Below, in pieces: positions 1 to 64,000 of a DNA stretch of 64,000 nucleotides. The stretch's first letter is position 1; every line of letters starts with the position of its first letter. The notes under the pieces were generated by a model. It worked only from the letters and a program-made list of their open reading frames with translations. It was not told the origin of the DNA and ran no database searches. Both the position numbers and the translations under genes were made by a program. Source of the stretch: Terriglobia bacterium (GTDB lineage Bacteria; Acidobacteriota; Terriglobia; JAIQFV01); the NCBI GenBank assembly GCA_020072965.1, contig JAIQFY010000024.1, positions 1 through 64,000 of the forward strand. Direction: 5' to 3'.

Positions 1-307
1 GAAACGGTTCCACAAAACTGGGATGATTGTGTGATTCAATCTTGAAGGCGATGGCGATGCCATCCCCCAAGGTGATGACACCGGCATTCTCGCCGGGGCC
101 CTGCAACACGCAGGGGCCGCGCGTCGGCAGTCGCTTCAGATGCACCCGCGAGCTTTTGTAGGAGCAATGCTCGCTCCACATGACCGAGAAAATTCCCAGT
201 TCGGTAAGCGTGGGTTTTCGACCCAGGATGGAGAGGATCCTTCTGTATTCATGCCTCGTGATCCCGTGCTGGCGGATTACGTCCGATGAAAGGTTGGGGT
301 TGGTCAT
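1..307 (-). CDS. purL: Phosphoribosylformylglycinamidine synthase II, N-terminal part (runs off window)
   Basis: Only the first 102 codons are in the window. The protein catalyses the ATP-dependent amidation of FGAR to FGAM in de novo purine synthesis, working with PurQ and PurS. The translation begins [20 protein letters not shown]. It then shows the PurL hallmarks [11 protein letters not shown], the GPGENAG ATP/FGAR-binding loop and KIESHNHPS just before the window edge. The ATG at 307 follows an in-frame stop near 360 with no other ATG between. It lies 118 bp downstream of purQ in a purS-purQ-purL order, as expected for the small-PurL (three-subunit) type. Identification is firm from the motifs; the rest of the gene cannot be judged. 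Confidence 0.93.
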
Positions 308-425
308 AAGAATCTGGTGCAAAACGGAAATACTGGAAGGGCCCTGGGACTCTACTCTTCATAAAGCCCGTTTCGGAGGTGGCGTTCGATCCAGGAGGGT
401 CCCGGCCCCCCCCTTGTCTCGGTAC

Positions 426-1130
426 TTACCTGGCCACGAGACTCCCGACCATGGATTCAAAAATTACCCGGCCATCCTCGGAACCGAGCAGCATTTCACT
501 GGCCCGTTCGGGGTGCGGCATCATGCCCATCACGTTACCCGCCCGATTGCAGATCCCGGCAATATTTCTCGCGGATCCGTTGGGATTGGACTCCTTGGTA
601 ATCTCTCCCTCCTCTGTCGAGTACCGGAACACTACCTGCTGATTCGCTTCCAATTCGTCCAGAGTCATTGAATCCGCATAGTAGTTCCCTTCCATGTGCG
701 CGATGGGGACCTTCAGCACTTGGCCCGGGGAGAGGTTCTGGGTGAACGGGAGGAGGATGTTCTCCGTTCGAATATGGACGTGTTTGCACAGGAATTCCAG
801 TCCATGGTTCCGCATCAGTGCCCCCGGCAACAATCCCGATTCGCACAAGATCTGAAAACCGTTGCAAATGCCTAGCACCAGCCCGCCCGCGGCGGCGAAA
901 GACTGGACGGCCTTCATTACTGGAGAGAACTTGGCGATGGCGCCAGTCCGCAGATAATCGCCATAGGCAAAACCTCCCGGCAAAACAATGGCGTCATAGC
1001 CCTGAAGCTTATTGCATTCGTGCCAGATGAAATCCACCGGTTGCCCAATGACGCGATGGATCACGTGGTAAGCGTCGTGGTCACAATTGCTCCCCGGGAA
1101 AACCACCACTCCCCAATGCATATCCACCAT
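426..1130 (-). CDS. purQ: Phosphoribosylformylglycinamidine synthase, glutaminase subunit
   Basis: This 234-aa class I glutamine amidotransferase supplies ammonia to PurL in the fourth step of purine synthesis. The nucleophile is Cys89 in LGICNGFQ, and His206/Glu208 in PHPERA complete the triad. The N-terminal FPGSNCDHD and [12 protein letters not shown] motifs are typical of PurQ. Length matches the stand-alone subunit family. Met4 ([12 protein letters not shown]) is an alternative start. It sits 42 bp after purS and 118 bp before purL, so the three genes very probably form one transcript. Confidence 0.96.
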
Positions 1131-1172
1131 CCTTGCCCGCGTTTTCGGATCTCCTCACGAGGCATGACATTT

Positions 1173-1418
1173 TTAGTTCTTGAGGATAAAGGAAAATTCT
1201 TCAATCACCGGGTTGGTCAGGACTTCGCGCGCAATGCGTTCGACCTCTTCGCGTGCGGTTGCTTCATCCTGAATACCAGTCAGTTGGATTTCAAATACCT
1301 TTCCTTGCCGGACCTCGGTTACGGACCTGAAGCCGAGACTCTCAATGGCGTGGTGAATGGCCTTTCCCTGAGGATCCAGGACTGTTTTCTTCAAGCTGAC
1401 TATCACTTCGGCTTTCAT
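1173..1418 (-). CDS. purS: Phosphoribosylformylglycinamidine synthase subunit PurS
   Basis: This 81-aa small bridging subunit brings PurQ and small PurL together for ammonia channelling. The sequence starts MKAEVIVSLKKTVLDPQGKA and contains the family pattern GK.....L..LGF (AIHHAIESLGF). An ATG at 1424 is also in frame, but the GGAGGGG ribosome-binding site directly abuts it. The ATG at 1418 has proper spacing and begins at the conserved family N-terminus, so it is chosen here. First gene of purS-purQ-purL; the transporter accessory gene ends only 50 bp upstream, so read-through is plausible. Confidence 0.93.
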   Translation of the reverse strand: MKAEVIVSLKKTVLDPQGKAIHHAIESLGFRSVTEVRQGKVFEIQLTGIQDEATAREEVERIAREVLTNPVIEEFSFILKN

Positions 1419-1468
1419 TCTCATTCCCCTCCGGGCCGGGTTGAGATGCCTCCAAACCTCTTCAGCAT

Positions 1469-2008
1469 TTACGCTTCCCCTTCGATGGGGTTCGCATCGG
1501 GCTGTTCGGGCCGTAGAAAGAATTCCTCTGCGTCACGATCATATTCGAACAACTCGGCATAGCGTCCCCAATCCAGCGCAGTGGCGAACTGCCTGTTCGC
1601 TTCCGATAAGGAAAACTGTTTTTTCAATATCTCAATCAGGAACTCTTTTCCCACCCGGTGATGCTCCTGGGATTTCAGCTTTTCCACGACCGTGTGAATG
1701 ATGGGGAGGTGTTCAATCTGCTTCCGAAAGATGGCTTTCCTTTGGTTCTCATCCCCGTCGTTCAACTGCACTCCGAGGGGCGTTGGCTCGATATCTCCCG
1801 ATTCAATTTTTACAAATCCAAGGATCTCCGCGGCCTCCGTGATGGGGAGCAAGTCGTCGAGCTCGAAATGCAGTTTCTGGCTGAGCTTGTAAACATCATC
1901 AGGTCCCTCGGTCTCGCGGATCACCTTGACCAGCCCCATGATCGGACCAATCCGCGCATGGGGCAAGGCTTCGAGCCCTTCGGCATTCTTCACTTTTGCC
2001 ATTGCCAT
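1469..2008 (-). CDS. AAA-associated C-terminal domain protein of a NitT/TauT-type ABC transporter (stand-alone)
   Basis: This 179-aa protein resembles the AAA-associated C-terminal domain usually fused to nitrate/sulfonate-type ABC ATPases. It opens with HARIGPIMGLVKVI, then KLSQKLHFELDDLLPITEAAEILGF and a winged-helix-like region with DWGRYAELFEYD near the C-terminus. Here it is a separate gene, not a frameshift remnant, because it has its own AAGGAG site four bases before ATG 2008. It starts 132 bp after the ATPase gene. Its role is probably structural or regulatory for that ATPase; the ligand is unknown. Confidence 0.8.
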   Translation of the reverse strand: MAMAKVKNAEGLEALPHARIGPIMGLVKVIRETEGPDDVYKLSQKLHFELDDLLPITEAAEILGFVKIESGDIEPTPLGVQLNDGDENQRKAIFRKQIEHLPIIHTVVEKLKSQEHHRVGKEFLIEILKKQFSLSEANRQFATALDWGRYAELFEYDRDAEEFFLRPEQPDANPIEGEA

Positions 2009-2140
2009 GGTTCTCCTTTATGGGTCGAATGCAGGTGTACAGATCCCCAATTCATCACCTCTCAACGATTCCAGGCCCTCTTTCAAGCAACTCCACACTG
2101 ACAGGGTCAAATGCCTTGTCAGAAAACCACTTCGAGTACT

Positions 2141-2953
2141 CTACACAATCAGCGAGTAGAAATGGTCGACGACTTCTTCAACTTCCTTGGACTTCATCTT
2201 ACGCGGTCGGGGCAGGGCGATGAGTTCATCGGCCACAATGCGACCCGGCTTGTTCGCAAAGACCATAATGCGGTCTGACATGAAGACCGCCTCCTCGACA
2301 CTGTGCGTCACCAGGATGATCGTCTTTGTCACGATTTTCTCGGACTGCCAGATGTCGAGCACCTGTTCCCGCAGGTTGGCCGCGGTAAGCACATCCAGGG
2401 CGGAGAAGGGTTCGTCCATGCACAAAAGTTCGGGTTCCATGGTCAGGGACCGGGCCAATCCGACCCGCTGTTTCATCCCACCCGATAGTTCCTTGGGATA
2501 GGCCCGTTCGTAACCATCCAGCCCTACCATATCGATATATTTGTTGGCCCGACGCAGGCGTTGTCGGGGGGGGACCCCCTGGGCTTCCAGGCCCAGGGCT
2601 ACATTTTCGGCGACGGTGAGCCACGGGAAGAGGGCGAAACTTTGAAAAACCATCGCCGCTTTCGTGTTCACCCCGTGAACTTCCTGGCCCCGATAGAGGA
2701 CCCTCCCTGACGAAGGAAAAATTAAACCGGTGATGATTCGAAGCAGGCTTGATTTCCCACAGCCGGAAGGACCAATGAAAGAAACGAATGTGTTTTCCTC
2801 GATGCGGGTCGAGATAGCATCCAGGATAACAATCCCGTTGGCAAAAGACTTGGCCACCGCCTCCAGTTCCAGCAAGTGGGCCGTGGAAGCATGAAGGTCT
2901 AATGGTCCTGAGGTCAGGTCCTGGACTAGGGGTGTCGTCATGATTCGATACAC
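2141..2953 (-). CDS. ABC transporter ATP-binding protein, NitT/TauT family
   Basis: This 270-aa ATPase energises an import system at the inner membrane. Visible motifs are Walker A (GPSGCGKSS), the Q-loop ([14 protein letters not shown]), the signature LSGGMKQR, Walker B ([13 protein letters not shown]) and the H-loop (LVTHSVEEA). The [10 protein letters not shown] and [13 protein letters not shown] segments are typical of the nitrate/sulfonate/taurine group. Met5 (position 2941) is an alternative start; neither has a clear Shine-Dalgarno. The cognate permease is probably the two-domain protein at 21071-22753; no substrate-binding protein is visible. A 10-bp inverted repeat overlaps the start region. 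Confidence 0.9.
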
Positions 2954-2983
2954 CAGTGGATTTCATGGGACCAATCCACTGGT
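2952..2983. promoter_or_regulatory. Inverted repeat at the 5' end of the ABC ATPase gene
   Basis: A perfect 10-bp inverted repeat, ACCAGTGGAT (2952-2961) and ATCCACTGGT (2974-2983), is separated by 12 bases that themselves contain TGG/CCA. It touches the ATG at 2953 and lies just upstream of the alternative ATG at 2941. It could be an operator or a translational hairpin; no regulator can be named. Confidence 0.35.
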
Positions 2984-2991
2984 GGTGTTAT

Positions 2992-3437
2992 GTGTCTGTC
3001 TTCTGGAAACAATCGCCCTGGCAAAGATGAATTATCGCACAATTGAGCGGCTTTCGCTTGCATCATCCTGGAAGCGGTTTAAATTCAAATCGTCCCCTCC
3101 TGCGCGGCTGCACATGGCGGGAGAAAGATGCTGGAGGCTTCCCCGTATGGGGTCCTCCGAAAAAAAAATGGGTCCCTCGATTGAACCTGCACTTCAGCCG
3201 AACCATTCAACCGCGATCTCTAAACTCCTGCCGGCAATCATCAAAAACCGCACGAAGAGTATCGCGCGGAGAGGTCCGAGAGAACTTGCGGCGACTCGCT
3301 GGAGAAGTCATCGGAGGGACTCGATTGGGAACGTCAAAGGAAATTCCAGCTCAGGCAAATTATCGTCGTCAACCCGATCTCTCACCTTGGGGCGGGGCCC
3401 TTTCGGCGTCGACATTTCGACCCGATCGATCCGATAA
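2992..3437. other. Intergenic region, no supported gene
   Basis: Region between the divergent ABC ATPase and signal peptidase genes. The open frames here have no family resemblance and no ribosome-binding sites. Nothing besides the hairpin on the left and the promoter on the right stands out. Confidence 0.6.
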
Positions 3438-3462
3438 TTGTGCTTTATTCATGCCGAAACCC

Positions 3463-3471
3463 TGCTATAAT
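3463..3471 (+). promoter_or_regulatory. Extended -10 promoter element for lepB
   Basis: TGCTATAAT is a perfect TATAAT hexamer with the extended -10 TG. It lies 28 bp before the lepB start. No good -35 is found at 16-18 bp, which is normal for extended -10 promoters. Confidence 0.45.
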
Positions 3472-3498
3472 CTGCCGCTTGCGTCAACTTGAACAAGG

Positions 3499-4278
3499 AT
3501 GGTGAACGGGAAGATGGAAGAGACAAAGGGAACTCTCGGCAATGAGGAATCATCGCCACCCGTCCCGATGGAGCCGGTCAGGGCCAGAAAGTGGGAACTG
3601 ATCGTCTGGGAGAATATCAAATCTCTGTTGTTCGTCCTGATCGCCGTCTTCTTCATCCGCTCTTTTGTCGTAGAGGCGACGGTGGTTCCCACGGGCTCGA
3701 TGGAGCGCACCATCCTGATTGGCGATCATCTCTTCCTGAGCAAACTGCCCTACGGACCCCGCATCCCTTTCACGAACGTCCGGTTCCCGGCTATTAAGAA
3801 CATCAAGCATGGGGACATTGTGGCCTTTCGATTCCCCCTGGATCCTACTCTCACCTATGTGAAGCGCATCATTGCGATGCCGGGAGATGTCATTGAGATC
3901 CGGCGGAAACAAGTCTTTCTCAATGGAAGGGCCTTGGAAGAGCCTTATGTTGTCCATTCCGACTCCCAGGTTTATGGGGATCATGAGTACCTCCCTGGCG
4001 ACGTCCGCCTGCGAGACAACATGGCACCGATGACCGTGCCTCCACAAAGCTTCTTTGCGATGGGGGACAACCGGGATTTGAGCTATGACAGCCGCTTCTG
4101 GGGGTTTGTGCCATTTGATAACGTGGTGGGTGAGCCCCTGATCGTCTTCTGGTCGTACGATGCCCCCACGCAGGATTGGCTCAGCCTGGGGATCGCCAAC
4201 CGGGTGGAGTTCTATACTTCCGTTTTTGTTCACTTCCTCGACAGAACTCGTTGGGGTCGCACCGGTAAGATATTTTGA
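3499..4278 (+). CDS. lepB: Signal peptidase I
   Basis: This 259-aa inner-membrane serine protease removes signal peptides from Sec/Tat-exported proteins. One membrane anchor spans about residues 41-58 (IKSLLFVLIAVFFIRSFVVEA). The catalytic Ser67 is in VVPTGSMER and the Lys122 general base is in YVKRIIAMPGD. Box E is seen as MGDNRDLSYDSRFWGFV. The N-terminal 30 residues are a poorly conserved cytoplasmic tail, so a start at Met6 or Met24 cannot be excluded. It is transcribed alone, divergent from the ABC ATPase, from an extended -10 promoter. Confidence 0.95.
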   Translation: MVNGKMEETKGTLGNEESSPPVPMEPVRARKWELIVWENIKSLLFVLIAVFFIRSFVVEATVVPTGSMERTILIGDHLFLSKLPYGPRIPFTNVRFPAIKNIKHGDIVAFRFPLDPTLTYVKRIIAMPGDVIEIRRKQVFLNGRALEEPYVVHSDSQVYGDHEYLPGDVRLRDNMAPMTVPPQSFFAMGDNRDLSYDSRFWGFVPFDNVVGEPLIVFWSYDAPTQDWLSLGIANRVEFYTSVFVHFLDRTRWGRTGKIF

Positions 4279-4436
4279 AGGTCAGGATAGCGCATCACCC
4301 GACGATGTCGATCCGGGTTTCCGCCGGGGAGAACCCTGCCTTTGGAGGCGCGTTGGAGATTCAAGGTGTGGGAGACGGACAAACTAGGAGCGGCCTGTTT
4401 TGAAGGTTGACCGAGGGCGCCGGGGAAGCCTCGGCC

Positions 4437-4718
4437 TTAGGCATGGATTTTGTACTCCGAGATTTTCCTGCTGAGGGTGTTGCGGTGAATCCCCAGAACC
4501 CGCGCCGCCTTGCACTGGTTCCATTGATTTCGTTCGAGAACCTTTCGAATGAATTTCTTTTCAAATTCCGTCAGCGCCTCATCGTAGAGGATCCCCCTAT
4601 CCACCATCTGGTTAATCAGGTACTCCAACTGTTCTTTCACGGCCACAGCCTCCCGATGAATCAAAGAATTTTGTGAGGAGCCCCGGGGACTGGATGACCC
4701 CGTGAAGATCGTCCCCAT
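4437..4718 (-). CDS. Fis-type helix-turn-helix protein
   Basis: This 93-aa DNA-binding protein has a Fis/NtrC-type HTH at the C-terminus. The segment FIRKVLERNQWNQCKAARVLGIHRNTLSRKI covers about residues 54-85. There is no receiver or AAA domain, so it is a free-standing HTH_8 protein rather than a full NtrC regulator. It starts 4 bp after the cvpA stop with no separate Shine-Dalgarno, suggesting translational coupling. Targets are unknown. Confidence 0.85.
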   Translation of the reverse strand: MGTIFTGSSSPRGSSQNSLIHREAVAVKEQLEYLINQMVDRGILYDEALTEFEKKFIRKVLERNQWNQCKAARVLGIHRNTLSRKISEYKIHA

Positions 4719-4722
4719 TCAG

Positions 4723-5265
4723 TTAGGTGCTACCCGATTGTTTCCATATCGTTCGCAATTTGTTGAGCCCGTCGTCAAAGCGGGTCTTCACTTCAGGCGG
4801 AGTCAGGGTCGAGATGAATCGGGCCCCCTCCATTAAATAGGGGGCCATCTTCGCGTTCTTCACCCATTTGAGTTCGAAGGGAAACGCCAGGAGTCCCAGG
4901 AACAAGACCGCGCTCAGCAGAAAGCCTTTTGCAAATCCGAAGAATCCGCCCAGCACACGATCGAACCATCTCAATTCAGCCGCCGCCAAAAGCTTTCCGA
5001 GGAGAAACCCCACGCCCGCCCCGATCAATTTGACCAATATAAAAATAATAATGAAGGCAAGAAACGCGGCAATTTCGTAAGTCCGGAAATAAGGCATCAG
5101 CATCGGGGCCAGTCGGGGGTAATACCAGGCTGCCATCAACAAACCGAGCACCAAAGCCCCGATCGAAATAAACTGATGGGTCATTCCATAAAGGATTCCC
5201 TGGACGACCGAATAAATCAGGATGGCCCACACGATCACGTCGAGTGCATTTAAAGATATCCCCAC
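4723..5265 (-). CDS. cvpA: CvpA family membrane protein
   Basis: This 180-aa inner-membrane protein has four predicted helices. The family pattern is visible as NALDVIVWAILIYSVVQGILYG at the N-terminus and WFDRVLGGFFGFAKGFLLSAV in the middle. In enterics CvpA is linked to envelope stress and colicin V export; its biochemical role is not established. The GTG start at 5265 has a GAGG site five bases upstream. It lies 91 bp after purC on the same strand, echoing the purF-cvpA linkage known in other bacteria. Confidence 0.88.
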   Translation of the reverse strand: MGISLNALDVIVWAILIYSVVQGILYGMTHQFISIGALVLGLLMAAWYYPRLAPMLMPYFRTYEIAAFLAFIIIFILVKLIGAGVGFLLGKLLAAAELRWFDRVLGGFFGFAKGFLLSAVLFLGLLAFPFELKWVKNAKMAPYLMEGARFISTLTPPEVKTRFDDGLNKLRTIWKQSGST

Positions 5266-5356
5266 TGTTCCCTCAACAATCCGGTAATCGGCCCGTCGTG
5301 TTTCTTTCGCTCGACCGTTGCCCCTCCGACCATGAAAATCCTGGTATGCGGCTCAA

Positions 5357-6268
5357 TCAGGGGGTCGCGCTTTTCGCCAAGTCTCCGCCCGTCAGGAGTT
5401 GAAACGCTTCCAAGTATTTTGCACGGGTGGCGAGAGTCACCTCTTCCGGGAGCGCCGGCGCGGGAGGTTGCTTGTTCCATCGGATCGATTCCAGGTAATC
5501 CCGGACGTACTGCTTGTCGAAGGAGGCCTGCGGGCCCCCCTCGCGATAACCTTCCTTCGGCCAGAACCGCGACGAATCGGAGGTCAGACATTCATCGATC
5601 AAAAGGATCTTGCCCCTGAGCAGCCCAAACTCAAATTTAGTATCGGCAATGATGATGCCGCGCGATTCGGCATAGGCCGCGGCTGTCGCATAAAGTTTCA
5701 GCGTGAGATCGCGTAACGCCTCAGCGCGCGGGCGGTCTCCCACAATCGAGGCAAAGCGGTCAAAGGCGATGTTTTCGTCATGCCCGCTCTTTGCTTTAAC
5801 TGCCGGCGTGAAAATCGGCGTCGGCAATTTGGACGATTCTTTCAAGTGCGCGGGAAGCCGGATTCCGCAAACCGATCCGGAAGCTTGATATTCCTTCCAG
5901 CCGGACCCGGAAAGAAACCCTCGCGCGACGCACTCGACAGGGATCATCTCCGTCCGGCGAACCAGCATGGAGCGTCCCGCCAGCTGGTCCCGGAACGGCC
6001 TCACCTGGTCCGGAAAATCGCCCACCTCGGTCGAGATGAGATGATGATTGACGATGGACCGAAGGTGCTCGAACCAGAACCGCGACAGCTGGGTCAGGAC
6101 CCGGCCTTTGTCGGGGATGCCGGAGCCCAGGACATAGTCGAATGCGGAAATTCGATCCGTGGCAACGATCAGCAACTCGTCTCCGAGCTCGTAGACGTCA
6201 CGCACCTTGCCGCGTATGAAGAGTTCAATACCCGGAAGATTCGTCGACAGCAAGATGGAGTTTTTCAT
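5357..6268 (-). CDS. purC: Phosphoribosylaminoimidazole-succinocarboxamide synthase
   Basis: This 303-aa SAICAR synthetase joins CAIR and aspartate with ATP in purine synthesis. Motifs are RGKVRDVYELGD, TDRISAFDYVLG, ECVARGFLSGSGWKEY, SGHDENIAFD and ADTKFEFG. The last ends in a short loop and LIDECLTSDSSRFWP. The family start MKNSILLSTNLPG is at 6268. The frame is open to 6316, but that upstream start would lie inside the promoter, which fixes the start. First gene of a probable purC-cvpA-HTH transcript. Confidence 0.96.
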   Translation of the reverse strand: MKNSILLSTNLPGIELFIRGKVRDVYELGDELLIVATDRISAFDYVLGSGIPDKGRVLTQLSRFWFEHLRSIVNHHLISTEVGDFPDQVRPFRDQLAGRSMLVRRTEMIPVECVARGFLSGSGWKEYQASGSVCGIRLPAHLKESSKLPTPIFTPAVKAKSGHDENIAFDRFASIVGDRPRAEALRDLTLKLYATAAAYAESRGIIIADTKFEFGLLRGKILLIDECLTSDSSRFWPKEGYREGGPQASFDKQYVRDYLESIRWNKQPPAPALPEEVTLATRAKYLEAFQLLTGGDLAKSATP

Positions 6269-6300
6269 ACTGGTGACAGGGCAAAGCGCGGAGCTTAAGC

Positions 6301-6329
6301 AATCTATTTCGAGCAAATCATTTTGTCAA
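6301..6329 (-). promoter_or_regulatory. Sigma-70-type promoter of purC
   Basis: Read on the minus strand: TTGACA (6329-6324), a 17-bp spacer and TAGATT (6306-6301). This is a near-consensus housekeeping promoter. The predicted transcription start is about 25 bases before the purC ATG, which also rules out the longer open frame as the real start. Confidence 0.75.
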
Positions 6330-6482
6330 GCGTCGGGCGCGAATTTATTTTATTCAGAATTGAAAAAAATATTTGACAGATGTGCAGAAAGAGAATGCGG
6401 GGGAGGTGATGGGTGGTCGAGCCATCATGGGGGAGAAACTAATCACGCGCGCGCCGTCTGGCTCCGCGGCACTCGGGAGGGG

Positions 6483-9400
6483 TCAATCAAATTTTACAGA
6501 GACGAGCTTGGAAACGCCGGCCTCTTGCATGGTAACCCCGTACATGGAGCGGGCGATCTCCATGGTTTTCTTATTGTGGGTGATCACTATAAAATGCGTG
6601 TCTCCGCTCAGTTGTCCGATCATGCGCGTGAACCGCTCTATGTTGGCTTCGTCCAGCGGTGCATCAACCTCATCCATCACGCAGAACGGGCTGGGCTGGT
6701 AACGGAAGATCGCCAGCAACAGAGCAATCGCGGTGAGCGCCTTCTCGCCCCCCGAGAGGAGCAGGACATTTTGAAGTCTCTTTCCCGGCGGCTGGACATG
6801 GAGGTCGATGCCACTCTGCTGCAAGTCATTCTCATCCGTCAGCTTCATCGAACCGAAACCGCCTCCGAACAGTTGCTTGAAGGTTTCCTGAAAATTCTCG
6901 TTGATCGAATTGAAAGCCTCTTCAAACTGTCGTCGCGAGACCTCATCGATCTCCAGGATGGTTTGAGTGGTGTCCGCAATAGAGTCGAGCAGATCTTTAC
7001 GTTGGGTGTCCAGGAAGGTGTGGCGTTGCTCGCACTCGGCGTATTCCTCGAGCGCCATCATATTGATGGCTCCCATGCCATCGATTCTTTGCCGCAACTG
7101 GGCCTGAGCAGCAACGGCTTCCTGGAGGGCTTCCCCCTCCAGGCGGGCGATCTGGAGGAGGCGAACTTCTTCCCAGGGCCGGTCAAGCTCACGCCCACAA
7201 TCCTCGCGGACATGGGCCACCTCCGATTCCAGTTTGGCCGCTGTGACTTCAATCGCGGAGCGCGCCTCCATCAACTGCGACAAGGTATCCCGCTGGGACT
7301 TCAATTGCTCATCGATCTCGATGAGTTTCGCCCGGAAACTCTCGGCCTCGCGGGTCGAAGCGGCGATCGCCTCTTCCAGCTCCGCCTTGACCCGGGAAAG
7401 GCGGTGCACCTCGGTCTCCAATTGAACCAGGGAAGATCGCATGGCCTCCTGTTCTTCCAAGGCGGCTGTCTTTTGCTGATTTAACCGTTCCTGGCGCTGC
7501 CGCACCTCTTCCTGCCGGTGCAACAAGCGCTCCAGTGTCTCACGGCTGGATTGCTTTCGCTCCGTGAGGGTGGCGAGGCGGGACCTCATCTCGGAAATTT
7601 CGAGGTTCAAAGTCTCCTTGGAGGCTTTCAGATCCCGGGCCTGCTCGGACTGCTTCAGTATCTTTTCCTCAATCGCCAGTTTCTTGGCCTCCAGGGCATC
7701 CAGTTCGTGTTGTGATGTCGCCTGCGCCTCGCGGGCGAGCTGTCGCTCCAGATCAAGCCTCGACAATTCTCCGAGAAGGACGGCGATCTTCTGCTCAGCC
7801 CTTGTAATCTCGGCGTCGAGTTGCTGCATTCGATGATCGGAACCCACTTGCCTTTTTTCGAGGTCGATCCTCCGTTCGCCCAAGGTTTGTACAGCCGCCT
7901 CGATTTGGGTCTTCCTCAGCCGCAGCTCGGCTTGTTGAGAGATCCGATCTGTCAGCTCTTTCTCAAAAGCGGACAACTTCGTCGAGAGCGCACGCAGCTC
8001 TCGCTTTAACGCCAACGGACCCGCTCCACTCTTTCGCCCTCCCCGGATCCAACATCCCCGGAACACTTCTCCGTCCCGCGTCACAAATGCCGCGTCAGGA
8101 AACTGCCGAGCGAGCCGGTCCGCGGTCTCGAAAGAATTGACCATGTATGCCTGAGAGAGCAGCGGGAGCATCTGATCGGTGGCCTCGGCGAGTCGTCCTT
8201 GGAGCCGGACCAAGGAACGAACCGCTCCGTGGACCCCCGGCAGCGCCAGAATTGCCGCATCCGGTTGAGGCTTCTGCGTTTTGAGGGGCCGGGCCGCGCG
8301 ATCCACCACAAAAGTTGATCGCCCTCCCGTTTGCGTCCGAAGGACGGCAATTCCCTGTTGAGCTACTTCACTGGACTCGACCACCAGAAATTCCAATTCG
8401 TCCTTGAGGTACTCCTCGATGGCCTGCTCGAATTCAGACTCGACCTCGATGAAGTCGGCCAGTACCCCCATCGTCTTGAACCCCGGATACAGTGACGTCA
8501 AATCGGACGTCAAGAGTTTCTTCACACCTTCATCGACATAAGCGTGATGAAGGATTACGTCTTCAATGGAGTGCTGCCGCGCCTGGGCATCCGCCTGCTG
8601 ACGCTTCAATTCATCGAGGGCAGCTTCAAGGACGGAATCGCGGGTTCGACAGGCCTCCAGGTCTGCCGCCCGCTCCGCCAACTCAGCGGACACCTGCTCC
8701 AGGTCCGCCCGCTCTTTGCCCGCAATCTGTGTTAACTGCCTGCGGGACTCGCCAAATTCCCCCGCCTCCCCACCGGCCTGGCCCAGTTCGCGTTCCAGCC
8801 TCTCCCGCTGCGCTCCCAGCCGGGCATCCGCTTCGTCAATCTGCAAAATTTGATTATTCAAGGTCGCCGCCTGCTGGACGGCCTCGATCAGCTCCGTTCG
8901 CAAGCGTTCCAGACCGTCTTCGAGCGCCTGTAACTGGCCGCCGGAATCATTGGCTACCTCCGCCCGATCCGCCACTTCCGTTTCAAGTCCCTGCACCTCC
9001 CGCTGCAACTGGTCATCCTCTGCCCGTTTCGTCGTCACTTCACTCTCGAGCGACTGCATCAAACCCGCCACCGTGGCCGATTCGTTTTCCAACTCCTGGA
9101 GTCTCTGCTCCAGAGCCTCCGCCTGTTGGCGTGTGTACACAATTCGATTCTGAGCCCGATCTTGCTCCAGGTTGGCCTGCGAAAGGGCTCCCTGACGTTG
9201 TCGAAGCCGGTCTTCCAACTCAAAACTGCGCTGCTGGGACGTCTCCTGCTCGAGTTCGAGGGCACGCATTCCCTGCTGGGCGGATTCCGCTTGAGCGACC
9301 GCTTGAGTTAATTCAGATTGCGTCCGGGTAATTGTCTCTTCGATTCCAACCAGCTGGTTGAAGAGGATTGTCGTTGCTTTTTCGCGGAGCTCTTCACGCA

Positions 9401-10193
9401 GCTCCTTGTAACGCCGCGCCTTCGAGGCCTGTCGCTTTAACGAGTTCAACTGGCGAGTGACTTCTTCGATGATATCGCTAACGCGGGAGAGATTCAGCTT
9501 CGCGGACTCCAATTTCGCCTCCGCCAGCTTTCTCTTCGCTTTGTATTTGGTCGTCCCCGCGGCCTCTTCAATCAGGATGCGGCGATCGTTAGGCTTGCTG
9601 CTGAGGATTTGTCCCACGCGCCCTTGTTCAATAATGGCATAAGAATTGGGACCGAGCCCGGTTCCCATGAATAACTCCTGAATGTCCCGCAAACGACATT
9701 GTCTTCCATTAAGGTAATACTCACTTTCCCCTGAACGATAAAGTTTGCGCGTGACAAGAACCTCCCCCGGTCGCGGTTCCATCTTTCTCCTGGCCCGAGT
9801 TCTCCGAGTTGGAGTGGAGCCGGTGCCTTCCTCGGACGACTCGGCCTGGACGGGTTGTTCCTCCTGGAACAAGTCCTCCTGTCTCCCCTCCGGCGTCATT
9901 TCCCCGGACTCACGACCAAATTCAGGGTCCACCAGCGTCAGGGAAACTTGCGCCAGTCCCAAGGGCTGCCGGTCGCGGGTCCCATTGAAGATCACATCTT
10001 CCATTGATGAACCCCGCAAACTCTTGACACTCTGTTCTCCCAACACCCAGGAAATGGCATCCGCGATATTGGACTTCCCGCAACCATTCGGCCCAACAAT
10101 CGCGGTGACGCCACTCCCCTCCGAAAACATCAGTTCGGCTTTATCGCAAAATGATTTAAACCCGATCATTTCAATGCGCGTTAACTTCAGCAC
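6483..10193 (-). CDS. smc: Chromosome segregation protein SMC
   Basis: This 1236-aa ATPase condenses and segregates the chromosome with ScpA/ScpB. The N-terminal head has Walker A GPNGCGKS (34-41). Long coiled coils flank a hinge near the middle (TSLYPGFKTMGVLADFI onward). The C-terminal head has LLSGGEKALTAIA and Walker B FCVMDEVDAPLDE. Residues 94-142 form an acidic-then-basic low-complexity insert where most SMCs have a short loop before VTRKLYRSGESEYYLNG. It is a single gene on the minus strand, with its promoter about 90 bp upstream. Confidence 0.97.
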   Translation of the reverse strand: MLKLTRIEMIGFKSFCDKAELMFSEGSGVTAIVGPNGCGKSNIADAISWVLGEQSVKSLRGSSMEDVIFNGTRDRQPLGLAQVSLTLVDPEFGRESGEMTPEGRQEDLFQEEQPVQAESSEEGTGSTPTRRTRARRKMEPRPGEVLVTRKLYRSGESEYYLNGRQCRLRDIQELFMGTGLGPNSYAIIEQGRVGQILSSKPNDRRILIEEAAGTTKYKAKRKLAEAKLESAKLNLSRVSDIIEEVTRQLNSLKRQASKARRYKELREELREKATTILFNQLVGIEETITRTQSELTQAVAQAESAQQGMRALELEQETSQQRSFELEDRLRQRQGALSQANLEQDRAQNRIVYTRQQAEALEQRLQELENESATVAGLMQSLESEVTTKRAEDDQLQREVQGLETEVADRAEVANDSGGQLQALEDGLERLRTELIEAVQQAATLNNQILQIDEADARLGAQRERLERELGQAGGEAGEFGESRRQLTQIAGKERADLEQVSAELAERAADLEACRTRDSVLEAALDELKRQQADAQARQHSIEDVILHHAYVDEGVKKLLTSDLTSLYPGFKTMGVLADFIEVESEFEQAIEEYLKDELEFLVVESSEVAQQGIAVLRTQTGGRSTFVVDRAARPLKTQKPQPDAAILALPGVHGAVRSLVRLQGRLAEATDQMLPLLSQAYMVNSFETADRLARQFPDAAFVTRDGEVFRGCWIRGGRKSGAGPLALKRELRALSTKLSAFEKELTDRISQQAELRLRKTQIEAAVQTLGERRIDLEKRQVGSDHRMQQLDAEITRAEQKIAVLLGELSRLDLERQLAREAQATSQHELDALEAKKLAIEEKILKQSEQARDLKASKETLNLEISEMRSRLATLTERKQSSRETLERLLHRQEEVRQRQERLNQQKTAALEEQEAMRSSLVQLETEVHRLSRVKAELEEAIAASTREAESFRAKLIEIDEQLKSQRDTLSQLMEARSAIEVTAAKLESEVAHVREDCGRELDRPWEEVRLLQIARLEGEALQEAVAAQAQLRQRIDGMGAINMMALEEYAECEQRHTFLDTQRKDLLDSIADTTQTILEIDEVSRRQFEEAFNSINENFQETFKQLFGGGFGSMKLTDENDLQQSGIDLHVQPPGKRLQNVLLLSGGEKALTAIALLLAIFRYQPSPFCVMDEVDAPLDEANIERFTRMIGQLSGDTHFIVITHNKKTMEIARSMYGVTMQEAGVSKLVSVKFD

Positions 10194-10286
10194 CAGTTCA
10201 CCCTCTGGAAAAATAGTCGTAATGAGATTTCGAGCGCAGGTCAGTCCATGGAAAGGCTAACAAATACCACCTGTGGAATCTCGCGG

Positions 10287-10315
10287 AGTGTACCATACTA
10301 TATCTTGAATTGCAA
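10287..10315 (-). promoter_or_regulatory. Probable sigma-70 promoter of smc
   Basis: On the minus strand: TTGCAA (10315-10310), a 17-bp spacer and TACACT (10292-10287). The predicted start leaves a leader of about 85 bases before the smc ATG at 10193. Confidence 0.5.
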
Positions 10316-10568
10316 AAGTCTCTCCAGTCTCCCTCCGGTCCGGGCACCAGCCCTGAGGAATTCCCGCTGAGGGACGCCTTCCATCGCAACAAAAGAGGAG
10401 CCGGGGTCAAGGCTGTGGAAGATGAAACGAAACCCCAGACCACGCGATCCGCCTCGCCAACGGAAATGAATTGCGGAGCGGAGTGGCGTGGACCTCTCTC
10501 GATTCACCGATCAGCCTTCGCACTGGACTCAAAAATGCAACCAAATCTGCCCCCCAGCGTCTTATACA

Positions 10569-10582
10569 CTTAACGCGTTAAG
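10569..10582. promoter_or_regulatory. Perfect 14-bp palindrome CTTAACGCGTTAAG
   Basis: A perfect dyad in the 470-bp smc/nuclease intergenic region, 80 bp before the nuclease start. It is the size of a dimeric repressor half-site pair. Apart from this and the smc promoter, the intergenic region shows nothing recognisable. Confidence 0.3.
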
Positions 10583-10661
10583 GAGTCAGAAGGAATTCAC
10601 GATTCCTTTTCATAGGGTTTGTGCGGAAGTTATCTTCTTGAATGAGGGCCTGGAGGCCGGG

Positions 10662-11654
10662 ATGTCCGCCGCATCGGGTAAGATCTGCCGGATTTTTATA
10701 TTGATGTTGGCCGCGTTGTTCAGTCCGATGACACTGGCCTGGGGGCCTGATGGCCATAGATTCATCAACCGGGCGGCACTCGAACACCTCCCTTCGACCT
10801 TGCCGGCCTTCACAAAGTCCGATCTTTCATTGGTTGAATATCTCGCCAACGAGCCGGATCGCTGGGACGGCCTCTCCCTGGGGCCCGCACAATCTCCGGA
10901 TCACTTCATTGATCTTGAAAGCGTAGACTTTTTAAAAGAGCTCCCCAGGGGCCGGTTCGAATACATCCGTGCGCTGGAGGCGCGCCGGGTGGAACTTCTA
11001 GCGAAAGGCAAGACGGGAGAAGCCGAAGAATTATTGCCGGAGAGGGTGGGCTTCCAGCCCTATGTAACCTGTGAAGTCTACGAAAGGCTGGTGGTCGCTT
11101 TCAGGCAGTATCGCATTGCATTCGACCGGCAACTCCCCACCCTTCCCGCAAAAAAGTCGGCATTATTTTATATGGGTTGGCTGGGACATTACGTCGGAGA
11201 TGGCGCGAATCCTTTACACACCACGGTCAATTACAATGGCTGGGTGGAACCGAACGCAAACGGGTTCACGGTGGAACAGAACACTCATTTCAAGTTCGAA
11301 TCCCAATTCGTCCACGATCATCTCACAGCGGCCGATTTTGAATCGAAGGTCCACAGCCCCTCGGTCATTCGAGATGTGTTTAAAGATTACCTGGACTATC
11401 TGAAGAATGCTCACACGCTGGTCTTCTCTCTGTACCAGCTCGAGAAGGAGGGGGCGTTCAACGGGGAAGGCACTGAGCGTGGGAAACAGTACGTTGCGAA
11501 TCGGCTGGCCGCAGGGGCACAAAAGCTAGTAGATCTTTGGTATTCCGCCTGGCTTGCCAGCGCGGAGGCGCCGCCGCGTTGGGCACGACCCCAAGGCCGT
11601 AAACGTGAAAGGGGATCCGGTCCCCCCGAGACGGGCAAACCCAAGGCCTATTGA
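10662..11654 (+). CDS. Secreted S1/P1-type nuclease or zinc-dependent phospholipase C-like protein
   Basis: This 330-aa exported protein has a signal peptide ending near MTLA, just before WGPDGHRFIN. In the S1/P1 nuclease-phospholipase C fold the mature N-terminal Trp and nearby His are zinc ligands, and here Trp follows the predicted cleavage site. Further ligand-like motifs are DHFIDLE, YMGWLGHYVGDGANPLHTT and NTHFKFESQFVHDH. The start at 10662 has GGAGG five bases upstream, rejecting a longer open frame. The C-terminal 25 residues are basic and Pro-rich. The substrate (nucleic acid or phospholipid) cannot be chosen from sequence. Confidence 0.75.
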   Translation: MSAASGKICRIFILMLAALFSPMTLAWGPDGHRFINRAALEHLPSTLPAFTKSDLSLVEYLANEPDRWDGLSLGPAQSPDHFIDLESVDFLKELPRGRFEYIRALEARRVELLAKGKTGEAEELLPERVGFQPYVTCEVYERLVVAFRQYRIAFDRQLPTLPAKKSALFYMGWLGHYVGDGANPLHTTVNYNGWVEPNANGFTVEQNTHFKFESQFVHDHLTAADFESKVHSPSVIRDVFKDYLDYLKNAHTLVFSLYQLEKEGAFNGEGTERGKQYVANRLAAGAQKLVDLWYSAWLASAEAPPRWARPQGRKRERGSGPPETGKPKAY

Positions 11655-12556
11655 CGGATCAGCAGATAGATCCTCTTGGCCAGCGCGGACATGGCCTCCC
11701 GGTGCTCCAGGGCGTTCAGCCACCGGGAGGGGATTCCCTCGAGGCCATAGTGGGCCCCGGCGAGCGCACCGGTGACCGCCGCCAGGGCATAAACATCTTC
11801 ACCACAGTTGACAGCGGCGATGACAGCCTCTTCCACACTTCCGGTCTTCAGAAGACACCATAAAGCGGATTGGACCGTATCCACCACGAATCCCGAAGCG
11901 ATGAGATCGTCTTCTCCCAAATAATCGATCTCATCAAGAATGTTTTTCCACAAATTGTTTTTTTTGCCGAAAAGATATTCGATGCTGTGGGCACGGGGAT
12001 CTTTCTCATCATTGTGGATAAGCTCCGAAATCATCAGGTTCAGCAGCACAACTCCTGAGGTGACGATCGGATCCGCGTGCGTAATCATGGCCGAGTTGGC
12101 AGAGTGGGTGACAAGAGACACCGCATCGGAGGCGTACCGCAAGGCCACGGGTAGGGATCGAACCAGGGCACCGTTTCCAGCGCTTGATTGGAGGCGCTTT
12201 GCGTAGACTTTCTGAGATGCCGTCCTCCAGTTTTCTCCTTTGCTCAATCGCTTGAAGGACGCCACCGTGGTCTTTCCGATCCCTTTCGGCTTGGTTTTAT
12301 ACCACTGCAACAATTTAATGACGGCCCGGTCCACGTTAAAGGCCCCCTCTTCGAGGATGGACTCCAACACACATACCATCATCTGCGAGTCGTCGGAGAA
12401 CTGCCCCGGGCGGAGATGCAGCCAGCCTCCACCCAGCATTTCTCGAACTTCAACGTATTGTTCCCGGACATCGTCGCGGGAAAGGAATTGAACCGGGGCG
12501 GTCAACGCGTCGCCCACAGCCGCCCCAAGAATCACGCCCTGAAATTTTGAGATCAT
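11648..12556 (-). CDS. ADP-ribosylglycohydrolase family protein with altered metal site
   Basis: This 302-aa DraG/ARH-fold protein would hydrolyse ADP-ribose linkages if active. Family features are the N-terminal GVILGAAVGDALTAPVQF, the first metal motif as FSDDSQMM (Ser54-Asp55-Asp56-Ser57), GNGALVRSLP and the C-terminal GALAGAHYGLEGIP. The second metal motif, normally GGD-x-DT, reads GEDVYA (252-257): the first Asp stays, but the second Asp is Tyr and the Thr is Ala. Activity is therefore doubtful. Its stop overlaps the convergent nuclease gene by 7 bp. Confidence 0.85.
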   Translation of the reverse strand: MISKFQGVILGAAVGDALTAPVQFLSRDDVREQYVEVREMLGGGWLHLRPGQFSDDSQMMVCVLESILEEGAFNVDRAVIKLLQWYKTKPKGIGKTTVASFKRLSKGENWRTASQKVYAKRLQSSAGNGALVRSLPVALRYASDAVSLVTHSANSAMITHADPIVTSGVVLLNLMISELIHNDEKDPRAHSIEYLFGKKNNLWKNILDEIDYLGEDDLIASGFVVDTVQSALWCLLKTGSVEEAVIAAVNCGEDVYALAAVTGALAGAHYGLEGIPSRWLNALEHREAMSALAKRIYLLIRQ

Positions 12557-12649
12557 TCTACCGGCCCAGGAAAGAAACCTTCAACAAGATTGCACCGATC
12601 GTTTTCTCTAACGCAGGACTTCTCTCAGAGTGCGTCCATATCATCAATC

Positions 12650-13537
12650 TTACTCGATTGACGCGATGGCCGCCATCATTCGACCGGTTCGGCCGTTCTC
12701 CTTGCGATGTGAAAAAAATAACTCGGGTTGACATCCCGTACACGCCGGACTCATGGATATATTCTCGGCGCGCAAGCCGGCCTCCATCAACTGGTCGCGA
12801 TTGGCGGCGGCGAGATCGAGCAAGAACTTCTTCCCCCGTCCGGCACCGCCTCCCGACCTCTCGTCGGGAAGCGTCTGCTTCCCGCCGCCCGGCGACCTCG
12901 AAAAGTATCTGTCCGCGCCAAGGATTGTTTTCTGAAGTGCCGCAAGGACATCTTCGCCCACCTCATAACAACACGCCCGTATGGACGGCCCGAGGGCGGC
13001 CTTCAAGCCCGAGGCCGGTCCACCCCCTTTCCGAACGAGGGTTTCCACGGTCTTTGCGGCAATCCCCTGTGCTGTTCCTCGCCAGCCTGCGTGCACGACG
13101 CCGATGGCATGAGATCCCGAGTCGACCATGAGGATTGGAACACAATCAGCCGTGAGGACTGTCAGAACAACTTGTGGAACCGCCGTGACCACAGCATCCG
13201 CCTCGATGTTCGGGTTCGTGAGGTTCCCGGATTCGATGAGCGCAACTCGATTGGAATGGATTTGCTGCAAGTGGACAACAGAGAAGCCCTGCATTCCGAT
13301 CGCCTCGAAGAAGGCGCCGCGATTGGCTTCGACTGCCTTTCGTAAGTCGAACTCTGTGAAACCCAGGTTAAGCGAGGCTTTCGGAAAGACACTCTGCCCC
13401 CCCACCCGGGTCGAAAATCCATGACGCAGCCAGGGGATGCCATCCAGGGTGGGAGACTTCAGGATGTGGAGGTCTTTTTCCTTGAGTTCTACAAATTTCT
13501 CGCTAGAATTTCGAGCAATGAGCCTCGGTTCTGTCAT
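12650..13537 (-). CDS. pgeF: Peptidoglycan editing factor / laccase-domain protein (YfiH family)
   Basis: This 295-aa Zn/Cu-binding protein of the YfiH/LACC1 family has been reported to edit peptidoglycan peptides and to have purine-nucleoside phosphorylase/deaminase activity. The His-Cys-His ligands are in QQIHSNRV, LTADCVPILM and VVHAGWRGT; a CCYEVG motif follows. A Gly-rich loop (SGGGAGRGKK) interrupts the usual C-terminal region. ATG 13537 is preferred; a GTG at 13555 would abut the divergent acpS start. There is no clear Shine-Dalgarno. Confidence 0.88.
   Translation of the reverse strand: MTEPRLIARNSSEKFVELKEKDLHILKSPTLDGIPWLRHGFSTRVGGQSVFPKASLNLGFTEFDLRKAVEANRGAFFEAIGMQGFSVVHLQQIHSNRVALIESGNLTNPNIEADAVVTAVPQVVLTVLTADCVPILMVDSGSHAIGVVHAGWRGTAQGIAAKTVETLVRKGGGPASGLKAALGPSIRACCYEVGEDVLAALQKTILGADRYFSRSPGGGKQTLPDERSGGGAGRGKKFLLDLAAANRDQLMEAGLRAENISMSPACTGCQPELFFSHRKENGRTGRMMAAIASIE
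13482..13509 (+). promoter_or_regulatory. Candidate promoter of acpS inside pgeF 5' end
   Basis: TTGAGT (13482-13487), a 16-bp spacer and TAGAAT (13504-13509). It lies within the divergent pgeF coding start because only 18 bp separate the two genes. Confidence 0.4.
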
Positions 13538-13555
13538 CAAAGAAAGGCCCCGCAC

Positions 13556-13936
13556 GTGACTATTGGAATCGGCATTGATCTCATTGAACTGAATCGTGTT
13601 CGGTCGTCACTGAGAAAGCATGGAGATCGTTTTAAGAGACGGCTCTTTACAGATCACGAGATCGAGTATTGTGATGCCAAAGGGTCGAACGCATTTCGAC
13701 ACTATGCCGCCCGTTTCTCAGCCAAGGAGGCTGTGATGAAAGCCCTCGGCCTGGGTTGGCAGAAAGGAACCTCCTGGAAGGAGATCGAAGTTTATCGAAG
13801 CGAAATGGGCCAACCCCAAATCCGACTATCGGGGTCGACTGCCCGGACCGCCCTCAAGCTCAAATCAAAGAGGGTCCTGCTTTCACTTACCCATTCGGAA
13901 CACTACGCTGCCGCATTTGTCGTCATTGAGGGGTAA
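13556..13936 (+). CDS. acpS: Holo-[acyl-carrier-protein] synthase
   Basis: This 126-aa phosphopantetheinyl transferase activates acyl carrier protein for lipid synthesis. It starts at GTG with TIGIGIDLIELNRV, where the Asp is the Mg2+ ligand, and has RFSAKEAVMKALGLGW with the catalytic Glu-Lys. The C-terminal LSLTHSEHYAAAFVVIE closes the fold. A frame open to 13421 was rejected because conserved sequence begins exactly at this GTG, with AAAGG about eight bases upstream. It diverges from pgeF. Confidence 0.93.
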   Translation: MTIGIGIDLIELNRVRSSLRKHGDRFKRRLFTDHEIEYCDAKGSNAFRHYAARFSAKEAVMKALGLGWQKGTSWKEIEVYRSEMGQPQIRLSGSTARTALKLKSKRVLLSLTHSEHYAAAFVVIEG

Positions 13937-13972
13937 ATCGCGAAAGGTCAGAGAGGACGAGCGACGATGGCC

Positions 13973-15349
13973 CTACCTGCTCCCCACCACGCCCCCTGTC
14001 AGCAGGCCATGGTCAATTCCTGAAATTTTCACTTCCACGATTTGGTTCGGATCAATCGCAGGACCCTCAACATGCACAGCAAGAAAGTTCTCGCTCATCG
14101 CATCGGTGAAGTCATGGTCTGCCCGATCCAGCGTCACAACGGAAAGCACCCTTCCCACCATCTGCTGCTGGAACTCAAATTTCTTTCTCTTGCCCAAATC
14201 TCTCAACTCCTGGCTGCGGTGTTTGATGACTTGAGGACTGACCTGGCCGTGCATTTCCGCCGCCAGAGTCCCTGGCCTGGGAGAAAATGAAAAGACATGG
14301 AGGTAAGTGAGGGGTGAGCGTTCGATGAATGCCATTGTGGCTCGATGTTCCTCTTCAGTTTCTCCCGGAAACCCGGTAATGACATCGGCTCCGATGGCCG
14401 CGTCAGGAATCTTCCGGCGGATGGAGCAGACTACCTGGGCATACTGATCGGAGGTGTATGGCCGCCGCATCAATCGAAGAATGCGATCGACGCCGCTTTG
14501 CAGCGGTATGTGCAGATGCTTCGCAAACCTCCTGGAGCGGGTAACATGGTCGATGACCCCCTCGCTCACTTCCAGGGGTTCAATGGAGCTGAGCCGAATC
14601 CGGCATAAGTCCTTGACGTTTTCCAGCGCCTCCAACAGGCTCAGAAGGCTCGAGCGTGCCTTGAGGTCCCGGCCATAGCTGCCGAGGTGAATCCCGGAAA
14701 GGACAAGTTCTTTGTATCCTTCGGCCGCCAGGCTTTCAACCTGTTTCAGCACTTCATCCGGTGGAAGACTGCGGCTTCGACCCCGGACTGCCGGGATGAT
14801 ACAGAACGAACAATTGGCATCACAGCCATCCTGGATTTTCAGTGAGGGCCGCGTCCGCTCGGTCGCCGCAAAAAGCGCTTGTCCGACAAAGGGTGTCTTC
14901 TCAAAGCGAGTAAACTGATCGATATAGACTTCAGCGGTACAGGAGGGCGCCAGCGATCTTTCGTTTGCGTCGGGGGGGTCATCCGTGGCTGCTTCTTGCA
15001 GTCCCGAGGCCATCTTCTGATCCACAATCTGGGCCAGCAGGTGCTTGTGTGAATTGCCCACGACGCAATAAACCCCGGGAAGCTGCCGGATTTCCTCCGG
15101 CGCCCTTTGTGCATAACACCCTGTGACTACAATCTTTGCCTGAGGGTTTTCGCGCCGCACCCTGCGGACCGTTTGCCGCGCATCCCGGTCTGCCGCTGCG
15201 GTCACAGTGCAAGTGTTCAAGATGACAATGCGGGCATCCGCAATCGATGGCGCCTTCTCAAAGGAGCGGGCAAGCATCTCCCGCTCGATCTCGCCGCCAT
15301 CCGCCTGTGTTGCCCGGCAGCCGAAATTGATGATGTGGAAGTTGGACAA
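13973..15349 (-). CDS. mtaB: tRNA (t6A37) methylthiotransferase MtaB-like
   Basis: This 458-aa radical SAM enzyme converts t6A to ms2t6A at position 37 of tRNAs. The N-terminal methylthiotransferase domain carries Cys11, Cys47 and Cys78 for the auxiliary [4Fe-4S] cluster. The radical SAM triad is Cys176/Cys180/Cys183 in DGCDANCSFC. VITGFPGETEEEH and HVFSFSPRPGT are typical of the MtaB branch. A short TRAM-like RNA-binding tail follows residue 385. MiaB-type activity is less likely because the N-terminal FGCRATQAD resembles MtaB. Confidence 0.9.
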   Translation of the reverse strand: MSNFHIINFGCRATQADGGEIEREMLARSFEKAPSIADARIVILNTCTVTAAADRDARQTVRRVRRENPQAKIVVTGCYAQRAPEEIRQLPGVYCVVGNSHKHLLAQIVDQKMASGLQEAATDDPPDANERSLAPSCTAEVYIDQFTRFEKTPFVGQALFAATERTRPSLKIQDGCDANCSFCIIPAVRGRSRSLPPDEVLKQVESLAAEGYKELVLSGIHLGSYGRDLKARSSLLSLLEALENVKDLCRIRLSSIEPLEVSEGVIDHVTRSRRFAKHLHIPLQSGVDRILRLMRRPYTSDQYAQVVCSIRRKIPDAAIGADVITGFPGETEEEHRATMAFIERSPLTYLHVFSFSPRPGTLAAEMHGQVSPQVIKHRSQELRDLGKRKKFEFQQQMVGRVLSVVTLDRADHDFTDAMSENFLAVHVEGPAIDPNQIVEVKISGIDHGLLTGGVVGSR

Positions 15350-15654
15350 TCCTTTCTGTTCCTTTCAAGAATACACCGCTTGAGGCGTGTAATATTATCC
15401 CACGGACTGTGATTTGTATAGGCACCGCCACGGTGTCTAGCCCTCGTGCACCGTTAGTTTCATTTTACCGGTCCATTTGAACTGGAACGAATCCCGGTGG
15501 GATCTCGTTTCCTGGGAAATCCTCCTCAATAAACGCGACTCTGCAATCGACTGCCTTTCCGTGAACTTCGAGGGGGGTTCATCGGAGCGTCGGAATTCGA
15601 CTCCTTTGTCCCGGCCCGGGGCGCCGACTCCTGTTCTTGAGATTTGCAAATTTG
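15350..15654. other. Intergenic region, no supported feature
   Basis: About 300 bp between the rhodanese stop and the mtaB start. It contains a 70-codon open frame with no family resemblance and no other recognisable signal. Confidence 0.5.
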
Positions 15655-16023
15655 CTAGGTTTCTTCCGGCAATCCCAACTCGCGCCAGCGTCGCATGCCC
15701 CCGTCCATAGAGATCACATTCTTATAACCCATTTTCTGAAGGCTATCCGCGGCCAATGCTGATCGGAATCCTCCTCCGCAATACAGAATGATTTCCGCGT
15801 TGGGATCGGGGATTGCATTCTCGATGTCCCGTTCTATAATGCCCTTCCCGAGGTGAATAGCACCTGATGCATGACCTGCCTCCCATTCGCTGTCCTCGCG
15901 GGTGTCAATGAAGAAAAACTTATCTCCGCGATTGATTTTCTCTGCCACTTCCTCGACGGTCAACTCCTTAACCCGCGACTTGGAATCGTTCACAAGAGCA
16001 AGAAAAGCCGGTGAATGCTTCAT
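15655..16023 (-). CDS. Rhodanese-like sulfurtransferase
   Basis: This 122-aa single-domain rhodanese has the active-site loop YCGGGFRS with Cys82 and the conserved FIDTREDSEWEAGHASGAIHL. The family transfers sulfane sulfur to cyanide or protein acceptors; the physiological acceptor is unknown. GGAGG lies before ATG 16023. It is a single gene between mtaB and rlmN, all on the minus strand. Confidence 0.9.
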   Translation of the reverse strand: MKHSPAFLALVNDSKSRVKELTVEEVAEKINRGDKFFFIDTREDSEWEAGHASGAIHLGKGIIERDIENAIPDPNAEIILYCGGGFRSALAADSLQKMGYKNVISMDGGMRRWRELGLPEET

Positions 16024-16130
16024 CTGGACCTCCAGGAATAATTTGTGACTCTAATTGCAGGGACCAGCCGGCTATGACACGGGGGTACACAGCGAGCATC
16101 CCAGCATTCAGGATTCAAGATTCAAATTGT

Positions 16131-16154
16131 AGGGGTGCACAGCCGTGCACCCCT
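16131..16154. terminator. Perfect 10-bp stem-loop between rlmN and the rhodanese gene
   Basis: AGGGGTGCAC and GTGCACCCCT are separated by AGCC. The stem is strong but has no T-run on the minus strand, so it may be a factor-assisted terminator or a small repeat. Three heptads (ATTCAGG, ATTCAAG, ATTCAAA) precede it on the plus strand. Confidence 0.4.
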
Positions 16155-16172
16155 AATTTCAGCATCAGAATT

Positions 16173-17240
16173 TTACCGAACGACACACGCCGGCTCAACT
16201 TCCCGCTTGAGCTGCCCGCAGGCGGCCAGGATATCCAATCCTCGGGGCTTTCGCACAAATACCGAGAGACTCTTCGAGGCCAGGTATTCCTGGAACCTGG
16301 AGAGCCGTTCCACGGGCGATGAGCGAAACGGCAATTCAGCGGCCTCATTCAGCGCCAGCAGGTTGACCTTGGCCCGGATGCCATTCAGTAACTTGACCAG
16401 CCGGCGTGCATCCGCGTCGCTGTCGTTGACGCCGTCCAGCAGGACGTATTCAAAAGTCAAGCGTTCGCGCGGGTAGAGGGGGTAGTCCTGACACGCTCGC
16501 ATCAAGCTGGCCAATGAATACTTTCTGTTGTGGGGCATCAATGCCGTGCGTTGCTCTTCAGTGGTCGCACTCAAAGAAATGGCGAGATGGGGGCGGACGG
16601 GTTCCCTGCCCAGATCATAGATCCTGGGCACCACGCCCGCCGTGGAAAGGGTCATGCGGCGAGGGGATATGGCGAGACCGTTTGGATCGGCGAGGAGACG
16701 GATCGCCGCCATCACGTGGTCGTAATTCAATAAAGGCTCCCCCATGCCCATAAAAACGAGATTCAGGCGCGAACTGGGCCCAAGCGTCCGCGGAGTGTCC
16801 TTCACAATTCCCATCACCTGTCCGACAATTTCGCCCGAACTCAGGTTGCGTTTAAAGCCCAGGGTCGCCGTAAGGCAAAACTTGCAGCGAAAGGAACAAC
16901 CCACCTGGGTCGACAAACAGAGGGTTGTCCGATGCTCTTCCGGGATAAAGACTGCTTCCACGGTCTCGGTCCCGTCGACTTCGAAAAGGTATTTGACCGT
17001 CGAATCCACGGACTGCGACCGGCGAACGACCCGGGGCAGGGTGATCGAAAATTGACTCGAGAGCGCCTGCCGCAATTCCATCCGGAGATCCGTCATGACG
17101 TAAAAATCGCCGATCAATCGTCCGTAAAGATTATGGAATACCTGGCGGGCGCGATAGGGCTCCAGCCCCGAGCTAATGAACAGCTCTTCAAGGCGGGACG
17201 GCTCGATCCCGATTAATTCCAGTTTCTCTCCAGGAGACAT
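16173..17240 (-). CDS. rlmN: Dual-specificity 23S rRNA/tRNA adenine-C2 methyltransferase RlmN
   Basis: This 355-aa radical SAM methylase modifies A2503 of 23S rRNA and A37 of some tRNAs. The [4Fe-4S] cysteines are Cys115/119/122 in VGCSFRCKFC. LVFMGMGEPLLNYD, LSTAGVVPRI and HLAISLSATT are family motifs. The C-terminal LAACGQL provides the second catalytic Cys. ATG 17240 is preferred over an in-frame GTG at 17258. Length and motifs are normal. Confidence 0.95.
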   Translation of the reverse strand: MSPGEKLELIGIEPSRLEELFISSGLEPYRARQVFHNLYGRLIGDFYVMTDLRMELRQALSSQFSITLPRVVRRSQSVDSTVKYLFEVDGTETVEAVFIPEEHRTTLCLSTQVGCSFRCKFCLTATLGFKRNLSSGEIVGQVMGIVKDTPRTLGPSSRLNLVFMGMGEPLLNYDHVMAAIRLLADPNGLAISPRRMTLSTAGVVPRIYDLGREPVRPHLAISLSATTEEQRTALMPHNRKYSLASLMRACQDYPLYPRERLTFEYVLLDGVNDSDADARRLVKLLNGIRAKVNLLALNEAAELPFRSSPVERLSRFQEYLASKSLSVFVRKPRGLDILAACGQLKREVEPACVVR

Positions 17241-17364
17241 GCATGAAAAGTCTAACACGCGGGATGAGGACCCACAAGTCGGGGAGAGGACCGATCAGCC
17301 ATGGCGGGAAGAGTTGAGAGCTTTGTATCCGGCGCCGTCGTCGGTGGCCGCCCGACCCTTTCGA

Positions 17365-17393
17365 TTGTCATCCCCCATTCTGTATGTTACAGT
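17365..17393 (+). promoter_or_regulatory. Candidate sigma-70 promoter of the M16 peptidase gene
   Basis: TTGTCA (17365-17370), a 17-bp spacer and TACAGT (17388-17393). The predicted start is about 12 bases before the ATG at 17412, giving a very short leader without a clear Shine-Dalgarno. Confidence 0.4.
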
Positions 17394-17411
17394 TTGAACG
17401 ACCTTGGCCCG

Positions 17412-18677
17412 ATGGAAAAAATCAAGAAAACGACTTTGGAGAACGGACTGACGATCGTGACGGAGCCCCTTCCGCACGTGCGATCGGTCTCTCTGGGTGT
17501 CTGGCTTCGCAGTGGGTCTCGTCGCGAAACCCGGGACCAGAATGGCATCGCCCATTTCATTGAGCACATGCTTTTCAAAGGAACCCGGAATCGATCCGCC
17601 GAGGAGATTGCCAAGGCCGTCGACTCCATCGGGGGCAACCTTGACGCCTTCACGGCCAAAGAGTGCACCAGCTTTAGTATCAAGGTCCTGGACGAGCACC
17701 TGAAATTTGCCATTGATCTGGTCTCCGACCTGGTGTTGAATCCCCGGCTCGATCCCAAGGCGATCTACAAGGAACGAGGCGTCGTTCTTGAAGAAATCAA
17801 AACGGTCGAGGATACGCCTGATGACCTGGTCCATGAGTTGTTGGTCCAGAACTTTTGGAAGAACCATTCCCTGGGATGGCCGATTCTTGGAACCGAAAAG
17901 ACCATTGCCCGGATCGAACGGCAGCAGCTGGAGAAATATTTCCGGGAATGTTACGTTCCCAAGAACATGATTGTCGCGGCCGCCGGATGTCTGAACCATG
18001 CCCGCCTGGTCGAATGGATCGAAAGGAAGTTCGGGCGGCTCAACCACTCCCCTGCTCCCCCGATAAGCCCGGCGCCGCAAACCTTTGCCGAAATCATTAC
18101 GCGGAACAAGCGATCCCTGGAGCAGGTCCACCTCTGTCTGGGGGTCCCGTCCTATCCCCTCACTCACCCGAACCGGCACGCCACCTATGTGCTCAACACA
18201 ATCCTGGGAGGCGGAATGAGTTCCCGGCTGTTTCAGAACATCCGGGAACGGCGGGGGCTGGCTTACACCGTGTTCTCAAACCTCGATCCCTACAGCGACA
18301 CCGGTTGCCTTTCGATTTACGCCGCCACCGCCCCCAAGGCGACGAGACAGACGATCGCCCTCATCCTTCAAGAGATGAAAAAGATGAAGACCTCCAGGGT
18401 CTCGAAGGAGGAACTGGTGCGGGCGAAGGATCATCTCAAGGGAGGTTTAGTGCTGGGGCTGGAATCAACTGGCAGTCGAATGTCCAATTTGGCGCGACAG
18501 GAACTCTACTTCGGGGCCTACACATCGATCAACCAGATAATGCGAAGTATCGACCGGGTTTCGGCGGATGAGATCCGGGAGGTTGCCCGTGATTCCTTCA
18601 ATCCTCGAAGAATTGCGATTTCTCTGGTCGGCAAACTGGATGGAATTCAAATCCGGCGTTCTTATCTGGAGAGTTGA
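17412..18677 (+). CDS. M16 family zinc metallopeptidase (processing-peptidase-like)
   Basis: This 421-aa protein has the inverted zinc motif HxxEH as HFIEH (48-52) in GIAHFIEHMLFKGT, and the distal Glu in RGVVLEEIKTVEDTP. The C-terminal half has LGGGMSSRLFQNIRERRGLAYTV. It resembles the bacterial PqqL/YmxG-type peptidases related to the mitochondrial processing peptidase. There is no signal peptide once the start at 17412 is used, so it is probably cytoplasmic. The MBL gene follows after 15 bp. Confidence 0.93.
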   Translation: MEKIKKTTLENGLTIVTEPLPHVRSVSLGVWLRSGSRRETRDQNGIAHFIEHMLFKGTRNRSAEEIAKAVDSIGGNLDAFTAKECTSFSIKVLDEHLKFAIDLVSDLVLNPRLDPKAIYKERGVVLEEIKTVEDTPDDLVHELLVQNFWKNHSLGWPILGTEKTIARIERQQLEKYFRECYVPKNMIVAAAGCLNHARLVEWIERKFGRLNHSPAPPISPAPQTFAEIITRNKRSLEQVHLCLGVPSYPLTHPNRHATYVLNTILGGGMSSRLFQNIRERRGLAYTVFSNLDPYSDTGCLSIYAATAPKATRQTIALILQEMKKMKTSRVSKEELVRAKDHLKGGLVLGLESTGSRMSNLARQELYFGAYTSINQIMRSIDRVSADEIREVARDSFNPRRIAISLVGKLDGIQIRRSYLES

Positions 18678-18692
18678 ACCGGGCGGAACCCT

Positions 18693-19469
18693 ATGAGTGT
18701 TGAGATTTGCGTGCTGGGGAGCGGCAGTGGAGGCAATTGTACTTATTTGGGAACCTCGAAAACCCGGGTGCTGGTCGATGCCGGATTCAGCATGAAGGAA
18801 ACGGCGAGACGATTGGCGAGCATCAACATCCCCCTCGAATCCATCCAGGCCCTGGTCATTTCACACGAACACTCCGACCACATCCACGGCGTCGAAACCC
18901 TGACCAAGAACCTGGGCATCCCGGTTTACATCGCTCCCGCGGCACTGGATGCCATGAGGATTGATGCGACGAAGTACCCCTTTGAGTTCATCCGGGCCGG
19001 CACTTCGTTTACCATCGGTGAGATTGAAGTTCATCCCTTTTCCATCCCTCATGATTCGATCGAGCCCCTGGCTTTCCGGTTCGACACCTCGGGCATCCGG
19101 ACGTGTGTGGTAACCGATCTGGGCTACATTCCGGAGCTGGTCAAACAGCGGGTCGCCGGAAGCCATTGTTTGATCTTTGAGGCCAATCACGATCTGGACA
19201 TGTTGAAGGTGGGCCCGTATCCCTGGTTTGTCAAACAGCGGGTGATGAGCCGGCACGGGCACCTGTCTAACGATGCCACGGCACGATTTTTTGAGGAAGA
19301 TTACGACGGGGCCGCTGAGCATGTCTTGCTGGCCCACATCAGTCAAAAGAACAATCACCCGGATATTGTTCGTATGTCCATCCTCCAGGCCTTCGAGAAA
19401 CGCGGCCTTCCCACGCGAACCATTCAACTGACCTCCCAGAGCGAGCCTTCGCGGCTGATTCGATTTTGA
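18693..19469 (+). CDS. MBL-fold hydrolase, WalJ/YycJ type
   Basis: This 258-aa metallo-beta-lactamase-fold protein starts with ICVLGSGSGGNCTYLG and has the metal site ISHEHSDHIHGV (about 58-67). Later ligands are in FSIPHDSIEPLAF, VVTDLGYI, EANHD and RHGHLSNDATA. The YycJ/WalJ group is linked to DNA mismatch processing and to cell-wall signalling in Firmicutes; the role here is not known. It probably shares a transcript with the upstream peptidase. Confidence 0.88.
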   Translation: MSVEICVLGSGSGGNCTYLGTSKTRVLVDAGFSMKETARRLASINIPLESIQALVISHEHSDHIHGVETLTKNLGIPVYIAPAALDAMRIDATKYPFEFIRAGTSFTIGEIEVHPFSIPHDSIEPLAFRFDTSGIRTCVVTDLGYIPELVKQRVAGSHCLIFEANHDLDMLKVGPYPWFVKQRVMSRHGHLSNDATARFFEEDYDGAAEHVLLAHISQKNNHPDIVRMSILQAFEKRGLPTRTIQLTSQSEPSRLIRF

Positions 19470-19641
19470 AACCCGGCCAGCGCCCACGACTCGACAATTT
19501 CTTTTTCCTAATTGTTTTTGTAATGCTAGTATCTGAGCGCCGAACGAAGGTTGAATTGAGCATCACGGGCTCGGGCGTTGGCCTGAGATTGAGATCCGGC
19601 GGATCCCGGGGTACGAAGAATAATTCGCGTGGAGGCGAAGA

Positions 19642-20949
19642 GTGATCCCGCGCTATACGCGCCCTGAGATGGGGCACATCTGGACGGAAGAAAACAAGTT
19701 TCAGAAATGGCTGGACGTGGAAATTGCGGTGGCGAATGTGCAGGCGGCGCGGGGGCTGATCCCGAAGTCGGCGGCACTGGCCATTCGTCGCCGGGGCGGC
19801 TTCACGGTCGCACGCATCAATGAAATTGAGGCCGAGGTCAAGCACGACGTCATCGCATTTACGACAGCAGTCTCGGAACAGGTGGGCCGCCCTGCCCGCT
19901 ATCTGCATTATGGCTTGACCTCCTCGGATGTCGTGGATACCGCGAACGCCCTCCTGGTCCGGGAGGCGTCCCGGATTATCGCCGCCGACCTGAAACAGCT
20001 GATGGCAATTCTGAGACGGCGCGCTTTCGAATTCAAGCATACACCAATGGTGGGTCGCACCCATGGGATTCATGCTGAACCTACAACCTTTGGTTTGAAG
20101 CTGGCGGTCTGGTTCGATGAAATACGCCGGCAGGTGGAGCGATTTGAGCTCGCGCGGGAACACATGCGGGTGGGTAAGCTTTCCGGCGCCGTAGGAACCT
20201 CAGCCCACCTCGATCCTTCAATCGAGGAGGCGGTGTGCAAACAACTGGGGTTGAAGGCGGCTCCCGTCTCTTCTCAGATCATCCAGCGGGATCGATATGC
20301 CTTCTTTCTTTCCACGCTGGCCGTGATTGCCTCTTCGCTTGAAAAATTCGCGCTTGAAATCCGCAACCTGCAGCGAACCGAGGTCCGGGAAGTCGAGGAA
20401 TATTTTGCCAGGGGCCAGAAGGGGTCCTCGGCGATGCCGCACAAACGAAATCCCGTGACGTGCGAACAGATCTGCGGCCTGGCCCGGCTGATGCGAGCCC
20501 ATGCGATGGCCGCTATGGAAAACGTCGCTCTCTGGCACGAGCGCGATATTTCACATTCCTCGGTGGAGCGCATCATTCTCCCGGACTCCACGGTTCTGAT
20601 GGACTATCTTCTGGCAAAAACGGCCTCGCTCATTGACCGTATGTTCGTTTATCCGGAGCGCATGAAACAGAACCTGGAATTGACGCGCGGCCTGGTCTTC
20701 TCGGGGGAACTCCTGTTGAAACTCACGGAGAAAGGAGTCTCGCGTGAGAAGGCCTACCAGTGGGTCCAACAAGATGCCATGAAGGTGTGGGAGGATGAAG
20801 CGCTGAGTTTCAGGGCGGCGGTGCTCCAGGACCAGAAAATTCGCGAGCACCTCTCCCCCCGGGTAATCGGGAGTGTATTTGATGTTCGTGCTTCCCTGAG
20901 GAATGTCGATCGCATCTTCAAGAGGGTGTTCACCCGGAAGAAGAGCTAG
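19642..20949 (+). CDS. purB: Adenylosuccinate lyase
   Basis: This 435-aa fumarase-superfamily lyase acts twice in purine synthesis (SAICAR to AICAR, adenylosuccinate to AMP). Family motifs are YLHYGLTSSDVVDTA, PMVGRTHGIHAEP and the mobile signature loop GSSAMPHKRNPVTCE (about 261-275). The GTG start at 19642 has GGAGG six bases upstream. TGCTAGTAT near 19530 could be an extended -10 element. The ABC permease follows 121 bp downstream on the same strand. Confidence 0.96.
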   Translation: MIPRYTRPEMGHIWTEENKFQKWLDVEIAVANVQAARGLIPKSAALAIRRRGGFTVARINEIEAEVKHDVIAFTTAVSEQVGRPARYLHYGLTSSDVVDTANALLVREASRIIAADLKQLMAILRRRAFEFKHTPMVGRTHGIHAEPTTFGLKLAVWFDEIRRQVERFELAREHMRVGKLSGAVGTSAHLDPSIEEAVCKQLGLKAAPVSSQIIQRDRYAFFLSTLAVIASSLEKFALEIRNLQRTEVREVEEYFARGQKGSSAMPHKRNPVTCEQICGLARLMRAHAMAAMENVALWHERDISHSSVERIILPDSTVLMDYLLAKTASLIDRMFVYPERMKQNLELTRGLVFSGELLLKLTEKGVSREKAYQWVQQDAMKVWEDEALSFRAAVLQDQKIREHLSPRVIGSVFDVRASLRNVDRIFKRVFTRKKS

Positions 20950-21070
20950 GATTCAAACAACATACCCGTAAGAAGGCATAAGAATCGCAGGGGCTTCCAC
21001 GAAGGAAGGGGTGAACACCACCCGGGGATGGCCGCGTCCCTTTGCGGTTCTTGACTAGGTGGACCGGGAC

Positions 21071-22753
21071 ATGAAGCTCACGAAGTTTACCTGGGTGGAT
21101 CTGGTTCTCCTCTTGACAGTCGCAGTTTTCCTGGTTTTCGTTTTTGCTGAGAAGCCGCGGATCTACCCGCGCACCCAGACGCAGCTGAACCTTTCGCTGA
21201 CCCTCTTGCCGCTCTACGCCCTGTATTCGCTGCTGCGGATGATTGTCGCCTATATCTTCTCGCTCGGTTTTTCGATCTGGGCGGGGTATCAAGCCTCGAC
21301 CTCCATTCGGGCAAGAAGAATCATCCTTCCGGCGCTTGATATTCTGCAATCCGTCCCGATTCTCGGATTCTTTCCCGCCGCAGTGTATTTCTTCATTCGG
21401 CTGGCGCATGGCAGCCCCATCGGGGCCGAGGCCGCAGCCGTTTTCTTGATCTTCACGTCGCAGGCCTGGAACATGGCATTCGCGGCGTATGAATCACTGA
21501 CAACCATTCCTGAGGATCTACTGCTGGCCAGCGGCGAATTTCGCCTCACCGGCGTTCACCGGTGGATCCGCCTGCTGCTTCCTTCCTGCGTTCCCAAACT
21601 CTCCTATAATTCCATGCTGTCCTGGGCGGCAGGATGGTTTTTTCTTATTGCCAGTGAAATCATTGCTATTGGAAATGCCAATTACACTCTGCCGGGTCTC
21701 GGCAGTTACCTTCAACAGTCACTCGACCGGGGACGAAATTCAAATTTTCTCCTCGGACTGCTGACCCTGATCGCCGTGGTCTCCCTGCTTCATTTTGTTC
21801 TTTGGGCTCCCCTGCTCGAGTGGGCGGAGCGATTCCGATATGAAATGACGGCGGGGGGTTCAAGCGAAGGTGGCAGTTCGTGGGTCTTGAAGTTCGTCAA
21901 GCGCTCCGAACTCTTCCGTTATATCCAGAAAAGGATCTTGGGGCCGGCCCTCGAGCGGGGACCGCAGATGCTTGAAGAGGCTTTCAACCGAGTGTCCCGA
22001 AGGGCGATCCGAGCGACTTCGATCTTATTCCTGGTGATCGTCCTGATCGGATTTGGATACGGGGCGTTTCAGATCGTCAAAATCGTCATACGTCCTTGGC
22101 CTCTTGAGGCCCTGTCCATCCCTCTGGCGCTGCTTTACAGCTTCCTCCGGCTTCTTCTGGCATACGCGATCTCTATCGCGTGGACCCTGCCGGTCGCCGC
22201 GTTGATCAGCCGCAGCCCCCGGTGGTCCCGGACGCTGCTTCCCATTGCCGAGATCCTCGCCAGTGTTCCCGCAACCGCGTTCTTTCCTCTCATCGTGGTT
22301 CTCGTGTTGCGCCAGGGGGCAAACTCCGACCTGCCGTCAGTGCTCCTGGTGCTGACCGGGATGCAGTGGTACCTGCTCTTCAATCTGATCGGGGGTATCC
22401 AGAATATACCGGCGGACATGCGGGAAGTGGCTCAGGCGCTTCGATTGCGGGGCTGGCGTTACATGCGACGTGTCTTGATCCCGGCCGTCATCCCGAGTTT
22501 GATTACAGGCTCCATCACGGCGTGGGGAGGCGGGTGGAATGCACTGGTCCTGAGCGAGTTTGTCAAATATGGCGAGCAGACTTACGGGGTCACGGGCATC
22601 GGGGCCATGCTGGTCAAGGCAAATGATACTGGAAACATTCAGATGGTCCTGGCAACAGTCCTTTCGATGGTGATTGTCGTGACTTCCTTGAATCGCTTCT
22701 TCTGGAGACGGGCCTACGACTACGCCTCCCGGAAGTTCACTTTGGAATATTGA
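21071..22753 (+). CDS. ABC transporter permease with two fused membrane domains (NitT/TauT type)
   Basis: This 560-aa inner-membrane protein has two tandem BPD-type permease domains. Each contains an EAA-like loop that docks the ATPase: LLASGEFRLTGVHRWIRLLLPS (first half) and EVAQALRLRGWRYMRRVLIPAV (second half). About 12 membrane helices are predicted by eye. ATG 21071 has AGGTGG eight bases upstream, preferred over GTG 21059. It has no ATPase or binding protein beside it; the most likely partner is the NitT/TauT ATPase at 2141-2953. The substrate is unknown. Confidence 0.85.
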   Translation: MKLTKFTWVDLVLLLTVAVFLVFVFAEKPRIYPRTQTQLNLSLTLLPLYALYSLLRMIVAYIFSLGFSIWAGYQASTSIRARRIILPALDILQSVPILGFFPAAVYFFIRLAHGSPIGAEAAAVFLIFTSQAWNMAFAAYESLTTIPEDLLLASGEFRLTGVHRWIRLLLPSCVPKLSYNSMLSWAAGWFFLIASEIIAIGNANYTLPGLGSYLQQSLDRGRNSNFLLGLLTLIAVVSLLHFVLWAPLLEWAERFRYEMTAGGSSEGGSSWVLKFVKRSELFRYIQKRILGPALERGPQMLEEAFNRVSRRAIRATSILFLVIVLIGFGYGAFQIVKIVIRPWPLEALSIPLALLYSFLRLLLAYAISIAWTLPVAALISRSPRWSRTLLPIAEILASVPATAFFPLIVVLVLRQGANSDLPSVLLVLTGMQWYLLFNLIGGIQNIPADMREVAQALRLRGWRYMRRVLIPAVIPSLITGSITAWGGGWNALVLSEFVKYGEQTYGVTGIGAMLVKANDTGNIQMVLATVLSMVIVVTSLNRFFWRRAYDYASRKFTLEY

Positions 22754-22810
22754 GCCGGGCATATCCACTTCGCGCCCGGGCGAACGGTTTCAGCCCTCCG
22801 GAGGGTTCCA

Positions 22811-22858
22811 AAAAATAAAAGCACCGAATGCCAAGGGATCACTCGGCTTCCGGTGCTT
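22811..22858 (-). terminator. Rho-independent terminator after the STAS gene
   Basis: Imperfect 14-bp stem (22819-22832 with 22845-22858; arms AAGCACCGAATGCC and GGCTTCCGGTGCTT) with a 12-base loop. On the minus strand it is followed by TTTTATTTTTT, the expected U-tract for the gene ending at 22899. Confidence 0.75.
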
Positions 22859-22898
22859 CCACAAAAGGAGAATACCCAGTCTTCGTCAGGATCACTGC

Positions 22899-23243
22899 TT
22901 ACTTATAACTCTGCAAGGCCTCCGCCTCATTGGTAAACACTTCAAAAACCGTCAACAGCTTTGTGATCTGAAGCAGGTCCTGAACTTTCTTGGTCAGGTT
23001 GAGGAGTTTGAGTTGCCCCCCCTGATTCGTGGTGGTCGTAAAACTGGAGACCAGTTCACCGATCCCCGAGCTGTCAATATAGGTCACGTCGCCGAGATTG
23101 AGCAGAATCTTTTTTTCCCCCCGCGCCAGAAGGTTGCGAATGGTATCCCGCAATATCACGTTCCCTTCGCCCAATGTGATCTTCCCATTAATGTCCACGA
23201 CATTGACGATGTCGACTTTCCGAGTCTTCAATTGCATAGTCAC
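22899..23243 (-). CDS. STAS-domain anti-sigma factor antagonist
   Basis: This 114-aa SpoIIAA/RsbV-like protein has the phosphorylatable serine loop VTYIDSSGIGELVSSF. In partner-switching, the unphosphorylated form binds the RsbW-type kinase and frees a target. The GTG at 23243 (nine bases after GGAGG) is favoured; the ATG at 23237 is also possible. The RsbW-like kinase gene lies 21 bp upstream and a terminator follows. Confidence 0.92.
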   Translation of the reverse strand: MTMQLKTRKVDIVNVVDINGKITLGEGNVILRDTIRNLLARGEKKILLNLGDVTYIDSSGIGELVSSFTTTTNQGGQLKLLNLTKKVQDLLQITKLLTVFEVFTNEAEALQSYK

Positions 23244-23264
23244 AGCTCTTCCCCTCCTCAGGTT

Positions 23265-23711
23265 CTAGCTTGAATTCGAATTTGAATTGGAAGACAACCG
23301 TTTCACCATCATTACTTCGCTGCCGTCGTTGTGTCGGCGGCGAACACTGAATTCATCCATGAATGAGCGGATAATAAAAATGCCCCGCCCGGAAGATTTC
23401 AGGATATTATTTTCTTCCAAAGGATTTGCAATGGAAGCCGGATCGAACCCCTGACCCTCATCCCGCACGAAGATCGTGAGCTTCGCGGGTGTCAGATTAA
23501 TTTCAAGCTCGACCTTCTTCGATTCATCGCAGCGATTCCCGTGCTGAATGGCATTGATGACAGACTCTCGCACCGCCATCTCGACACGGTGAGACTCAGC
23601 CTCCTCGAGCCGGAAACGATCCATCGCCGAATGGACGAATTTTTCAGCCACTTCAACGCTCTGAAAATTACTTTCCAGAGTTACAGAAAGCTTGGTTTCG
23701 GTGGCCTTCAT
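23265..23711 (-). CDS. RsbW-like serine kinase / anti-sigma factor (HATPase_c_2)
   Basis: This 148-aa GHKL ATPase has N-box ESVINAIQHGNRC, G1 DEGQGFDP and G2 SSGRGIFII. It probably phosphorylates the adjacent STAS protein and sequesters a sigma factor or another partner. The C-terminus is an odd Ser-Asn run (SSNSNSNSS). The pair forms a minimal partner-switch; no sigma-B-type gene is next to it, but an ECF sigma lies 0.9 kb away on the same strand. Confidence 0.9.
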   Translation of the reverse strand: MKATETKLSVTLESNFQSVEVAEKFVHSAMDRFRLEEAESHRVEMAVRESVINAIQHGNRCDESKKVELEINLTPAKLTIFVRDEGQGFDPASIANPLEENNILKSSGRGIFIIRSFMDEFSVRRRHNDGSEVMMVKRLSSNSNSNSS

Positions 23712-23912
23712 CCCGCGCGGTGGGACCCTCCTCGAGGTTTGACCCTACTTTAGCGCACTAGAACTACCACAGCGTCCAGGGTTTGTCAACGTTTGTTTTC
23801 CCGCAAGTATGTGAAAAATCAATATGTCCGGACCCTGATACGGTTGACAGAGAGCGATCCCGCGGGGTCGCTCGTCAAGACAATCCTTGGAGAGGAAATT
23901 AACCTGATTTGA

Positions 23913-24578
23913 CTATCCCAAAACCCTGACGGTTCGAAAAGAAAGGATCGCCTTTCCGCCTGTAGGCCGGCCAAATGATGTGGCAGGATCGAATACGGTG
24001 AAATAGAGAACCCTCTCGAGACTTTCGATAACGGGAGGGCTGTCGGGTCCACTCAGAATCTTGAAATCATAGACCCGCCCGTGGGGATCGACACTGGTCT
24101 CCACGAGGATGGGCTCATCAGGGAGACTGCTGTTCCCGTCCGTGGCGATCGGAAGTAAACTGTTCGGCCGGGACCGGGGAGCAGTGTGAATGGAGAGCTG
24201 AACATCCCCTGGCGCATTGGGCAAGGCCGGGGTCATCCACAAAGTGCTGAACATGACCGTGAAGCAGACAATGGCGAGCAGCACGCCCGCCAGCGCCGGC
24301 ACCGCCATGGGACGGAACAAGTTTTCAATTCTCATCCAGAACCGGTCGCTGAAAGAGAAAGACGCGCGCTTGGAATATTCAGCGCGAATAGCCAGCCCCA
24401 ACTCGCGCGGGGCCCCATGATGGGGCAGATTCTGCATCCACTTCTTCACCTGGGAGAGCTCCTCAAAGTCACGCCGGCATGAGGGGCAGGTCGCAAAATG
24501 GGCCTGCAAGACCTGCTGCGCTCCATGGTCCCCCTCGACCGATTCCATAATCCTTTCTTTGTACTCTTGGCAATTCAT
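23913..24578 (-). CDS. Membrane anti-sigma factor with zf-HC2 domain and TonB-like C-terminus
   Basis: This 221-aa protein has the zinc anti-sigma domain with Cys3, His27, Cys31 and Cys34 (HFATCPSC). A single membrane helix at about 90-112 (MAVPALAGVLLAIVCFTVMF) follows. The periplasmic tail ends in a domain resembling TonB_C (PILVETSVDPHGRVYDFKIL ... GGKAILSFRTVRV). It should hold the ECF sigma encoded just upstream (stop 31 bp before this start) at the membrane. GAGG lies before the ATG. Confidence 0.88.
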   Translation of the reverse strand: MNCQEYKERIMESVEGDHGAQQVLQAHFATCPSCRRDFEELSQVKKWMQNLPHHGAPRELGLAIRAEYSKRASFSFSDRFWMRIENLFRPMAVPALAGVLLAIVCFTVMFSTLWMTPALPNAPGDVQLSIHTAPRSRPNSLLPIATDGNSSLPDEPILVETSVDPHGRVYDFKILSGPDSPPVIESLERVLYFTVFDPATSFGRPTGGKAILSFRTVRVLG

Positions 24579-24609
24579 AACCGCCTCTTTCTAAGCGCGC
24601 GAGAATCTT

Positions 24610-25260
24610 CTAGACCCGCGGGTCGGTATCCAGCAAAGCCCTCACCTTGTCGCGGAGAAGTTCCCGCCCTCGCAAAATGCGCGATTTAACTGTCCCGACG
24701 GAGATATGAAGCGTGGAGGCAATCTCCTCGTAAGAGAATTCCTCCACATCCCTCAGGAGAACAGCCATCCGGTATTTCAGGGGCAACGATCGCAACGCCG
24801 CCTGCAACCGTGCTTCCAGCTCCAACCGCATCACCCGCTCGGATGGAGTGAGGGCATGATCCTTCAGCACATTCTCAAAAACCACAGTCTGCCCGTCATC
24901 CGGGTCGACCAGATCCAACGAGACCGTTCGATTATAGCGGCGACGCAGCCACCAGCGATGCCAGTTGGCGGCCTCCCGGATGGCGATACGATAGATCCAG
25001 GTTCGCAAATTGGAGTCGCCATTGAATCGCCCGATCCCCCGATAAATCTTAATGAAAACTTCCTGGGTTACGTCCGCAGCATCGTGCGGATTTCCCAACA
25101 AGCGATATAGCAGGTTATAAATCGAGTGCTCGAACTGCTCGACCAGGCGCACATAGGCTGCTTGAGAGCCAGTGCGCAGCTGCTCCACAAGTTGCCCGTC
25201 CCCCGGGGAAGTCCAACGCCGTGCCTCCCCAATTTTTTCTACGGCCATTTCACTGGACAT
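24610..25260 (-). CDS. ECF-type RNA polymerase sigma factor
   Basis: This 216-aa sigma-70 group IV factor has region 2 (DVTQEVFIKIYRGIGRFNG ... LRTWIYRIA, about 64-95) and region 4 (LLRDVEEFSYEEIASTLHIS onward, about 168-204). There is no region 3, as expected for ECF factors. It is paired with the zf-HC2 anti-sigma gene. The conditions that release it are not evident. Confidence 0.93.
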   Translation of the reverse strand: MSSEMAVEKIGEARRWTSPGDGQLVEQLRTGSQAAYVRLVEQFEHSIYNLLYRLLGNPHDAADVTQEVFIKIYRGIGRFNGDSNLRTWIYRIAIREAANWHRWWLRRRYNRTVSLDLVDPDDGQTVVFENVLKDHALTPSERVMRLELEARLQAALRSLPLKYRMAVLLRDVEEFSYEEIASTLHISVGTVKSRILRGRELLRDKVRALLDTDPRV

Positions 25261-25425
25261 CGGAATCCTCGCAGCCTCGACACCTCACCGCATAGGTCCA
25301 TCCTTCATGCGCACATGCGTCCAGCCTCAGTCTATCTTATTAGACGCCAAAAATGAAAAAAAGTTCCACTTCGGGGCAAATTTCAAACAAGTTCAAGAGG
25401 ATGACGAGCTTGGGAGGACAAAAAG

Positions 25426-25655
25426 TCCAAACCCCAAAATCCAAATGCCAAACAAAACCCAGATTCCAAAATCCAATGGCCAGACAACTGGCAACGATTA
25501 AGGGTCCAATGAAGTCTCACTCTAAGGCAAGTGAGCTCAACCTTGCGATGGAAATCACGGGTCAGAGGATCCTTGCGATGTGACACTAATTCGGGAGCGC
25601 TCGTTTGGAATTTGGGGATTGGGTTTTGTTTGACATTTGGATTTTGGGGTTTGGA
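25426..25655. repeat. Long inverted repeat with CCAAAAT-type arms, copy 1
   Basis: Left arm 25426-25461 and right arm 25620-25655 are inverted copies matching at 35 of 36 bases. The arms are made of CCAAAAT/CCAAATG/CCAAACA-like units. The 158-bp core carries CCTTGCGATG twice (25541, 25571). It occupies the 470-bp gap between the ECF sigma start and tRNA-Phe; no gene is seen there. Confidence 0.8.
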
Positions 25656-25734
25656 ATTTACCTTGTCTTGTGATAATGTTCCGTGCCGCGTCATGACCCG
25701 CCCATGCAGGGGGGAGCAGTCTGCAAAAGCCCGT

Positions 25735-25810
25735 GCCGAGGTAGCTCAGGTGGTAGAGCGCAGCCCTGAAAAGGCTGGCGTCGGCGGTTCAACTCCGTCC
25801 CTCGGCACCA
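25735..25810 (+). tRNA. tRNA-Phe (GAA)
   Basis: A 76-base cloverleaf including an encoded CCA. The acceptor is GCCGAGG/CCTCGGC, the D-arm is GCTC/GAGC, and the anticodon stem is CAGCC/GGCTG with loop CTGAAAA (anticodon GAA). The T-arm is GGCGG-TTCAACT-CCGTC. Confidence 0.97.
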
Positions 25811-25991
25811 CCACTCTTTTCATAAATTCACACCTGACTTTTTCATTCTTTGATACCCCCTTGGAGCGCGGGAGCCTGCTGCCGCTTTCACAGCGCGAAG
25901 CAAGCTTCGTGCGCTGCCCTTCGCTCGAGCACTCTGCGTCGGCCCAAGGCCCAGGCAGCTCGCGCACTCTAAATCCTTCATCCTCATTCGC

Positions 25992-26687
25992 TCAGCTCAC
26001 CCATTTTGCGATCGTAAAGGCTGCAGCAGCGGCCACGCCCCCAACACAGGCTGTTTGTAGAGCGGCGCGGAAGGGAGTCCTCACTGTGAAACGTCCCTTG
26101 ATGTAACCAAACACCAGGAGCGCCAGGAGAGTCACCGCAATCGATCCCACCAACGCGCTGTGCACTGTGGAGAGAACCAGGTAAGGGCTCAAGGGAATCA
26201 TCCCGCCAAAAACATAGGCCAGGGCGATCGTGAGCGCACTGGACCGGGCCCGCCGGGGGTCGGGGGCCTCAATGCCCAGTTCAAATCTCATCATGAAATC
26301 CACCCACCGGCTCCGGTCGCTTCGAATCGCTTCCACCACGGCCTGGACATGCTCCTCATTCAAGCCGTACGACCGGAAAATGGCAGCGACCTCCCGGGCT
26401 TCTTCCTCGGGTAGTTCCTGGGTCTCGAGGTCTTCCCGGGCTTTCTCCGAGGCGTAATACTCTTCGTCGGTGCGGGCCGCGAGGTAACCACCCAGTCCCA
26501 TCGCGATCGCGCCGGCAGCGATTTCTGCAAAGCCGGCCGTGATAATAATGGAGGTGGCAGCGACCGCCCCGGAGAGACCCGCGGCCAGGGCAAAGGGAAC
26601 GGTCAACCCGTCGGACATCCCAATCACAACATCGCGGATGAGGGCGGAGGCAGTAAAGTGCTTCTCAACGTGCGGCGTCTGTGGCAT
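25992..26687 (-). CDS. VIT1/CCC1 family Fe2+/Mn2+ transporter
   Basis: This 231-aa membrane protein has about five helices and the family start LIRDVVIGMSDGLTVPFALAAGLSG. AAGAIAMGLGGYLAARTDEEYY is followed by a charged loop (about 85-135) that resembles the metal-binding domain of VIT1. The family moves ferrous iron or manganese out of the cytosol. Start 26687 has GGAGG five bases upstream; the longer frame to 26717 is rejected. It diverges from the FTR1 gene across a Fur-like palindrome. Confidence 0.9.
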   Translation of the reverse strand: MPQTPHVEKHFTASALIRDVVIGMSDGLTVPFALAAGLSGAVAATSIIITAGFAEIAAGAIAMGLGGYLAARTDEEYYASEKAREDLETQELPEEEAREVAAIFRSYGLNEEHVQAVVEAIRSDRSRWVDFMMRFELGIEAPDPRRARSSALTIALAYVFGGMIPLSPYLVLSTVHSALVGSIAVTLLALLVFGYIKGRFTVRTPFRAALQTACVGGVAAAAAFTIAKWVS

Positions 26688-26759
26688 GAATCCCTCCCGG
26701 CGTCCCCCGGGAATCACCCCACGAGAGGTACGAGGGGGCGGGGCGAGTCCGGAGCATAT

Positions 26760-26774
26760 TGAAATTGAATTTCA
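26760..26774. promoter_or_regulatory. Fur-like 7-1-7 palindrome between the iron transporter genes
   Basis: TGAAATT-G-AATTTCA is a perfect 7-1-7 inverted repeat, the geometry of classic Fur boxes (TGATAAT-n-ATTATCA). Eleven of 15 positions agree with that pattern. It sits 73 bp from the VIT1 start and just upstream of the FTR1 promoter. Confidence 0.5.
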
Positions 26775-26798
26775 CTTTCATTCGGAAGCCTTCTGATT

Positions 26799-26804
26799 TA
26801 TAAT
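26799..26804 (+). promoter_or_regulatory. -10 element of the FTR1 gene
   Basis: A perfect TATAAT, 66 bases before the FTR1 ATG. The -35 region overlaps CTTTCA/TTTCAT and is weak, which fits an activator- or repressor-controlled promoter next to the Fur-like site. Confidence 0.45.
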
Positions 26805-26870
26805 CCCGATGAGAGCATAAATCAAAAACGCCGGGGAGAACATCCCCCCTGGCAGGAGGAGAACGGGTCC

Positions 26871-27674
26871 ATGTTTCAGGCCTTCGTCATCACGCTCCGG
26901 GAAGGTGTCGAAGCTTTCCTGATCGTCGCCATCAGTATTGCTTTTCTGAGGAAGAGCGGCCGCTCCAGGTTGTTAGCGGCGGTCTACTGGGGAACCGCTG
27001 TTTCTGTGGCTCTGAGCATCGGCGTGGGAATGCTGCTTCGTCAAGGGGTGAATCAGTCACTGTGGGAAGGAATCCTGGCAGCGATCGCTGCTGTTCTGGT
27101 GGGAACGTTGATTCTCTATATGTGGCGGGCTGCACGGTCCATGAAACGGGACATTGAAACCCGGCTCGAGGCCGCCACCCAAAGCTCCAGTCGGATTGCG
27201 GCCTTCGGGGCCGTTTTCCTTTTTACCCTCCTCATGATCACACGGGAGGGAATGGAAGCCGCACTGCTCCTGATCAGCATGTCATTCCAGATGGCTTCGC
27301 TCCCCTTCCTCGCGGGGGCCATTCTGGGATTATTCATGGCGGCCGGCATCGCCGTGCTCTGGGCCCAGTATGGCCATCGTGTCAACCTCGGATTATTTTT
27401 CCAAACTACCGCAATCTTCCTTCTGGTCTTCGTGGTGCAGCTGTTCATCTATTCATTTCACGAACTCTGTGAAGCCGGGGTCTTCCCCAATAGTGAGGTC
27501 CTCCATGCGGCCACGGAACCCTATGGACCCGACGGACATTACGGCCGTCTTCTCAGCTACAGCCTGGTGTTTCTGCCCGTCGTCTGGCTTTTCTTCTCGT
27601 CGCTCCTGCATAAGATGAAGCATTCACCGCATCCGGCACTGAACGCCCGGACGGTTCAGGAGAAGGCTGATTGA
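26871..27674 (+). CDS. FTR1 family high-affinity iron permease
   Basis: This 267-aa protein has about seven membrane helices. Both REXXE iron motifs are present: REGVE (10-14) and REGME (about 125-129). The family imports ferric or ferrous iron, often with an oxidase or a periplasmic partner; none is adjacent here. A strong GGAGG precedes the ATG. Paired divergently with a VIT1/CCC1 transporter, suggesting opposite sides of iron homeostasis. Confidence 0.92.
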   Translation: MFQAFVITLREGVEAFLIVAISIAFLRKSGRSRLLAAVYWGTAVSVALSIGVGMLLRQGVNQSLWEGILAAIAAVLVGTLILYMWRAARSMKRDIETRLEAATQSSSRIAAFGAVFLFTLLMITREGMEAALLLISMSFQMASLPFLAGAILGLFMAAGIAVLWAQYGHRVNLGLFFQTTAIFLLVFVVQLFIYSFHELCEAGVFPNSEVLHAATEPYGPDGHYGRLLSYSLVFLPVVWLFFSSLLHKMKHSPHPALNARTVQEKAD

Positions 27675-27880
27675 ATTCCCTGGTGATTCTCTTCGTGAAA
27701 CGCAACCTGGTGATTCTCGAACTCGCGACAATCTCGCCCTATACATTCCTGTGATTTGATTGGAGACCCACGACGGCCTAGGAATCCCCACTGCCTGGGC
27801 CCGGCGAAGGTCTACCCCTCAATCCTCCTCCGCGACGGGACCTCTGATTTGAGCCTGGCGAGTGTCGGGCAACGGCCGGA

Positions 27881-28564
27881 TCAAAGGGAAGGTTTGTCTC
27901 CCTCGATCCGAAGGAGGAGCGATGGGAGGTCGATGTCCGCCAGGGAGTCGACCCGTAGGTCGATTCGGGCACCATTGAAGGAAAGTCGAGAGGTAATCGG
28001 GTTTGTGGCGACCACACAATAAATGCCGGCGCGGTTGGCGGCAATGACGCCGTTGGGTGAATCCTCGAAGACGATGGCCTGAGATGCCCGGATGCCTAGT
28101 TCCGCAAGGGTGGATAGAAACAGTTCAGGATCGGGTTTGGTGTGAGCCACGTCTTCGGCGCACTTCACAGTCCCCAGCCGGCTGAACAGATGAAGCCGGC
28201 GGAGATGTCCCTCCACCCAATTCCTGGGTGAGCTGGAGGCCACCCCCAATCTCAATTTCAAAAGTTCGGCGTCATCAAAAATCTTCTGTACCCCCGGAAG
28301 CAGGGGTTGGGATTCCACTGCCTTGCGCACTTCACCTTGACGCTCTATTCGAAGCGCTTCCCGTTCCAGGGTTTTTCCAGTCAGCTTTTCCAGGTGCGCA
28401 TGCGGATCGAATACCATCCCCCGCCCAACACACAATGCCCACTCCTCAAAGGGAAGGTCCACGCCGAACCGCCGGTACACCCTCTTCCACGATTCATAGG
28501 CCGGGGTCTCGGTGTCGAGAATCAATCCGTCAAAATCCAGGATTAACGCTTTGATCCTTGCCAA
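27881..28564 (-). CDS. HAD-superfamily phosphatase, beta-phosphoglucomutase-like
   Basis: This 227-aa HAD hydrolase has motif I LILDFDGLILDTE (nucleophile and general acid Asp), motif II VASSSPRNW, the Lys in HTKPDPELF and motif III VFEDSPNGVIAA. The cap insertion after motif I is the beta-PGM/YniC type. The start is TTG with AAGGGGG upstream; no in-frame ATG fits the conserved N-terminus. The substrate (a sugar phosphate or similar) is not predictable. Confidence 0.9.
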   Translation of the reverse strand: MARIKALILDFDGLILDTETPAYESWKRVYRRFGVDLPFEEWALCVGRGMVFDPHAHLEKLTGKTLEREALRIERQGEVRKAVESQPLLPGVQKIFDDAELLKLRLGVASSSPRNWVEGHLRRLHLFSRLGTVKCAEDVAHTKPDPELFLSTLAELGIRASQAIVFEDSPNGVIAANRAGIYCVVATNPITSRLSFNGARIDLRVDSLADIDLPSLLLRIEGDKPSL

Positions 28565-28662
28565 TCAGCGACCCCCTTTCCAGCAAGTCTTTCCCCTGAG
28601 GACGTCTCCTCATCCTTTGGAATTCAAATCCTCAAACCACAACAGCATAATGGCAGGGAGAT

Positions 28663-29718
28663 TCATTTTCCGGAGTTCTTTTGACTCAGCAGGGTGTGAC
28701 CAATCATCTTGTAAAGCAGGCGGGCCCCCACATTGGCATCCCACTCGTCACCCTCCGGTCCTGGAGCCACCTCGTTGAGATCAAACCCCACGATACGGCG
28801 GCCTGACTTCGACACTGCTGCAATGATATAAACGGCCTCCTCGAAAGAGAGGCCCCCGGGAACGGGCGTCCCGGTGTGCGGGCACAGAGATGGATTCAAA
28901 CCATCAATATCGAAGGAGACATAAACATTTCTTGGCAAGCCGGCAATAATCCCCGTGACGATGGACTTCCAAGACCGGCCTTTGAATTTCTGCCACTGCA
29001 AGTCCTCATCACAGTACAGGAGAATGCGACCTCTGGACTTCTGAACGATTTCCATTTCCTGTTCACAGAAATCTCGAATGCCGACCTGAACAAGCTTCTT
29101 GATTTGCGGAATTCTAGAGACAACGTTGTACATGATGGAGGCATGTGACCAGGTGAACCCTTCATAAGCAATCCGAAGATCGCAATGGGCATCAAAGTGG
29201 AGCACCCCTAACCCGGGAGACCGTTCGGCATAGGCCCGCATCAGGCCGAAAGGTGCCGAGTGGTCCCCGCCCACCACGCCAACCACCTTATCCTTCGAAA
29301 TCAACCGCGTGGCCGCTGCGTACACCCACTCATTCACCTCACTGGAAATGGCATTTACTCGCCCTAATATTCGCTTCCATTTCGTTGACCCTTCATCGAT
29401 TCCTCCTCGCCGAATTATGGGCCGGGCCAACCTCCTGCCCTCCCGGTTGAGCCGCTGAATCCGACGCGATTCGGGCATCATGTGGATGCCCGCTTCATAG
29501 ACCCGACCCGCCGAGACATCGAATAAGTCCACTTGCTTCGAAGCTTGCAGGATTGCTGCCGGACCCAATGCCGTACCTTCCCCGTATGAGGTGGTAATTT
29601 CTACAGGCACAGGCAGCAGGACAACTTTGCTCTCATCAAGCGTGCATGAGAGCCCATAGATGCCACTGGACGGAATGGCCCCCGCATTGGGATCAAAACT
29701 CTTCTGAGTCATGGACAT
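28663..29718 (-). CDS. Arginase/agmatinase family ureohydrolase
   Basis: This 351-aa binuclear-manganese enzyme has ligand motifs VVGGDHSAPFGL, LHFDAHCDLR and VSFDIDGLNPSLCPHTGTPVPGG, with the final Asp/Glu in VGFDLNEVAPG. The TGTPVPGGLSF segment is agmatinase-like. It is longer than typical agmatinases because of an insert around residues 90-130 (HMMPESRRIQRLNREG...). Start 29718 has AGGAA eight bases upstream. Likely reaction: agmatine to putrescine and urea, but other guanidino substrates are possible. Confidence 0.88.
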   Translation of the reverse strand: MSMTQKSFDPNAGAIPSSGIYGLSCTLDESKVVLLPVPVEITTSYGEGTALGPAAILQASKQVDLFDVSAGRVYEAGIHMMPESRRIQRLNREGRRLARPIIRRGGIDEGSTKWKRILGRVNAISSEVNEWVYAAATRLISKDKVVGVVGGDHSAPFGLMRAYAERSPGLGVLHFDAHCDLRIAYEGFTWSHASIMYNVVSRIPQIKKLVQVGIRDFCEQEMEIVQKSRGRILLYCDEDLQWQKFKGRSWKSIVTGIIAGLPRNVYVSFDIDGLNPSLCPHTGTPVPGGLSFEEAVYIIAAVSKSGRRIVGFDLNEVAPGPEGDEWDANVGARLLYKMIGHTLLSQKNSGK

Positions 29719-30087
29719 GCGATGTTCCTGGAAATTGTGGCCTGTTTCGGTCATTGGGAATTGGCAGGAAGGTCGTTTCTGACAGGGCGGAGGAACCCAT
29801 CAATCGTCGCTGAATCACCCGTGGAACCGGAGCGGTCTGTTTAACCTCGAGTTTGAAACTAGTCTCTCACACTGTGGGGTCCCGCCCGGAGCACGGAGTC
29901 TCGGATTCGTTCCGACAAAGCCGATGAGTCAAAGCGAATGATATGATACAACCCAATCACTTCGCTGACTGTTCCATGGGTTCCATATTGAGTCTTTCCC
30001 TTGCGACCTGGCATCTTCAGGTGAAAGAGAATTCGGTGTCCAAATTTAGCATCGGCGCAAGAGATAGCCACTCAAGGACACAGAATA
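29719..30087. other. Intergenic region, no supported feature
   Basis: About 370 bp between the ureohydrolase start and the tRNA-Ser 3' end. No family-like frame or clear regulatory site was seen. Confidence 0.5.
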
Positions 30088-30177
30088 TGGCGGAGAGACA
30101 GGGATTCGAACCCTGGTTACCCTTTCGAGTAAACACGCTTTCCAAGCGTGCGCCTTCAGCCACTCGGCCATCTCTCC
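30088..30177 (-). tRNA. tRNA-Ser (GGA)
   Basis: A 90-base class II tRNA including CCA. The acceptor is GGAGAGA/TCTCTCC, the anticodon stem is CACGC/GCGTG with loop TTGGAAA (anticodon GGA), the variable arm is long, and the T-arm is CAGGG-TTCGAAT-CCCTG. Confidence 0.97.
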
Positions 30178-30380
30178 GTCCCGCTACAGTCGAGCCGAGA
30201 GTGTACCACCGAACAGAAAAATTCATCAAGGCGGAAAGGCTTGAGCGTGACAGGCGGTTGCCATGCCTGAAGGTAGACCTCGATTTACTTCTCTCTGCCC
30301 TTCAGAGGCACGATTATTTTAGACTCAAGGTAATCACTGGAGTTCATCGCAGCGGCAGGAGGGAAAAAGGAGAGTGAGGC

Positions 30381-31070
30381 CTAGTGAGCCGTCCCGGGCT
30401 CAGGTAAGGAAAGAGATTGCTTGATCGTAATGTGGCCGTCTTTCACTACGATCAGGCCGTCCTTTTGGAATTGCGTCAAGAACCGGGTGACTGTCTCCCG
30501 GGAAGCCACCACCATGTTTGCCAGGTCTTTGTGCTTCAGTCTTAAGTTAATCAAGACACCCTCCCGGGTTCGAATGCCGTGTTTCAAACTCAAATCACTG
30601 AGCACATACATGATTTTCCGCTCAGTGCTGAGCATGGTCAGGGCATGCAGCCGGCTCCATGACGTGCGGATTTGATCGCACAGACTCTCGACAATCTTCA
30701 TAAATATGGCGTTGTTTGCCACGATCCAGTTCACAAAGTCCGTTTTCGACATCGAATAGATTGTGGTTGTGTTGATTGCAGTCACACTGGCTGGCGTGGA
30801 TTTCCCATCGATCAGCGATAATTCCCCAAAGGATTGTCCGGCCCCGTGCACAGCGAGGATCTGCTCCCGCCCGTCCTCGGTCATCTTCCAGACCTTGACC
30901 AGTCCAAGCTTAATCACATACATGTACTGTCCGGCCTCTTCCTCGCAGAAGATGATTTGGTTCCGGGCGAACGTCCGCTCTTGCATGACAAACCCAATCC
31001 GCTCCAACTCTTTCGGACCGAGGTTTGCAAACATGGGACATTTCCGCAATGCCGACAGATCACTGATCAT
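30381..31070 (-). CDS. Crp/Fnr family transcriptional regulator
   Basis: This 229-aa protein has an N-terminal cyclic-nucleotide-binding beta-roll (IIFCEEEAGQYMYVIKLGLVKVW ... GQSFGELSLIDGKSTPASV). The C-terminal winged helix has recognition segment LKHKDLANMVVASRETVTRFLTQF. The phosphate-binding cassette reads GELSLIDGKSTPAS, close to but not identical with cAMP-binding CRP. There is no Fnr-type Cys cluster. ATG 31070 has GGGAG upstream. Effector and regulon are unknown. Confidence 0.92.
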   Translation of the reverse strand: MISDLSALRKCPMFANLGPKELERIGFVMQERTFARNQIIFCEEEAGQYMYVIKLGLVKVWKMTEDGREQILAVHGAGQSFGELSLIDGKSTPASVTAINTTTIYSMSKTDFVNWIVANNAIFMKIVESLCDQIRTSWSRLHALTMLSTERKIMYVLSDLSLKHGIRTREGVLINLRLKHKDLANMVVASRETVTRFLTQFQKDGLIVVKDGHITIKQSLSLPEPGTAH

Positions 31071-31299
31071 TTGGGGGGCTCCCAGACACGTCAACTTGCA
31101 TAGGTCTTATCGACCTTGGAAGAAAATAACTTTAGCGAGGATTTCAGTAGAAGAAGAGCTGGAAAACCGGACCCGGTCATCAAACTGGAGGGATCAACAT
31201 CGGTCAACGAGGGAAAGTGTCGGAAAAGAAATTCATTTCAAGCCGTTGCCTTGCCGTACAACGTAGCTTCAGATCAGGATTGTCAGGTACGATGGCTTG

Positions 31300-31878
31300 C
31301 TAGTCCCCTTGATTGGCGGCGGTCTTCACACTTGAAACCTGGGAGCCAACCTTGTCTTCGATCTTGCGGATGCGGGAGCTCAACTGCTTGATTTGAGCCT
31401 TAGGGAACGAACTACCGTCGCTGTGGAGGACCACCCGGAGCATCTCTGCGAGGCAGTTGGGATTGAATCCTGCCTGCGTGAGTACTTGAATTGCAAACGT
31501 GTCTGCCGTGAACTCTTCATCGTCAGTCGCGGCGAAGGCCCGAGTTTCAGTCGCTTTCACCGCATTGATTCGGTGCCCCATCTCGTGAGCGATTGCTGCT
31601 GCCAATTGCTCTTCGGTGGAGATCGTGCGCAATAAACCCTCGGTAACGATGATGCGTCCGTCACTCACTGAGAAGGCGTTCACTTGCTCCAGGGAGAGGA
31701 TGACTGCTTGAAAGTGGGTGTCGGGATTTGAGCTGACCGTCAATCGCTCGATAAGTCGGTCCATAGTTGCAAGGGCTTCGGGATCATTGGTGTAATCAAA
31801 ATCCGCCGCCTTAGCGGTGGACGCGAATCCCACCACGAGCATCCCCAGTATTAGAATTTGAATCAGTTTTCTTTTCAT
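31300..31878 (-). CDS. Secreted M48-type zinc metallopeptidase
   Basis: This 192-aa protein has an N-terminal signal peptide (MKRKLIQILILGMLVVGFASTAKAA). The zinc motif is AIAHEMGHRINAVK, and a third ligand Glu is likely in DDEEFTADTFAIQVL. VNAFSVSDGRIIVTEGLL is typical of the M48 core. It is shorter than BepA/LoiP and lacks TPR repeats. ATG 31878 has GAAGG four bases upstream. Probably periplasmic envelope quality control. Confidence 0.88.
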   Translation of the reverse strand: MKRKLIQILILGMLVVGFASTAKAADFDYTNDPEALATMDRLIERLTVSSNPDTHFQAVILSLEQVNAFSVSDGRIIVTEGLLRTISTEEQLAAAIAHEMGHRINAVKATETRAFAATDDEEFTADTFAIQVLTQAGFNPNCLAEMLRVVLHSDGSSFPKAQIKQLSSRIRKIEDKVGSQVSSVKTAANQGD

Positions 31879-32028
31879 AAGCCCTTCCCCATTGCAACCA
31901 TAGAGTACGTGAAAGGGCTCAACCGGCAGGTGATATGAATGACACAACTCTCAAACCATTCGAGAATACCGATTTCCACTCAACCTGTGTATTTTCTATA
32001 TCTTATACGTATATTCCGTCTGAACCGA

Positions 32029-32042
32029 GTGATTCGAATCAC
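32029..32042. promoter_or_regulatory. Perfect 14-bp palindrome GTGATTCGAATCAC
   Basis: An intergenic dyad between the M48 and GH20 genes, followed by TTTTT on the plus strand. It could be an operator or a weak hairpin; no owner can be assigned. Confidence 0.25.
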
Positions 32043-32208
32043 AGGTTTTTGAGGCTTTGAGCGGGGGGGGAAAACATCCGTGGAATGATGAGGTGAGAGC
32101 GCCTGGCAGATGAATATAGAAGATGGCAGACGGTCCAGATCAATGAAAGATTTCGAGGGGTCTCAAAGAGTCGAAGGCAAGAAGCGTCCGCGTGCACTTC
32201 ACGGATGA

Positions 32209-32242
32209 GGCTCACCGGGACGACTCTCCCGGTGAGCCTTTT
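32209..32242 (+). terminator. Rho-independent terminator on the plus strand without an obvious gene
   Basis: Perfect 12-bp stem GGCTCACCGGGA/TCCCGGTGAGCC with loop CGACTC and TTTT. The loop plus its closing T (CGACTCT) is complementary to AGAGTCG at 32168-32174. No recognised plus-strand gene precedes it; a 32-codon frame (32110-32208) stops exactly before the stem. Confidence 0.7.
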
Positions 32243-32297
32243 GAGAGGTGAGATTTTCTGCCCACCCAAATCGATTCAATTCGGAACTCCTAGGACC

Positions 32298-34385
32298 TTA
32301 CCGGAGAAAGAACCCCAGTTCTTCTGGAGCCGGCAAGGTGGAAGTCTCACTGAAATGGCGCTGCAATTCCGCCAGCTGTTGCTGCAACTTTGCCCACCGA
32401 TCCAATTCGAGATCATATCGGACGAGAACATTCTCCATCCAATAAGGGCGATTCTCGGCAAGCCATAGCTGTTGATAGCTCGTCCGGAGAGCTGAGGAGG
32501 TATCGCGCAGGTCGCCCACTAGGCCATCCACGTAGTCCAGGGAGTGTAGATTGCGGTTGACGCGGCCACGCTCACTGAGATGGAGATATCCATCCCAATA
32601 AGTCTTGCTCATCTGCTCCGCGTAAAGCATTTTCATCCCCAGGTAATCCAACCGACGCGCTGCAAAGATGAGATCTGCCACCGTATCTTGATTCCGATGC
32701 GCCTGGCCTCCGCTTCTGTAAAGCAACTCGAGAGAGTCCTCGGCCAGGAGGCGGATCGATCGGGCAGAGGGGAGAATCTTCTTGAGGGCTGCGGCGCCGT
32801 CGGCCGAGAGGTAATTTGCCCATACGAGCGAATTATTGGCGTCCCCCAACCCTGCCTTGAGAAGGGCTTCGTGAATCTTTGCAAAATTGTCGATGGCCGA
32901 TGCAAAAGCATGATCGTTGTTGCGGTAAAAAGCCCAGTCAAAATCTGCCCGAAACTGATCGATGGAGGATTCCCCTGGTTGCCAAGCTGCCGCCGCTCCA
33001 AAAACCAGGCCGTACCACGTCATCTTGAACAGCGCCTCCCCGTCATCGTCCCAGGTGGTATTGAACATCCCGATGGCCCCCAGCTTTTGCCCGTCTCGGA
33101 CAAAATTCCGGATATTCTTAAGCGCCATGTTGTTGTTTGGGAAAATACGGTTCCAGTTGTTGACGCCGGGGCAGACCATCACATCAAGGCCGGCGTCGTG
33201 GAAGGGTTTAATCAACGATTCAAAATCGTCCCGCGGATTATAGTTCCACGTCATCACGACCATGTCTTTGGGCAATTCCTTCAGGAGCTCAGGATAATGC
33301 AGGGCGATGTCTCCCCAGAACATGAGCCTCTTGTGAAACGGTTCCATCAACTCCCGGACCTTCACAATGTGATCGAAATATACCTTGCCCAGTCCTTCTT
33401 TCTCTTTTAATGCCTTGGTCTGACCTTCGCCGAGTTCAAACGTTTCATCCGCCCCGATGTGGAAAAACTTGGAGGGGAACAGCGGAACCAACTCCGCGTA
33501 GAGACGCTGGATAAACTCGTAGGTCTTCGGGTTGGTCGGAGTCAGGACATTCCCGTAGGGCAGTTCGGCAATGTCACTGTATTTCTCCCATTTCAAAACG
33601 TGATGGAGGTGCCCGAACGCTTGTTGTTCCGGCACGACATCCACATGGTAACGTCGTGCAAACTCCACCAGTTCTTTCACCTCAGCAGCGGTCAGAGAAC
33701 CGTCCCGGGGACCGATCAGGGGTTCGGATCGGTACTCGAACGGATATTCCAGATACACCGACCACATGTTTAGCTTGTACTCCGCGGCAGTACGGACCTG
33801 GCGTTTCATGAATTCCAGCGTGGGAACCGGGCCGCGGCTGATGTCGTCATGAACCCCCCGATAGTGCATGGCAGGCCAGTCCCGGATGTGAGCCCCCTGG
33901 AAATGCACACCCCGGCTCTCCCCGGGAACAAGCATCTGTTTAAGCGTCTGCACCGCGTAGAAGATGCCCTCTGCCGTATTGGCCGCGGCAACCACCCCGC
34001 TCGCATCGACATCGAGCACATAACCCTCCGGATCGAATTTTTCCCCAAGATCCAGATGGCGCTCCTCGAGGAGTGGCTTGAAAGGCCGACTGGACTCGTT
34101 GGCACGAAGCAACGCAATAACATTTCGTGATTTAACCTTGAAGGAACCAATCGCCGGCTTGAACCCAGCGGCCTGTTGGACTTCCTCCGCCAACTGTTCC
34201 GCGGCGAATCGGTCGTCAGCATTCTTGAGATCGTTAATCTCTATGCGGGTCGCCTTGTCCGGAACAAAGTCCTTGTTTGTCAGTTGCACTTCCCGCGGAT
34301 GAGGAATAACGCGAAGTTCTGCGGCGGTTCCCGTGACCGCAACCATCAAGGAAAAGATCAGACCAATACTCCACCAACGAACCAT
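32298..34385 (-). CDS. Secreted GH20 beta-N-acetylhexosaminidase-like protein
   Basis: This 695-aa exported protein has signal peptide MVRWWSIGLIFSLMVAVTGTAA. A GH20 N-terminal domain (about 25-150) precedes the catalytic TIM barrel with MHYRGVHDDISRGP and the Asp-Glu pair in FFHIGADETFELG (about 310-318). Substrate-assisted hydrolysis of GlcNAc/GalNAc ends is the family reaction. A long C-terminal helical region (about 490-690) is unusual. Start 34385 has GGAGG five bases upstream. Confidence 0.88.
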   Translation of the reverse strand: MVRWWSIGLIFSLMVAVTGTAAELRVIPHPREVQLTNKDFVPDKATRIEINDLKNADDRFAAEQLAEEVQQAAGFKPAIGSFKVKSRNVIALLRANESSRPFKPLLEERHLDLGEKFDPEGYVLDVDASGVVAAANTAEGIFYAVQTLKQMLVPGESRGVHFQGAHIRDWPAMHYRGVHDDISRGPVPTLEFMKRQVRTAAEYKLNMWSVYLEYPFEYRSEPLIGPRDGSLTAAEVKELVEFARRYHVDVVPEQQAFGHLHHVLKWEKYSDIAELPYGNVLTPTNPKTYEFIQRLYAELVPLFPSKFFHIGADETFELGEGQTKALKEKEGLGKVYFDHIVKVRELMEPFHKRLMFWGDIALHYPELLKELPKDMVVMTWNYNPRDDFESLIKPFHDAGLDVMVCPGVNNWNRIFPNNNMALKNIRNFVRDGQKLGAIGMFNTTWDDDGEALFKMTWYGLVFGAAAAWQPGESSIDQFRADFDWAFYRNNDHAFASAIDNFAKIHEALLKAGLGDANNSLVWANYLSADGAAALKKILPSARSIRLLAEDSLELLYRSGGQAHRNQDTVADLIFAARRLDYLGMKMLYAEQMSKTYWDGYLHLSERGRVNRNLHSLDYVDGLVGDLRDTSSALRTSYQQLWLAENRPYWMENVLVRYDLELDRWAKLQQQLAELQRHFSETSTLPAPEELGFFLR

Positions 34386-34664
34386 GATTGCCTCCATTTC
34401 GGCATGAAGATTAAGGTGCAGCGGAAGTTTTAAAAGTAAATCAGCGAGCCACACTGCTGACAGGCATGAAGACTATTTAACATTACCCAGGACTGGTGTC
34501 AACGAGGCCACCCCGTGCAAAGTGCAGGTTAATTATTCAAGGAGAGAAAAATTGAACATCCGGGTGGAGAACTTCCGGACAGAAGGATCAGGGAGAGGGT
34601 TGACACCGAGGCTCGATGACAAAACAGATGGACTCGCTAACCTGGGGTAGCCTCCTCTCAATGC

Positions 34665-34703
34665 AAAAGAACGAAGGGGAGGTAATTATGTCCCCTCTCG
34701 TTC
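34665..34703 (-). terminator. Rho-independent terminator of the LolA-like gene
   Basis: On the minus strand GAACGAGAGGGGA and TCCCCTTCGTTC flank a 10-base loop and are followed by TTTT. It lies 90 bp beyond the stop at 34794. The remaining 34386-34664 shows nothing recognisable. Confidence 0.7.
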
Positions 34704-34793
34704 TATCGTGCCGCAACCTTCCGTTCTATGATCGGATTCCTTCGCAGAGTCACTCCGCGATTCCCCCGGCATCCCTGCTAAGGAAATGAACCA

Positions 34794-35630
34794 TCAGGGA
34801 TTCTTCTTCTTGTTCTTGTCTTCGACGGCGTCGCCGTAAGTAATCTTGGTCTCGGACCGGAACTGCCTGTAATTCTTGTAAAGGACAACCTCCCGGACGT
34901 GGACACTGCCGCCCTTGGGAAAATCCAGGACGTCGTCGGCCATGGTGTAGGTCGGAAACCAGTACTTACCGTCGACCTGTTCACGGTAGGTTTCGAACTT
35001 GGGAAAACGCTGGTCTTTGGTCCGTTTAGTGATGTTAAAGACAGGCCGGCCGTTGGTCTTGACGATCTGCCAATCCTGGTCGTCCACCCAGATTTCTCCT
35101 TCGAAATACCTCTCATCGCCGATCATCTGTTTCGGTTTTACTGAGAAATGATAGGCGCTGATCTCGTCCAGTTTCTCATGACCAACGTACTGGATGTCAT
35201 ACTTCTCCAGGTCTTCAGTGGTCAGCACGAATGGGTTCAGATGAATAATGTCATCCAAATCTTCTTTGGTAATTTGGATGCGCTGGAGAGTGCTGGGCGG
35301 CGCATAAGTCACATTTTCAATCCGTTTGTTGTCTCGGCCGAAGGTTACATCAGACACCATCTGGTATTCCCCGTCGACATGTCTCCCTTCCAGCGTCTGA
35401 ATCTTCACGGTTTGTTGGTAGTTGTACAACTCACGGGCCTTTCTGAACTCTGCTTCTTTTGCAGCAAACTTCCGAATGATCTCCTGAATTCTTTCTGGCG
35501 AGGGGTGATCCAGCGTGCCACTGGTCGATGGGGCCGCTGTGGTGGGCGTTTGGGCACGAAGTGGCCCCTGCAGACCAACCCCTGCGATCACGGCCAAAGC
35601 GGCAACAAGACAGCCTTTGATTCTCCGCAT
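34794..35630 (-). CDS. Outer-membrane lipoprotein-sorting (LolA-like) protein
   Basis: This 278-aa exported protein has signal peptide MRRIKGCLVAALAVIAGVGL...LRA. The body resembles the LolA/LolB-like beta-sheet proteins annotated as outer-membrane lipoprotein-sorting proteins (RYFEGEIWVDDQDWQIVK, REQVDGKYWFPTYTMADDVL). A Thr/Pro/Ser-rich linker follows the signal peptide and the C-terminus is Lys-rich. Start 35630 has AAGGA seven bases upstream, rejecting a longer frame to 35900. The lipid or protein cargo is unknown. Confidence 0.7.
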   Translation of the reverse strand: MRRIKGCLVAALAVIAGVGLQGPLRAQTPTTAAPSTSGTLDHPSPERIQEIIRKFAAKEAEFRKARELYNYQQTVKIQTLEGRHVDGEYQMVSDVTFGRDNKRIENVTYAPPSTLQRIQITKEDLDDIIHLNPFVLTTEDLEKYDIQYVGHEKLDEISAYHFSVKPKQMIGDERYFEGEIWVDDQDWQIVKTNGRPVFNITKRTKDQRFPKFETYREQVDGKYWFPTYTMADDVLDFPKGGSVHVREVVLYKNYRQFRSETKITYGDAVEDKNKKKNP

Positions 35631-36042
35631 AATTTTTCCTTTGCTCCCAGGGTTCGCTACCCTATTTCTTGTGATCATCGTCCCAATCTCAAAGCAATTA
35701 GAAGCCTGACTCGCCATTATGGTTGTGAAAAGAGAAGTACGTCCACTTCCCTGAATCTCGTCAAGAGGAACAAATCGCTCATCCCGCCCGGCCGTGTCAT
35801 AACAAGCCGACTCAGTCGTCCCAGCCCGATCGACGGAGGCGACTGGTCTCCGCCAAACATCCTCGATTCGGGCGCCGGATTGACACCCGCTTCGATTCAA
35901 GCTAAATTCTTGTGTTTATTATCTCACAAAATGAGACTTATCGAGAAATACCGTCGTGTGGATAATATCGGTGGCGTTCCTGTAACTCATCGCACCCCGG
36001 GTTTGGGATGTTTCCGGTGGTGACTGGACGGATGGTTGCTTC
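35631..36042. other. Intergenic region between divergent genes
   Basis: About 410 bp. AT-rich sequence near 35905-35950 is the likely promoter zone, but no clear -35/-10 pair could be assigned to either side. Confidence 0.45.
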
Positions 36043-36870
36043 GTGACCCTTGAAGAGAAACAATCAAAGTTGGAAAGCACATTAAAGGACTACCAGTCCA
36101 CCATTGTTGCTTTCAGTGGCGGGGTGGATTCGGCTTATCTTGCATTCGTGGCCCATCGGGTCCTCGGTGAACGCGCCCTGGCGGTCACGGCCGTTAGCCC
36201 TTCGCTCGCCTCTTTTCAACGCGGGGATGCGCTTAGCTTCGCAAGGGAATATGGATTTCGTCATGAGGTCATTCAGACAGAGGAAATGGCCGATTCCAAC
36301 TATGTCGCTAATCCTCCCAACCGCTGTTACTTTTGCAAGGAGGAACTGTTTGCCAAGCTGAAAACGCTGGCCGATCAACGGGGATACCGGACAGTTTCTT
36401 ACGGCGTCAATGTGGATGACCTCGGAGATTTCCGTCCGGGCCAGGAGGCTGCCAGTAAATTCGGAGTTCAGGCCCCGCTCGTTGAGGCCGGTTTGAAGAA
36501 GGCTGAAATTCGGTCACTCTCCCGTACTCTCAACCTGAACACGTGGGACCATCCTGCCTCCGCCTGCTTGTCTTCCCGTATCCCGTATGGCATGATGGTG
36601 ACCGTGGACAAATTGGAAGCGATTGATCGGGGTGAGGATGCCCTCCATCGGCTCGGGTTTCGCCAGGTCCGAGTTCGACACCATGGCGAGATTGTCCGGA
36701 TTGAAATCTCGCCCGACGAGATGTCTCGAGCGTTGCAACTGGACATGGCCGGTGAATTCACCCGGATCTTCAAGTCGCTCGGATTCAGATATGTGACCTT
36801 GGATTTGGAGGGTTATCGCCAAGGAGCGCTTAATGAAGTGTTGGAAATGCTGCCGGGCAAGCGGTCTTAG
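36043..36870 (+). CDS. larE: ATP-dependent sacrificial sulfur transferase LarE-like, three-cysteine type
   Basis: This 275-aa PP-loop enzyme has AFSGGVDSAYLAFVAHRVLG. In lactate-racemase systems LarE adds sulfur to the nickel-pincer precursor. Cys175 in ASACLSSRIPYG matches the sulfur-donating cysteine. Cys95 and Cys98 (NRCYFCKEEL) give the CxxC...C set that, in the Thermotoga-type LarE, binds a [4Fe-4S] cluster used to deliver sulfur without sacrificing cysteine. The start is GTG. No larA, larB or larC is in the window. Confidence 0.88.
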   Translation: MTLEEKQSKLESTLKDYQSTIVAFSGGVDSAYLAFVAHRVLGERALAVTAVSPSLASFQRGDALSFAREYGFRHEVIQTEEMADSNYVANPPNRCYFCKEELFAKLKTLADQRGYRTVSYGVNVDDLGDFRPGQEAASKFGVQAPLVEAGLKKAEIRSLSRTLNLNTWDHPASACLSSRIPYGMMVTVDKLEAIDRGEDALHRLGFRQVRVRHHGEIVRIEISPDEMSRALQLDMAGEFTRIFKSLGFRYVTLDLEGYRQGALNEVLEMLPGKRS

Positions 36871-37060
36871 AATTTAGTTTTGGACCAGACCGGCGGGATT
36901 GTTGAAGTCTACCCATTCAACAGGCCGGTAAGGCACTTCTATAGTTCTTTATCAGGACAAAGGGACTAGGTTGATTCCGTGCCCGCGCATTGGCCTTACC
37001 CGGGTCGGACTGTGGCTGGTCGGGATCCCTCCGAACGGTTTTCATGTCACTTGGGGACCA

Positions 37061-37570
37061 ATGAATGCCATGAGTTCTTCTCTTCCTTCGGATCAAGACT
37101 CAGCGCGTGGAAAGGGCCTCCGCGCCCCTCAGCCCATGTTATCCCTTCGCGCTCTGAGAATTCTCTTTGTCGCGATGTTCCTCTCCGTGGTGTTGTATGC
37201 CGCCATTGGGACCTTCATTCCGATGGATATCCCCCGGTCCCTCGACAGTCTTCAGCTAATTTATAAGGTCATATCCTTTGCGGGGGGGTTGTGTGTGGCG
37301 GGACTTCTGCTCATCCGAAATCTAATGAACAAGGATCCCGTCTCTGCTGGCCTGGAGACCGGGGCGGAGACAGCGGACCAAGCGGCCACTTTGCCCAGAC
37401 GCATCCGGCGCAACCGGACTCTATCGTTTATTGCTTTCGTGATCAGTGAGATGATCGCGCTGCTCGGGCTGGGTTTCGTTTTCCTGGGCGGCCCGCGACG
37501 TACCCTTTACATTTTTTGCGCCATTTCCCTGGCTTGTCTGATTCTTTTCTTCCCCAAAGAGACGAATTAA
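37061..37570 (+). CDS. Hypothetical four-helix membrane protein
   Basis: A 169-aa protein with four hydrophobic stretches: LFVAMFLSVVLYAAIGTFIP, VISFAGGLCVAGLLLIR, LSFIAFVISEMIALLGLGFVF and LYIFCAISLACLILFF. A hydrophilic loop separates the two pairs. I do not recognise the family. ATG 37061 is preferred because the upstream codons add no conserved or membrane sequence. It lies between larE and purD on the same strand. Confidence 0.55.
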   Translation: MNAMSSSLPSDQDSARGKGLRAPQPMLSLRALRILFVAMFLSVVLYAAIGTFIPMDIPRSLDSLQLIYKVISFAGGLCVAGLLLIRNLMNKDPVSAGLETGAETADQAATLPRRIRRNRTLSFIAFVISEMIALLGLGFVFLGGPRRTLYIFCAISLACLILFFPKETN

Positions 37571-37745
37571 CTTTCGGAAGTCACGCCCCCGCGTCCCGCT
37601 GAACCGATGCCCAGGGAATTTAAACCGGGAAATGGGTTGGGATCCTTAATCTCTGGCCGGAGTGAAGGGCTATTGGTGCCAGGCGTTAACCGTCCGGGCA
37701 ATGTATGAACCGGCTTGGTTTCAACACAGACTGGACTTCTTCAAG

Positions 37746-39080
37746 ATGAAAATCCTCGTGATTGGCAGTGGTGGACGCGAGCATGCGCTGGTATGGAAAC
37801 TGGCGCAGTCAAAGAGAGTCAACAAAATCTTCTGCGTTCCGGGGAATGCAGGAATCGCCGGAGAACCGAAGACCCGGTGCCTGACGCTGGATCCCGCAGG
37901 GGACCTTGACGCCATCCGCCAGTTTGCGCTGCGTGAAAAGATCGATCTGGTTGTGGTAGGTCCGGAAGTACCTCTTGCCGGCGGGATTGTCGACCTGTTT
38001 GACGGGACCGGTGTGAAGATTATTGGCCCGCGCCGTCAGGCCGCCCAGCTCGAATCCTCAAAGATTTTTGCCAAGCAGTTCATGTCGAACCAGGGCATTC
38101 CCACTGCTGAATTTTTCGTTTGTGACAGCGCTGACCAGGCCCTGGATTTTGTCAAGCGATCGAGTTATGACTATCCGGTGGTCATCAAAGCCGATGGACT
38201 GGCTGCGGGAAAGGGTGTTGTCCTGGCGAAGGACTATTCCCATGCCGAGACCACCATTCTCGAGTTCATGACGGAGAAGGTGTTTGGTGAGGCAGGTTCT
38301 CGAATTATTGTTGAAGAATGTCTGAGAGGCCGGGAGTGCTCGTTCATGGTGTTTAGCGATGGAGAGCATTACCAGCCGATGGTTCCCTCCCAGGACCATA
38401 AGCGCGTGTATGATAACGACAGCGGTCCGAACACAGGAGGCATGGGAGCCTTTAGTGACGATGCCCTGCTCACCGCTGAGATGAGGACTACCATCCTCCG
38501 GTCCATCGTCGAACCCACGCTTCGAGGCATGAGTGGAGAGGGAACCCCTTTTCGCGGTATTCTCTATTGTGGCCTGATGCTGACTCCCCAGGGGCCCAAG
38601 ACTTTGGAGTTTAATTGCCGCTTTGGAGATCCCGAAACTCAACCAGTTCTGATGCGGATGAAGACTGATCTGCTCGATGTCTTTGAGGCCCTCCTCGAGA
38701 ACCGCCTCCATCAGCTCTCCCTCGAATGGTCACCCGATCCCGCCGTCTGTGTAGTGCTGGCTAGCGGCGGATATCCCGGCAAATTCGATAATGGAAAACC
38801 CATCTCAGGACTGGCAGAAGTCAGCCGTATGAAGGACGTGAAGGTGTTTCATGGAGGCACCCGAGCTGCGACTCAGGCCAATCGAGTGGGAAGAGAGAGC
38901 CCATTTCAAACTGCAGGGGGGCGCGTCCTGGGGGTGACTGCCCGGGGCCCGGATCTGCCTTCCGCCGCCGCACGTGCTTATGAAGCCTGCTCAAAAATTG
39001 ATTTTCAAGGGATGCATTACCGTCGCGATATCGGCGTTCGTCAGATCGCGCGGAACGCCGGACCCGGGGAGGCGCCCTAG
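37746..39080 (+). CDS. purD: Phosphoribosylamine-glycine ligase
   Basis: This 444-aa ATP-grasp enzyme makes GAR in the second step of purine synthesis. Motifs are ILVIGSGGREHALVWKL at the start, DYPVVIKADGLAAGKGV, SFMVFSDGEHYQPMVPSQDHKR, GPNTGGMGAFS and LEFNCRFGDPETQPVL. The start at 37746 coincides with the conserved N-terminus. The 15 C-terminal residues extend past the usual end. No other pur gene is adjacent. Confidence 0.96.
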   Translation: MKILVIGSGGREHALVWKLAQSKRVNKIFCVPGNAGIAGEPKTRCLTLDPAGDLDAIRQFALREKIDLVVVGPEVPLAGGIVDLFDGTGVKIIGPRRQAAQLESSKIFAKQFMSNQGIPTAEFFVCDSADQALDFVKRSSYDYPVVIKADGLAAGKGVVLAKDYSHAETTILEFMTEKVFGEAGSRIIVEECLRGRECSFMVFSDGEHYQPMVPSQDHKRVYDNDSGPNTGGMGAFSDDALLTAEMRTTILRSIVEPTLRGMSGEGTPFRGILYCGLMLTPQGPKTLEFNCRFGDPETQPVLMRMKTDLLDVFEALLENRLHQLSLEWSPDPAVCVVLASGGYPGKFDNGKPISGLAEVSRMKDVKVFHGGTRAATQANRVGRESPFQTAGGRVLGVTARGPDLPSAAARAYEACSKIDFQGMHYRRDIGVRQIARNAGPGEAP

Positions 39081-39182
39081 TCCTTGTCAACACCCGGGTG
39101 CTTGGACGCACCGGTGAGTGTCACATGACGTCCCGGCCCTCGATTCGTGTTGCCAACTTAGAAATGCTTCACTAAAACCCGG

Positions 39183-40778
39183 ATGTCGAATCCTCAACCC
39201 ATTATGGAAGTTACTACCGACAAACCCAAGGTGACCCTGCGGAATTATTTCCAGCGCCCGCTTGATTCCAGCGTGGCAGCGGCCCGGACGTGCTATTCCC
39301 CTCGCGTCATCGGCGCCGAGGAGATCAGCGAAGAACAACGAACCAGCATCTCTCAACTTACCTTCGATGCGGGTCACCACACCGTCTATCAGCATCCGCA
39401 TTTCGAGTTCGGACTGGAGAACATCTCCCGGCAATTTGTGTGGAATTTCTTACACAGCTACCCATTTTACAACTCCGAGCAATCCTCCCAACGCTTCGTG
39501 CGGCTGGATGAAATCCGCGCGTTCGTTCCTCCCCTGGACGAGTCGAACCGGCAGATTTACACCCGGGCCGTCACCCAGGCCTGGGACGCATACCGCGATC
39601 TGACTGCAATCCTCAAGAAGGACACCTTCGAGATCCTCGGCGAGGTGTTCAAGCTTCATGACACGTCCAGCGACAAAAAGAAGAAAAAGGTGAAGCGGGA
39701 GTCCGAGAAAAAGGCCATTGAGGTGGCCCGCTATGTCATTCCCATCGCCGCCTTCACCTCCATGGTGCATACCATTTCAGGGATTACTCTGCATCGGCTC
39801 AAGCGCTTGATGCATTCCGGGGACACGCCGTTCGAGACCACCCAGGTCATCAGTGAAATGGTGGAATGTGTGAAGCGAGTCGACCCCAATTTTTTCGAGA
39901 AAATTGGCGATCCACCCATGGACGCGCAGCAAATCCCCGAATTCAATTTTCGCTCTCTCAACCTGCCGGCCGGCCCGCTGGGGTTTGCCCGAATTGACGT
40001 CTCCGTTGAAACGGCGGTGAAGGAATTTGATGCTGATCTGGGCGGGAGAATCTCAAAGCTGGTGGATCACACACGGGATGCGGAAAGGACCGTGGCCAAT
40101 GCCCTGCGTTATGCCATGGGCATTTCCCGCCGCGAGATGAATGACGCCATGGCCATCGATGCCATGCTCAATCCCGCCAAGAACCGGTACCGGCTTGACA
40201 AGCTGAACCTCACCTTCCAGGTCCCCTTGATGAAACCCCTCAATCACGCTGCCTACACCTTCATCAAGAAGATCTCGCATACCGCCGACTCACAAGATCA
40301 GCGCCACCGCATGGTCCCGGCATCGCGCCCGATGATGATGTTCACCGATATGCGTTCGCCGGATTACGTCACTCCGCGTCTGATCTCCGCCAATCCCGGG
40401 GCCCGGGCCGTGTTCGAGCAGACGATGGAGATGCTGTGGTCAGCGAAAAACAAACTCCTCGATAGCGGAGTGCCCACCGAGTTTGCCATGTATCTGCTCC
40501 CCAATGCCAAGGCGCTTCGCTTCTCCGAGTCAGGATCGCTTCTCTACCTCCTGCACAAGTGGACCATGCGCACCTGCTTCAATGCCCAGGATGAAATCTA
40601 CGAAGCTTCAATGCAGGAACTGGAGCAGGTCCGTGAGGTACATCCCCTCCTGGCCAAGTACATTGGTCCCCCGTGCGTTGTCCGGGTGGGTCAAATCCTG
40701 CCGATCTGCACTGAAGGCCAGCATTTCTGCGGCGTCAAGGTATGGGAAAGGTTTCCAAACGTCGAAAGACGCCTGTGA
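39183..40778 (+). CDS. Tandem ThyX-like protein (FAD-dependent thymidylate synthase family)
   Basis: This 531-aa protein has two ThyX-like halves joined by a Lys-rich linker (about 163-176). The first half keeps HPHFEFGLENISRQFVW and a NSEQSSQRFVR stretch (97-107) but has no RHR before it. The second half keeps RHR (374-376) in QDQRHRMVPASRPM but lacks the following NEQSxRY. Canonical ThyX is about 220-250 aa with RHRxxSxNExSxRY in one piece. Annotation pipelines call similar proteins ThyX; catalytic ability is unproven. Confidence 0.75.
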   Translation: MSNPQPIMEVTTDKPKVTLRNYFQRPLDSSVAAARTCYSPRVIGAEEISEEQRTSISQLTFDAGHHTVYQHPHFEFGLENISRQFVWNFLHSYPFYNSEQSSQRFVRLDEIRAFVPPLDESNRQIYTRAVTQAWDAYRDLTAILKKDTFEILGEVFKLHDTSSDKKKKKVKRESEKKAIEVARYVIPIAAFTSMVHTISGITLHRLKRLMHSGDTPFETTQVISEMVECVKRVDPNFFEKIGDPPMDAQQIPEFNFRSLNLPAGPLGFARIDVSVETAVKEFDADLGGRISKLVDHTRDAERTVANALRYAMGISRREMNDAMAIDAMLNPAKNRYRLDKLNLTFQVPLMKPLNHAAYTFIKKISHTADSQDQRHRMVPASRPMMMFTDMRSPDYVTPRLISANPGARAVFEQTMEMLWSAKNKLLDSGVPTEFAMYLLPNAKALRFSESGSLLYLLHKWTMRTCFNAQDEIYEASMQELEQVREVHPLLAKYIGPPCVVRVGQILPICTEGQHFCGVKVWERFPNVERRL

Positions 40779-41029
40779 TTCGACGCCCCAACGGAACACC
40801 CCCCGTCCCTTTTCCGGGATCCATCTCCCTCGCCCCTCGTTGGAGAATACTCCCTGTTGCATGTGGTCCGTCCGGAGTTTAGAATTTGAAGACGTCTCAA
40901 CCCTTACAGGCTGGGGCGTTCTTTGCGGACGGGCTCGGTCTGGCTCGTCCTGATCGGGGGGCCAACCCCTGCCCGCAATGGATGTTTGGCCTTCCCCGTA
41001 CTGCAGGGTCGCCGATTTCGAGGAGCCTT

Positions 41030-41716
41030 ATGAAGAAGAACACCTTTGCTTTTTTGACACCGACATCCTTCGCGTTGCTTCTTGTGATGGCGGGTGCCTT
41101 ATGGGCGGCGGACGTGTGGAAATCGAAGAAATATACAGACTGGTCGGACGCTGAAGCCATGCAAGTCCTGGAGCGGTCACCCTGGGCCAATGTTGTTTCT
41201 GTGGTGACGGGAACCAACCCACAGTCCCCGGATTACGATTCAAGTCCATCCAATCGAAATATCGATGCCATCAACGATAATGGCCGCACTGAAGATTACA
41301 CAGTCGCCTGGTATTCGTCCATGCCGGTTCGGCAGGCTCATGCGCGTTTGGCTGAATTGCGCGGCAGGGCCACCAAGGAACAACTCGAGCAGTTCTTGCA
41401 GCCGGTCACCGATGTCTGTCTGATCGCTGTCAGAGGGCGGAATCAAGACCGGCTGATTAAGGCGAACAAAGAACAATTGCTGAAGAAGACCTCTCTTCAA
41501 GTTAAAGGCAAGGAGAAGGTTTACGCGAGTGACTACACTGTACCTCCCACTCCGACAGCTCAGGCCATTTTCCAGTTTCCGCGTACGGTCAATGGCGCCC
41601 CTATTCTCGCTGAGGACGACAAAGACATCGAGTTCGTGACGGACCTGGGGGTATATCGGGTTCGCGCGCATTTCACCCCAAAGAAGATGATCTTTGAAGG
41701 GAAGTTCACCTACTAG
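41030..41716 (+). CDS. Hypothetical secreted protein
   Basis: A 228-aa protein with signal peptide MKKNTFAFLTPTSFALLLVMAGALWA. It is followed by VWKSKKYTDWSDAEAMQVLERSPWANVV, a segment resembling the tail repeat of GWxTD-type acidobacterial exported proteins. The remainder (DVCLIAVRGR, IFQFPRTVNG, GVYRVRAHFTPKKM) looks like a beta-rich domain. AGGAG lies four bases before ATG 41030; a longer frame to 40886 is rejected. Function unknown. Confidence 0.7.
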   Translation: MKKNTFAFLTPTSFALLLVMAGALWAADVWKSKKYTDWSDAEAMQVLERSPWANVVSVVTGTNPQSPDYDSSPSNRNIDAINDNGRTEDYTVAWYSSMPVRQAHARLAELRGRATKEQLEQFLQPVTDVCLIAVRGRNQDRLIKANKEQLLKKTSLQVKGKEKVYASDYTVPPTPTAQAIFQFPRTVNGAPILAEDDKDIEFVTDLGVYRVRAHFTPKKMIFEGKFTY

Positions 41717-41852
41717 TTCACATCACGCCTTTGAAATGATCATTCCGGGTAGGGGAAGGGCTCGAGCCTCGTAACCCGAGCCCTCCGATGAGGTGAATTG
41801 CTTTTCTCTGCCTTTCCATCCGAGTCCAATCCCAGCACCTCAAGATACACGT

Positions 41853-42851
41853 TCAAATGGTGGGATCTATCGCAGGTGCTTCCCCGGGAGGAGGTGTCCA
41901 ACTCGCCGATGGACTGGAAGGCGAAGACCCAGCCTCAAACGTAGTAGGCACTGCGGCAGGCGCCTCCTGCGCGGGGGCGTGACTTGGCCGCAGGGACTCA
42001 TACAGAAGAACTTCGCTCGAGAAAAAGGTGAGTCTGACATATGTGCGGGCGAGGATGAAGAGTTGCTGCAATACAAACACGACAATGATCCAACGTCTCG
42101 TGTGCTGGGGAAGGACGTGTTCCAGTGGATTATAAATCACAATAAAGAGCAGGCCCAGGAGCATGCAGAACACAAACACGGCGAGGGTTTTCTTGAAATT
42201 CCTAAATACAAATTTAATGGACCGCAGCGCCGCCATGACCGCAGACCGGCCCTCGTCAATCACGAGTCGGACCTTGGCGTAATCAAATACCATGTTTACG
42301 ACGATGAAAACGAAAGCGACCACCAACAGTCGAGTCCAGGACACCAACAGGACCAGCCTTTGCTGGGTCCACGGCCTGGTCAGTTTGTTCACCAGACTCG
42401 AAAGGACCCCGTTCAATGCCACTACGAAGATTCCGTAGAATATGGCAGCCACAATGAGAAGTCTGAAAAACCTCCAGAAGTAAGTGCCGCACCCTTTGAA
42501 GAAGACGGGCGCCGTGAATCGACGTTCTGTGCAGGAAAACACCGCCAAGGTGCCGCCTGTCGTCAGGAGCGTCAAAACGACGTACACCATTCCCAGTGCG
42601 GCAATCAAGATCAATGCTGACGGGAGCGAGTCCCAATATTTGAAAGCGAACTCGCCGGCAAAATCGAGACTGAACCGGTCAGCGAGCGAGGCCGCCATCA
42701 GGCTATTCTTCAATTCTGCATTCAAGACCCCGAAAACGGGCAAGGCGGCCACCGCAGCCAGTAAGGCATTCATTAACCACAGCAGGAACCACAGCTTCTT
42801 GGTCCTGTTCGCGAGATATCGACCCTGGCAGAAGATTTCCCAAGCTGTCAT
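41853..42851 (-). CDS. Hypothetical polytopic membrane protein
   Basis: A 332-aa protein with about six membrane helices (for example LWFLLWLMNALLAAVAALPV, ALILIAALGMVYVVLTLL, LLIVAAIFYGIFVVAL, LAVFVFCMLLGLLFIVIY). The C-terminal tail is Pro/Ala/Ser-rich. The layout resembles glycerophosphoryl-diester-phosphodiesterase-type membrane domains but no motif confirms it. It starts 65 bp after the M1 peptidase stop, so probably co-transcribed. Confidence 0.65.
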   Translation of the reverse strand: MTAWEIFCQGRYLANRTKKLWFLLWLMNALLAAVAALPVFGVLNAELKNSLMAASLADRFSLDFAGEFAFKYWDSLPSALILIAALGMVYVVLTLLTTGGTLAVFSCTERRFTAPVFFKGCGTYFWRFFRLLIVAAIFYGIFVVALNGVLSSLVNKLTRPWTQQRLVLLVSWTRLLVVAFVFIVVNMVFDYAKVRLVIDEGRSAVMAALRSIKFVFRNFKKTLAVFVFCMLLGLLFIVIYNPLEHVLPQHTRRWIIVVFVLQQLFILARTYVRLTFFSSEVLLYESLRPSHAPAQEAPAAVPTTFEAGSSPSSPSASWTPPPGEAPAIDPTI

Positions 42852-42916
42852 ACTTTCATCCTTTTCGGTCGTGACTAGGTGTTGACAATAGGTGCAGCCT
42901 CACTCTTCGGGAGGAA

Positions 42917-45025
42917 CTAAACCAGCGCCATTAGACTCATGAGGAGATTCTGAATCCAAAACATGAATTTGGAAGTCCATTTCACGACCGCCCTGTGATG
43001 CGTTTCCAAGGTTCGGCTGTTGTTGGCAAGATTCACATCGACCAGTAACCTGTGTTCCGGATCCACCTCGGCGTACCGGATTTTCGTGGGCTTCAGAAAT
43101 TTATAACGCGTCCACCGATATTGACCGTCAAAGGTCGTATCGAACTGCTCTCCATTCTCGAACACGACCCGAACATCCACCGGAACCACCACCCCGCCCA
43201 GCCGACGCACGATCACCTCGGATTCAAAAAGGGAGTCATTCCGCTTTTTTGAATCTGCTGCCTCTTTTTCCTGTTTCTTCCGGTCATCCTCTGTCACTTC
43301 TTTTCGTTTTCCGGACGGATCATCAAAGAGCCCCAGGCTCAATTTCGGTCTTTCGCTCGAGACCTTGTCCACGGCATAGTCCAGGATATTGCTGGAGTAC
43401 ACTAACTGATCAAAGAACCACTTCATATCACGGCCGGCGACCTCATTGACGATGGCCCGAAAATCGTTGCTGGTGGGGTGCTTGAAACGCCACCGTTCGA
43501 AGTAGGTGCGCATGATCCGGGCAAAGGTCTGATCCCCAACGAGATGCTGTAAGGTTCGCAGGGTGGCCGCAGTCCGCGGGTAAGAGTTCACACCGTAACT
43601 GGTCTGGTCATAGTATTCCCAGGCATTGCGCACGATATAGTCGCGGCGGGTAGAGCCGAGGGTTTCCAGCCGATTCACCGTGTCCTCAAAGTATTTGATC
43701 GAGGAAATGAACCAGGAGAAAGGAATCCCCATGAATGGGATCGAAAGTGAAGATGGCCCATAGGCGGTATCGATCACCTGCGAGGTCGAGTACGTATTGA
43801 ATCCCTCATCCAGCCACGATTCCTCGAATTCATTGCTCCCTACCATGCCATACCAATATTGATGGCCAAATTCGTGAATCACCACTTCCTCCAACCCGCT
43901 CGGAGGGCTCGAGGGCAACCACCCGGTCCCCGCCGTGAAGAGCGTCGGGTACTCCATCCCGGCAGCGCCTCCTGCCTTGTAGGCTGGATCCACAACGGTG
44001 ATGGTCGGGTAAGGATACCTGCCATACCATAGCCCGAAATACTTCAGTCCATATTCAAGGGCGCGGAAATGGCGGTCCGCCTGGGCCGCATGCTCGGGAT
44101 GGATGAGCAGGATCATCCTGACATTTTGAAGGCTTACGTCTTCGGGAGAGCGGCCTACCAGCCGGGCCACGTCGGAAATCTCCGCCGCCGTCGTCAGACG
44201 GCTGGCATCAAATAATCGCTCCATACGAATATAGGTCGGATCCGCGGTCCAGGCGAAATCGTGAACGTCTTCCTGGACGAACGTGTGCGTGGTGGTCCCG
44301 TCCTTGTTGGGATGATTCCCCTGCTCCACGCCCGTCGCTCCGACCACGTAGTTCGAAGGGACCGTTAGATCGACGTGGTAGGCCCCATAATCCGCATAGA
44401 ATTCGCTGGTCGCGTGAAACTGGTGACAATTCCATTGTCCCCGGGTCGCGTAGCGCATCCCAGAACTCTCATAAACTCCGATTTTGGGGAACCATTGGCC
44501 CACCATATAAAAATTTCCAAAGTATCCGGTCCGGGCGAATACGCGGGGAAGTTTTGAATAAAAATCGATCTTCAGCGTGATCGTGCCATTCGGTCGAACC
44601 GGTTCCGGAAGAGTCGCCACCATGACCGTTTGATCGTCGGCATTGTCGTCGTCGGGATGCAGGAATTTCATGGAGGGCTTCAAGTCATATCCGGAATCCA
44701 GCTTGATGGACTGCACGTCAATGTATCCCCATTTCCCCTCCTCCGCCTGGTCGCCCCGCAACTGCCCACCGGACTCTCGCATGAAGGTGGACTTTTCATT
44801 CTTGAAGGCGTTCAAATAGAGATGAAACTGCAACTCGCGAACTTCGTCAGATGAAGGGTTCAGCCACGTTAAAGTCTCGCTCCCCACCACGGCTTTTGCC
44901 TGAGGGTCAAGCCGGGCGGCGATCTGATACTGTACAACTTGCTGACTCAGGGCAGCAGGCGCGAGGGAAATGGCCGAGAGAAGTCCGACCCACACAGACA
45001 GGATCATCAGAAGCGTCTTTTTCAT
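42917..45025 (-). CDS. Secreted M1-family zinc aminopeptidase-like protein
   Basis: This 702-aa exported peptidase has signal peptide MKKTLLMILSVWVGLLSAISLAPAALS. The zinc motif is VVIHEFGHQYWYGMVGSNEFEESWLDEGF (about residue 380), with the third ligand Glu in WLDEG. The exopeptidase motif, usually GAMEN, is GGAAGMEYP, as in several bacterial M1-like proteins. A charged KKQEKEAADSKKRND insert lies near 610. Start 45025 has AAGGTG upstream. It diverges from the M14 gene by 128 bp. Confidence 0.9.
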   Translation of the reverse strand: MKKTLLMILSVWVGLLSAISLAPAALSQQVVQYQIAARLDPQAKAVVGSETLTWLNPSSDEVRELQFHLYLNAFKNEKSTFMRESGGQLRGDQAEEGKWGYIDVQSIKLDSGYDLKPSMKFLHPDDDNADDQTVMVATLPEPVRPNGTITLKIDFYSKLPRVFARTGYFGNFYMVGQWFPKIGVYESSGMRYATRGQWNCHQFHATSEFYADYGAYHVDLTVPSNYVVGATGVEQGNHPNKDGTTTHTFVQEDVHDFAWTADPTYIRMERLFDASRLTTAAEISDVARLVGRSPEDVSLQNVRMILLIHPEHAAQADRHFRALEYGLKYFGLWYGRYPYPTITVVDPAYKAGGAAGMEYPTLFTAGTGWLPSSPPSGLEEVVIHEFGHQYWYGMVGSNEFEESWLDEGFNTYSTSQVIDTAYGPSSLSIPFMGIPFSWFISSIKYFEDTVNRLETLGSTRRDYIVRNAWEYYDQTSYGVNSYPRTAATLRTLQHLVGDQTFARIMRTYFERWRFKHPTSNDFRAIVNEVAGRDMKWFFDQLVYSSNILDYAVDKVSSERPKLSLGLFDDPSGKRKEVTEDDRKKQEKEAADSKKRNDSLFESEVIVRRLGGVVVPVDVRVVFENGEQFDTTFDGQYRWTRYKFLKPTKIRYAEVDPEHRLLVDVNLANNSRTLETHHRAVVKWTSKFMFWIQNLLMSLMALV

Positions 45026-45152
45026 GAAGTCACCTTGAAAGAAGTCGAGCTTTGAATTGATGTACTGAATGAGCCTGCAAGAAACCTTTTTCTTTGAAGC
45101 TGGAATGATCAATCTGCTACCATGCTAACACATTTTTCAATGGAGTGAACTG

Positions 45153-47792
45153 ATGTCCAAGCGAAAAACAGTCGGGGACTTCGGAATCCTTTCCTTCGTC
45201 CTCCTGACCTTCTTGTTGATTGTCCCCAACATCGCTGCCGTGACGCCGCCCGAGACGTACCTGGGGTTCGCCCCTGGAGCGGACCGCAAGTTGGCCGACT
45301 GGAACCAGATGGTGGAGTATTTCCGGAAGCTTGGCACAGAGACCCGCCGCGTCCGGGTGACCGAACTGGGAAAGACCACGATGGGACGGCCGTTCCTCGA
45401 GGTCATCATCAGTTCCGAGAGCAACCTCACCCGCATCGACCGGTACAAAGAGATTGAAGCCAGACTCGCGGATTCGCGGAACTTGACAGAGGGTGAGGCC
45501 GACGCGCTGGTACAAGAGGGCAAGATCGTCGTTGGCATATCCTGCTCCATCCATTCCACAGAAATTGCTGCCTCTCAAATGTCAATGCAGCTCGCCTACG
45601 ATCTCGTGACCGAACGGTTTCCTGACGCCCGTGAGATTCTCGACAATGTCATCCTCGTCCTGTTTCCGTCGGCGAATCCCGACGGGATCCAAATTGTCTC
45701 CGACTGGTATCGCCAGCAGCTCGGCACGCCCTATGAAGGGACTTCGCCGCCGTTTCTCTACCATAAGTACACGGGGCATGACAATAACCGTGATTTCTTC
45801 AAGCTGACCCAGGTAGAAACCCAACTGATCACCCATGCCCTGTGGAAAGAGTGGCATCCTGCCATTTACTGGGATGTGCACCAGATGGGCTCCTACGGGG
45901 CGCGGCTCTTTGTCCCCCCCTATTCGGATCCGACCAATCCGAACATCGATCCGATCATCATTCGTGAGTTGTTCACTCTGGGCGGCTTCATGACGGGAGA
46001 CCTTGCCATCGCCGGCAAGACGGGTGTCATGACCATGGATCGCTATGATGCCTGGTGGGTGGGAGGAAACCGGATTACCCCATGGTTCCATAATTCAGTG
46101 GGGATCCTGACAGAAGCCTCCAGTGCACGCCTGGCCACCCCCCTGGAGGTGCCTACGGACCGGCTGGCCGGCCGCGGCCCGGGGGAGACCTTGGCCGGGG
46201 AAACATTTCGCGACAGCCGTAATTTTTTACAAAACACTTTTAATTTCCCGAATCCCTGGCCTGGGGGTACCTGGCGCCTGAAGGATATCGTGGACTACGA
46301 AATGATTGCAGCCCATGGATTGCTCCGCGCCGCCGCCGAGCAAAAGAACTACTTCCTGAAAAACTTTTTCCAGATTACGCGAAACTCGGTGCAACAAGGC
46401 CAGGCAGGCCATCCTTTTGCTTACATCGTCCCACGCCAACAGCATGACCAAGCCACAGCGGTTCAATTGATCAACCTTTTGACCGAAGAAGGTGTGGAGG
46501 TTTATGTTTCTTCCGAAAACTTTGGAGCGGATGGCAAGAGGTTTGATGCCGGTTCCTACATCATCCCCCTCAACCAGCCGTATGGACGGCTGGTGAAGAC
46601 GCTCTTCGAGCGCCAGCATTATCCGGATCGCCGGGTCGGCCCGAACAACACCCCTGAACGGCCTTACGACGTCACGGGATGGACGCTGCCGCTGTTGATG
46701 GGTGTGCGAACAGAGACCGTCGAATCCCCTTTCAAGGTATCGCTCTCGCAGGTCACCCAGGAAACACCACCCCAGGGAAAAATCGTTCCAGGAAAATCCC
46801 GGTCGGGTAAATTCGGCTACCTCTTCGATCATTCATCGAATAACAGCATTCTCGCAATGAACAGGTTGCAGAAGCTCGGCTATCCCATCGCCTGGGTCAA
46901 AAAAGAATCACGAATCGGCGATCAAAGGCTCGCGCCGGGAGCCGTTCTGGTTTTGCCCCCACCGCACACGCCCATCAAACAATTCGATCAGGATATGGGG
47001 AGGCTCGCCCGAGAGCTCTCCCTGACGTTCTACGCTCTCCCAAAAAAGGAACCCTATGAAACCCTCTCCCTGAAAACGCCCCGGGTTGGCTTATACAAGA
47101 GCTGGTCCCCCGCCATCGATGAAGGATGGACTCGCTATCTTTTTGATAAGTTCGAAATGCCCTATCTCTCGATTTCAGACCTCGACATTCGGCAGGGAAA
47201 GCTGAATGCACGGTTTGATGTGATTGTCTTGCCGCAACAATCCGTTCGTGCCCTGGTCAATGGCAATGCGGCCCGGTCCTATCCCGATCAATACGTCGGC
47301 GGCCTCGGCGAGGCAGGAGTGGACCAGTTAAAGGCCTTTGTGGCGAATGGAGGAGCGCTGGTGGCGCTCGACACCGCCAATGACCTGCTCATCGACAAAA
47401 TGGGGATTGCTGTCACCAATGTTGTCCAGGGCCTGAAGACATCGGATTTTTACTGTCCCGGCTCGCTGATCGCGGCGGAGGCCGACAACTCCCAACCCAT
47501 CGCTTACGGCATGCCACCCCACTTCAGTGCGATGTTTGAGAACAGCCGCGCGTTTGAGACCACAACGGGGAAGATTGTGGCGCGCTACAGGGCCAACGAC
47601 CCGCTGGAGAGCGGATGGCTGATCGGCCCTCAGTATGTGGCCGGTAAGGGGGCTATCGTGGATCTGAGTTACGAGAAAGGCAGATTCATTTTGCTGGGGT
47701 TCAGAACGCAATTTCGTGGCTGGACGGACGGGACGTTTAAACTTCTGTTCAATTCGCTCTTCTACGGGGCAGTGACGACTGTCGCCCCATGA
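45153..47792 (+). CDS. Secreted M14-family zinc carboxypeptidase-like protein
   Basis: An 879-aa exported protein with an N-terminal hydrophobic signal (ILSFVLLTFLLIVPNIAA). The M14 zinc site is SIHSTEIA (HxxE, about 134) plus DVHQMGS (about 243), substrate Arg in HDNNRDFF and a catalytic Glu probably in GILTEASSARL. The C-terminal half (about 480-879) contains a glutamine-amidotransferase-like fold without a clear catalytic Cys. Start has GGAG upstream. Probably periplasmic peptide degradation with the divergent M1 peptidase. Confidence 0.88.
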   Translation: MSKRKTVGDFGILSFVLLTFLLIVPNIAAVTPPETYLGFAPGADRKLADWNQMVEYFRKLGTETRRVRVTELGKTTMGRPFLEVIISSESNLTRIDRYKEIEARLADSRNLTEGEADALVQEGKIVVGISCSIHSTEIAASQMSMQLAYDLVTERFPDAREILDNVILVLFPSANPDGIQIVSDWYRQQLGTPYEGTSPPFLYHKYTGHDNNRDFFKLTQVETQLITHALWKEWHPAIYWDVHQMGSYGARLFVPPYSDPTNPNIDPIIIRELFTLGGFMTGDLAIAGKTGVMTMDRYDAWWVGGNRITPWFHNSVGILTEASSARLATPLEVPTDRLAGRGPGETLAGETFRDSRNFLQNTFNFPNPWPGGTWRLKDIVDYEMIAAHGLLRAAAEQKNYFLKNFFQITRNSVQQGQAGHPFAYIVPRQQHDQATAVQLINLLTEEGVEVYVSSENFGADGKRFDAGSYIIPLNQPYGRLVKTLFERQHYPDRRVGPNNTPERPYDVTGWTLPLLMGVRTETVESPFKVSLSQVTQETPPQGKIVPGKSRSGKFGYLFDHSSNNSILAMNRLQKLGYPIAWVKKESRIGDQRLAPGAVLVLPPPHTPIKQFDQDMGRLARELSLTFYALPKKEPYETLSLKTPRVGLYKSWSPAIDEGWTRYLFDKFEMPYLSISDLDIRQGKLNARFDVIVLPQQSVRALVNGNAARSYPDQYVGGLGEAGVDQLKAFVANGGALVALDTANDLLIDKMGIAVTNVVQGLKTSDFYCPGSLIAAEADNSQPIAYGMPPHFSAMFENSRAFETTTGKIVARYRANDPLESGWLIGPQYVAGKGAIVDLSYEKGRFILLGFRTQFRGWTDGTFKLLFNSLFYGAVTTVAP

Positions 47793-47954
47793 CTTCAGGA
47801 ATCAAGGGAGATGTTCCAGACAGAGGATAGGTAAAACGGAAGAAAGATCCATCAAAGGATTCCGCAGGACAATCCTGAGTAATTTGGGTGGACACCCCGT
47901 CTTCCTCTTCCAGCATCCCCACAAACACATCTTGCTTTCGCCAAAGGAGCTTCG

Positions 47955-48950
47955 GTGACTAGCCCGGATGCGATTTCGATCCTGTTGAAATTGGCGGGTT
48001 CACATGTGGTCGTCATCGGAGAGGACGTTTGTGCTGAGGAGTGGGCCTGTCAGGCGGCCGAGTTAGGCGCAGAGGTCCATCTCATCTCCCCCCAGCCAAG
48101 CGATTCAGTTTTCCCGGCGCGACCCGGTCGAGATAAGATCACTTTCGTCCGCCGCCGTTTCGAGGAGGGCGATCTCCAGGCCTGCGATTGGGTTATTGTC
48201 TCCCTTCAGGATTACGACACCTGCAAAGCCATCGCCCGAGTGGCTCGAGAGCATCGCGCGGGATGCGCATTTACCCATTTCCCGGAACTCGGGAGTCTGG
48301 TGATTCCACGGACCCTTGACTTTGATTCCTTTCAGGTGCTCTTCCCGGATGCGCCCGGCGATCCTCAATTCAACAAGACGATGTCCCGGGCTGGACGTCG
48401 ATTTCTTCCGCCTGAATTCCCCCGGGTCTTGCAGTTGCTCCTTGCCTTTGATAAGAAGATGCGCGAACAAATCGAGGACCGCACGCACCATTCCCGAGTT
48501 CTCGAATCTCTGTTTGATTCTTCCTTTCCGGAACTGGCGCGCGCGGGGCGATGGGAGGATGCCGAGGCACTGGCCGAAAGAGTGCTTCAATCCTATACTC
48601 AGAATCAAGAGCGAAGGCAGCGCGCCAGCCCGCGGGTCGGTGCAAACTTCGAAGTTCAGTTCCGGGTTGAGAACCAGTCGTACCGCGGAACGATTTTCAA
48701 TCTCTCACGGGACGGCGCCTTCATCGCCACTCCGGAACCCCACCCCAAACTGACCCGTATCACCTCGCTCGAGTTCACTCTGCCCTCGAACGAAGTCATC
48801 CGGAACGCGGAAGGGTTCGTCGTGTGGGAGAATGCCCTCGACCATCCCAGGACGCCCATCTACCCGCCTGGTTTTGCATTGATGTTTGAATCGCTTTCCC
48901 GGGAGAGCCTTACGGCAATTGAGCAGTATGTTTTGGAACAATTAAAATAG
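47955..48950 (+). CDS. SirC/CysG-like Rossmann domain fused to a PilZ domain
   Basis: A 331-aa protein. Residues 8-165 resemble the NAD-binding precorrin-2 dehydrogenase module of siroheme synthases (LLKLAGSHVVVIGEDVCAEEWACQAAELGAEV), but the dinucleotide loop is GEDVCA instead of GGG-x-VA. Residues 218-331 are a PilZ domain with the c-di-GMP motif RxxxR (Arg223/Arg227) and NLSRDG (249-254). The GTG start has AAAGGAG five bases upstream. No siroheme or cobalamin genes are nearby. It may be a c-di-GMP effector with a nucleotide-sensing domain. Confidence 0.75.
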   Translation: MTSPDAISILLKLAGSHVVVIGEDVCAEEWACQAAELGAEVHLISPQPSDSVFPARPGRDKITFVRRRFEEGDLQACDWVIVSLQDYDTCKAIARVAREHRAGCAFTHFPELGSLVIPRTLDFDSFQVLFPDAPGDPQFNKTMSRAGRRFLPPEFPRVLQLLLAFDKKMREQIEDRTHHSRVLESLFDSSFPELARAGRWEDAEALAERVLQSYTQNQERRQRASPRVGANFEVQFRVENQSYRGTIFNLSRDGAFIATPEPHPKLTRITSLEFTLPSNEVIRNAEGFVVWENALDHPRTPIYPPGFALMFESLSRESLTAIEQYVLEQLK

Positions 48951-48963
48951 AGCAAATTCCAAG

Positions 48964-49264
48964 ATCCAAAGTCCAAAGTCCAAAATCCAAATAAAACCCA
49001 AATTCCAAACCCCAAAATCCAAACAAACCCCATATTCCGTGAAACAGCTGGCGGGTATCGAGCGGAACTTCAACGTCGCATTGTAAGGGCCAACCAGCTT
49101 TTTCGAATGTGGATTTCCTTTTCTGGACTCAATTCGACTTCTCTTCTTGCAATGTGAAGCTTGGATTCTAGGGACCTGAGAAGTTTACCGCGACGTGGGG
49201 CTTGGAATTTTAGGTTTTTGGGGAATTTGGGTTTTATTTGGATTTTGGACTTTGGACTTTGGAT
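48964..49264. repeat. Long inverted repeat with seven-base-unit arms, copy 2
   Basis: Arms 48964-49006 and 49222-49264 are perfect 43-bp inverted copies made of CCAAAGT/CCAAAAT/CCAAATA units. The core (215 bp) contains CTTGCAATGTGAAG (49146-49159) and an inverted relative (49075-49088). It fills the 359-bp gap between convergent genes; no coding is seen. Confidence 0.85.
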
Positions 49265-49309
49265 TCTCTGAGGCTGACTGCGGATTTCGGTCCCGGGCGT
49301 CAGGGAGCC

Positions 49310-50569
49310 TCAGTGAATTGTCTTTGTCTTCTTTTGCATGAAATCCATGAGGAGATACTGGCCCAGCGTGAACGGAGTGGTGAAATAAGCCTTCCCCCGG
49401 CACATCTCGGTGACCTTCTTGACGAAATTGACGAGGTCATAATCGCGTGCCAGCATGAAGGTATTGATCATGATCCCGGCCTTCTTGCAGCTGGCAACTT
49501 CCTTAAATGTCTCGCTCAGCACCAGGGGATCGAGGCCAAAGGCATTCTTGTAAATACGGCCGTCGCTCTGGGTCAAAGCCGAGGGTTTGCCATCGGTGAT
49601 CATCACAATTTGTTTCATATCCTTCCGCTGACGATCGAGGATGCGCTGTGCCAGGCGCAAGCCCTCCCGCGTGTTGGTGTAATACGGCCCCACCTGGACG
49701 CGGGCCAGTTGCGAAAGAGGGACTTCCTCGGCCGAGTCGTGGAACAGGACCAGGTTCAACGAATCGCCCGGATACTGGGTGCGAATCAGGTGCGAAAGCG
49801 CCAGAGCCACTTTCTTCGCGGGGGTAAATCGATCCTCGCCATAAAGAATCATGGAGTGAGAGCAATCGAGCATCAGGACCGTGGCGCAGGAGCTCTGGTA
49901 TTCCGACTGGTGCACGGCAAGGTCCTGGTAATCAAGATCGATGGGGACGCCCAGGCCGTTGCGGCTCACTGCACTCAACAGGGTTGCCGAGATGTCCAGA
50001 TTCATGGTGTCACCGAATTCGTAAGGCTTGGAGGCTCCTGATGTTTCAATTCCCGTGGCCAGGTCGCGGGTGTCATGACGCCCGAACGAGGATTTGCCCA
50101 ATGAGCCCAACAAATCTCTCAGGGTTTTGAAACCAAGAAAATCGATAGCCTTGTCGGTGATCTCGAAGCGGGCGGACGCTGTGTCCGGCCCCATCCACCC
50201 TCCCTGGGGTGACCGCTCCCGGGAATCCCGGGGTTCTAACCCTTCGCGATCGACCGAGAGATATCCCTCCCGCTCCATCCGCTCAATCAAGCGATCGATC
50301 ATTTGCTTCAGCGGTGAATCCTGGTACGCCTCGGAATCCTCCAGCATCTGTTGAAGCATCTCCTGAGAAAACAGATCGGTGTCCATAAGAGCCTGGAGAA
50401 TGGCGTTGTGCAACTCTTCGAGGCTTTGCTCCCCGTCCATCTCATAGAAGCCATAGGCGTCATGAAAGCCGCTCTGCAACAAGAAATCGGAAAGCTTGTT
50501 AAGCAGATCTTCCAGGCTCAAATCGTCAAGTTCACCCGGAACATATTTCCCGTACTTGATCGTCGACAT
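49310..50569 (-). CDS. VWA-domain protein partnered with a MoxR-like ATPase
   Basis: A 419-aa cytosolic protein with a C-terminal von Willebrand A domain. The MIDAS motif is [12 protein letters not shown] (DxSxS with Cys between), the Thr is in YYTNTREGL and the Asp in MITDGKPS. The N-terminal half is helical and unlike known domains. It lies 61 bp downstream of the AAA+ gene on the same strand. Such MoxR-VWA pairs act as metal-insertion or protein-remodelling chaperones; the client is unknown. Confidence 0.88.
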
Positions 50570-50630
50570 AGTATTTATCGGTTCACCGCGATCCAGGATT
50601 CATCGGGCACAGAGGAAGTCCGGTGGCCGG

Positions 50631-52106
50631 TCATTGGTATGGATTTCGCCCGCGGGGCACTTCTTCTCTCACCGTCTCGGCAGCCCGACGCTCGGGCGCG
50701 TGATAGCCCTTTTCCTCACTACGACTGATCTTGCGATTCGCGTAAAGGCCTTCCAGGATGAACTCGGCGGCCGACACGGCGGCTTCGGGCTCCAACTTCG
50801 GTTTCACGTTCAGCTCGCCGGTGCGTTCAACCAGGCCTTGAATGGTCCTGAGCTGCTTCATCGCTTCCGCTGCGGGCGTGGTGTCCGAGATCTTAAGGGA
50901 GCCGCCCAGATCAAACCATTGCACAATCTGCTGCAGGTCCGCAACGCGGAAGTATTCTGAAAACACCCGGGAGACCGCCCCGCGGATCAAATCCTTCGCC
51001 ACCGCGTCGGCCCCCTTCAACTCTCCCTCGTACTCCAGCTCGAGTTTTCCCGTTAGAGATGGGAGCGAAGCGTATATGTCGCTGATCCGGGGGACAATTC
51101 TTTTTTCCAGGTTCAGGATGGCGCGCCTTTCTGCATTGGACACCACATTTTCCAGCGCTGTAATGGGAAGCCGCTGGCTGACGCCGGAACGCTTGTCAAC
51201 CTTCTTATCTTCGCGCGCCTCAAATGCGATCGCCTCGACCACCTCAGCAATGAATGCCGGAACGTTTAATCGGCCATCCGCATACCGGTTCAGCCAGGCC
51301 TCCTGCTGGGTGATCTTCATTCCCAATTCAAGCGTGGGAGGATAGTGAGTACGAATCTCGCTTCCAATCCGGTCTTTCAACGGCGTAATGATCTTTCCAC
51401 GAGCTGTGTAATCCTCGGGGTTCGCCGTGAAGACCATAGCGACATCGAGCGCCAGCCGGATCGGATATCCCTTAATCTGGACATCACCTTCCTGCAGAAT
51501 GTTAAACAAACCCACCTGGATCTTTCCCGCCAGATCCGGCAGTTCATTTATGGCAAAAATGCCGCGATTGGCCCTTGGAAGTAGCCCATAATGCATGGTT
51601 AACTCGTCAGACAGCTGCAGGCCGGCGCGGGCGGCCCGAATCGGATCGACATCCCCGATCATGTCCGCGATGGTCACATCCGGTGTGGCCAGCTTTTCCA
51701 CGTACCGCTGTTCACGGGAAAGGAAAGTGACGGGAGTCCGGTCGGCATCCCGTTCGATCATGACACGGCAGGCGTGGCAGATGGGCCGCAACGGGTGATC
51801 ATTAATCTCACATCCGGTGACGACAGGGACGCTCTCATCAAGTAATGAGGTGAGTGCGCGGAGGATCCGACTCTTCGCCTGGCCGCGCAGACCCAGCAGG
51901 ATCATGTTGTGTCTCGAGAGAATGGCGTTGGCGAGCTGAGGGATTACGGTCTCATCATATCCATGGATACCCGAGAACAGGGGAACGCTGGATTCCATTT
52001 TGACGAGGAGATTCGCCCGCATCTCGTCCTTGACGGTGCGCGTGCTTAACTGCGGATCCGCAAACGCTGACTGCTTGAGTTCTCCCAGTGTAGAAGGATT
52101 CTTCAT
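50631..52106 (-). CDS. MoxR/Mg-chelatase-like AAA+ ATPase
   Basis: A 491-aa AAA+ protein with Walker A GLRGQAKSR (GxxGxxKS), a long helix-2 insert (ATPDVTIADMIGDVDPIRAAR), Walker B-like GIFAINELPDL, sensor 1 VFTANPEDYT and the sensor 2 region RSGVSQRLPITA. The C-terminal 150 residues are helical. Also of note: several Cys/His (CEINDHPLRPICHAC) in the N-terminal half that could bind metal. ATG 52106 is preferred. Paired with the VWA gene. Confidence 0.88.
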   Translation of the reverse strand: MKNPSTLGELKQSAFADPQLSTRTVKDEMRANLLVKMESSVPLFSGIHGYDETVIPQLANAILSRHNMILLGLRGQAKSRILRALTSLLDESVPVVTGCEINDHPLRPICHACRVMIERDADRTPVTFLSREQRYVEKLATPDVTIADMIGDVDPIRAARAGLQLSDELTMHYGLLPRANRGIFAINELPDLAGKIQVGLFNILQEGDVQIKGYPIRLALDVAMVFTANPEDYTARGKIITPLKDRIGSEIRTHYPPTLELGMKITQQEAWLNRYADGRLNVPAFIAEVVEAIAFEAREDKKVDKRSGVSQRLPITALENVVSNAERRAILNLEKRIVPRISDIYASLPSLTGKLELEYEGELKGADAVAKDLIRGAVSRVFSEYFRVADLQQIVQWFDLGGSLKISDTTPAAEAMKQLRTIQGLVERTGELNVKPKLEPEAAVSAAEFILEGLYANRKISRSEEKGYHAPERRAAETVREEVPRGRNPYQ

Positions 52107-52490
52107 AATCCTCGCTCTCAATTTTTCAAATGCGATGTGCAAATTATAATCAATTGGGGAGAGTCACACAATAAATCTTTCGAACGAGGGAATCCAGTCA
52201 CTTCGATCTGTTGACTCGGTTTGGCTTATTCCGTCAGAAGGGTCTCTCGTGAATGACTGGTGGTGGGATGGATCACGAGGAGGGACACACATGGAAGAGA
52301 GGGGTGAGGAAGAGGGGTGTCACTTCGTCGTGCAGAGGCGGCTAACACGAGATCAGGATGCCGCGGATGGAAAGCTGGGACGTAAATTGGCGCCACGGCT
52401 CAAATTATGAGGCGCCATGAGAGATGCGACGAGAGCGAAGTTGAGCTGAACGGACCGAATAGACGAAATAGACCAAATAGACTGAATCCC
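52107..52490. other. Intergenic region with a short tandem repeat
   Basis: About 380 bp. Next to the mutT stop lie four nine-base units (GACCGAATA, GACGAAATA, GACCAAATA, GACTGAATC; 52453-52488). No gene or clear promoter for the AAA+ gene was seen. Confidence 0.5.
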
Positions 52491-52901
52491 TTATCTTGTT
52501 CCCTGTTCCGTCAAACGTTTAATCAATGCCAGATTGGCTTCGGGAAACGAGTGTCGGCTGAGATCGGAGAAAGCCACCCAATCACAGGCGGCGCAGTGGA
52601 TGGGGGTCGGCTTGCCTTCCTCCAGCACACACAGATAAGCCAGGAGTTCAATCCGTCGATCTGGATATTCATGCTCCAGGTGCGCGTAAAAGCGCTCTAC
52701 GCGTACCCCAATCCCCAACTCTTCACGCAGTTCCCGGACAACGGCCTGTTCGGGAGACTCTCCCTCACGAACCTTCCCGCCCGGAAACTCCCAAAGCCCC
52801 CCGGAATGGGCGTCAGGTTTCCGCTTGGATATGAGGACGCGGCCGTTCCGTTCGACAATACCCACTGCGATTTGAAATTGCGGTTTGAGGGGAGATGACA
52901 T
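52491..52901 (-). CDS. Nudix hydrolase, MutT-like (8-oxo-dGTPase type)
   Basis: A 136-aa pyrophosphohydrolase with the complete Nudix box GGKVREGESPEQAVVRELREELGI (about 43-66). The N-terminal VGIVERNGRVLISKRKPDAHSGGLWEFPG resembles MutT. ATG 52901 is nine bases after GAGG; an ATG at 52910 would directly abut it. The likely role is removal of oxidised nucleotides, although other NDP-X substrates are possible. Confidence 0.9.
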   Translation of the reverse strand: MSSPLKPQFQIAVGIVERNGRVLISKRKPDAHSGGLWEFPGGKVREGESPEQAVVRELREELGIGVRVERFYAHLEHEYPDRRIELLAYLCVLEEGKPTPIHCAACDWVAFSDLSRHSFPEANLALIKRLTEQGTR

Positions 52902-52991
52902 AAGCCGCATCCTCGAACCCTCCCTGGCCTGTGCGGGTGGTGAGGGAGGTCCGACGTTGTGGGATCCTTACCCGGAAAAGGCAGGGCCGGT

Positions 52992-54575
52992 TCAGTGCAA
53001 CAGGAATACGGGTTCAAATTCAACCGGAACGTGGGCGCATCGATTGAGCGCCTCCTTCAGCTCCGGGGAAAACTCTCCATAAGTCATAAGCAACTCTTCC
53101 GCCTTGGAGGCATCCCCCTCGGCCTCAACCGTCATGAAAAGAGTAGCCAGCTTCTGGACGGACTCACGAAACTTGCCGAAATTGACCGAAAACCTCTCAC
53201 TGGTGCGGTCATATTCGATCGCCCCCTCACCGCGCAAAAACGCAAACTCGAAGAGGCTGGCACGACCATGGGCTTCGTCTGTCCCGAATCGAATGGTGCG
53301 AAACAGTCCGCCCAGGTAGGAGACATAGTGTTCCCGCTCGCGCTTCGGATCAATCACTCCCCGGTCGATAAAGTAATTCAAACTGTGGAGCCCCACGACG
53401 TCGGCTTTGCCTTCCTCGATCCCGCTGTAGTGAGAGCCGAGCGCCTTGTTGATGGGGACCGGGGTGGACTGGCCCACCGTGTAGTTGGGGCCGAGGGCAT
53501 GAGCCAATTCATGCATCGCGACAAAATTGAAGAACCCTTCGTCGGTCACCAGCGCGACCTGGTCCGGAACCAGGAGCTGCTGAGCCATCGGCTTGATCAC
53601 CTTGTTGAGGCGCGCGTCCAGAAAGTTCTTGTGAAAGATTTTCTTTGAGCCTTTGACCTCGCGGACCTTGGGGTCGTTGGGCAGCACGAACGCCACGGCC
53701 TGATATCCAGCGCGGATATCTCCACCGCGGTAAATATCCTCAACTACAAGCATGGGGGAAGTTAACGTTCGGTTGAGCTGTTTCCAGGCATCGGGAATCG
53801 GGAGGTTGCTTTCCAGTTCCTGTAACCGCCGCACGTACACATCCAGCGCTTCACTGGCCTCCACATCCTTGAACATCACTACTCCTTCGTAACTCGCCTT
53901 GAGGCCCAGCAGCTTGTCTTCATACACCTCATAAGGGCCAATCACGAGATCGAAGGTGGGATCATCGAGGTCAATCCAATCACAATCACTCTGAAAGAAA
54001 TCATCGGAAAGCAAGGCGTCGGCACGGCTGAGGAAATAGGTTTTCAGCGAATCCGACTCTGCAAACTCGGCCGCCGCCCGCAGGGCCCGGGCAGCCGGCT
54101 CCAGGAACTCGGCATACTCTTCGTGGTAGGGCACGGCCCCGAGCCGGTCGCCCTGGCGTTTGATCACGGTGTATGCGCTCTCCAACATCGCCTGTTCATC
54201 CGGATGGAGTTGAACGTAATCGGTAAACTCCTTCGCGGTCATATCCTCGGGATAAAACCCCGCCCCGGCCGGCTTCGGACGATCCCCCATGAAGGGTTCA
54301 AAATGGTTGATGCGATCATAGGGACCGTAATGAATTTGGAGATAATGCAGCAGATCTCGATCGCTGGGGCTCTTTGAACTCTTCAGCCGTTGACGCAGCT
54401 CCACAGCGCCCCGGGCGCTCTGCCGCCAGAAAATCTCGTCCATGCATTTCGAGGCTTCAATTAACTTTCGCATGACGTGTTGTTCATTCTCGCTGAGGAT
54501 TGAGGAATCAAACCACATCTCGGCGATTTCAAATTGCCTCAATTTAGCCTTGATATCTACGATGGAGGTTGTCAT
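52992..54575 (-). CDS. M49-like (dipeptidyl-peptidase III-related) zinc peptidase
   Basis: A 527-aa cytosolic protein. The zinc-binding motif is MHELAHALGPN (HExxH) and the second motif is EEGKADVVGLHSL (EExxAD), matching the EECRAE-type motif of the M49 family. DPP III itself has HExxxH, so this belongs to the branch with the shorter motif. Upstream codons to 54875 lack family sequence, and ATG 54575 has AAGGA ten bases upstream. Likely cuts short peptides; specificity unknown. Confidence 0.75.
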   Translation of the reverse strand: MTTSIVDIKAKLRQFEIAEMWFDSSILSENEQHVMRKLIEASKCMDEIFWRQSARGAVELRQRLKSSKSPSDRDLLHYLQIHYGPYDRINHFEPFMGDRPKPAGAGFYPEDMTAKEFTDYVQLHPDEQAMLESAYTVIKRQGDRLGAVPYHEEYAEFLEPAARALRAAAEFAESDSLKTYFLSRADALLSDDFFQSDCDWIDLDDPTFDLVIGPYEVYEDKLLGLKASYEGVVMFKDVEASEALDVYVRRLQELESNLPIPDAWKQLNRTLTSPMLVVEDIYRGGDIRAGYQAVAFVLPNDPKVREVKGSKKIFHKNFLDARLNKVIKPMAQQLLVPDQVALVTDEGFFNFVAMHELAHALGPNYTVGQSTPVPINKALGSHYSGIEEGKADVVGLHSLNYFIDRGVIDPKREREHYVSYLGGLFRTIRFGTDEAHGRASLFEFAFLRGEGAIEYDRTSERFSVNFGKFRESVQKLATLFMTVEAEGDASKAEELLMTYGEFSPELKEALNRCAHVPVEFEPVFLLH

Positions 54576-54798
54576 GAATACACATTCCTTCCGGGGAATA
54601 ACGATGCTGTTTTTGAGGCTGTGATCGGGAAGGGTCACACGCCCGTTGTCGGACCCCTCCCCGCTCATCCGTGTGGAGCGAATGATGTGGTTGATCTCCA
54701 ACGCGCCTGGGCAGGACACTTCGCAGAGCCCGGGAGGAACCTCACACCCCTTTAGTAGGAGAGCTGTTCCGATGTCCCAATAAAGACCGACCGCGGAC

Positions 54799-55095
54799 TC
54801 ATCCTTTGAACAGCCTGCCCCACGCCTTCCGCGCCTCATCCGTACCCGAGGCCGCCGGATTTCGACCCATCTCAACGGATTCGACCACTGCGAAATACTC
54901 GCAGCTATTGGACCGATCCTTGTCCCGAACCCATTCCGCTATCGGCTCGGAACACTCGTTTTCGGCCCCCGGGTCAAAGAGGCGGCAATTCCGGCAAACG
55001 TGGAGATCATCTTCGCAGTTGGGGCATTCGTCCTTTTTTCCGATGCCCCCGTGCAAACGCAAATCTATTTGATAACCGCAATGCCAGCAATTCAT
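54799..55095 (-). CDS. Small zinc-ribbon protein
   Basis: A 98-aa protein with paired Cys motifs CWHC (3-6), CPNC (24-27) and CRNC (34-37), and further single Cys at about 48 and 65. The order fits two zinc sites. A conserved-looking NCRLFDPGAENECSEP segment follows. AGGTG lies seven bases before the ATG. Function unknown; perhaps a nucleic-acid or protein adaptor. The DPP-III-like gene follows on the same strand. Confidence 0.75.
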   Translation of the reverse strand: MNCWHCGYQIDLRLHGGIGKKDECPNCEDDLHVCRNCRLFDPGAENECSEPIAEWVRDKDRSNSCEYFAVVESVEMGRNPAASGTDEARKAWGRLFKG

Positions 55096-55235
55096 TTCAT
55101 TTCACCTCATCGCGATCAAAATCCTCGCGCGTGGCATCCTTACGGTAGCAAACTGAAAAAAGGTGTGTCAAGCACCGCGGAACCGAATCCGATTGAAACG
55201 CCTCAGGAGGTTATGCCGTTGCCACCCTCTTGCGT

Positions 55236-55241
55236 TATAAT
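55236..55241 (+). promoter_or_regulatory. TATAAT -10 element upstream of the 55267 gene
   Basis: A perfect TATAAT 25 bp before the first possible ATG of the three-gene envelope/FHA cluster. No matching -35 is visible. Confidence 0.35.
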
Positions 55242-55266
55242 AGACGGGGTGCTTAAAAGCGAGTCC

Positions 55267-56088
55267 ATGATGAGCGCAAGGTCATCCATTCTAAGGCGGG
55301 AAGTCTCGCGTCGTGTTGTGGCCGCTGCTTCATTCACCATCTTCTTCCTGGGCGCGTTTCTGTGCTCGCCGGTGCCAGCCCTCCTCGCCAAGGATACCAC
55401 CAATACCCTGTCGGATGAGAACCGGGTCGCCATTCTTCGCGGGGTTTCCAGCGAGTATGCCCGTGCCCGCGTGGCGCTTCCGCGCGGCGAGAAACCCCTG
55501 GTATTGAACGATAAGGGGGACTATAACGCCAACGACTTGACGGCCCTGGTCATGAAGTTCGGACCCGCTGTGGACGTGGGGCAGGAATTGCAAATTACAC
55601 GCATTGAATTCCGGTCGCAGGAAATCCTTTTCGAGATCAACGGGGGCGGAAAAAAGAAACGCAAATGGACCGACCATCTTCAAATTGGGATTGGAGGAAC
55701 CACTCAACCGGCCTCCCGGCCCGGGGCCGAGCCTGCCGCGGCCGGGTCGTCGCTGGTTTTGCGCTTTGAACACGCGGTACCCAACTTGACCGCGGACGAG
55801 GTCAAGCAGCTGCTCAGCCGGATAATGAACTTCAATCCGCAATCAGCGGCAGAAAGCTACGTCGATACCCTGCCACCGGAATTCAAAGAAGCGGTGGCCC
55901 AACACGAAGCCCGTGTGGGCATGGACCACGACATGGTCGTCGCCTCCCTGGGACGGCCCGATCGAAAGATCCGGGAAAAGAACAAAGACGGCGTGGACCA
56001 GGAACAGTGGATATACGGCACTCCACCCGCGAAGGTGTTGTTCATCGTCTTTGAGGGAGACAAGGTCGTTTCAATCAAAGAGTTCTAA
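55267..56088 (+). CDS. Hypothetical exported protein with BamE/SmpA-like tail
   Basis: A 273-aa protein with a signal peptide or anchor (RVVAAASFTIFFLGAFLCSPVPALLA, ending near residue 40). The C-terminal ASLGRPDRKIREKNKDGVDQEQWIYGTPPAKVLFIVFEGDKVVSI resembles the SmpA/BamE-type fold. Starts at 55267 and 55270 are equally possible. First gene of a three-gene plus-strand cluster. Function unknown. Confidence 0.65.
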   Translation: MMSARSSILRREVSRRVVAAASFTIFFLGAFLCSPVPALLAKDTTNTLSDENRVAILRGVSSEYARARVALPRGEKPLVLNDKGDYNANDLTALVMKFGPAVDVGQELQITRIEFRSQEILFEINGGGKKKRKWTDHLQIGIGGTTQPASRPGAEPAAAGSSLVLRFEHAVPNLTADEVKQLLSRIMNFNPQSAAESYVDTLPPEFKEAVAQHEARVGMDHDMVVASLGRPDRKIREKNKDGVDQEQWIYGTPPAKVLFIVFEGDKVVSIKEF

Positions 56089-56108
56089 CCCGGCAATCAT
56101 CCCATACC

Positions 56109-57107
56109 ATGAGACAAATAGTTGGAGTCCTTCTCGCAGTGGCTCTCCTCTGTTTCGGCGAGGCCTGTCGCCGCGCGTCCGGGCCTTCCTCGAAGAATCA
56201 GGCCCGGATCACCGCAGAGCGCGTTGAAGTCAAGAAGACTCGTGCTACGCTGTCTCCCCTCGTCGCTGAACTCCATCGGGGAGATGAGGTCGAGGTGCTC
56301 TCACGCCAGCTTCACTGGCTCCGCATCCGCACCGCAAGTCGCAAGGAGGGATGGATTGAAGAGGGCTCTGCGATGGACCAGGCGATCGTGGATGCGGAAA
56401 AGAAACTCGCCGAAGAAATTCAAAAAGAGGTGGTCCAGGCCATCGGCGAGCTTCCGAGCGGGACCAATCTTCGTACCGCCCCCGGCCGCGAAACGCCCGT
56501 CTACGCCCGAATTCCCAAGGACACGAAAGTGGAGGTGTTTGATCGCACCTTGACGGATCGGACGCCGCCTGCAGGAAGCGGCACTCCCACACCCGCCACC
56601 TCCGAGAATCAACCCAGGAAAGATCCGTGGCTGAAGATAAGAACGGAAAAGGGGGATGCCGGCTGGATTTATTCGCCCAGCGTCAACTTTCTGGTCCCCG
56701 ACGAGATCGTCCAATACTCCGAGTCACGACGCATCGTGGCCTGGCTGGTGCTCAATCAGATTGGGGTCGTAGGGGATAAGAAGGTGAACCAGTATATCGT
56801 AGCCGACGTCGAACCCGGCGTCGCCCATGACTATGATTTTGACCGCATCCGGGTCTTTACCTGGAACACGAAACGGGGCCGGTATGAGACCGCCTATCGT
56901 GAAAGTAAGATGTTCGGAGTTTATCCGATCCGCGTGTTCGTCCATGAAGGGAAGCCCGCATTTGAAATCACGCGATTGAACGAGGCCGGTCAGGACTCAC
57001 CCAAGACCACGAAGCGTTATGTTATGACCGGAGTGCTGGTTCGCCCGCTTGATGAAAACCAACACCCTACTCCCACCACCACCCAACGACACAGGAGAAA
57101 ACGCTGA
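56109..57107 (+). CDS. Exported protein with two SH3-like domains
   Basis: A 332-aa protein with an N-terminal signal and possible lipobox (LLCFGEAC, Cys20; the -3 residue is not ideal). SH3b-like segments are VAELHRGDEVEVLSRQLHWLRI (about 50-80) and GTNLRTAPGRETPVYARIPKDTKVEVFDR with DPWLKIRTEKGDAGWIY. The C-terminal domain (about 195-315) is not recognised. It overlaps the FHA gene by one base (TGATG), implying coupled translation. Confidence 0.7.
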   Translation: MRQIVGVLLAVALLCFGEACRRASGPSSKNQARITAERVEVKKTRATLSPLVAELHRGDEVEVLSRQLHWLRIRTASRKEGWIEEGSAMDQAIVDAEKKLAEEIQKEVVQAIGELPSGTNLRTAPGRETPVYARIPKDTKVEVFDRTLTDRTPPAGSGTPTPATSENQPRKDPWLKIRTEKGDAGWIYSPSVNFLVPDEIVQYSESRRIVAWLVLNQIGVVGDKKVNQYIVADVEPGVAHDYDFDRIRVFTWNTKRGRYETAYRESKMFGVYPIRVFVHEGKPAFEITRLNEAGQDSPKTTKRYVMTGVLVRPLDENQHPTPTTTQRHRRKR

Positions 57108-57511
57108 TGTCCCCCCGATTGATCCCTCTCACTGATGATGCCCGTTGTGCGATTAACAACGACCAATGCGTCTTTGAACGACTCCCCTTCCGGGTGGGCC
57201 GGGAACGCCGCACGCTCCACCTTAAAGTCCCGGAGCCCGCAGAACGCCGTTCCCACAGGCGAGAACCCACCAACGACCTTTACGTTGCCGATATTGGAGG
57301 GCTCTTCAAATATCCCGCAAATCATTTTCAGATCGAAATTCAGTCCGGGGACTACTTTTTGACCGATCTGGGAACCCCTTGTGGAACGATCGTCGAGGGG
57401 AAAACCCTGGGAGGAAATGATGTCGGCGGCCGGACCCAACTCCATGATCACGATGTCATCATTCTCGGAAGTGCCTTGTCTCCGATGATCTTCAAATTCC
57501 GGACGAGCTGA
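57107..57511 (+). CDS. FHA-domain-like protein
   Basis: A 134-aa protein with an FHA-like fold: FRVGRERRTLH, NDLYVADIGGLFKYPANHFQIEIQSGDYFLTDLGTPCGTIVEGKTLGG and HDHDVIILGS. The usual Ser-x-x-His is replaced by PANHFQI, so phosphothreonine binding is uncertain. Start ATG overlaps the upstream stop. A heptad repeat begins one base after its stop. Confidence 0.7.
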   Translation: MSPRLIPLTDDARCAINNDQCVFERLPFRVGRERRTLHLKVPEPAERRSHRREPTNDLYVADIGGLFKYPANHFQIEIQSGDYFLTDLGTPCGTIVEGKTLGGNDVGGRTQLHDHDVIILGSALSPMIFKFRTS

Positions 57512-57512
57512 G

Positions 57513-57788
57513 TAGGTAATAGGTAATAGGTAATAGGTGATAGGGGATAGGGGATAGGGGATAGGAATTAGGTGCGAGGATCGTGATCGAGTGTTGTAGA
57601 TTGGCCATTCTCGAAGAAAGAACCCAGGCTGAACTTAGCCGCCTACTCCTTCGCTGCGTGAAGTTCGACCCCGCCTCCAGGAACTATACACATCCACTTG
57701 TGCCCCTGACACCTAACACCTATGACCTATCCCCTATCCCCTATCACCTATAACCTATCATCTATCCCCTATCACCTATTCCCTCATC
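57513..57788. repeat. Long inverted repeat with telomere-like heptad arms, copy 3
   Basis: The left arm (57513-57575) is nine units of TAGGTAA/TAGGTGA/TAGGGGA. The right arm (57712-57788) is eleven units of the inverse type (CCTATCC, CCTATCA and variants). The core is about 136 bp. It fills the gap between the convergent FHA and sigma-factor genes and slightly enters the latter's stop region. GGGGATA runs could form a quadruplex. Confidence 0.85.
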
Positions 57789-58788
57789 CCTCCCCACGCC
57801 GCCCCAAGAACTCAAAATCCTTCAGCTCGCCCAGCTCTTCCTTCAGAAACTCCTTGAGGCGTTTGACAATTTTGGACTCGAGCTGGCGCACGGCCTCACG
57901 CGTCACCCCAAACTGGTCCGCGATCTCCTGGAGGGTTTTAGGCTCTTCAGCGATCAGCCGTTCCTGGAAGATCACCAGCTCCCGGGGCTTGAGGGTCTTG
58001 GAGAATTCCAGAAACTTATCTTGAAGTAACTGCCGGTACTGCGCATCGGCCAGCGCATCATCCAGGGCAGGGGCTCGAGCCGGCAACTGTTCAGCAAAAG
58101 ACTCCGTGGACTCATGAGTCAACGGCGCATCCAGGGACAAATCGCCTCCTTGGGTGACGGCTTCGATATCGACGACATCCGACTCCTTGACGCCAAAATG
58201 TTCGGCCAGAAGCTTCGGGCTGTGGTCGGCGAGTTCCTTTTCCAATCTCTCACGTTCCCGCTTGAGATTGAAAAACAGCTTTCGGCGCTCATTGGTGGTC
58301 GCGAACTTGACAAGGCTGAAATTGTCGAGGATGTACTTCAGAATATAGGCCTTGATCCAGTAAGTCGCGTAAGACGAAAACCTGGTCCGGCGGTAAGGAT
58401 CAAATTTACGCAGCGCTTGCATCAAGCCGATGTTCCCGGCTTGAATCAAGTCGAGCACCTCTTTGAAAGCCTGGTGATACTCGAAAACGATTTTCACAAC
58501 CAGGCGGAGATTACTGGTGATGAGCTGGCGGGCCGCCCCCAAATCCTTGAATTTCTGGTAACGGATGGCGAGCTGGCGTTGTTCTTCAGGCGGGAGGATG
58601 GGATATTTACGAATCTCCTGGAGATACTGGGTCAGCGGATCATAGCGGACGATCGATCCGCCACTCTCGGGCTCAGGCAAAACTGCCGCTTCCTCTTCGT
58701 CGACTGCACCGGGCGGCCTGTCATGGTGATTCAGATCCCTGGTCTTCTTGGCGGCCATAGCAGTGAATGATTCCTGATCGCTGTCCAC
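57784..58788 (-). CDS. RNA polymerase sigma-70 factor, RpoH/group 2-3 type
   Basis: A 334-aa factor with sigma 1.2-like YDPLTQYLQEIRKYPILPPEEQ, region 2 (VKIVFEYHQAFKEVLDLIQAGNIGLMQALRKFDPYRRTRFSSYATYWIKAYI) and region 4 HTH (EPKTLQEIADQFGVTREAVRQLESKIVKRLKE). There is no long region 1.1, and the sequence is closest in layout to heat-shock sigma factors. GTG 58788 and ATG 58758 are both possible starts. It lies 3 bp after the radical SAM gene stop, so co-transcribed. Confidence 0.88.
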   Translation of the reverse strand: MDSDQESFTAMAAKKTRDLNHHDRPPGAVDEEEAAVLPEPESGGSIVRYDPLTQYLQEIRKYPILPPEEQRQLAIRYQKFKDLGAARQLITSNLRLVVKIVFEYHQAFKEVLDLIQAGNIGLMQALRKFDPYRRTRFSSYATYWIKAYILKYILDNFSLVKFATTNERRKLFFNLKRERERLEKELADHSPKLLAEHFGVKESDVVDIEAVTQGGDLSLDAPLTHESTESFAEQLPARAPALDDALADAQYRQLLQDKFLEFSKTLKPRELVIFQERLIAEEPKTLQEIADQFGVTREAVRQLESKIVKRLKEFLKEELGELKDFEFLGRRGEG

Positions 58789-58791
58789 GAA

Positions 58792-60603
58792 TTACGCGGG
58801 GAAGAAGACCAAAGGTTCGGGTCCATCGTGTGGAGGCTTCGAGGGCCGATCCGACGGCTGGTCCCCCGGATTTGTTTCCAGAATAGATGCTGGAGGGCAT
58901 ACGCCACAATGCACGCAGCCATCGACGTCCGGACAGGGTGCAGTGAATCTGGCCTCCATGGCCTGTTTCCATTCACTCATCAAGAAGAGTTTGGAGATAC
59001 CCAGGTCCATGACTTCCCACGGCAATCTTTCGTTGAGATTCGGCCGGGTCCGAGTGAAGCGGTGGGATTGAATCCCCAGGTCCTGCGCCGCCTTCCTCCA
59101 ATGACCTTGCCGCTCGTGAGTCTTCAGGATAAAGGACGACAGAGACCGGTCGCCCAGAGAGAGAATGGTCTGGAGGTGCGCCTCGCGCGGCCGCATGGCA
59201 TTGACACGGACGTTGGGCACACCGCCGAGACCACGGGAGATGAAATCGATCTTGCCCTGCAAAGTCTTTTCGTCTTCCACTTCGACCCACTGGAAGGGGG
59301 TATTGGGTTTCGGCACAAAGCAGTTCAGGCTGACCACCAGCGAGCCGAGCCGGCCATGCCTTCGGCTTGCCTCCACCATGATGACCTGCAGTTCCTTTAC
59401 AAATTCAACGATCCCGGCGACATCTTCGTGCGTCTCGGTAGGCAGGCCCACCATGAAATACAGTTTGAGATTGAGAATCCCCTCTTCGAAAATTGACCGG
59501 CAGATCTCCTTGATTTGCTCGTTGGTCAGATGCTTATTGACCACCCGCCGCAGCCGGTCGGTGCCGGTTTCAGGGGCCACGGTGACCTGCTGGTCGTGAG
59601 AGCGAACCAGGGAACGCAAGAGGCGGGGTGAGATCTGCTCCAGGCGCAGCGACGCCACGGCAATTTGATAATCCAAATCCTCAAGACCTCCCAGAATGTC
59701 CTCAATCTCGGGATGATCAAGCACGGCCGTGGCCACCAGACCGATCTTGTTGGTGCGCGGCCGGACGGCTTGGGCCATCCGGAGAATCGACGCCGCGGTC
59801 GCCATCTTGGGACGGCGGTAGCTGTACCCCGCCCAGCAGAAACGGCAGCCCGCCGGACAACCGCGGGAAATCTCAATCATAAACTTGTTTGAGAACTCCG
59901 TATTGGACGTCAAAATCCGGGTCGCGGGAGTAAACTCGTCCATCGTGCCATCGAACTTCTGACGTTTCACCGGAGCGGATTGATCGGAGTGCACCGACGG
60001 GACATAGCAACCCGGCATCTCCGCTAAACGCTCAAGAAGTTGTCGACGCGTGGCAGAGACGGATCCGTTCTTCCCTTCACTGCATTTGAGAATCTTTAGA
60101 AACTCGGGAACCAGGACTTCAGCTTCTCCCACAAAGATGGCGTCAATGAAATCGGCCACCGGTTCGGGATTCAGAAAGATGGCGGCGCCGCCCGCGATGA
60201 CCAGCGGTTGAGATTCATCACGATCGCGGGACAAAGCGGGAATTCGGGCCAGCTCAAAGAGCTTGGGAAGGTTGAGGTAATCCGGTTCGAACGCAATCGA
60301 AAAGGCGAGGACATCAAACTGGGCGACAGGCGTCTGTGATTCCAACGAAAACAATTCCAAGCCACTGGCTCGCAGGGCCTCCTCGTCGGTGGGTTCGGGA
60401 AGGAATACCCGCTCGCAGCTCACCTCGGGGTCGTGGTTCATCAACTGATAGATGGAATGGACTCCCAGGTTCGACATCCCGAGGTAGTAGGTATTGGCAT
60501 ACGCCAGCGCAACATTCCATTGGCGTGAACCAAACGGAACCGGCGTCGCGCCCCACTCCTGCTGGAGCAAGGACTCATACCTGCTTCGAATGTGATTCGG
60601 CAT
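58792..60603 (-). CDS. B12-binding-domain radical SAM protein (TIGR03960-like)
   Basis: A 603-aa protein with an N-terminal cobalamin-binding-like fold (LVIAGGAAIFLNPEPVADFIDAIFVGEAEV). The radical SAM core has CPAGCRFCWAGYSYRRPK (CxxxCxxC, about 250). The C-terminal Cys cluster CPDVDGCVHCGVC may bind another Fe-S cluster. It resembles the TIGR03960 group linked to tRNA or cofactor modification; the reaction is not known. ATG start; the sigma factor gene follows immediately. Confidence 0.88.
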   Translation of the reverse strand: MPNHIRSRYESLLQQEWGATPVPFGSRQWNVALAYANTYYLGMSNLGVHSIYQLMNHDPEVSCERVFLPEPTDEEALRASGLELFSLESQTPVAQFDVLAFSIAFEPDYLNLPKLFELARIPALSRDRDESQPLVIAGGAAIFLNPEPVADFIDAIFVGEAEVLVPEFLKILKCSEGKNGSVSATRRQLLERLAEMPGCYVPSVHSDQSAPVKRQKFDGTMDEFTPATRILTSNTEFSNKFMIEISRGCPAGCRFCWAGYSYRRPKMATAASILRMAQAVRPRTNKIGLVATAVLDHPEIEDILGGLEDLDYQIAVASLRLEQISPRLLRSLVRSHDQQVTVAPETGTDRLRRVVNKHLTNEQIKEICRSIFEEGILNLKLYFMVGLPTETHEDVAGIVEFVKELQVIMVEASRRHGRLGSLVVSLNCFVPKPNTPFQWVEVEDEKTLQGKIDFISRGLGGVPNVRVNAMRPREAHLQTILSLGDRSLSSFILKTHERQGHWRKAAQDLGIQSHRFTRTRPNLNERLPWEVMDLGISKLFLMSEWKQAMEARFTAPCPDVDGCVHCGVCPPASILETNPGDQPSDRPSKPPHDGPEPLVFFPA

Positions 60604-60776
60604 TACGCGGGGATTATATCATGAAGGGCGGCATTCAGTCGGGAGAGACTGGTGACAGGAATCTCCCCAATTTATTGGAGTACGGCCCCGCGCGGCGGGC
60701 CGCTTTCTGTCGTCGCAAATGATTCGGGGATGGTCCTGAATGGCACCAATTTAAGAAATTCGGCCGTGGCTTGATC

Positions 60777-60875
60777 TCCTTCCCTGAAGGGGAAGCCTTC
60801 AAGAGCCCAGGGTTACCCCTTGGGCAACCCTGGGGTTACGATTTTCATTAGATTTCTAGATTACCCCGAAGGGGT
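60777..60875. repeat. Cluster of REP-like stem-loops upstream of the integrase
   Basis: Three hairpins: CTTCCC/GGGAAG (about 60779-60795), a perfect 9-bp CCCAGGGTT/AACCCTGGG (60806-60814, 60826-60834) and ACCCC/GGGGT (60863-60875). They lie in the 560-bp gap between the radical SAM gene and intI. No gene was found there. Confidence 0.55.
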
Positions 60876-61165
60876 TCATTCAAATCAGTCATTGTATTCC
60901 ATCTTGTGAGGGCGAGCTCAGAGGAGCCCCCTCTGCAGCAAATGACTGCGTCGACCTGCGTTTCAATACGTATCTTTTCCCAGACTGAATTAGATCGGTA
61001 TGTCAAACCTCTTATCTTGGCCTCATTCCGATCAGGCCCCTGCGCTTATCTGCCAAGGCGTCATTGTTGGGAAACTTGTTTCCTCTCTTTGAGGGGCGTA
61101 TACTGGCTTTGATTTGAGGCTTGGTAATTACGCTTGAACCCCTCCCCCTCTCAAGGATTGGTTTT

Positions 61166-62215
61166 ATGGTCCATGCGGTCTCCCAACCGAAAAGGCCTTT
61201 AAGGACGGACGCCTCTTCGTGCTTCAGAGAATCAGAAGGATCCCAACGTGACGCCCGGCCGCCGAAGCTGCTCGATCGAGTTCGAGGATCCATTCGCGCC
61301 AAACATTACAGCCCACGGACTGAAGAGAGTTATATCCACTGGATCAAGCAGTTCATCTTCTTTCATGGAAAACGACATCCTGTGGAGATGGGGGAAGTGG
61401 AAATCAACGAGTTTCTCACTTCGCTGGCTGTGACCGAGCACGTAAGCGCGTCAACCCAGAACCAAGCCCTCAGCGCGCTTCTTTTTTTGTATCAGCATGT
61501 ACTGAACAAACCCTTAAACTGGATTCAACTGGAAGTGCGGGCCAAGAGACCGGCCCGGTTGCCGATTGTATTGACGAAGATGGAAATCAAGGCGGTTTTG
61601 GCACAATTGAAGGGGACGCCCAAGTTGATCGCGATGCTGTTGTACGGCTCAGGGTTGCGACTGACGGAGTGTTTGGAGCTGCGGGTCAAGGACCTGGATC
61701 TGGCGAGGAATGAGATCCTGGTGCGGGATGGCAAGGGGCAGAAGGACCGGCACACCATGATTCCCGAGAGCCTGAAAGAGATGTTGAGGGTGCATCTTCA
61801 GCGGGTGAAGGAACTGCACGAGAGGGATCTTGCGGACGGAGCAGGCCGCGTGGTGCTGCCTGGAGCTTTGGGGAGGAAGTACCCGAACGCCGACCGGGAA
61901 TGGGGATGGCAGTACGTCTTCCCGGCATCCTCGAGGTTTTTCGATGAAGCGGCTGGAGTCAAGCGGCGGCATCATGTTCACGAATCGGTCGTGCAGAAAG
62001 CCATGAAGGAAGCGGTACGGCATGCGGGTCTAACGAAGCCTGCCAGTTGTCATAGTTTGCGGCACAGTTTTGCGACGCACTTGTTGGAAGACGGGTACGA
62101 TATTCGAACCGTCCAGGAGCTCCTTGGCCATCGTGATGTGAGTACCACGATGATTTACACTCACGTACTGAACCGGGGAGGTCGCGGGGTACGAAGTCCT
62201 GCGGACGCTCTTTGA
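61166..62215 (+). CDS. intI: Integron integrase (IntI), tyrosine recombinase
   Basis: A 349-aa recombinase that inserts and excises cassettes at attI and attC. The N-terminal SAM-like domain ([22 protein letters not shown] ... [15 protein letters not shown]) is followed by the catalytic domain. Arg in [12 protein letters not shown] (about 162), His-x-x-Arg in [13 protein letters not shown] (about 296-299), His in [10 protein letters not shown] (about 320) and Tyr in [10 protein letters not shown] (about 330) complete the set. The IntI-specific extra helix is present ([28 protein letters not shown]), separating it from XerC/D. It appears intact. ATG 61166 is preferred over TTG 61121. Confidence 0.95.
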
Positions 62216-62234
62216 CGGACATTTTGACCCCCCT

Positions 62235-62376
62235 CGGATTAGCCCGCCACCACGGCGGGGTTTGTAGAACTTGTTTTTCAAGCGGTCGTTGCTGTAAATT
62301 GATGAGGTCGAATGGGTTGTTTGTTTGACGACTAAATTTACCTGACCGGATTAGGCCGCCGTGGCCGCGGGGTTTG
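62235..62376 (+). repeat. Pair of 30-bp direct repeats between intI and the first cassette
   Basis: CGGATTAGCCCGCC... (62235-62264) and CGGATTAGGCCGCC... (62347-62376) match at 24 of 30 positions and both end GCGGGGTTTG. The first can form a CCCGCC/GGCGGG hairpin and may terminate intI. They occupy the attI position and could be integrase-binding repeats. Confidence 0.55.
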
Positions 62377-62414
62377 CTTTTGGCCCCCGGAGGTCTAATA
62401 CGGGTTATTCATTA

Positions 62415-62421
62415 GTTAAGC
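62415..62421 (+). other. Candidate attI recombination junction (GTTAAGC)
   Basis: GTTAAGC fits the integron core site GTTRRRY and is followed by CGATTG, the same bases that follow the attC1 core (GTTAGGC CGATTG). It marks the 5' end of cassette 1, with crossover expected between G62415 and T62416. Confidence 0.65.
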
Positions 62422-62435
62422 CGATTGTTTCTGTC

Positions 62436-62464
62436 TTGACGAACAGTACGATATCGCGTACTAT
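62436..62464 (+). promoter_or_regulatory. Promoter and operator of the toxin-antitoxin cassette
   Basis: TTGACG (62436-62441), a 17-bp spacer and TACTAT (62459-62464). An inverted repeat AGTACG-ATATCG-CGTACT (62445-62462) fills the spacer and -10, the right place for autorepression by the antitoxin complex. Confidence 0.7.
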
Positions 62465-62482
62465 TACGTTGAGGTGACTTAA

Positions 62483-62725
62483 ATGACCGTTCTTAAAGCC
62501 AGCAATGCTCGAGCCAGGCTGTATCGGCTTATAGATGAGGCGGCTTCTTCGCATCGGCCGGTGCTCATCACCGGTAAGCGAAATAATGCCGTCCTGGTTT
62601 CCGAGGAAGACTGGAGTTCCATTCAAGAAACACTTTATTTGATTTCTATTCCAGGGATGCGCAAGTCCATCGTGGAAGGTTTGAAGACGCCCCTCTCCAA
62701 GTGTGCTCGGGAGCTCAAATGGTGA
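62483..62725 (+). CDS. Antitoxin of the YefM/Phd family (cassette 1)
   Basis: An 80-aa protein with the YefM/Phd fold: TVLKASNARARLYRLIDEAASSHRPVLITGKRNNAVLVSEEDWSSI. The C-terminal part (SIVEGLKTPLSKCARELKW) is the toxin-binding tail. GAGGTG lies seven bases before the ATG. Its last seven bases overlap the toxin start. It should neutralise the YoeB-like toxin and repress the cassette promoter. Confidence 0.9.
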   Translation: MTVLKASNARARLYRLIDEAASSHRPVLITGKRNNAVLVSEEDWSSIQETLYLISIPGMRKSIVEGLKTPLSKCARELKW

Positions 62726-62985
62726 AGTGGGAACTGGTTTACACTCGGCAAGCGCTCAAAGACGCCAAGAAAATCTCCACCGCCGGTCTCAAGGAAAAAG
62801 TAATAGAGCTGTTGAGAATTGTTGAGTCAGATCCGTTCCAAGTTCCACCCCCCTATGAAAAGCTGATGGGTGATCTGACAGGCGCTTATTCGAGACGAAT
62901 CAACGTCCAACATCGTTTAGTCTATCAGGTATTCAAGAAGGAAAGAGTGGTCAAGATTATTCGCCTGTGGACCCATTACGAATAA
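62719..62985 (+). CDS. Txe/YoeB family toxin (cassette 1)
   Basis: An 88-aa ribosome-associated mRNA endonuclease of the RelE/YoeB fold. It starts MVKWELVYTRQALKDAKKI and ends in the diagnostic SRRINVQHRLVYQVF ... VVKIIRLWTHYE. A conserved Glu, Arg and His/Tyr needed for catalysis are present in these segments. The start at 62719 overlaps the antitoxin stop. The stop comes 2 bp before attC1. Confidence 0.92.
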   Translation: MVKWELVYTRQALKDAKKISTAGLKEKVIELLRIVESDPFQVPPPYEKLMGDLTGAYSRRINVQHRLVYQVFKKERVVKIIRLWTHYE

Positions 62986-62987
62986 CG

Positions 62988-63055
62988 GCCTAACCCGCGC
63001 GTGCACCCGACCAGCCCAAAGAACGGGCTGCCGGGTGACGCGCCAGACGTTAGGC
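62988..63055 (+). other. attC1 recombination site
   Basis: 68 bases from GCCTAAC (R'') to GTTAGGC (R'). Inner arms GCGCGTGCACCCG and CGGGTGACGCGC pair with one unpaired base, and CAGCCC/GGGCTG forms the tip hairpin. This is the standard folded attC layout. Crossover is expected between G63049 and T63050. Confidence 0.92.
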
Positions 63056-63074
63056 CGATTGAGGCTATATCGCA

Positions 63075-63695
63075 ATGAGGACGAAATTGATCGGTTCAGT
63101 TATCGCGACCCTTGCTTTCGCTGGCAGTGGGCTTCATATATTTTCGCCTTTCTTCAGTCGCGTGCCCATCCCAGAGCAGTTTGCTTCGCAAATAAACGGA
63201 GAGCAAGAGGCAAAATTAAAGAAAGAGGCAGACGAGGATGCGAAATTAGCAGCATCGGGTGTGCTACCAAACCTGACTGTCGAAGAGATCGCAGCCTCAG
63301 CAGACCGCTACGACAAGAGGCTGGTGCGCTTGCGCGGGTGCGTTGTGTCTGGTTTTGAAACATTCTTTTTAATGGAGTGTGCGTACTCACTTGTGGCCAG
63401 GCGAAATGGGATTTACCTTGAATCATCGATAGAACACATCCGCTGGGCCGAGAGAATGTCAGGGAGGAAGGAGCATTGGAGAGATCCTCCACCTCAGAGT
63501 CAAGCTGAAGTCCAATTATTGAAAAAGCTCGCGAGAAGAGACAACAAGATTACCCCCGCAACCATCGAGGGTGAATTTCAGAAGAGTCAAAGGTATTACG
63601 CCCAACCTGGCGATTTCAAGTATCGACTAATTGTTCATCGGGTTTTGGGAGCAGGCGACCCGATGAATCGTGCAGATTGGCTTCGAAAGAAATGA
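63075..63695 (+). CDS. Unknown cassette-encoded protein with N-terminal anchor (cassette 2)
   Basis: A 206-aa protein with a hydrophobic N-terminus (LIGSVIATLAFAGSGLHIFSPFF), probably a signal or anchor. A charged helix (about 43-60) is followed by a possible OB-like region (DRYDKRLVRLRGCVVSGFETFFLMEC). I do not recognise the family. There is no own promoter in the 20 bases after the attC1 core; expression would depend on the upstream cassette. Confidence 0.75.
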   Translation: MRTKLIGSVIATLAFAGSGLHIFSPFFSRVPIPEQFASQINGEQEAKLKKEADEDAKLAASGVLPNLTVEEIAASADRYDKRLVRLRGCVVSGFETFFLMECAYSLVARRNGIYLESSIEHIRWAERMSGRKEHWRDPPPQSQAEVQLLKKLARRDNKITPATIEGEFQKSQRYYAQPGDFKYRLIVHRVLGAGDPMNRADWLRKK

Positions 63696-63707
63696 GCTGA
63701 TCGAACG

Positions 63708-63782
63708 GCCTAACCCGCGCGTGCACCCGGCCGGCGCAAAGAGCCAGAGCGCGCCGGGCGGGTGACGCGCCAGCCGTTAGGC
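63708..63782 (+). other. attC2 recombination site
   Basis: 75 bases from GCCTAAC to GTTAGGC. The arms are nearly identical to attC1 (GCGCGTGCACCCG and GGGTGACGCGCC), with a longer GCGC-rich tip. The close match between attC1 and attC2 suggests one lineage of cassettes. Confidence 0.92.
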
Positions 63783-63796
63783 GGACAAGGATTTGT

Positions 63797-64000
63797 ATGC
63801 GCGAGAAACATCCGGCGATAGACGCAGAGGTAGATCCTGCAACTCCGATCTGGCGATACTTCGACTTGCCGAAATTTGTCTCATTTCTTGGAAATGGCGC
63901 GCTGTGGTTTTCCCGAGCAGATCTGCTGGGCGACCCACTGGAGGGTTCGGTCACGCGCGCGCGTGAGGCTGAACGTCAGAGATTTCTTGCTAATCCACCT
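63797..64000 (+). CDS. Unknown protein start, cassette 3 (runs off window)
   Basis: 68 codons are visible, starting MREKHPAIDAEVDPATPIWR with YFDLPKFVSFLGNGALWFSRADLLGDPLEG further on. The pattern of a short N-terminus, then a WxYFDLxKFxxxL and FSRADxxxDPxEG motif, resembles the DUF2971-like family common in cassettes and defence-adjacent genes. The frame is open at the window end. It starts 15 bp after the attC2 core. Confidence 0.7.
   Translation, partial: MREKHPAIDAEVDPATPIWRYFDLPKFVSFLGNGALWFSRADLLGDPLEGSVTRAREAERQRFLANPP

Follow-up and report, generated by a model that had tools for sequence, protein, structure and literature searches.

Within the window, the whole 64,000-nucleotide stretch of soil-bacterium DNA analysed here, positions 39183-40778 of the forward strand encode a single protein of 531 aa, read from an ATG start to a TGA stop in a frame free of internal stops. 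Pfam matching on the genome placed two Thy1 domains in this tandem ThyX gene, an N-terminal one carrying the substrate loop (39237..39890, + strand) and a C-terminal one carrying RHR (40056..40646, + strand). The upstream neighbor is purD, coding for phosphoribosylamine-glycine ligase and recognized by its Pfam GARS domains (37746..39080, + strand), and it ends 102 bases before the start of the ThyX gene. A conserved operon of purD and tandem ThyX was rejected, as purD was the neighbor only in the nearest relative (L003) among 80 relatives.

Canonical ThyX is a single domain of ∼220 aa that forms a homotetramer with four equivalent sites and bears a contiguous RHR...S-x-R-Y signature. The window protein is a member of the ThyX superfamily by its Pfam Thy1 (PF02511) scores, 180 bits for the whole protein and 95.8 and 93.7 bits for the halves alone, at a curated cut-off of 24.8 bits. 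With NCBIfam TIGR02170 (thyX), the whole protein scored 96.3 bits and passed the equivalog cut-off of 87.9, and each half alone remained below it at 55.5 and 50.1 bits. The contiguous signature was not found within one domain of the window protein. An AlphaFold2 model of the whole protein reached a mean pLDDT of 79.3 and a pTM of 0.81, and over 199 residues its segment 288-531 matched M. tuberculosis ThyX (Z 14.2, rmsd 2.0 Å). A model of the N-half alone (residues 1-262, mean pLDDT 76.2) matched the same structure with Z 14.3 over 202 residues (rmsd 5.0 Å). These AlphaFold models, of moderate quality and less precise for the N-half, indicate that both halves have the ThyX fold of canonical enzymes (T. 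maritima TM0449, M. tuberculosis ThyX; PF02511, TIGR02170). The atypical ThyX of Corynebacterium glutamicum (3fnn, 3ge9) has this fold too and is a close structural match to both halves, but it is a single domain and, according to the PDB title, its organism depends on ThyA.

Because each half alone resembles a broken ThyX that scores below the TIGR02170 cut-off, the gene could be taken for a decayed or chimeric one, or for an assembly artefact. Compared with the nearest relative, however, each half was ∼82-84% identical, with dN of ∼0.11 in each (dS was 1.8 for the C-half and saturated for the N-half), and the split is therefore not due to chance or sequencing error. In addition, more than 100 relatives from different phyla conserve the full length. 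This family conservation refutes decay, chimerism and artefact, to which we assign practically no probability.

Division of the active-site residues between the halves

The N-halves and C-halves of tandem proteins and 14 single-domain Acidobacteriota ThyX were aligned by MAFFT with T. maritima (Tm) ThyX. The 50 tandem proteins compared span three tandem types, and residues of the window type were counted in 81 proteins, a set that includes the 80 relatives from the relative search. The N-half sequence FLHSYPFYNSEQSSQRF contains S-x-R-[YF] and no RHR, and the C-half sequence SQDQRHRMVPASRPMMMF contains RHR and no S-x-R-Y; the corresponding stretches read ...ISRQFVWNFLHSYPFYNSEQSSQRFVRL... in the N-half and ...KKISHTADSQDQRHRMVPASRPMMMF... 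in the C-half.

The N-half retains the equivalents of Tm H53, T55, S88, R90, and R147 as H65, T67, S102, R104, and R183. The first two lie in H65-H66-T67 (39375..39383, + strand; 81/81 window-type relatives). S102 and R104, both present in 81/81, belong to the active-site or substrate loop NSEQSSQRF at residues 97-105 (39471..39497, + strand), where F105 is the equivalent of Tm Y91 and Q100 aligns with Tm E86. R183 (39729..39731, + strand; 81/81 N-halves) corresponds also to PolB R166'. Tm Q75, R78, H79, R80, and R174 are missing from this half, being replaced by F89, S92, Y93, P94, and M210, the last of which marks the lost arginine at 39810..39812 (+ strand). The C-half retains exactly these residues: Q371 (Tm Q75) and R374-H375-R376 (R78-H79-R80) within QDQRHR at residues 371-376 (40293..40310, + strand; 81/81), and R463, the equivalent of the dUMP-activating R174 (40569..40571, + strand; 81/81). 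Its S88, R90, and R147 positions are now M384, M386, and M436. Position 105 is Y in 79 of the 81 window-type proteins and F in two, the window protein included; every other retained residue is invariant across the set.

The same partition was seen beyond the window type. Both signature parts stood in one domain in 14/14 single-domain ThyX. Among the tandem proteins, S88/R90/[YF]91 was present in 50/50 N-halves and RHR in 0/50, RHR was present in 50/50 C-halves and S88/R90/Y91 in 0/50, and the Tm R147 equivalent occurred in N-halves only. Seven tandem loci that had escaped the first profile (six aligned, one read directly) and a Parabacteroides plasmid tandem followed the same rule, and no exception was found among 58 tandem proteins from Acidobacteriota, Myxococcota, Thermomicrobium, Parabacteroides, and a gut contig. 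The initial annotation had described a first half with NSEQSSQRF and no RHR and a second half with RHR and no NEQSxRY, each incomplete singly and complete together. This description holds for the window protein, and among the 50 tandem proteins no half carries both parts after alignment (0/50 N-halves, 0/50 C-halves). The split reaches further than was described, with H53, T55, and R147 on one side and Q75 and R174 on the other.

Some positions vary in detail. At the Tm R174 site of some distant-type N-halves, the alignment puts an R only by opening a gap, and the ungapped reading of AQLKRHR-type N-halves gives residues other than R. The H53 position, kept in most other tandems, is occupied by D in the RDLQRHR type. 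In the window protein, the classical FAD contacts Tm N163 and R165 are substituted in both halves (S199/I201 and S452/L454), so that the flavin contacts must differ in detail.

Subunit roles and probable composite sites

In PBCV-1 ThyX with an inhibitor in the dUMP pocket, Gln75 and Arg182 come from monomer A, and Ser88 and Gln89 from monomer B (PMC3498832); we judged Arg182 to be the equivalent of Tm R174. In PolB, the UMP/dUMP methylase of polyoxin biosynthesis, the substrate is contacted by Arg82, His83, Arg86, and Arg193 (unprimed) and by Glu94', Ser96', Arg98', and Arg166' from the other monomer (PMC5003785). Constant offsets of 8 in the signature region and 19 in the later part, used in place of a PolB alignment, turn these into Tm 74, 75, R78, and R174 versus E86, S88, R90, and R147. 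PolB has the ThyX fold and likewise shares out its substrate contacts between two subunits (PMC5003785); it differs from the window protein as a single-domain homotetramer with UMP as its natural substrate. H53 in canonical ThyX is supplied by a third monomer (PMC11940539), R174 activates dUMP (PMC8316439), and consumption of the flavin intermediate is strongly slowed in the Tm mutants S88A, R90A, and Y91A (PMC8316439).

Judging by the aligned positions, the residue sets kept in the C-half and the N-half are the sets found on two different subunits around one dUMP, and the substrate contacts named in solved complexes were all present only when the N- and C-halves were combined. Since the retained sets match the two-subunit assignments, a site made by a C-half and an N-half would be complete, and all other pairings would miss several residues. 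We infer that the gene product is very probably a functional flavin-dependent thymidylate synthase, a covalent pseudo-heterodimer that would convert dUMP, CH2-THF, and NADPH to dTMP. Each canonical dUMP site draws on two different subunits and takes a histidine from a third one; in the tandem protein, these subunit roles would be fixed, one per half. The C-half would give the Q75/R78-H79-R80 helix and R174 for dUMP binding and activation and for flavin contact, and the N-half would give the flexible loop with S88/R90/Y91, together with R147 and the H53/T55 element. Fusion of subunits and loss of complementary residue sets would thus leave only composite N+C sites. The pseudo-dimer with one composite site that was proposed initially finds good support in a division of residues exactly as between two subunits, but a single site probably counts too few for each assembled enzyme, because two tandem chains in a tetramer-like body would complete two composite N+C sites of the four; the two reciprocal sites, stripped of residues, should be inactive. 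Taken as a whole, the window protein resembles canonical ThyX in its combined catalytic residues, in its presumed FAD/dUMP/folate chemistry and in its use without ThyA or FolA, and differs from it by two domains per chain, a divided signature and an expected two sites per two chains.

An enzyme that is not half-of-sites could be imagined if each half had swapped new residues for the lost ones and all four sites were active. The N-half indeed carries invariant new residues at the former RHR (H91, P94, F95, Y96, and N97), as does the C-half just past RHR (P379 and R382-P383), but conserved replacements of this kind may equally be structural. Moreover, the reciprocal sites would be without equivalents of R174, R90, S88, and R147 all at once: in the window type, every C-half has L/V/I/M at the R147 position, and no arginine occurs in the R174 region of the N-halves. 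Four active sites are therefore unlikely, and the tandem protein is most likely a pseudo-heterodimer with half the usual sites that works as a thymidylate synthase.

Thymidylate synthases in the genome and in two phyla

The window genome (5.9 Mb, estimated 100% complete) gave no match to ThyA, no second ThyX gene by Pfam matching and no match to DHFR of the PF00186 family. A genome without DHFR is a common state among ThyX users. The check for another thymidylate synthase that the initial annotation had called for thus left the tandem protein as the only recognizable one, and its genomic context is that of a thymidylate synthase in a ThyA-less genome. The nearest relative, L003, has in its genome a ThyA-like match that contains three in-frame stops (G149:C17:33955-34491), possibly a dead ThyA-family gene.

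Among 149 Acidobacteriota genomes, ThyX was present in 114, a strong ThyA match in 29 and both in none (Fisher p 2.5e-25, a test that ignores shared ancestry). Two Thy1 matches were found in 77/114 of the ThyX genomes, and ∼75 were counted as tandem, G045 and G097 being left out as they look like split or interrupted single genes. Ten further Acidobacteriota genomes had weak ThyA-like matches only. The 78 Myxococcota genomes comprised 49 with ThyX (∼32 tandem), 27 with ThyA and two with both (G158 and G161; Fisher p 4e-14, likewise ignoring shared ancestry). ThyX, mostly tandem, and ThyA are almost mutually exclusive in the two phyla. In one Acidobacteriota genus, four genomes (G037, G085, G113, and G122) had no ThyX match, and their ThyA-like matches were all weak (E 1e-6 to 1e-12). 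The Myxococcota genome G166 has two ThyX genes, each with a single domain and each on a contig of its own (G166:C55 and G166:C3).

These distributions bear on another explanation, in which dTMP has another source and the tandem protein is a flavoenzyme with a different substrate or role, for instance a non-catalytic regulator or a PolB-like UMP/nucleotide methylase. PolB is a case of the ThyX fold put to another use (PMC5003785), and the C. glutamicum ThyX is not needed for dTMP according to a PDB title. A third-type tandem lies on a Parabacteroides plasmid, though this group normally uses ThyA (in Bacteroides, ThyA is present in 53/55 genomes; table in PMC5954106). However, such a role is hard to reconcile with a window genome that has no other recognizable thymidylate synthase, and with two phyla in which tandem ThyX nearly excludes ThyA. 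We consider it very unlikely, and the new flavin-dependent role once suggested for the window protein is disfavored by the same observations, as tandem ThyX takes the place of ThyA in both phyla.

Spread and history of the tandem form

The tandem layout was found in Acidobacteriota, Myxococcota, Thermomicrobium roseum, Parabacteroides, and a gut contig. Tandem ThyX of the window, AQLKRHR and RDLQRHR types, such as WP_012643046.1 (T. roseum) and WP_009276148.1 (Parabacteroides), are alike in layout and partition, and their identity to the window protein falls from 81% (L003) to ∼21% (gut contig L084); the T. roseum protein, encoded on a megaplasmid, shares 38.6%. The function as such is not new, because RefSeq already lists the Thermomicrobium and Parabacteroides tandems under the name “FAD-dependent thymidylate synthase.” In the open-access full-text literature, no publication on tandem or fused ThyX or on the split architecture was found. 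The possibility raised at the outset, that a known family has this layout with an assigned function, is thus true in part: the form is widespread and named in RefSeq, and the split itself was absent from that literature. Tandem ThyX is apparently a widespread enzyme form that has been little described. The Chlamydia ThyX, we presume, may be double-length as well.

Several single loci deserve mention. In L084 (MT835736.1, 1996-4191), an unannotated human-gut contig that is filed as bacteriophage and may be bacterial, the tandem ThyX diverges from an adjoining thymidylate kinase gene, a placement in favor of a thymidylate synthase role. On a Parabacteroides distasonis plasmid (L148, 2258-5893), the third-type tandem ThyX lies directly upstream of genes for an ATP-binding protein and a HIT-domain protein, and it may have another role in this group. 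Long in-frame insertions interrupt the ThyX genes in L104 (G009:C2) and at G097:C1:4377543-4379384; the insert in L104, which resembles an intein, lies in the N-half of a tandem ThyX and stops immediately ahead of SVAEHA. Two scans of viral contigs detected no tandem ThyX. The ThyX of Sulfolobus and Acidianus viruses matched the C-half only, and the two that were inspected are annotated single ThyX of ∼250 aa.

A tree of the halves, built on 220 columns after removal of the active-site columns, gave four groups, namely window-type N, window-type C, other-type N, and other-type C. On this tree, the N-halves require two changes and so do the C-halves, and a single origin of the N-halves or of the C-halves was neither rejected (AU p 0.40 and 0.47) nor demonstrated. 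It is conceivable, though rather doubtful, that tandem ThyX has at least two origins, one for the window type and one for the AQLKRHR/RDLQRHR types, with the N-half keeping the loop and the C-half keeping RHR/R174 in each case. If true, this would be a convergent conversion of a homotetramer to an obligate half-of-sites pseudo-heterotetramer.

This double-length ThyX is strongly conserved, with catalytic residues divided as between canonical subunits, and all the indirect evidence points to ThyX-like function. As it lacks the single-domain signature, it is most suitably classed as a variant inside the ThyX superfamily. First, the tandem form would escape annotation by motif, and likewise inhibitor design, wherever RHR...S-x-R-Y is expected within a single domain. 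Second, the four identical interlocked sites of canonical ThyX do not allow one subunit role to be mutated alone; in the tandem form, the roles are separate on one chain, and single-role mutations could be used to test which subunit donates each group and whether the sites cooperate. Third, tandem ThyX is a natural example of an essential enzyme whose halves, once fused, underwent complementary losses, and in many Acidobacteriota and Myxococcota it is apparently the only thymidylate synthase.
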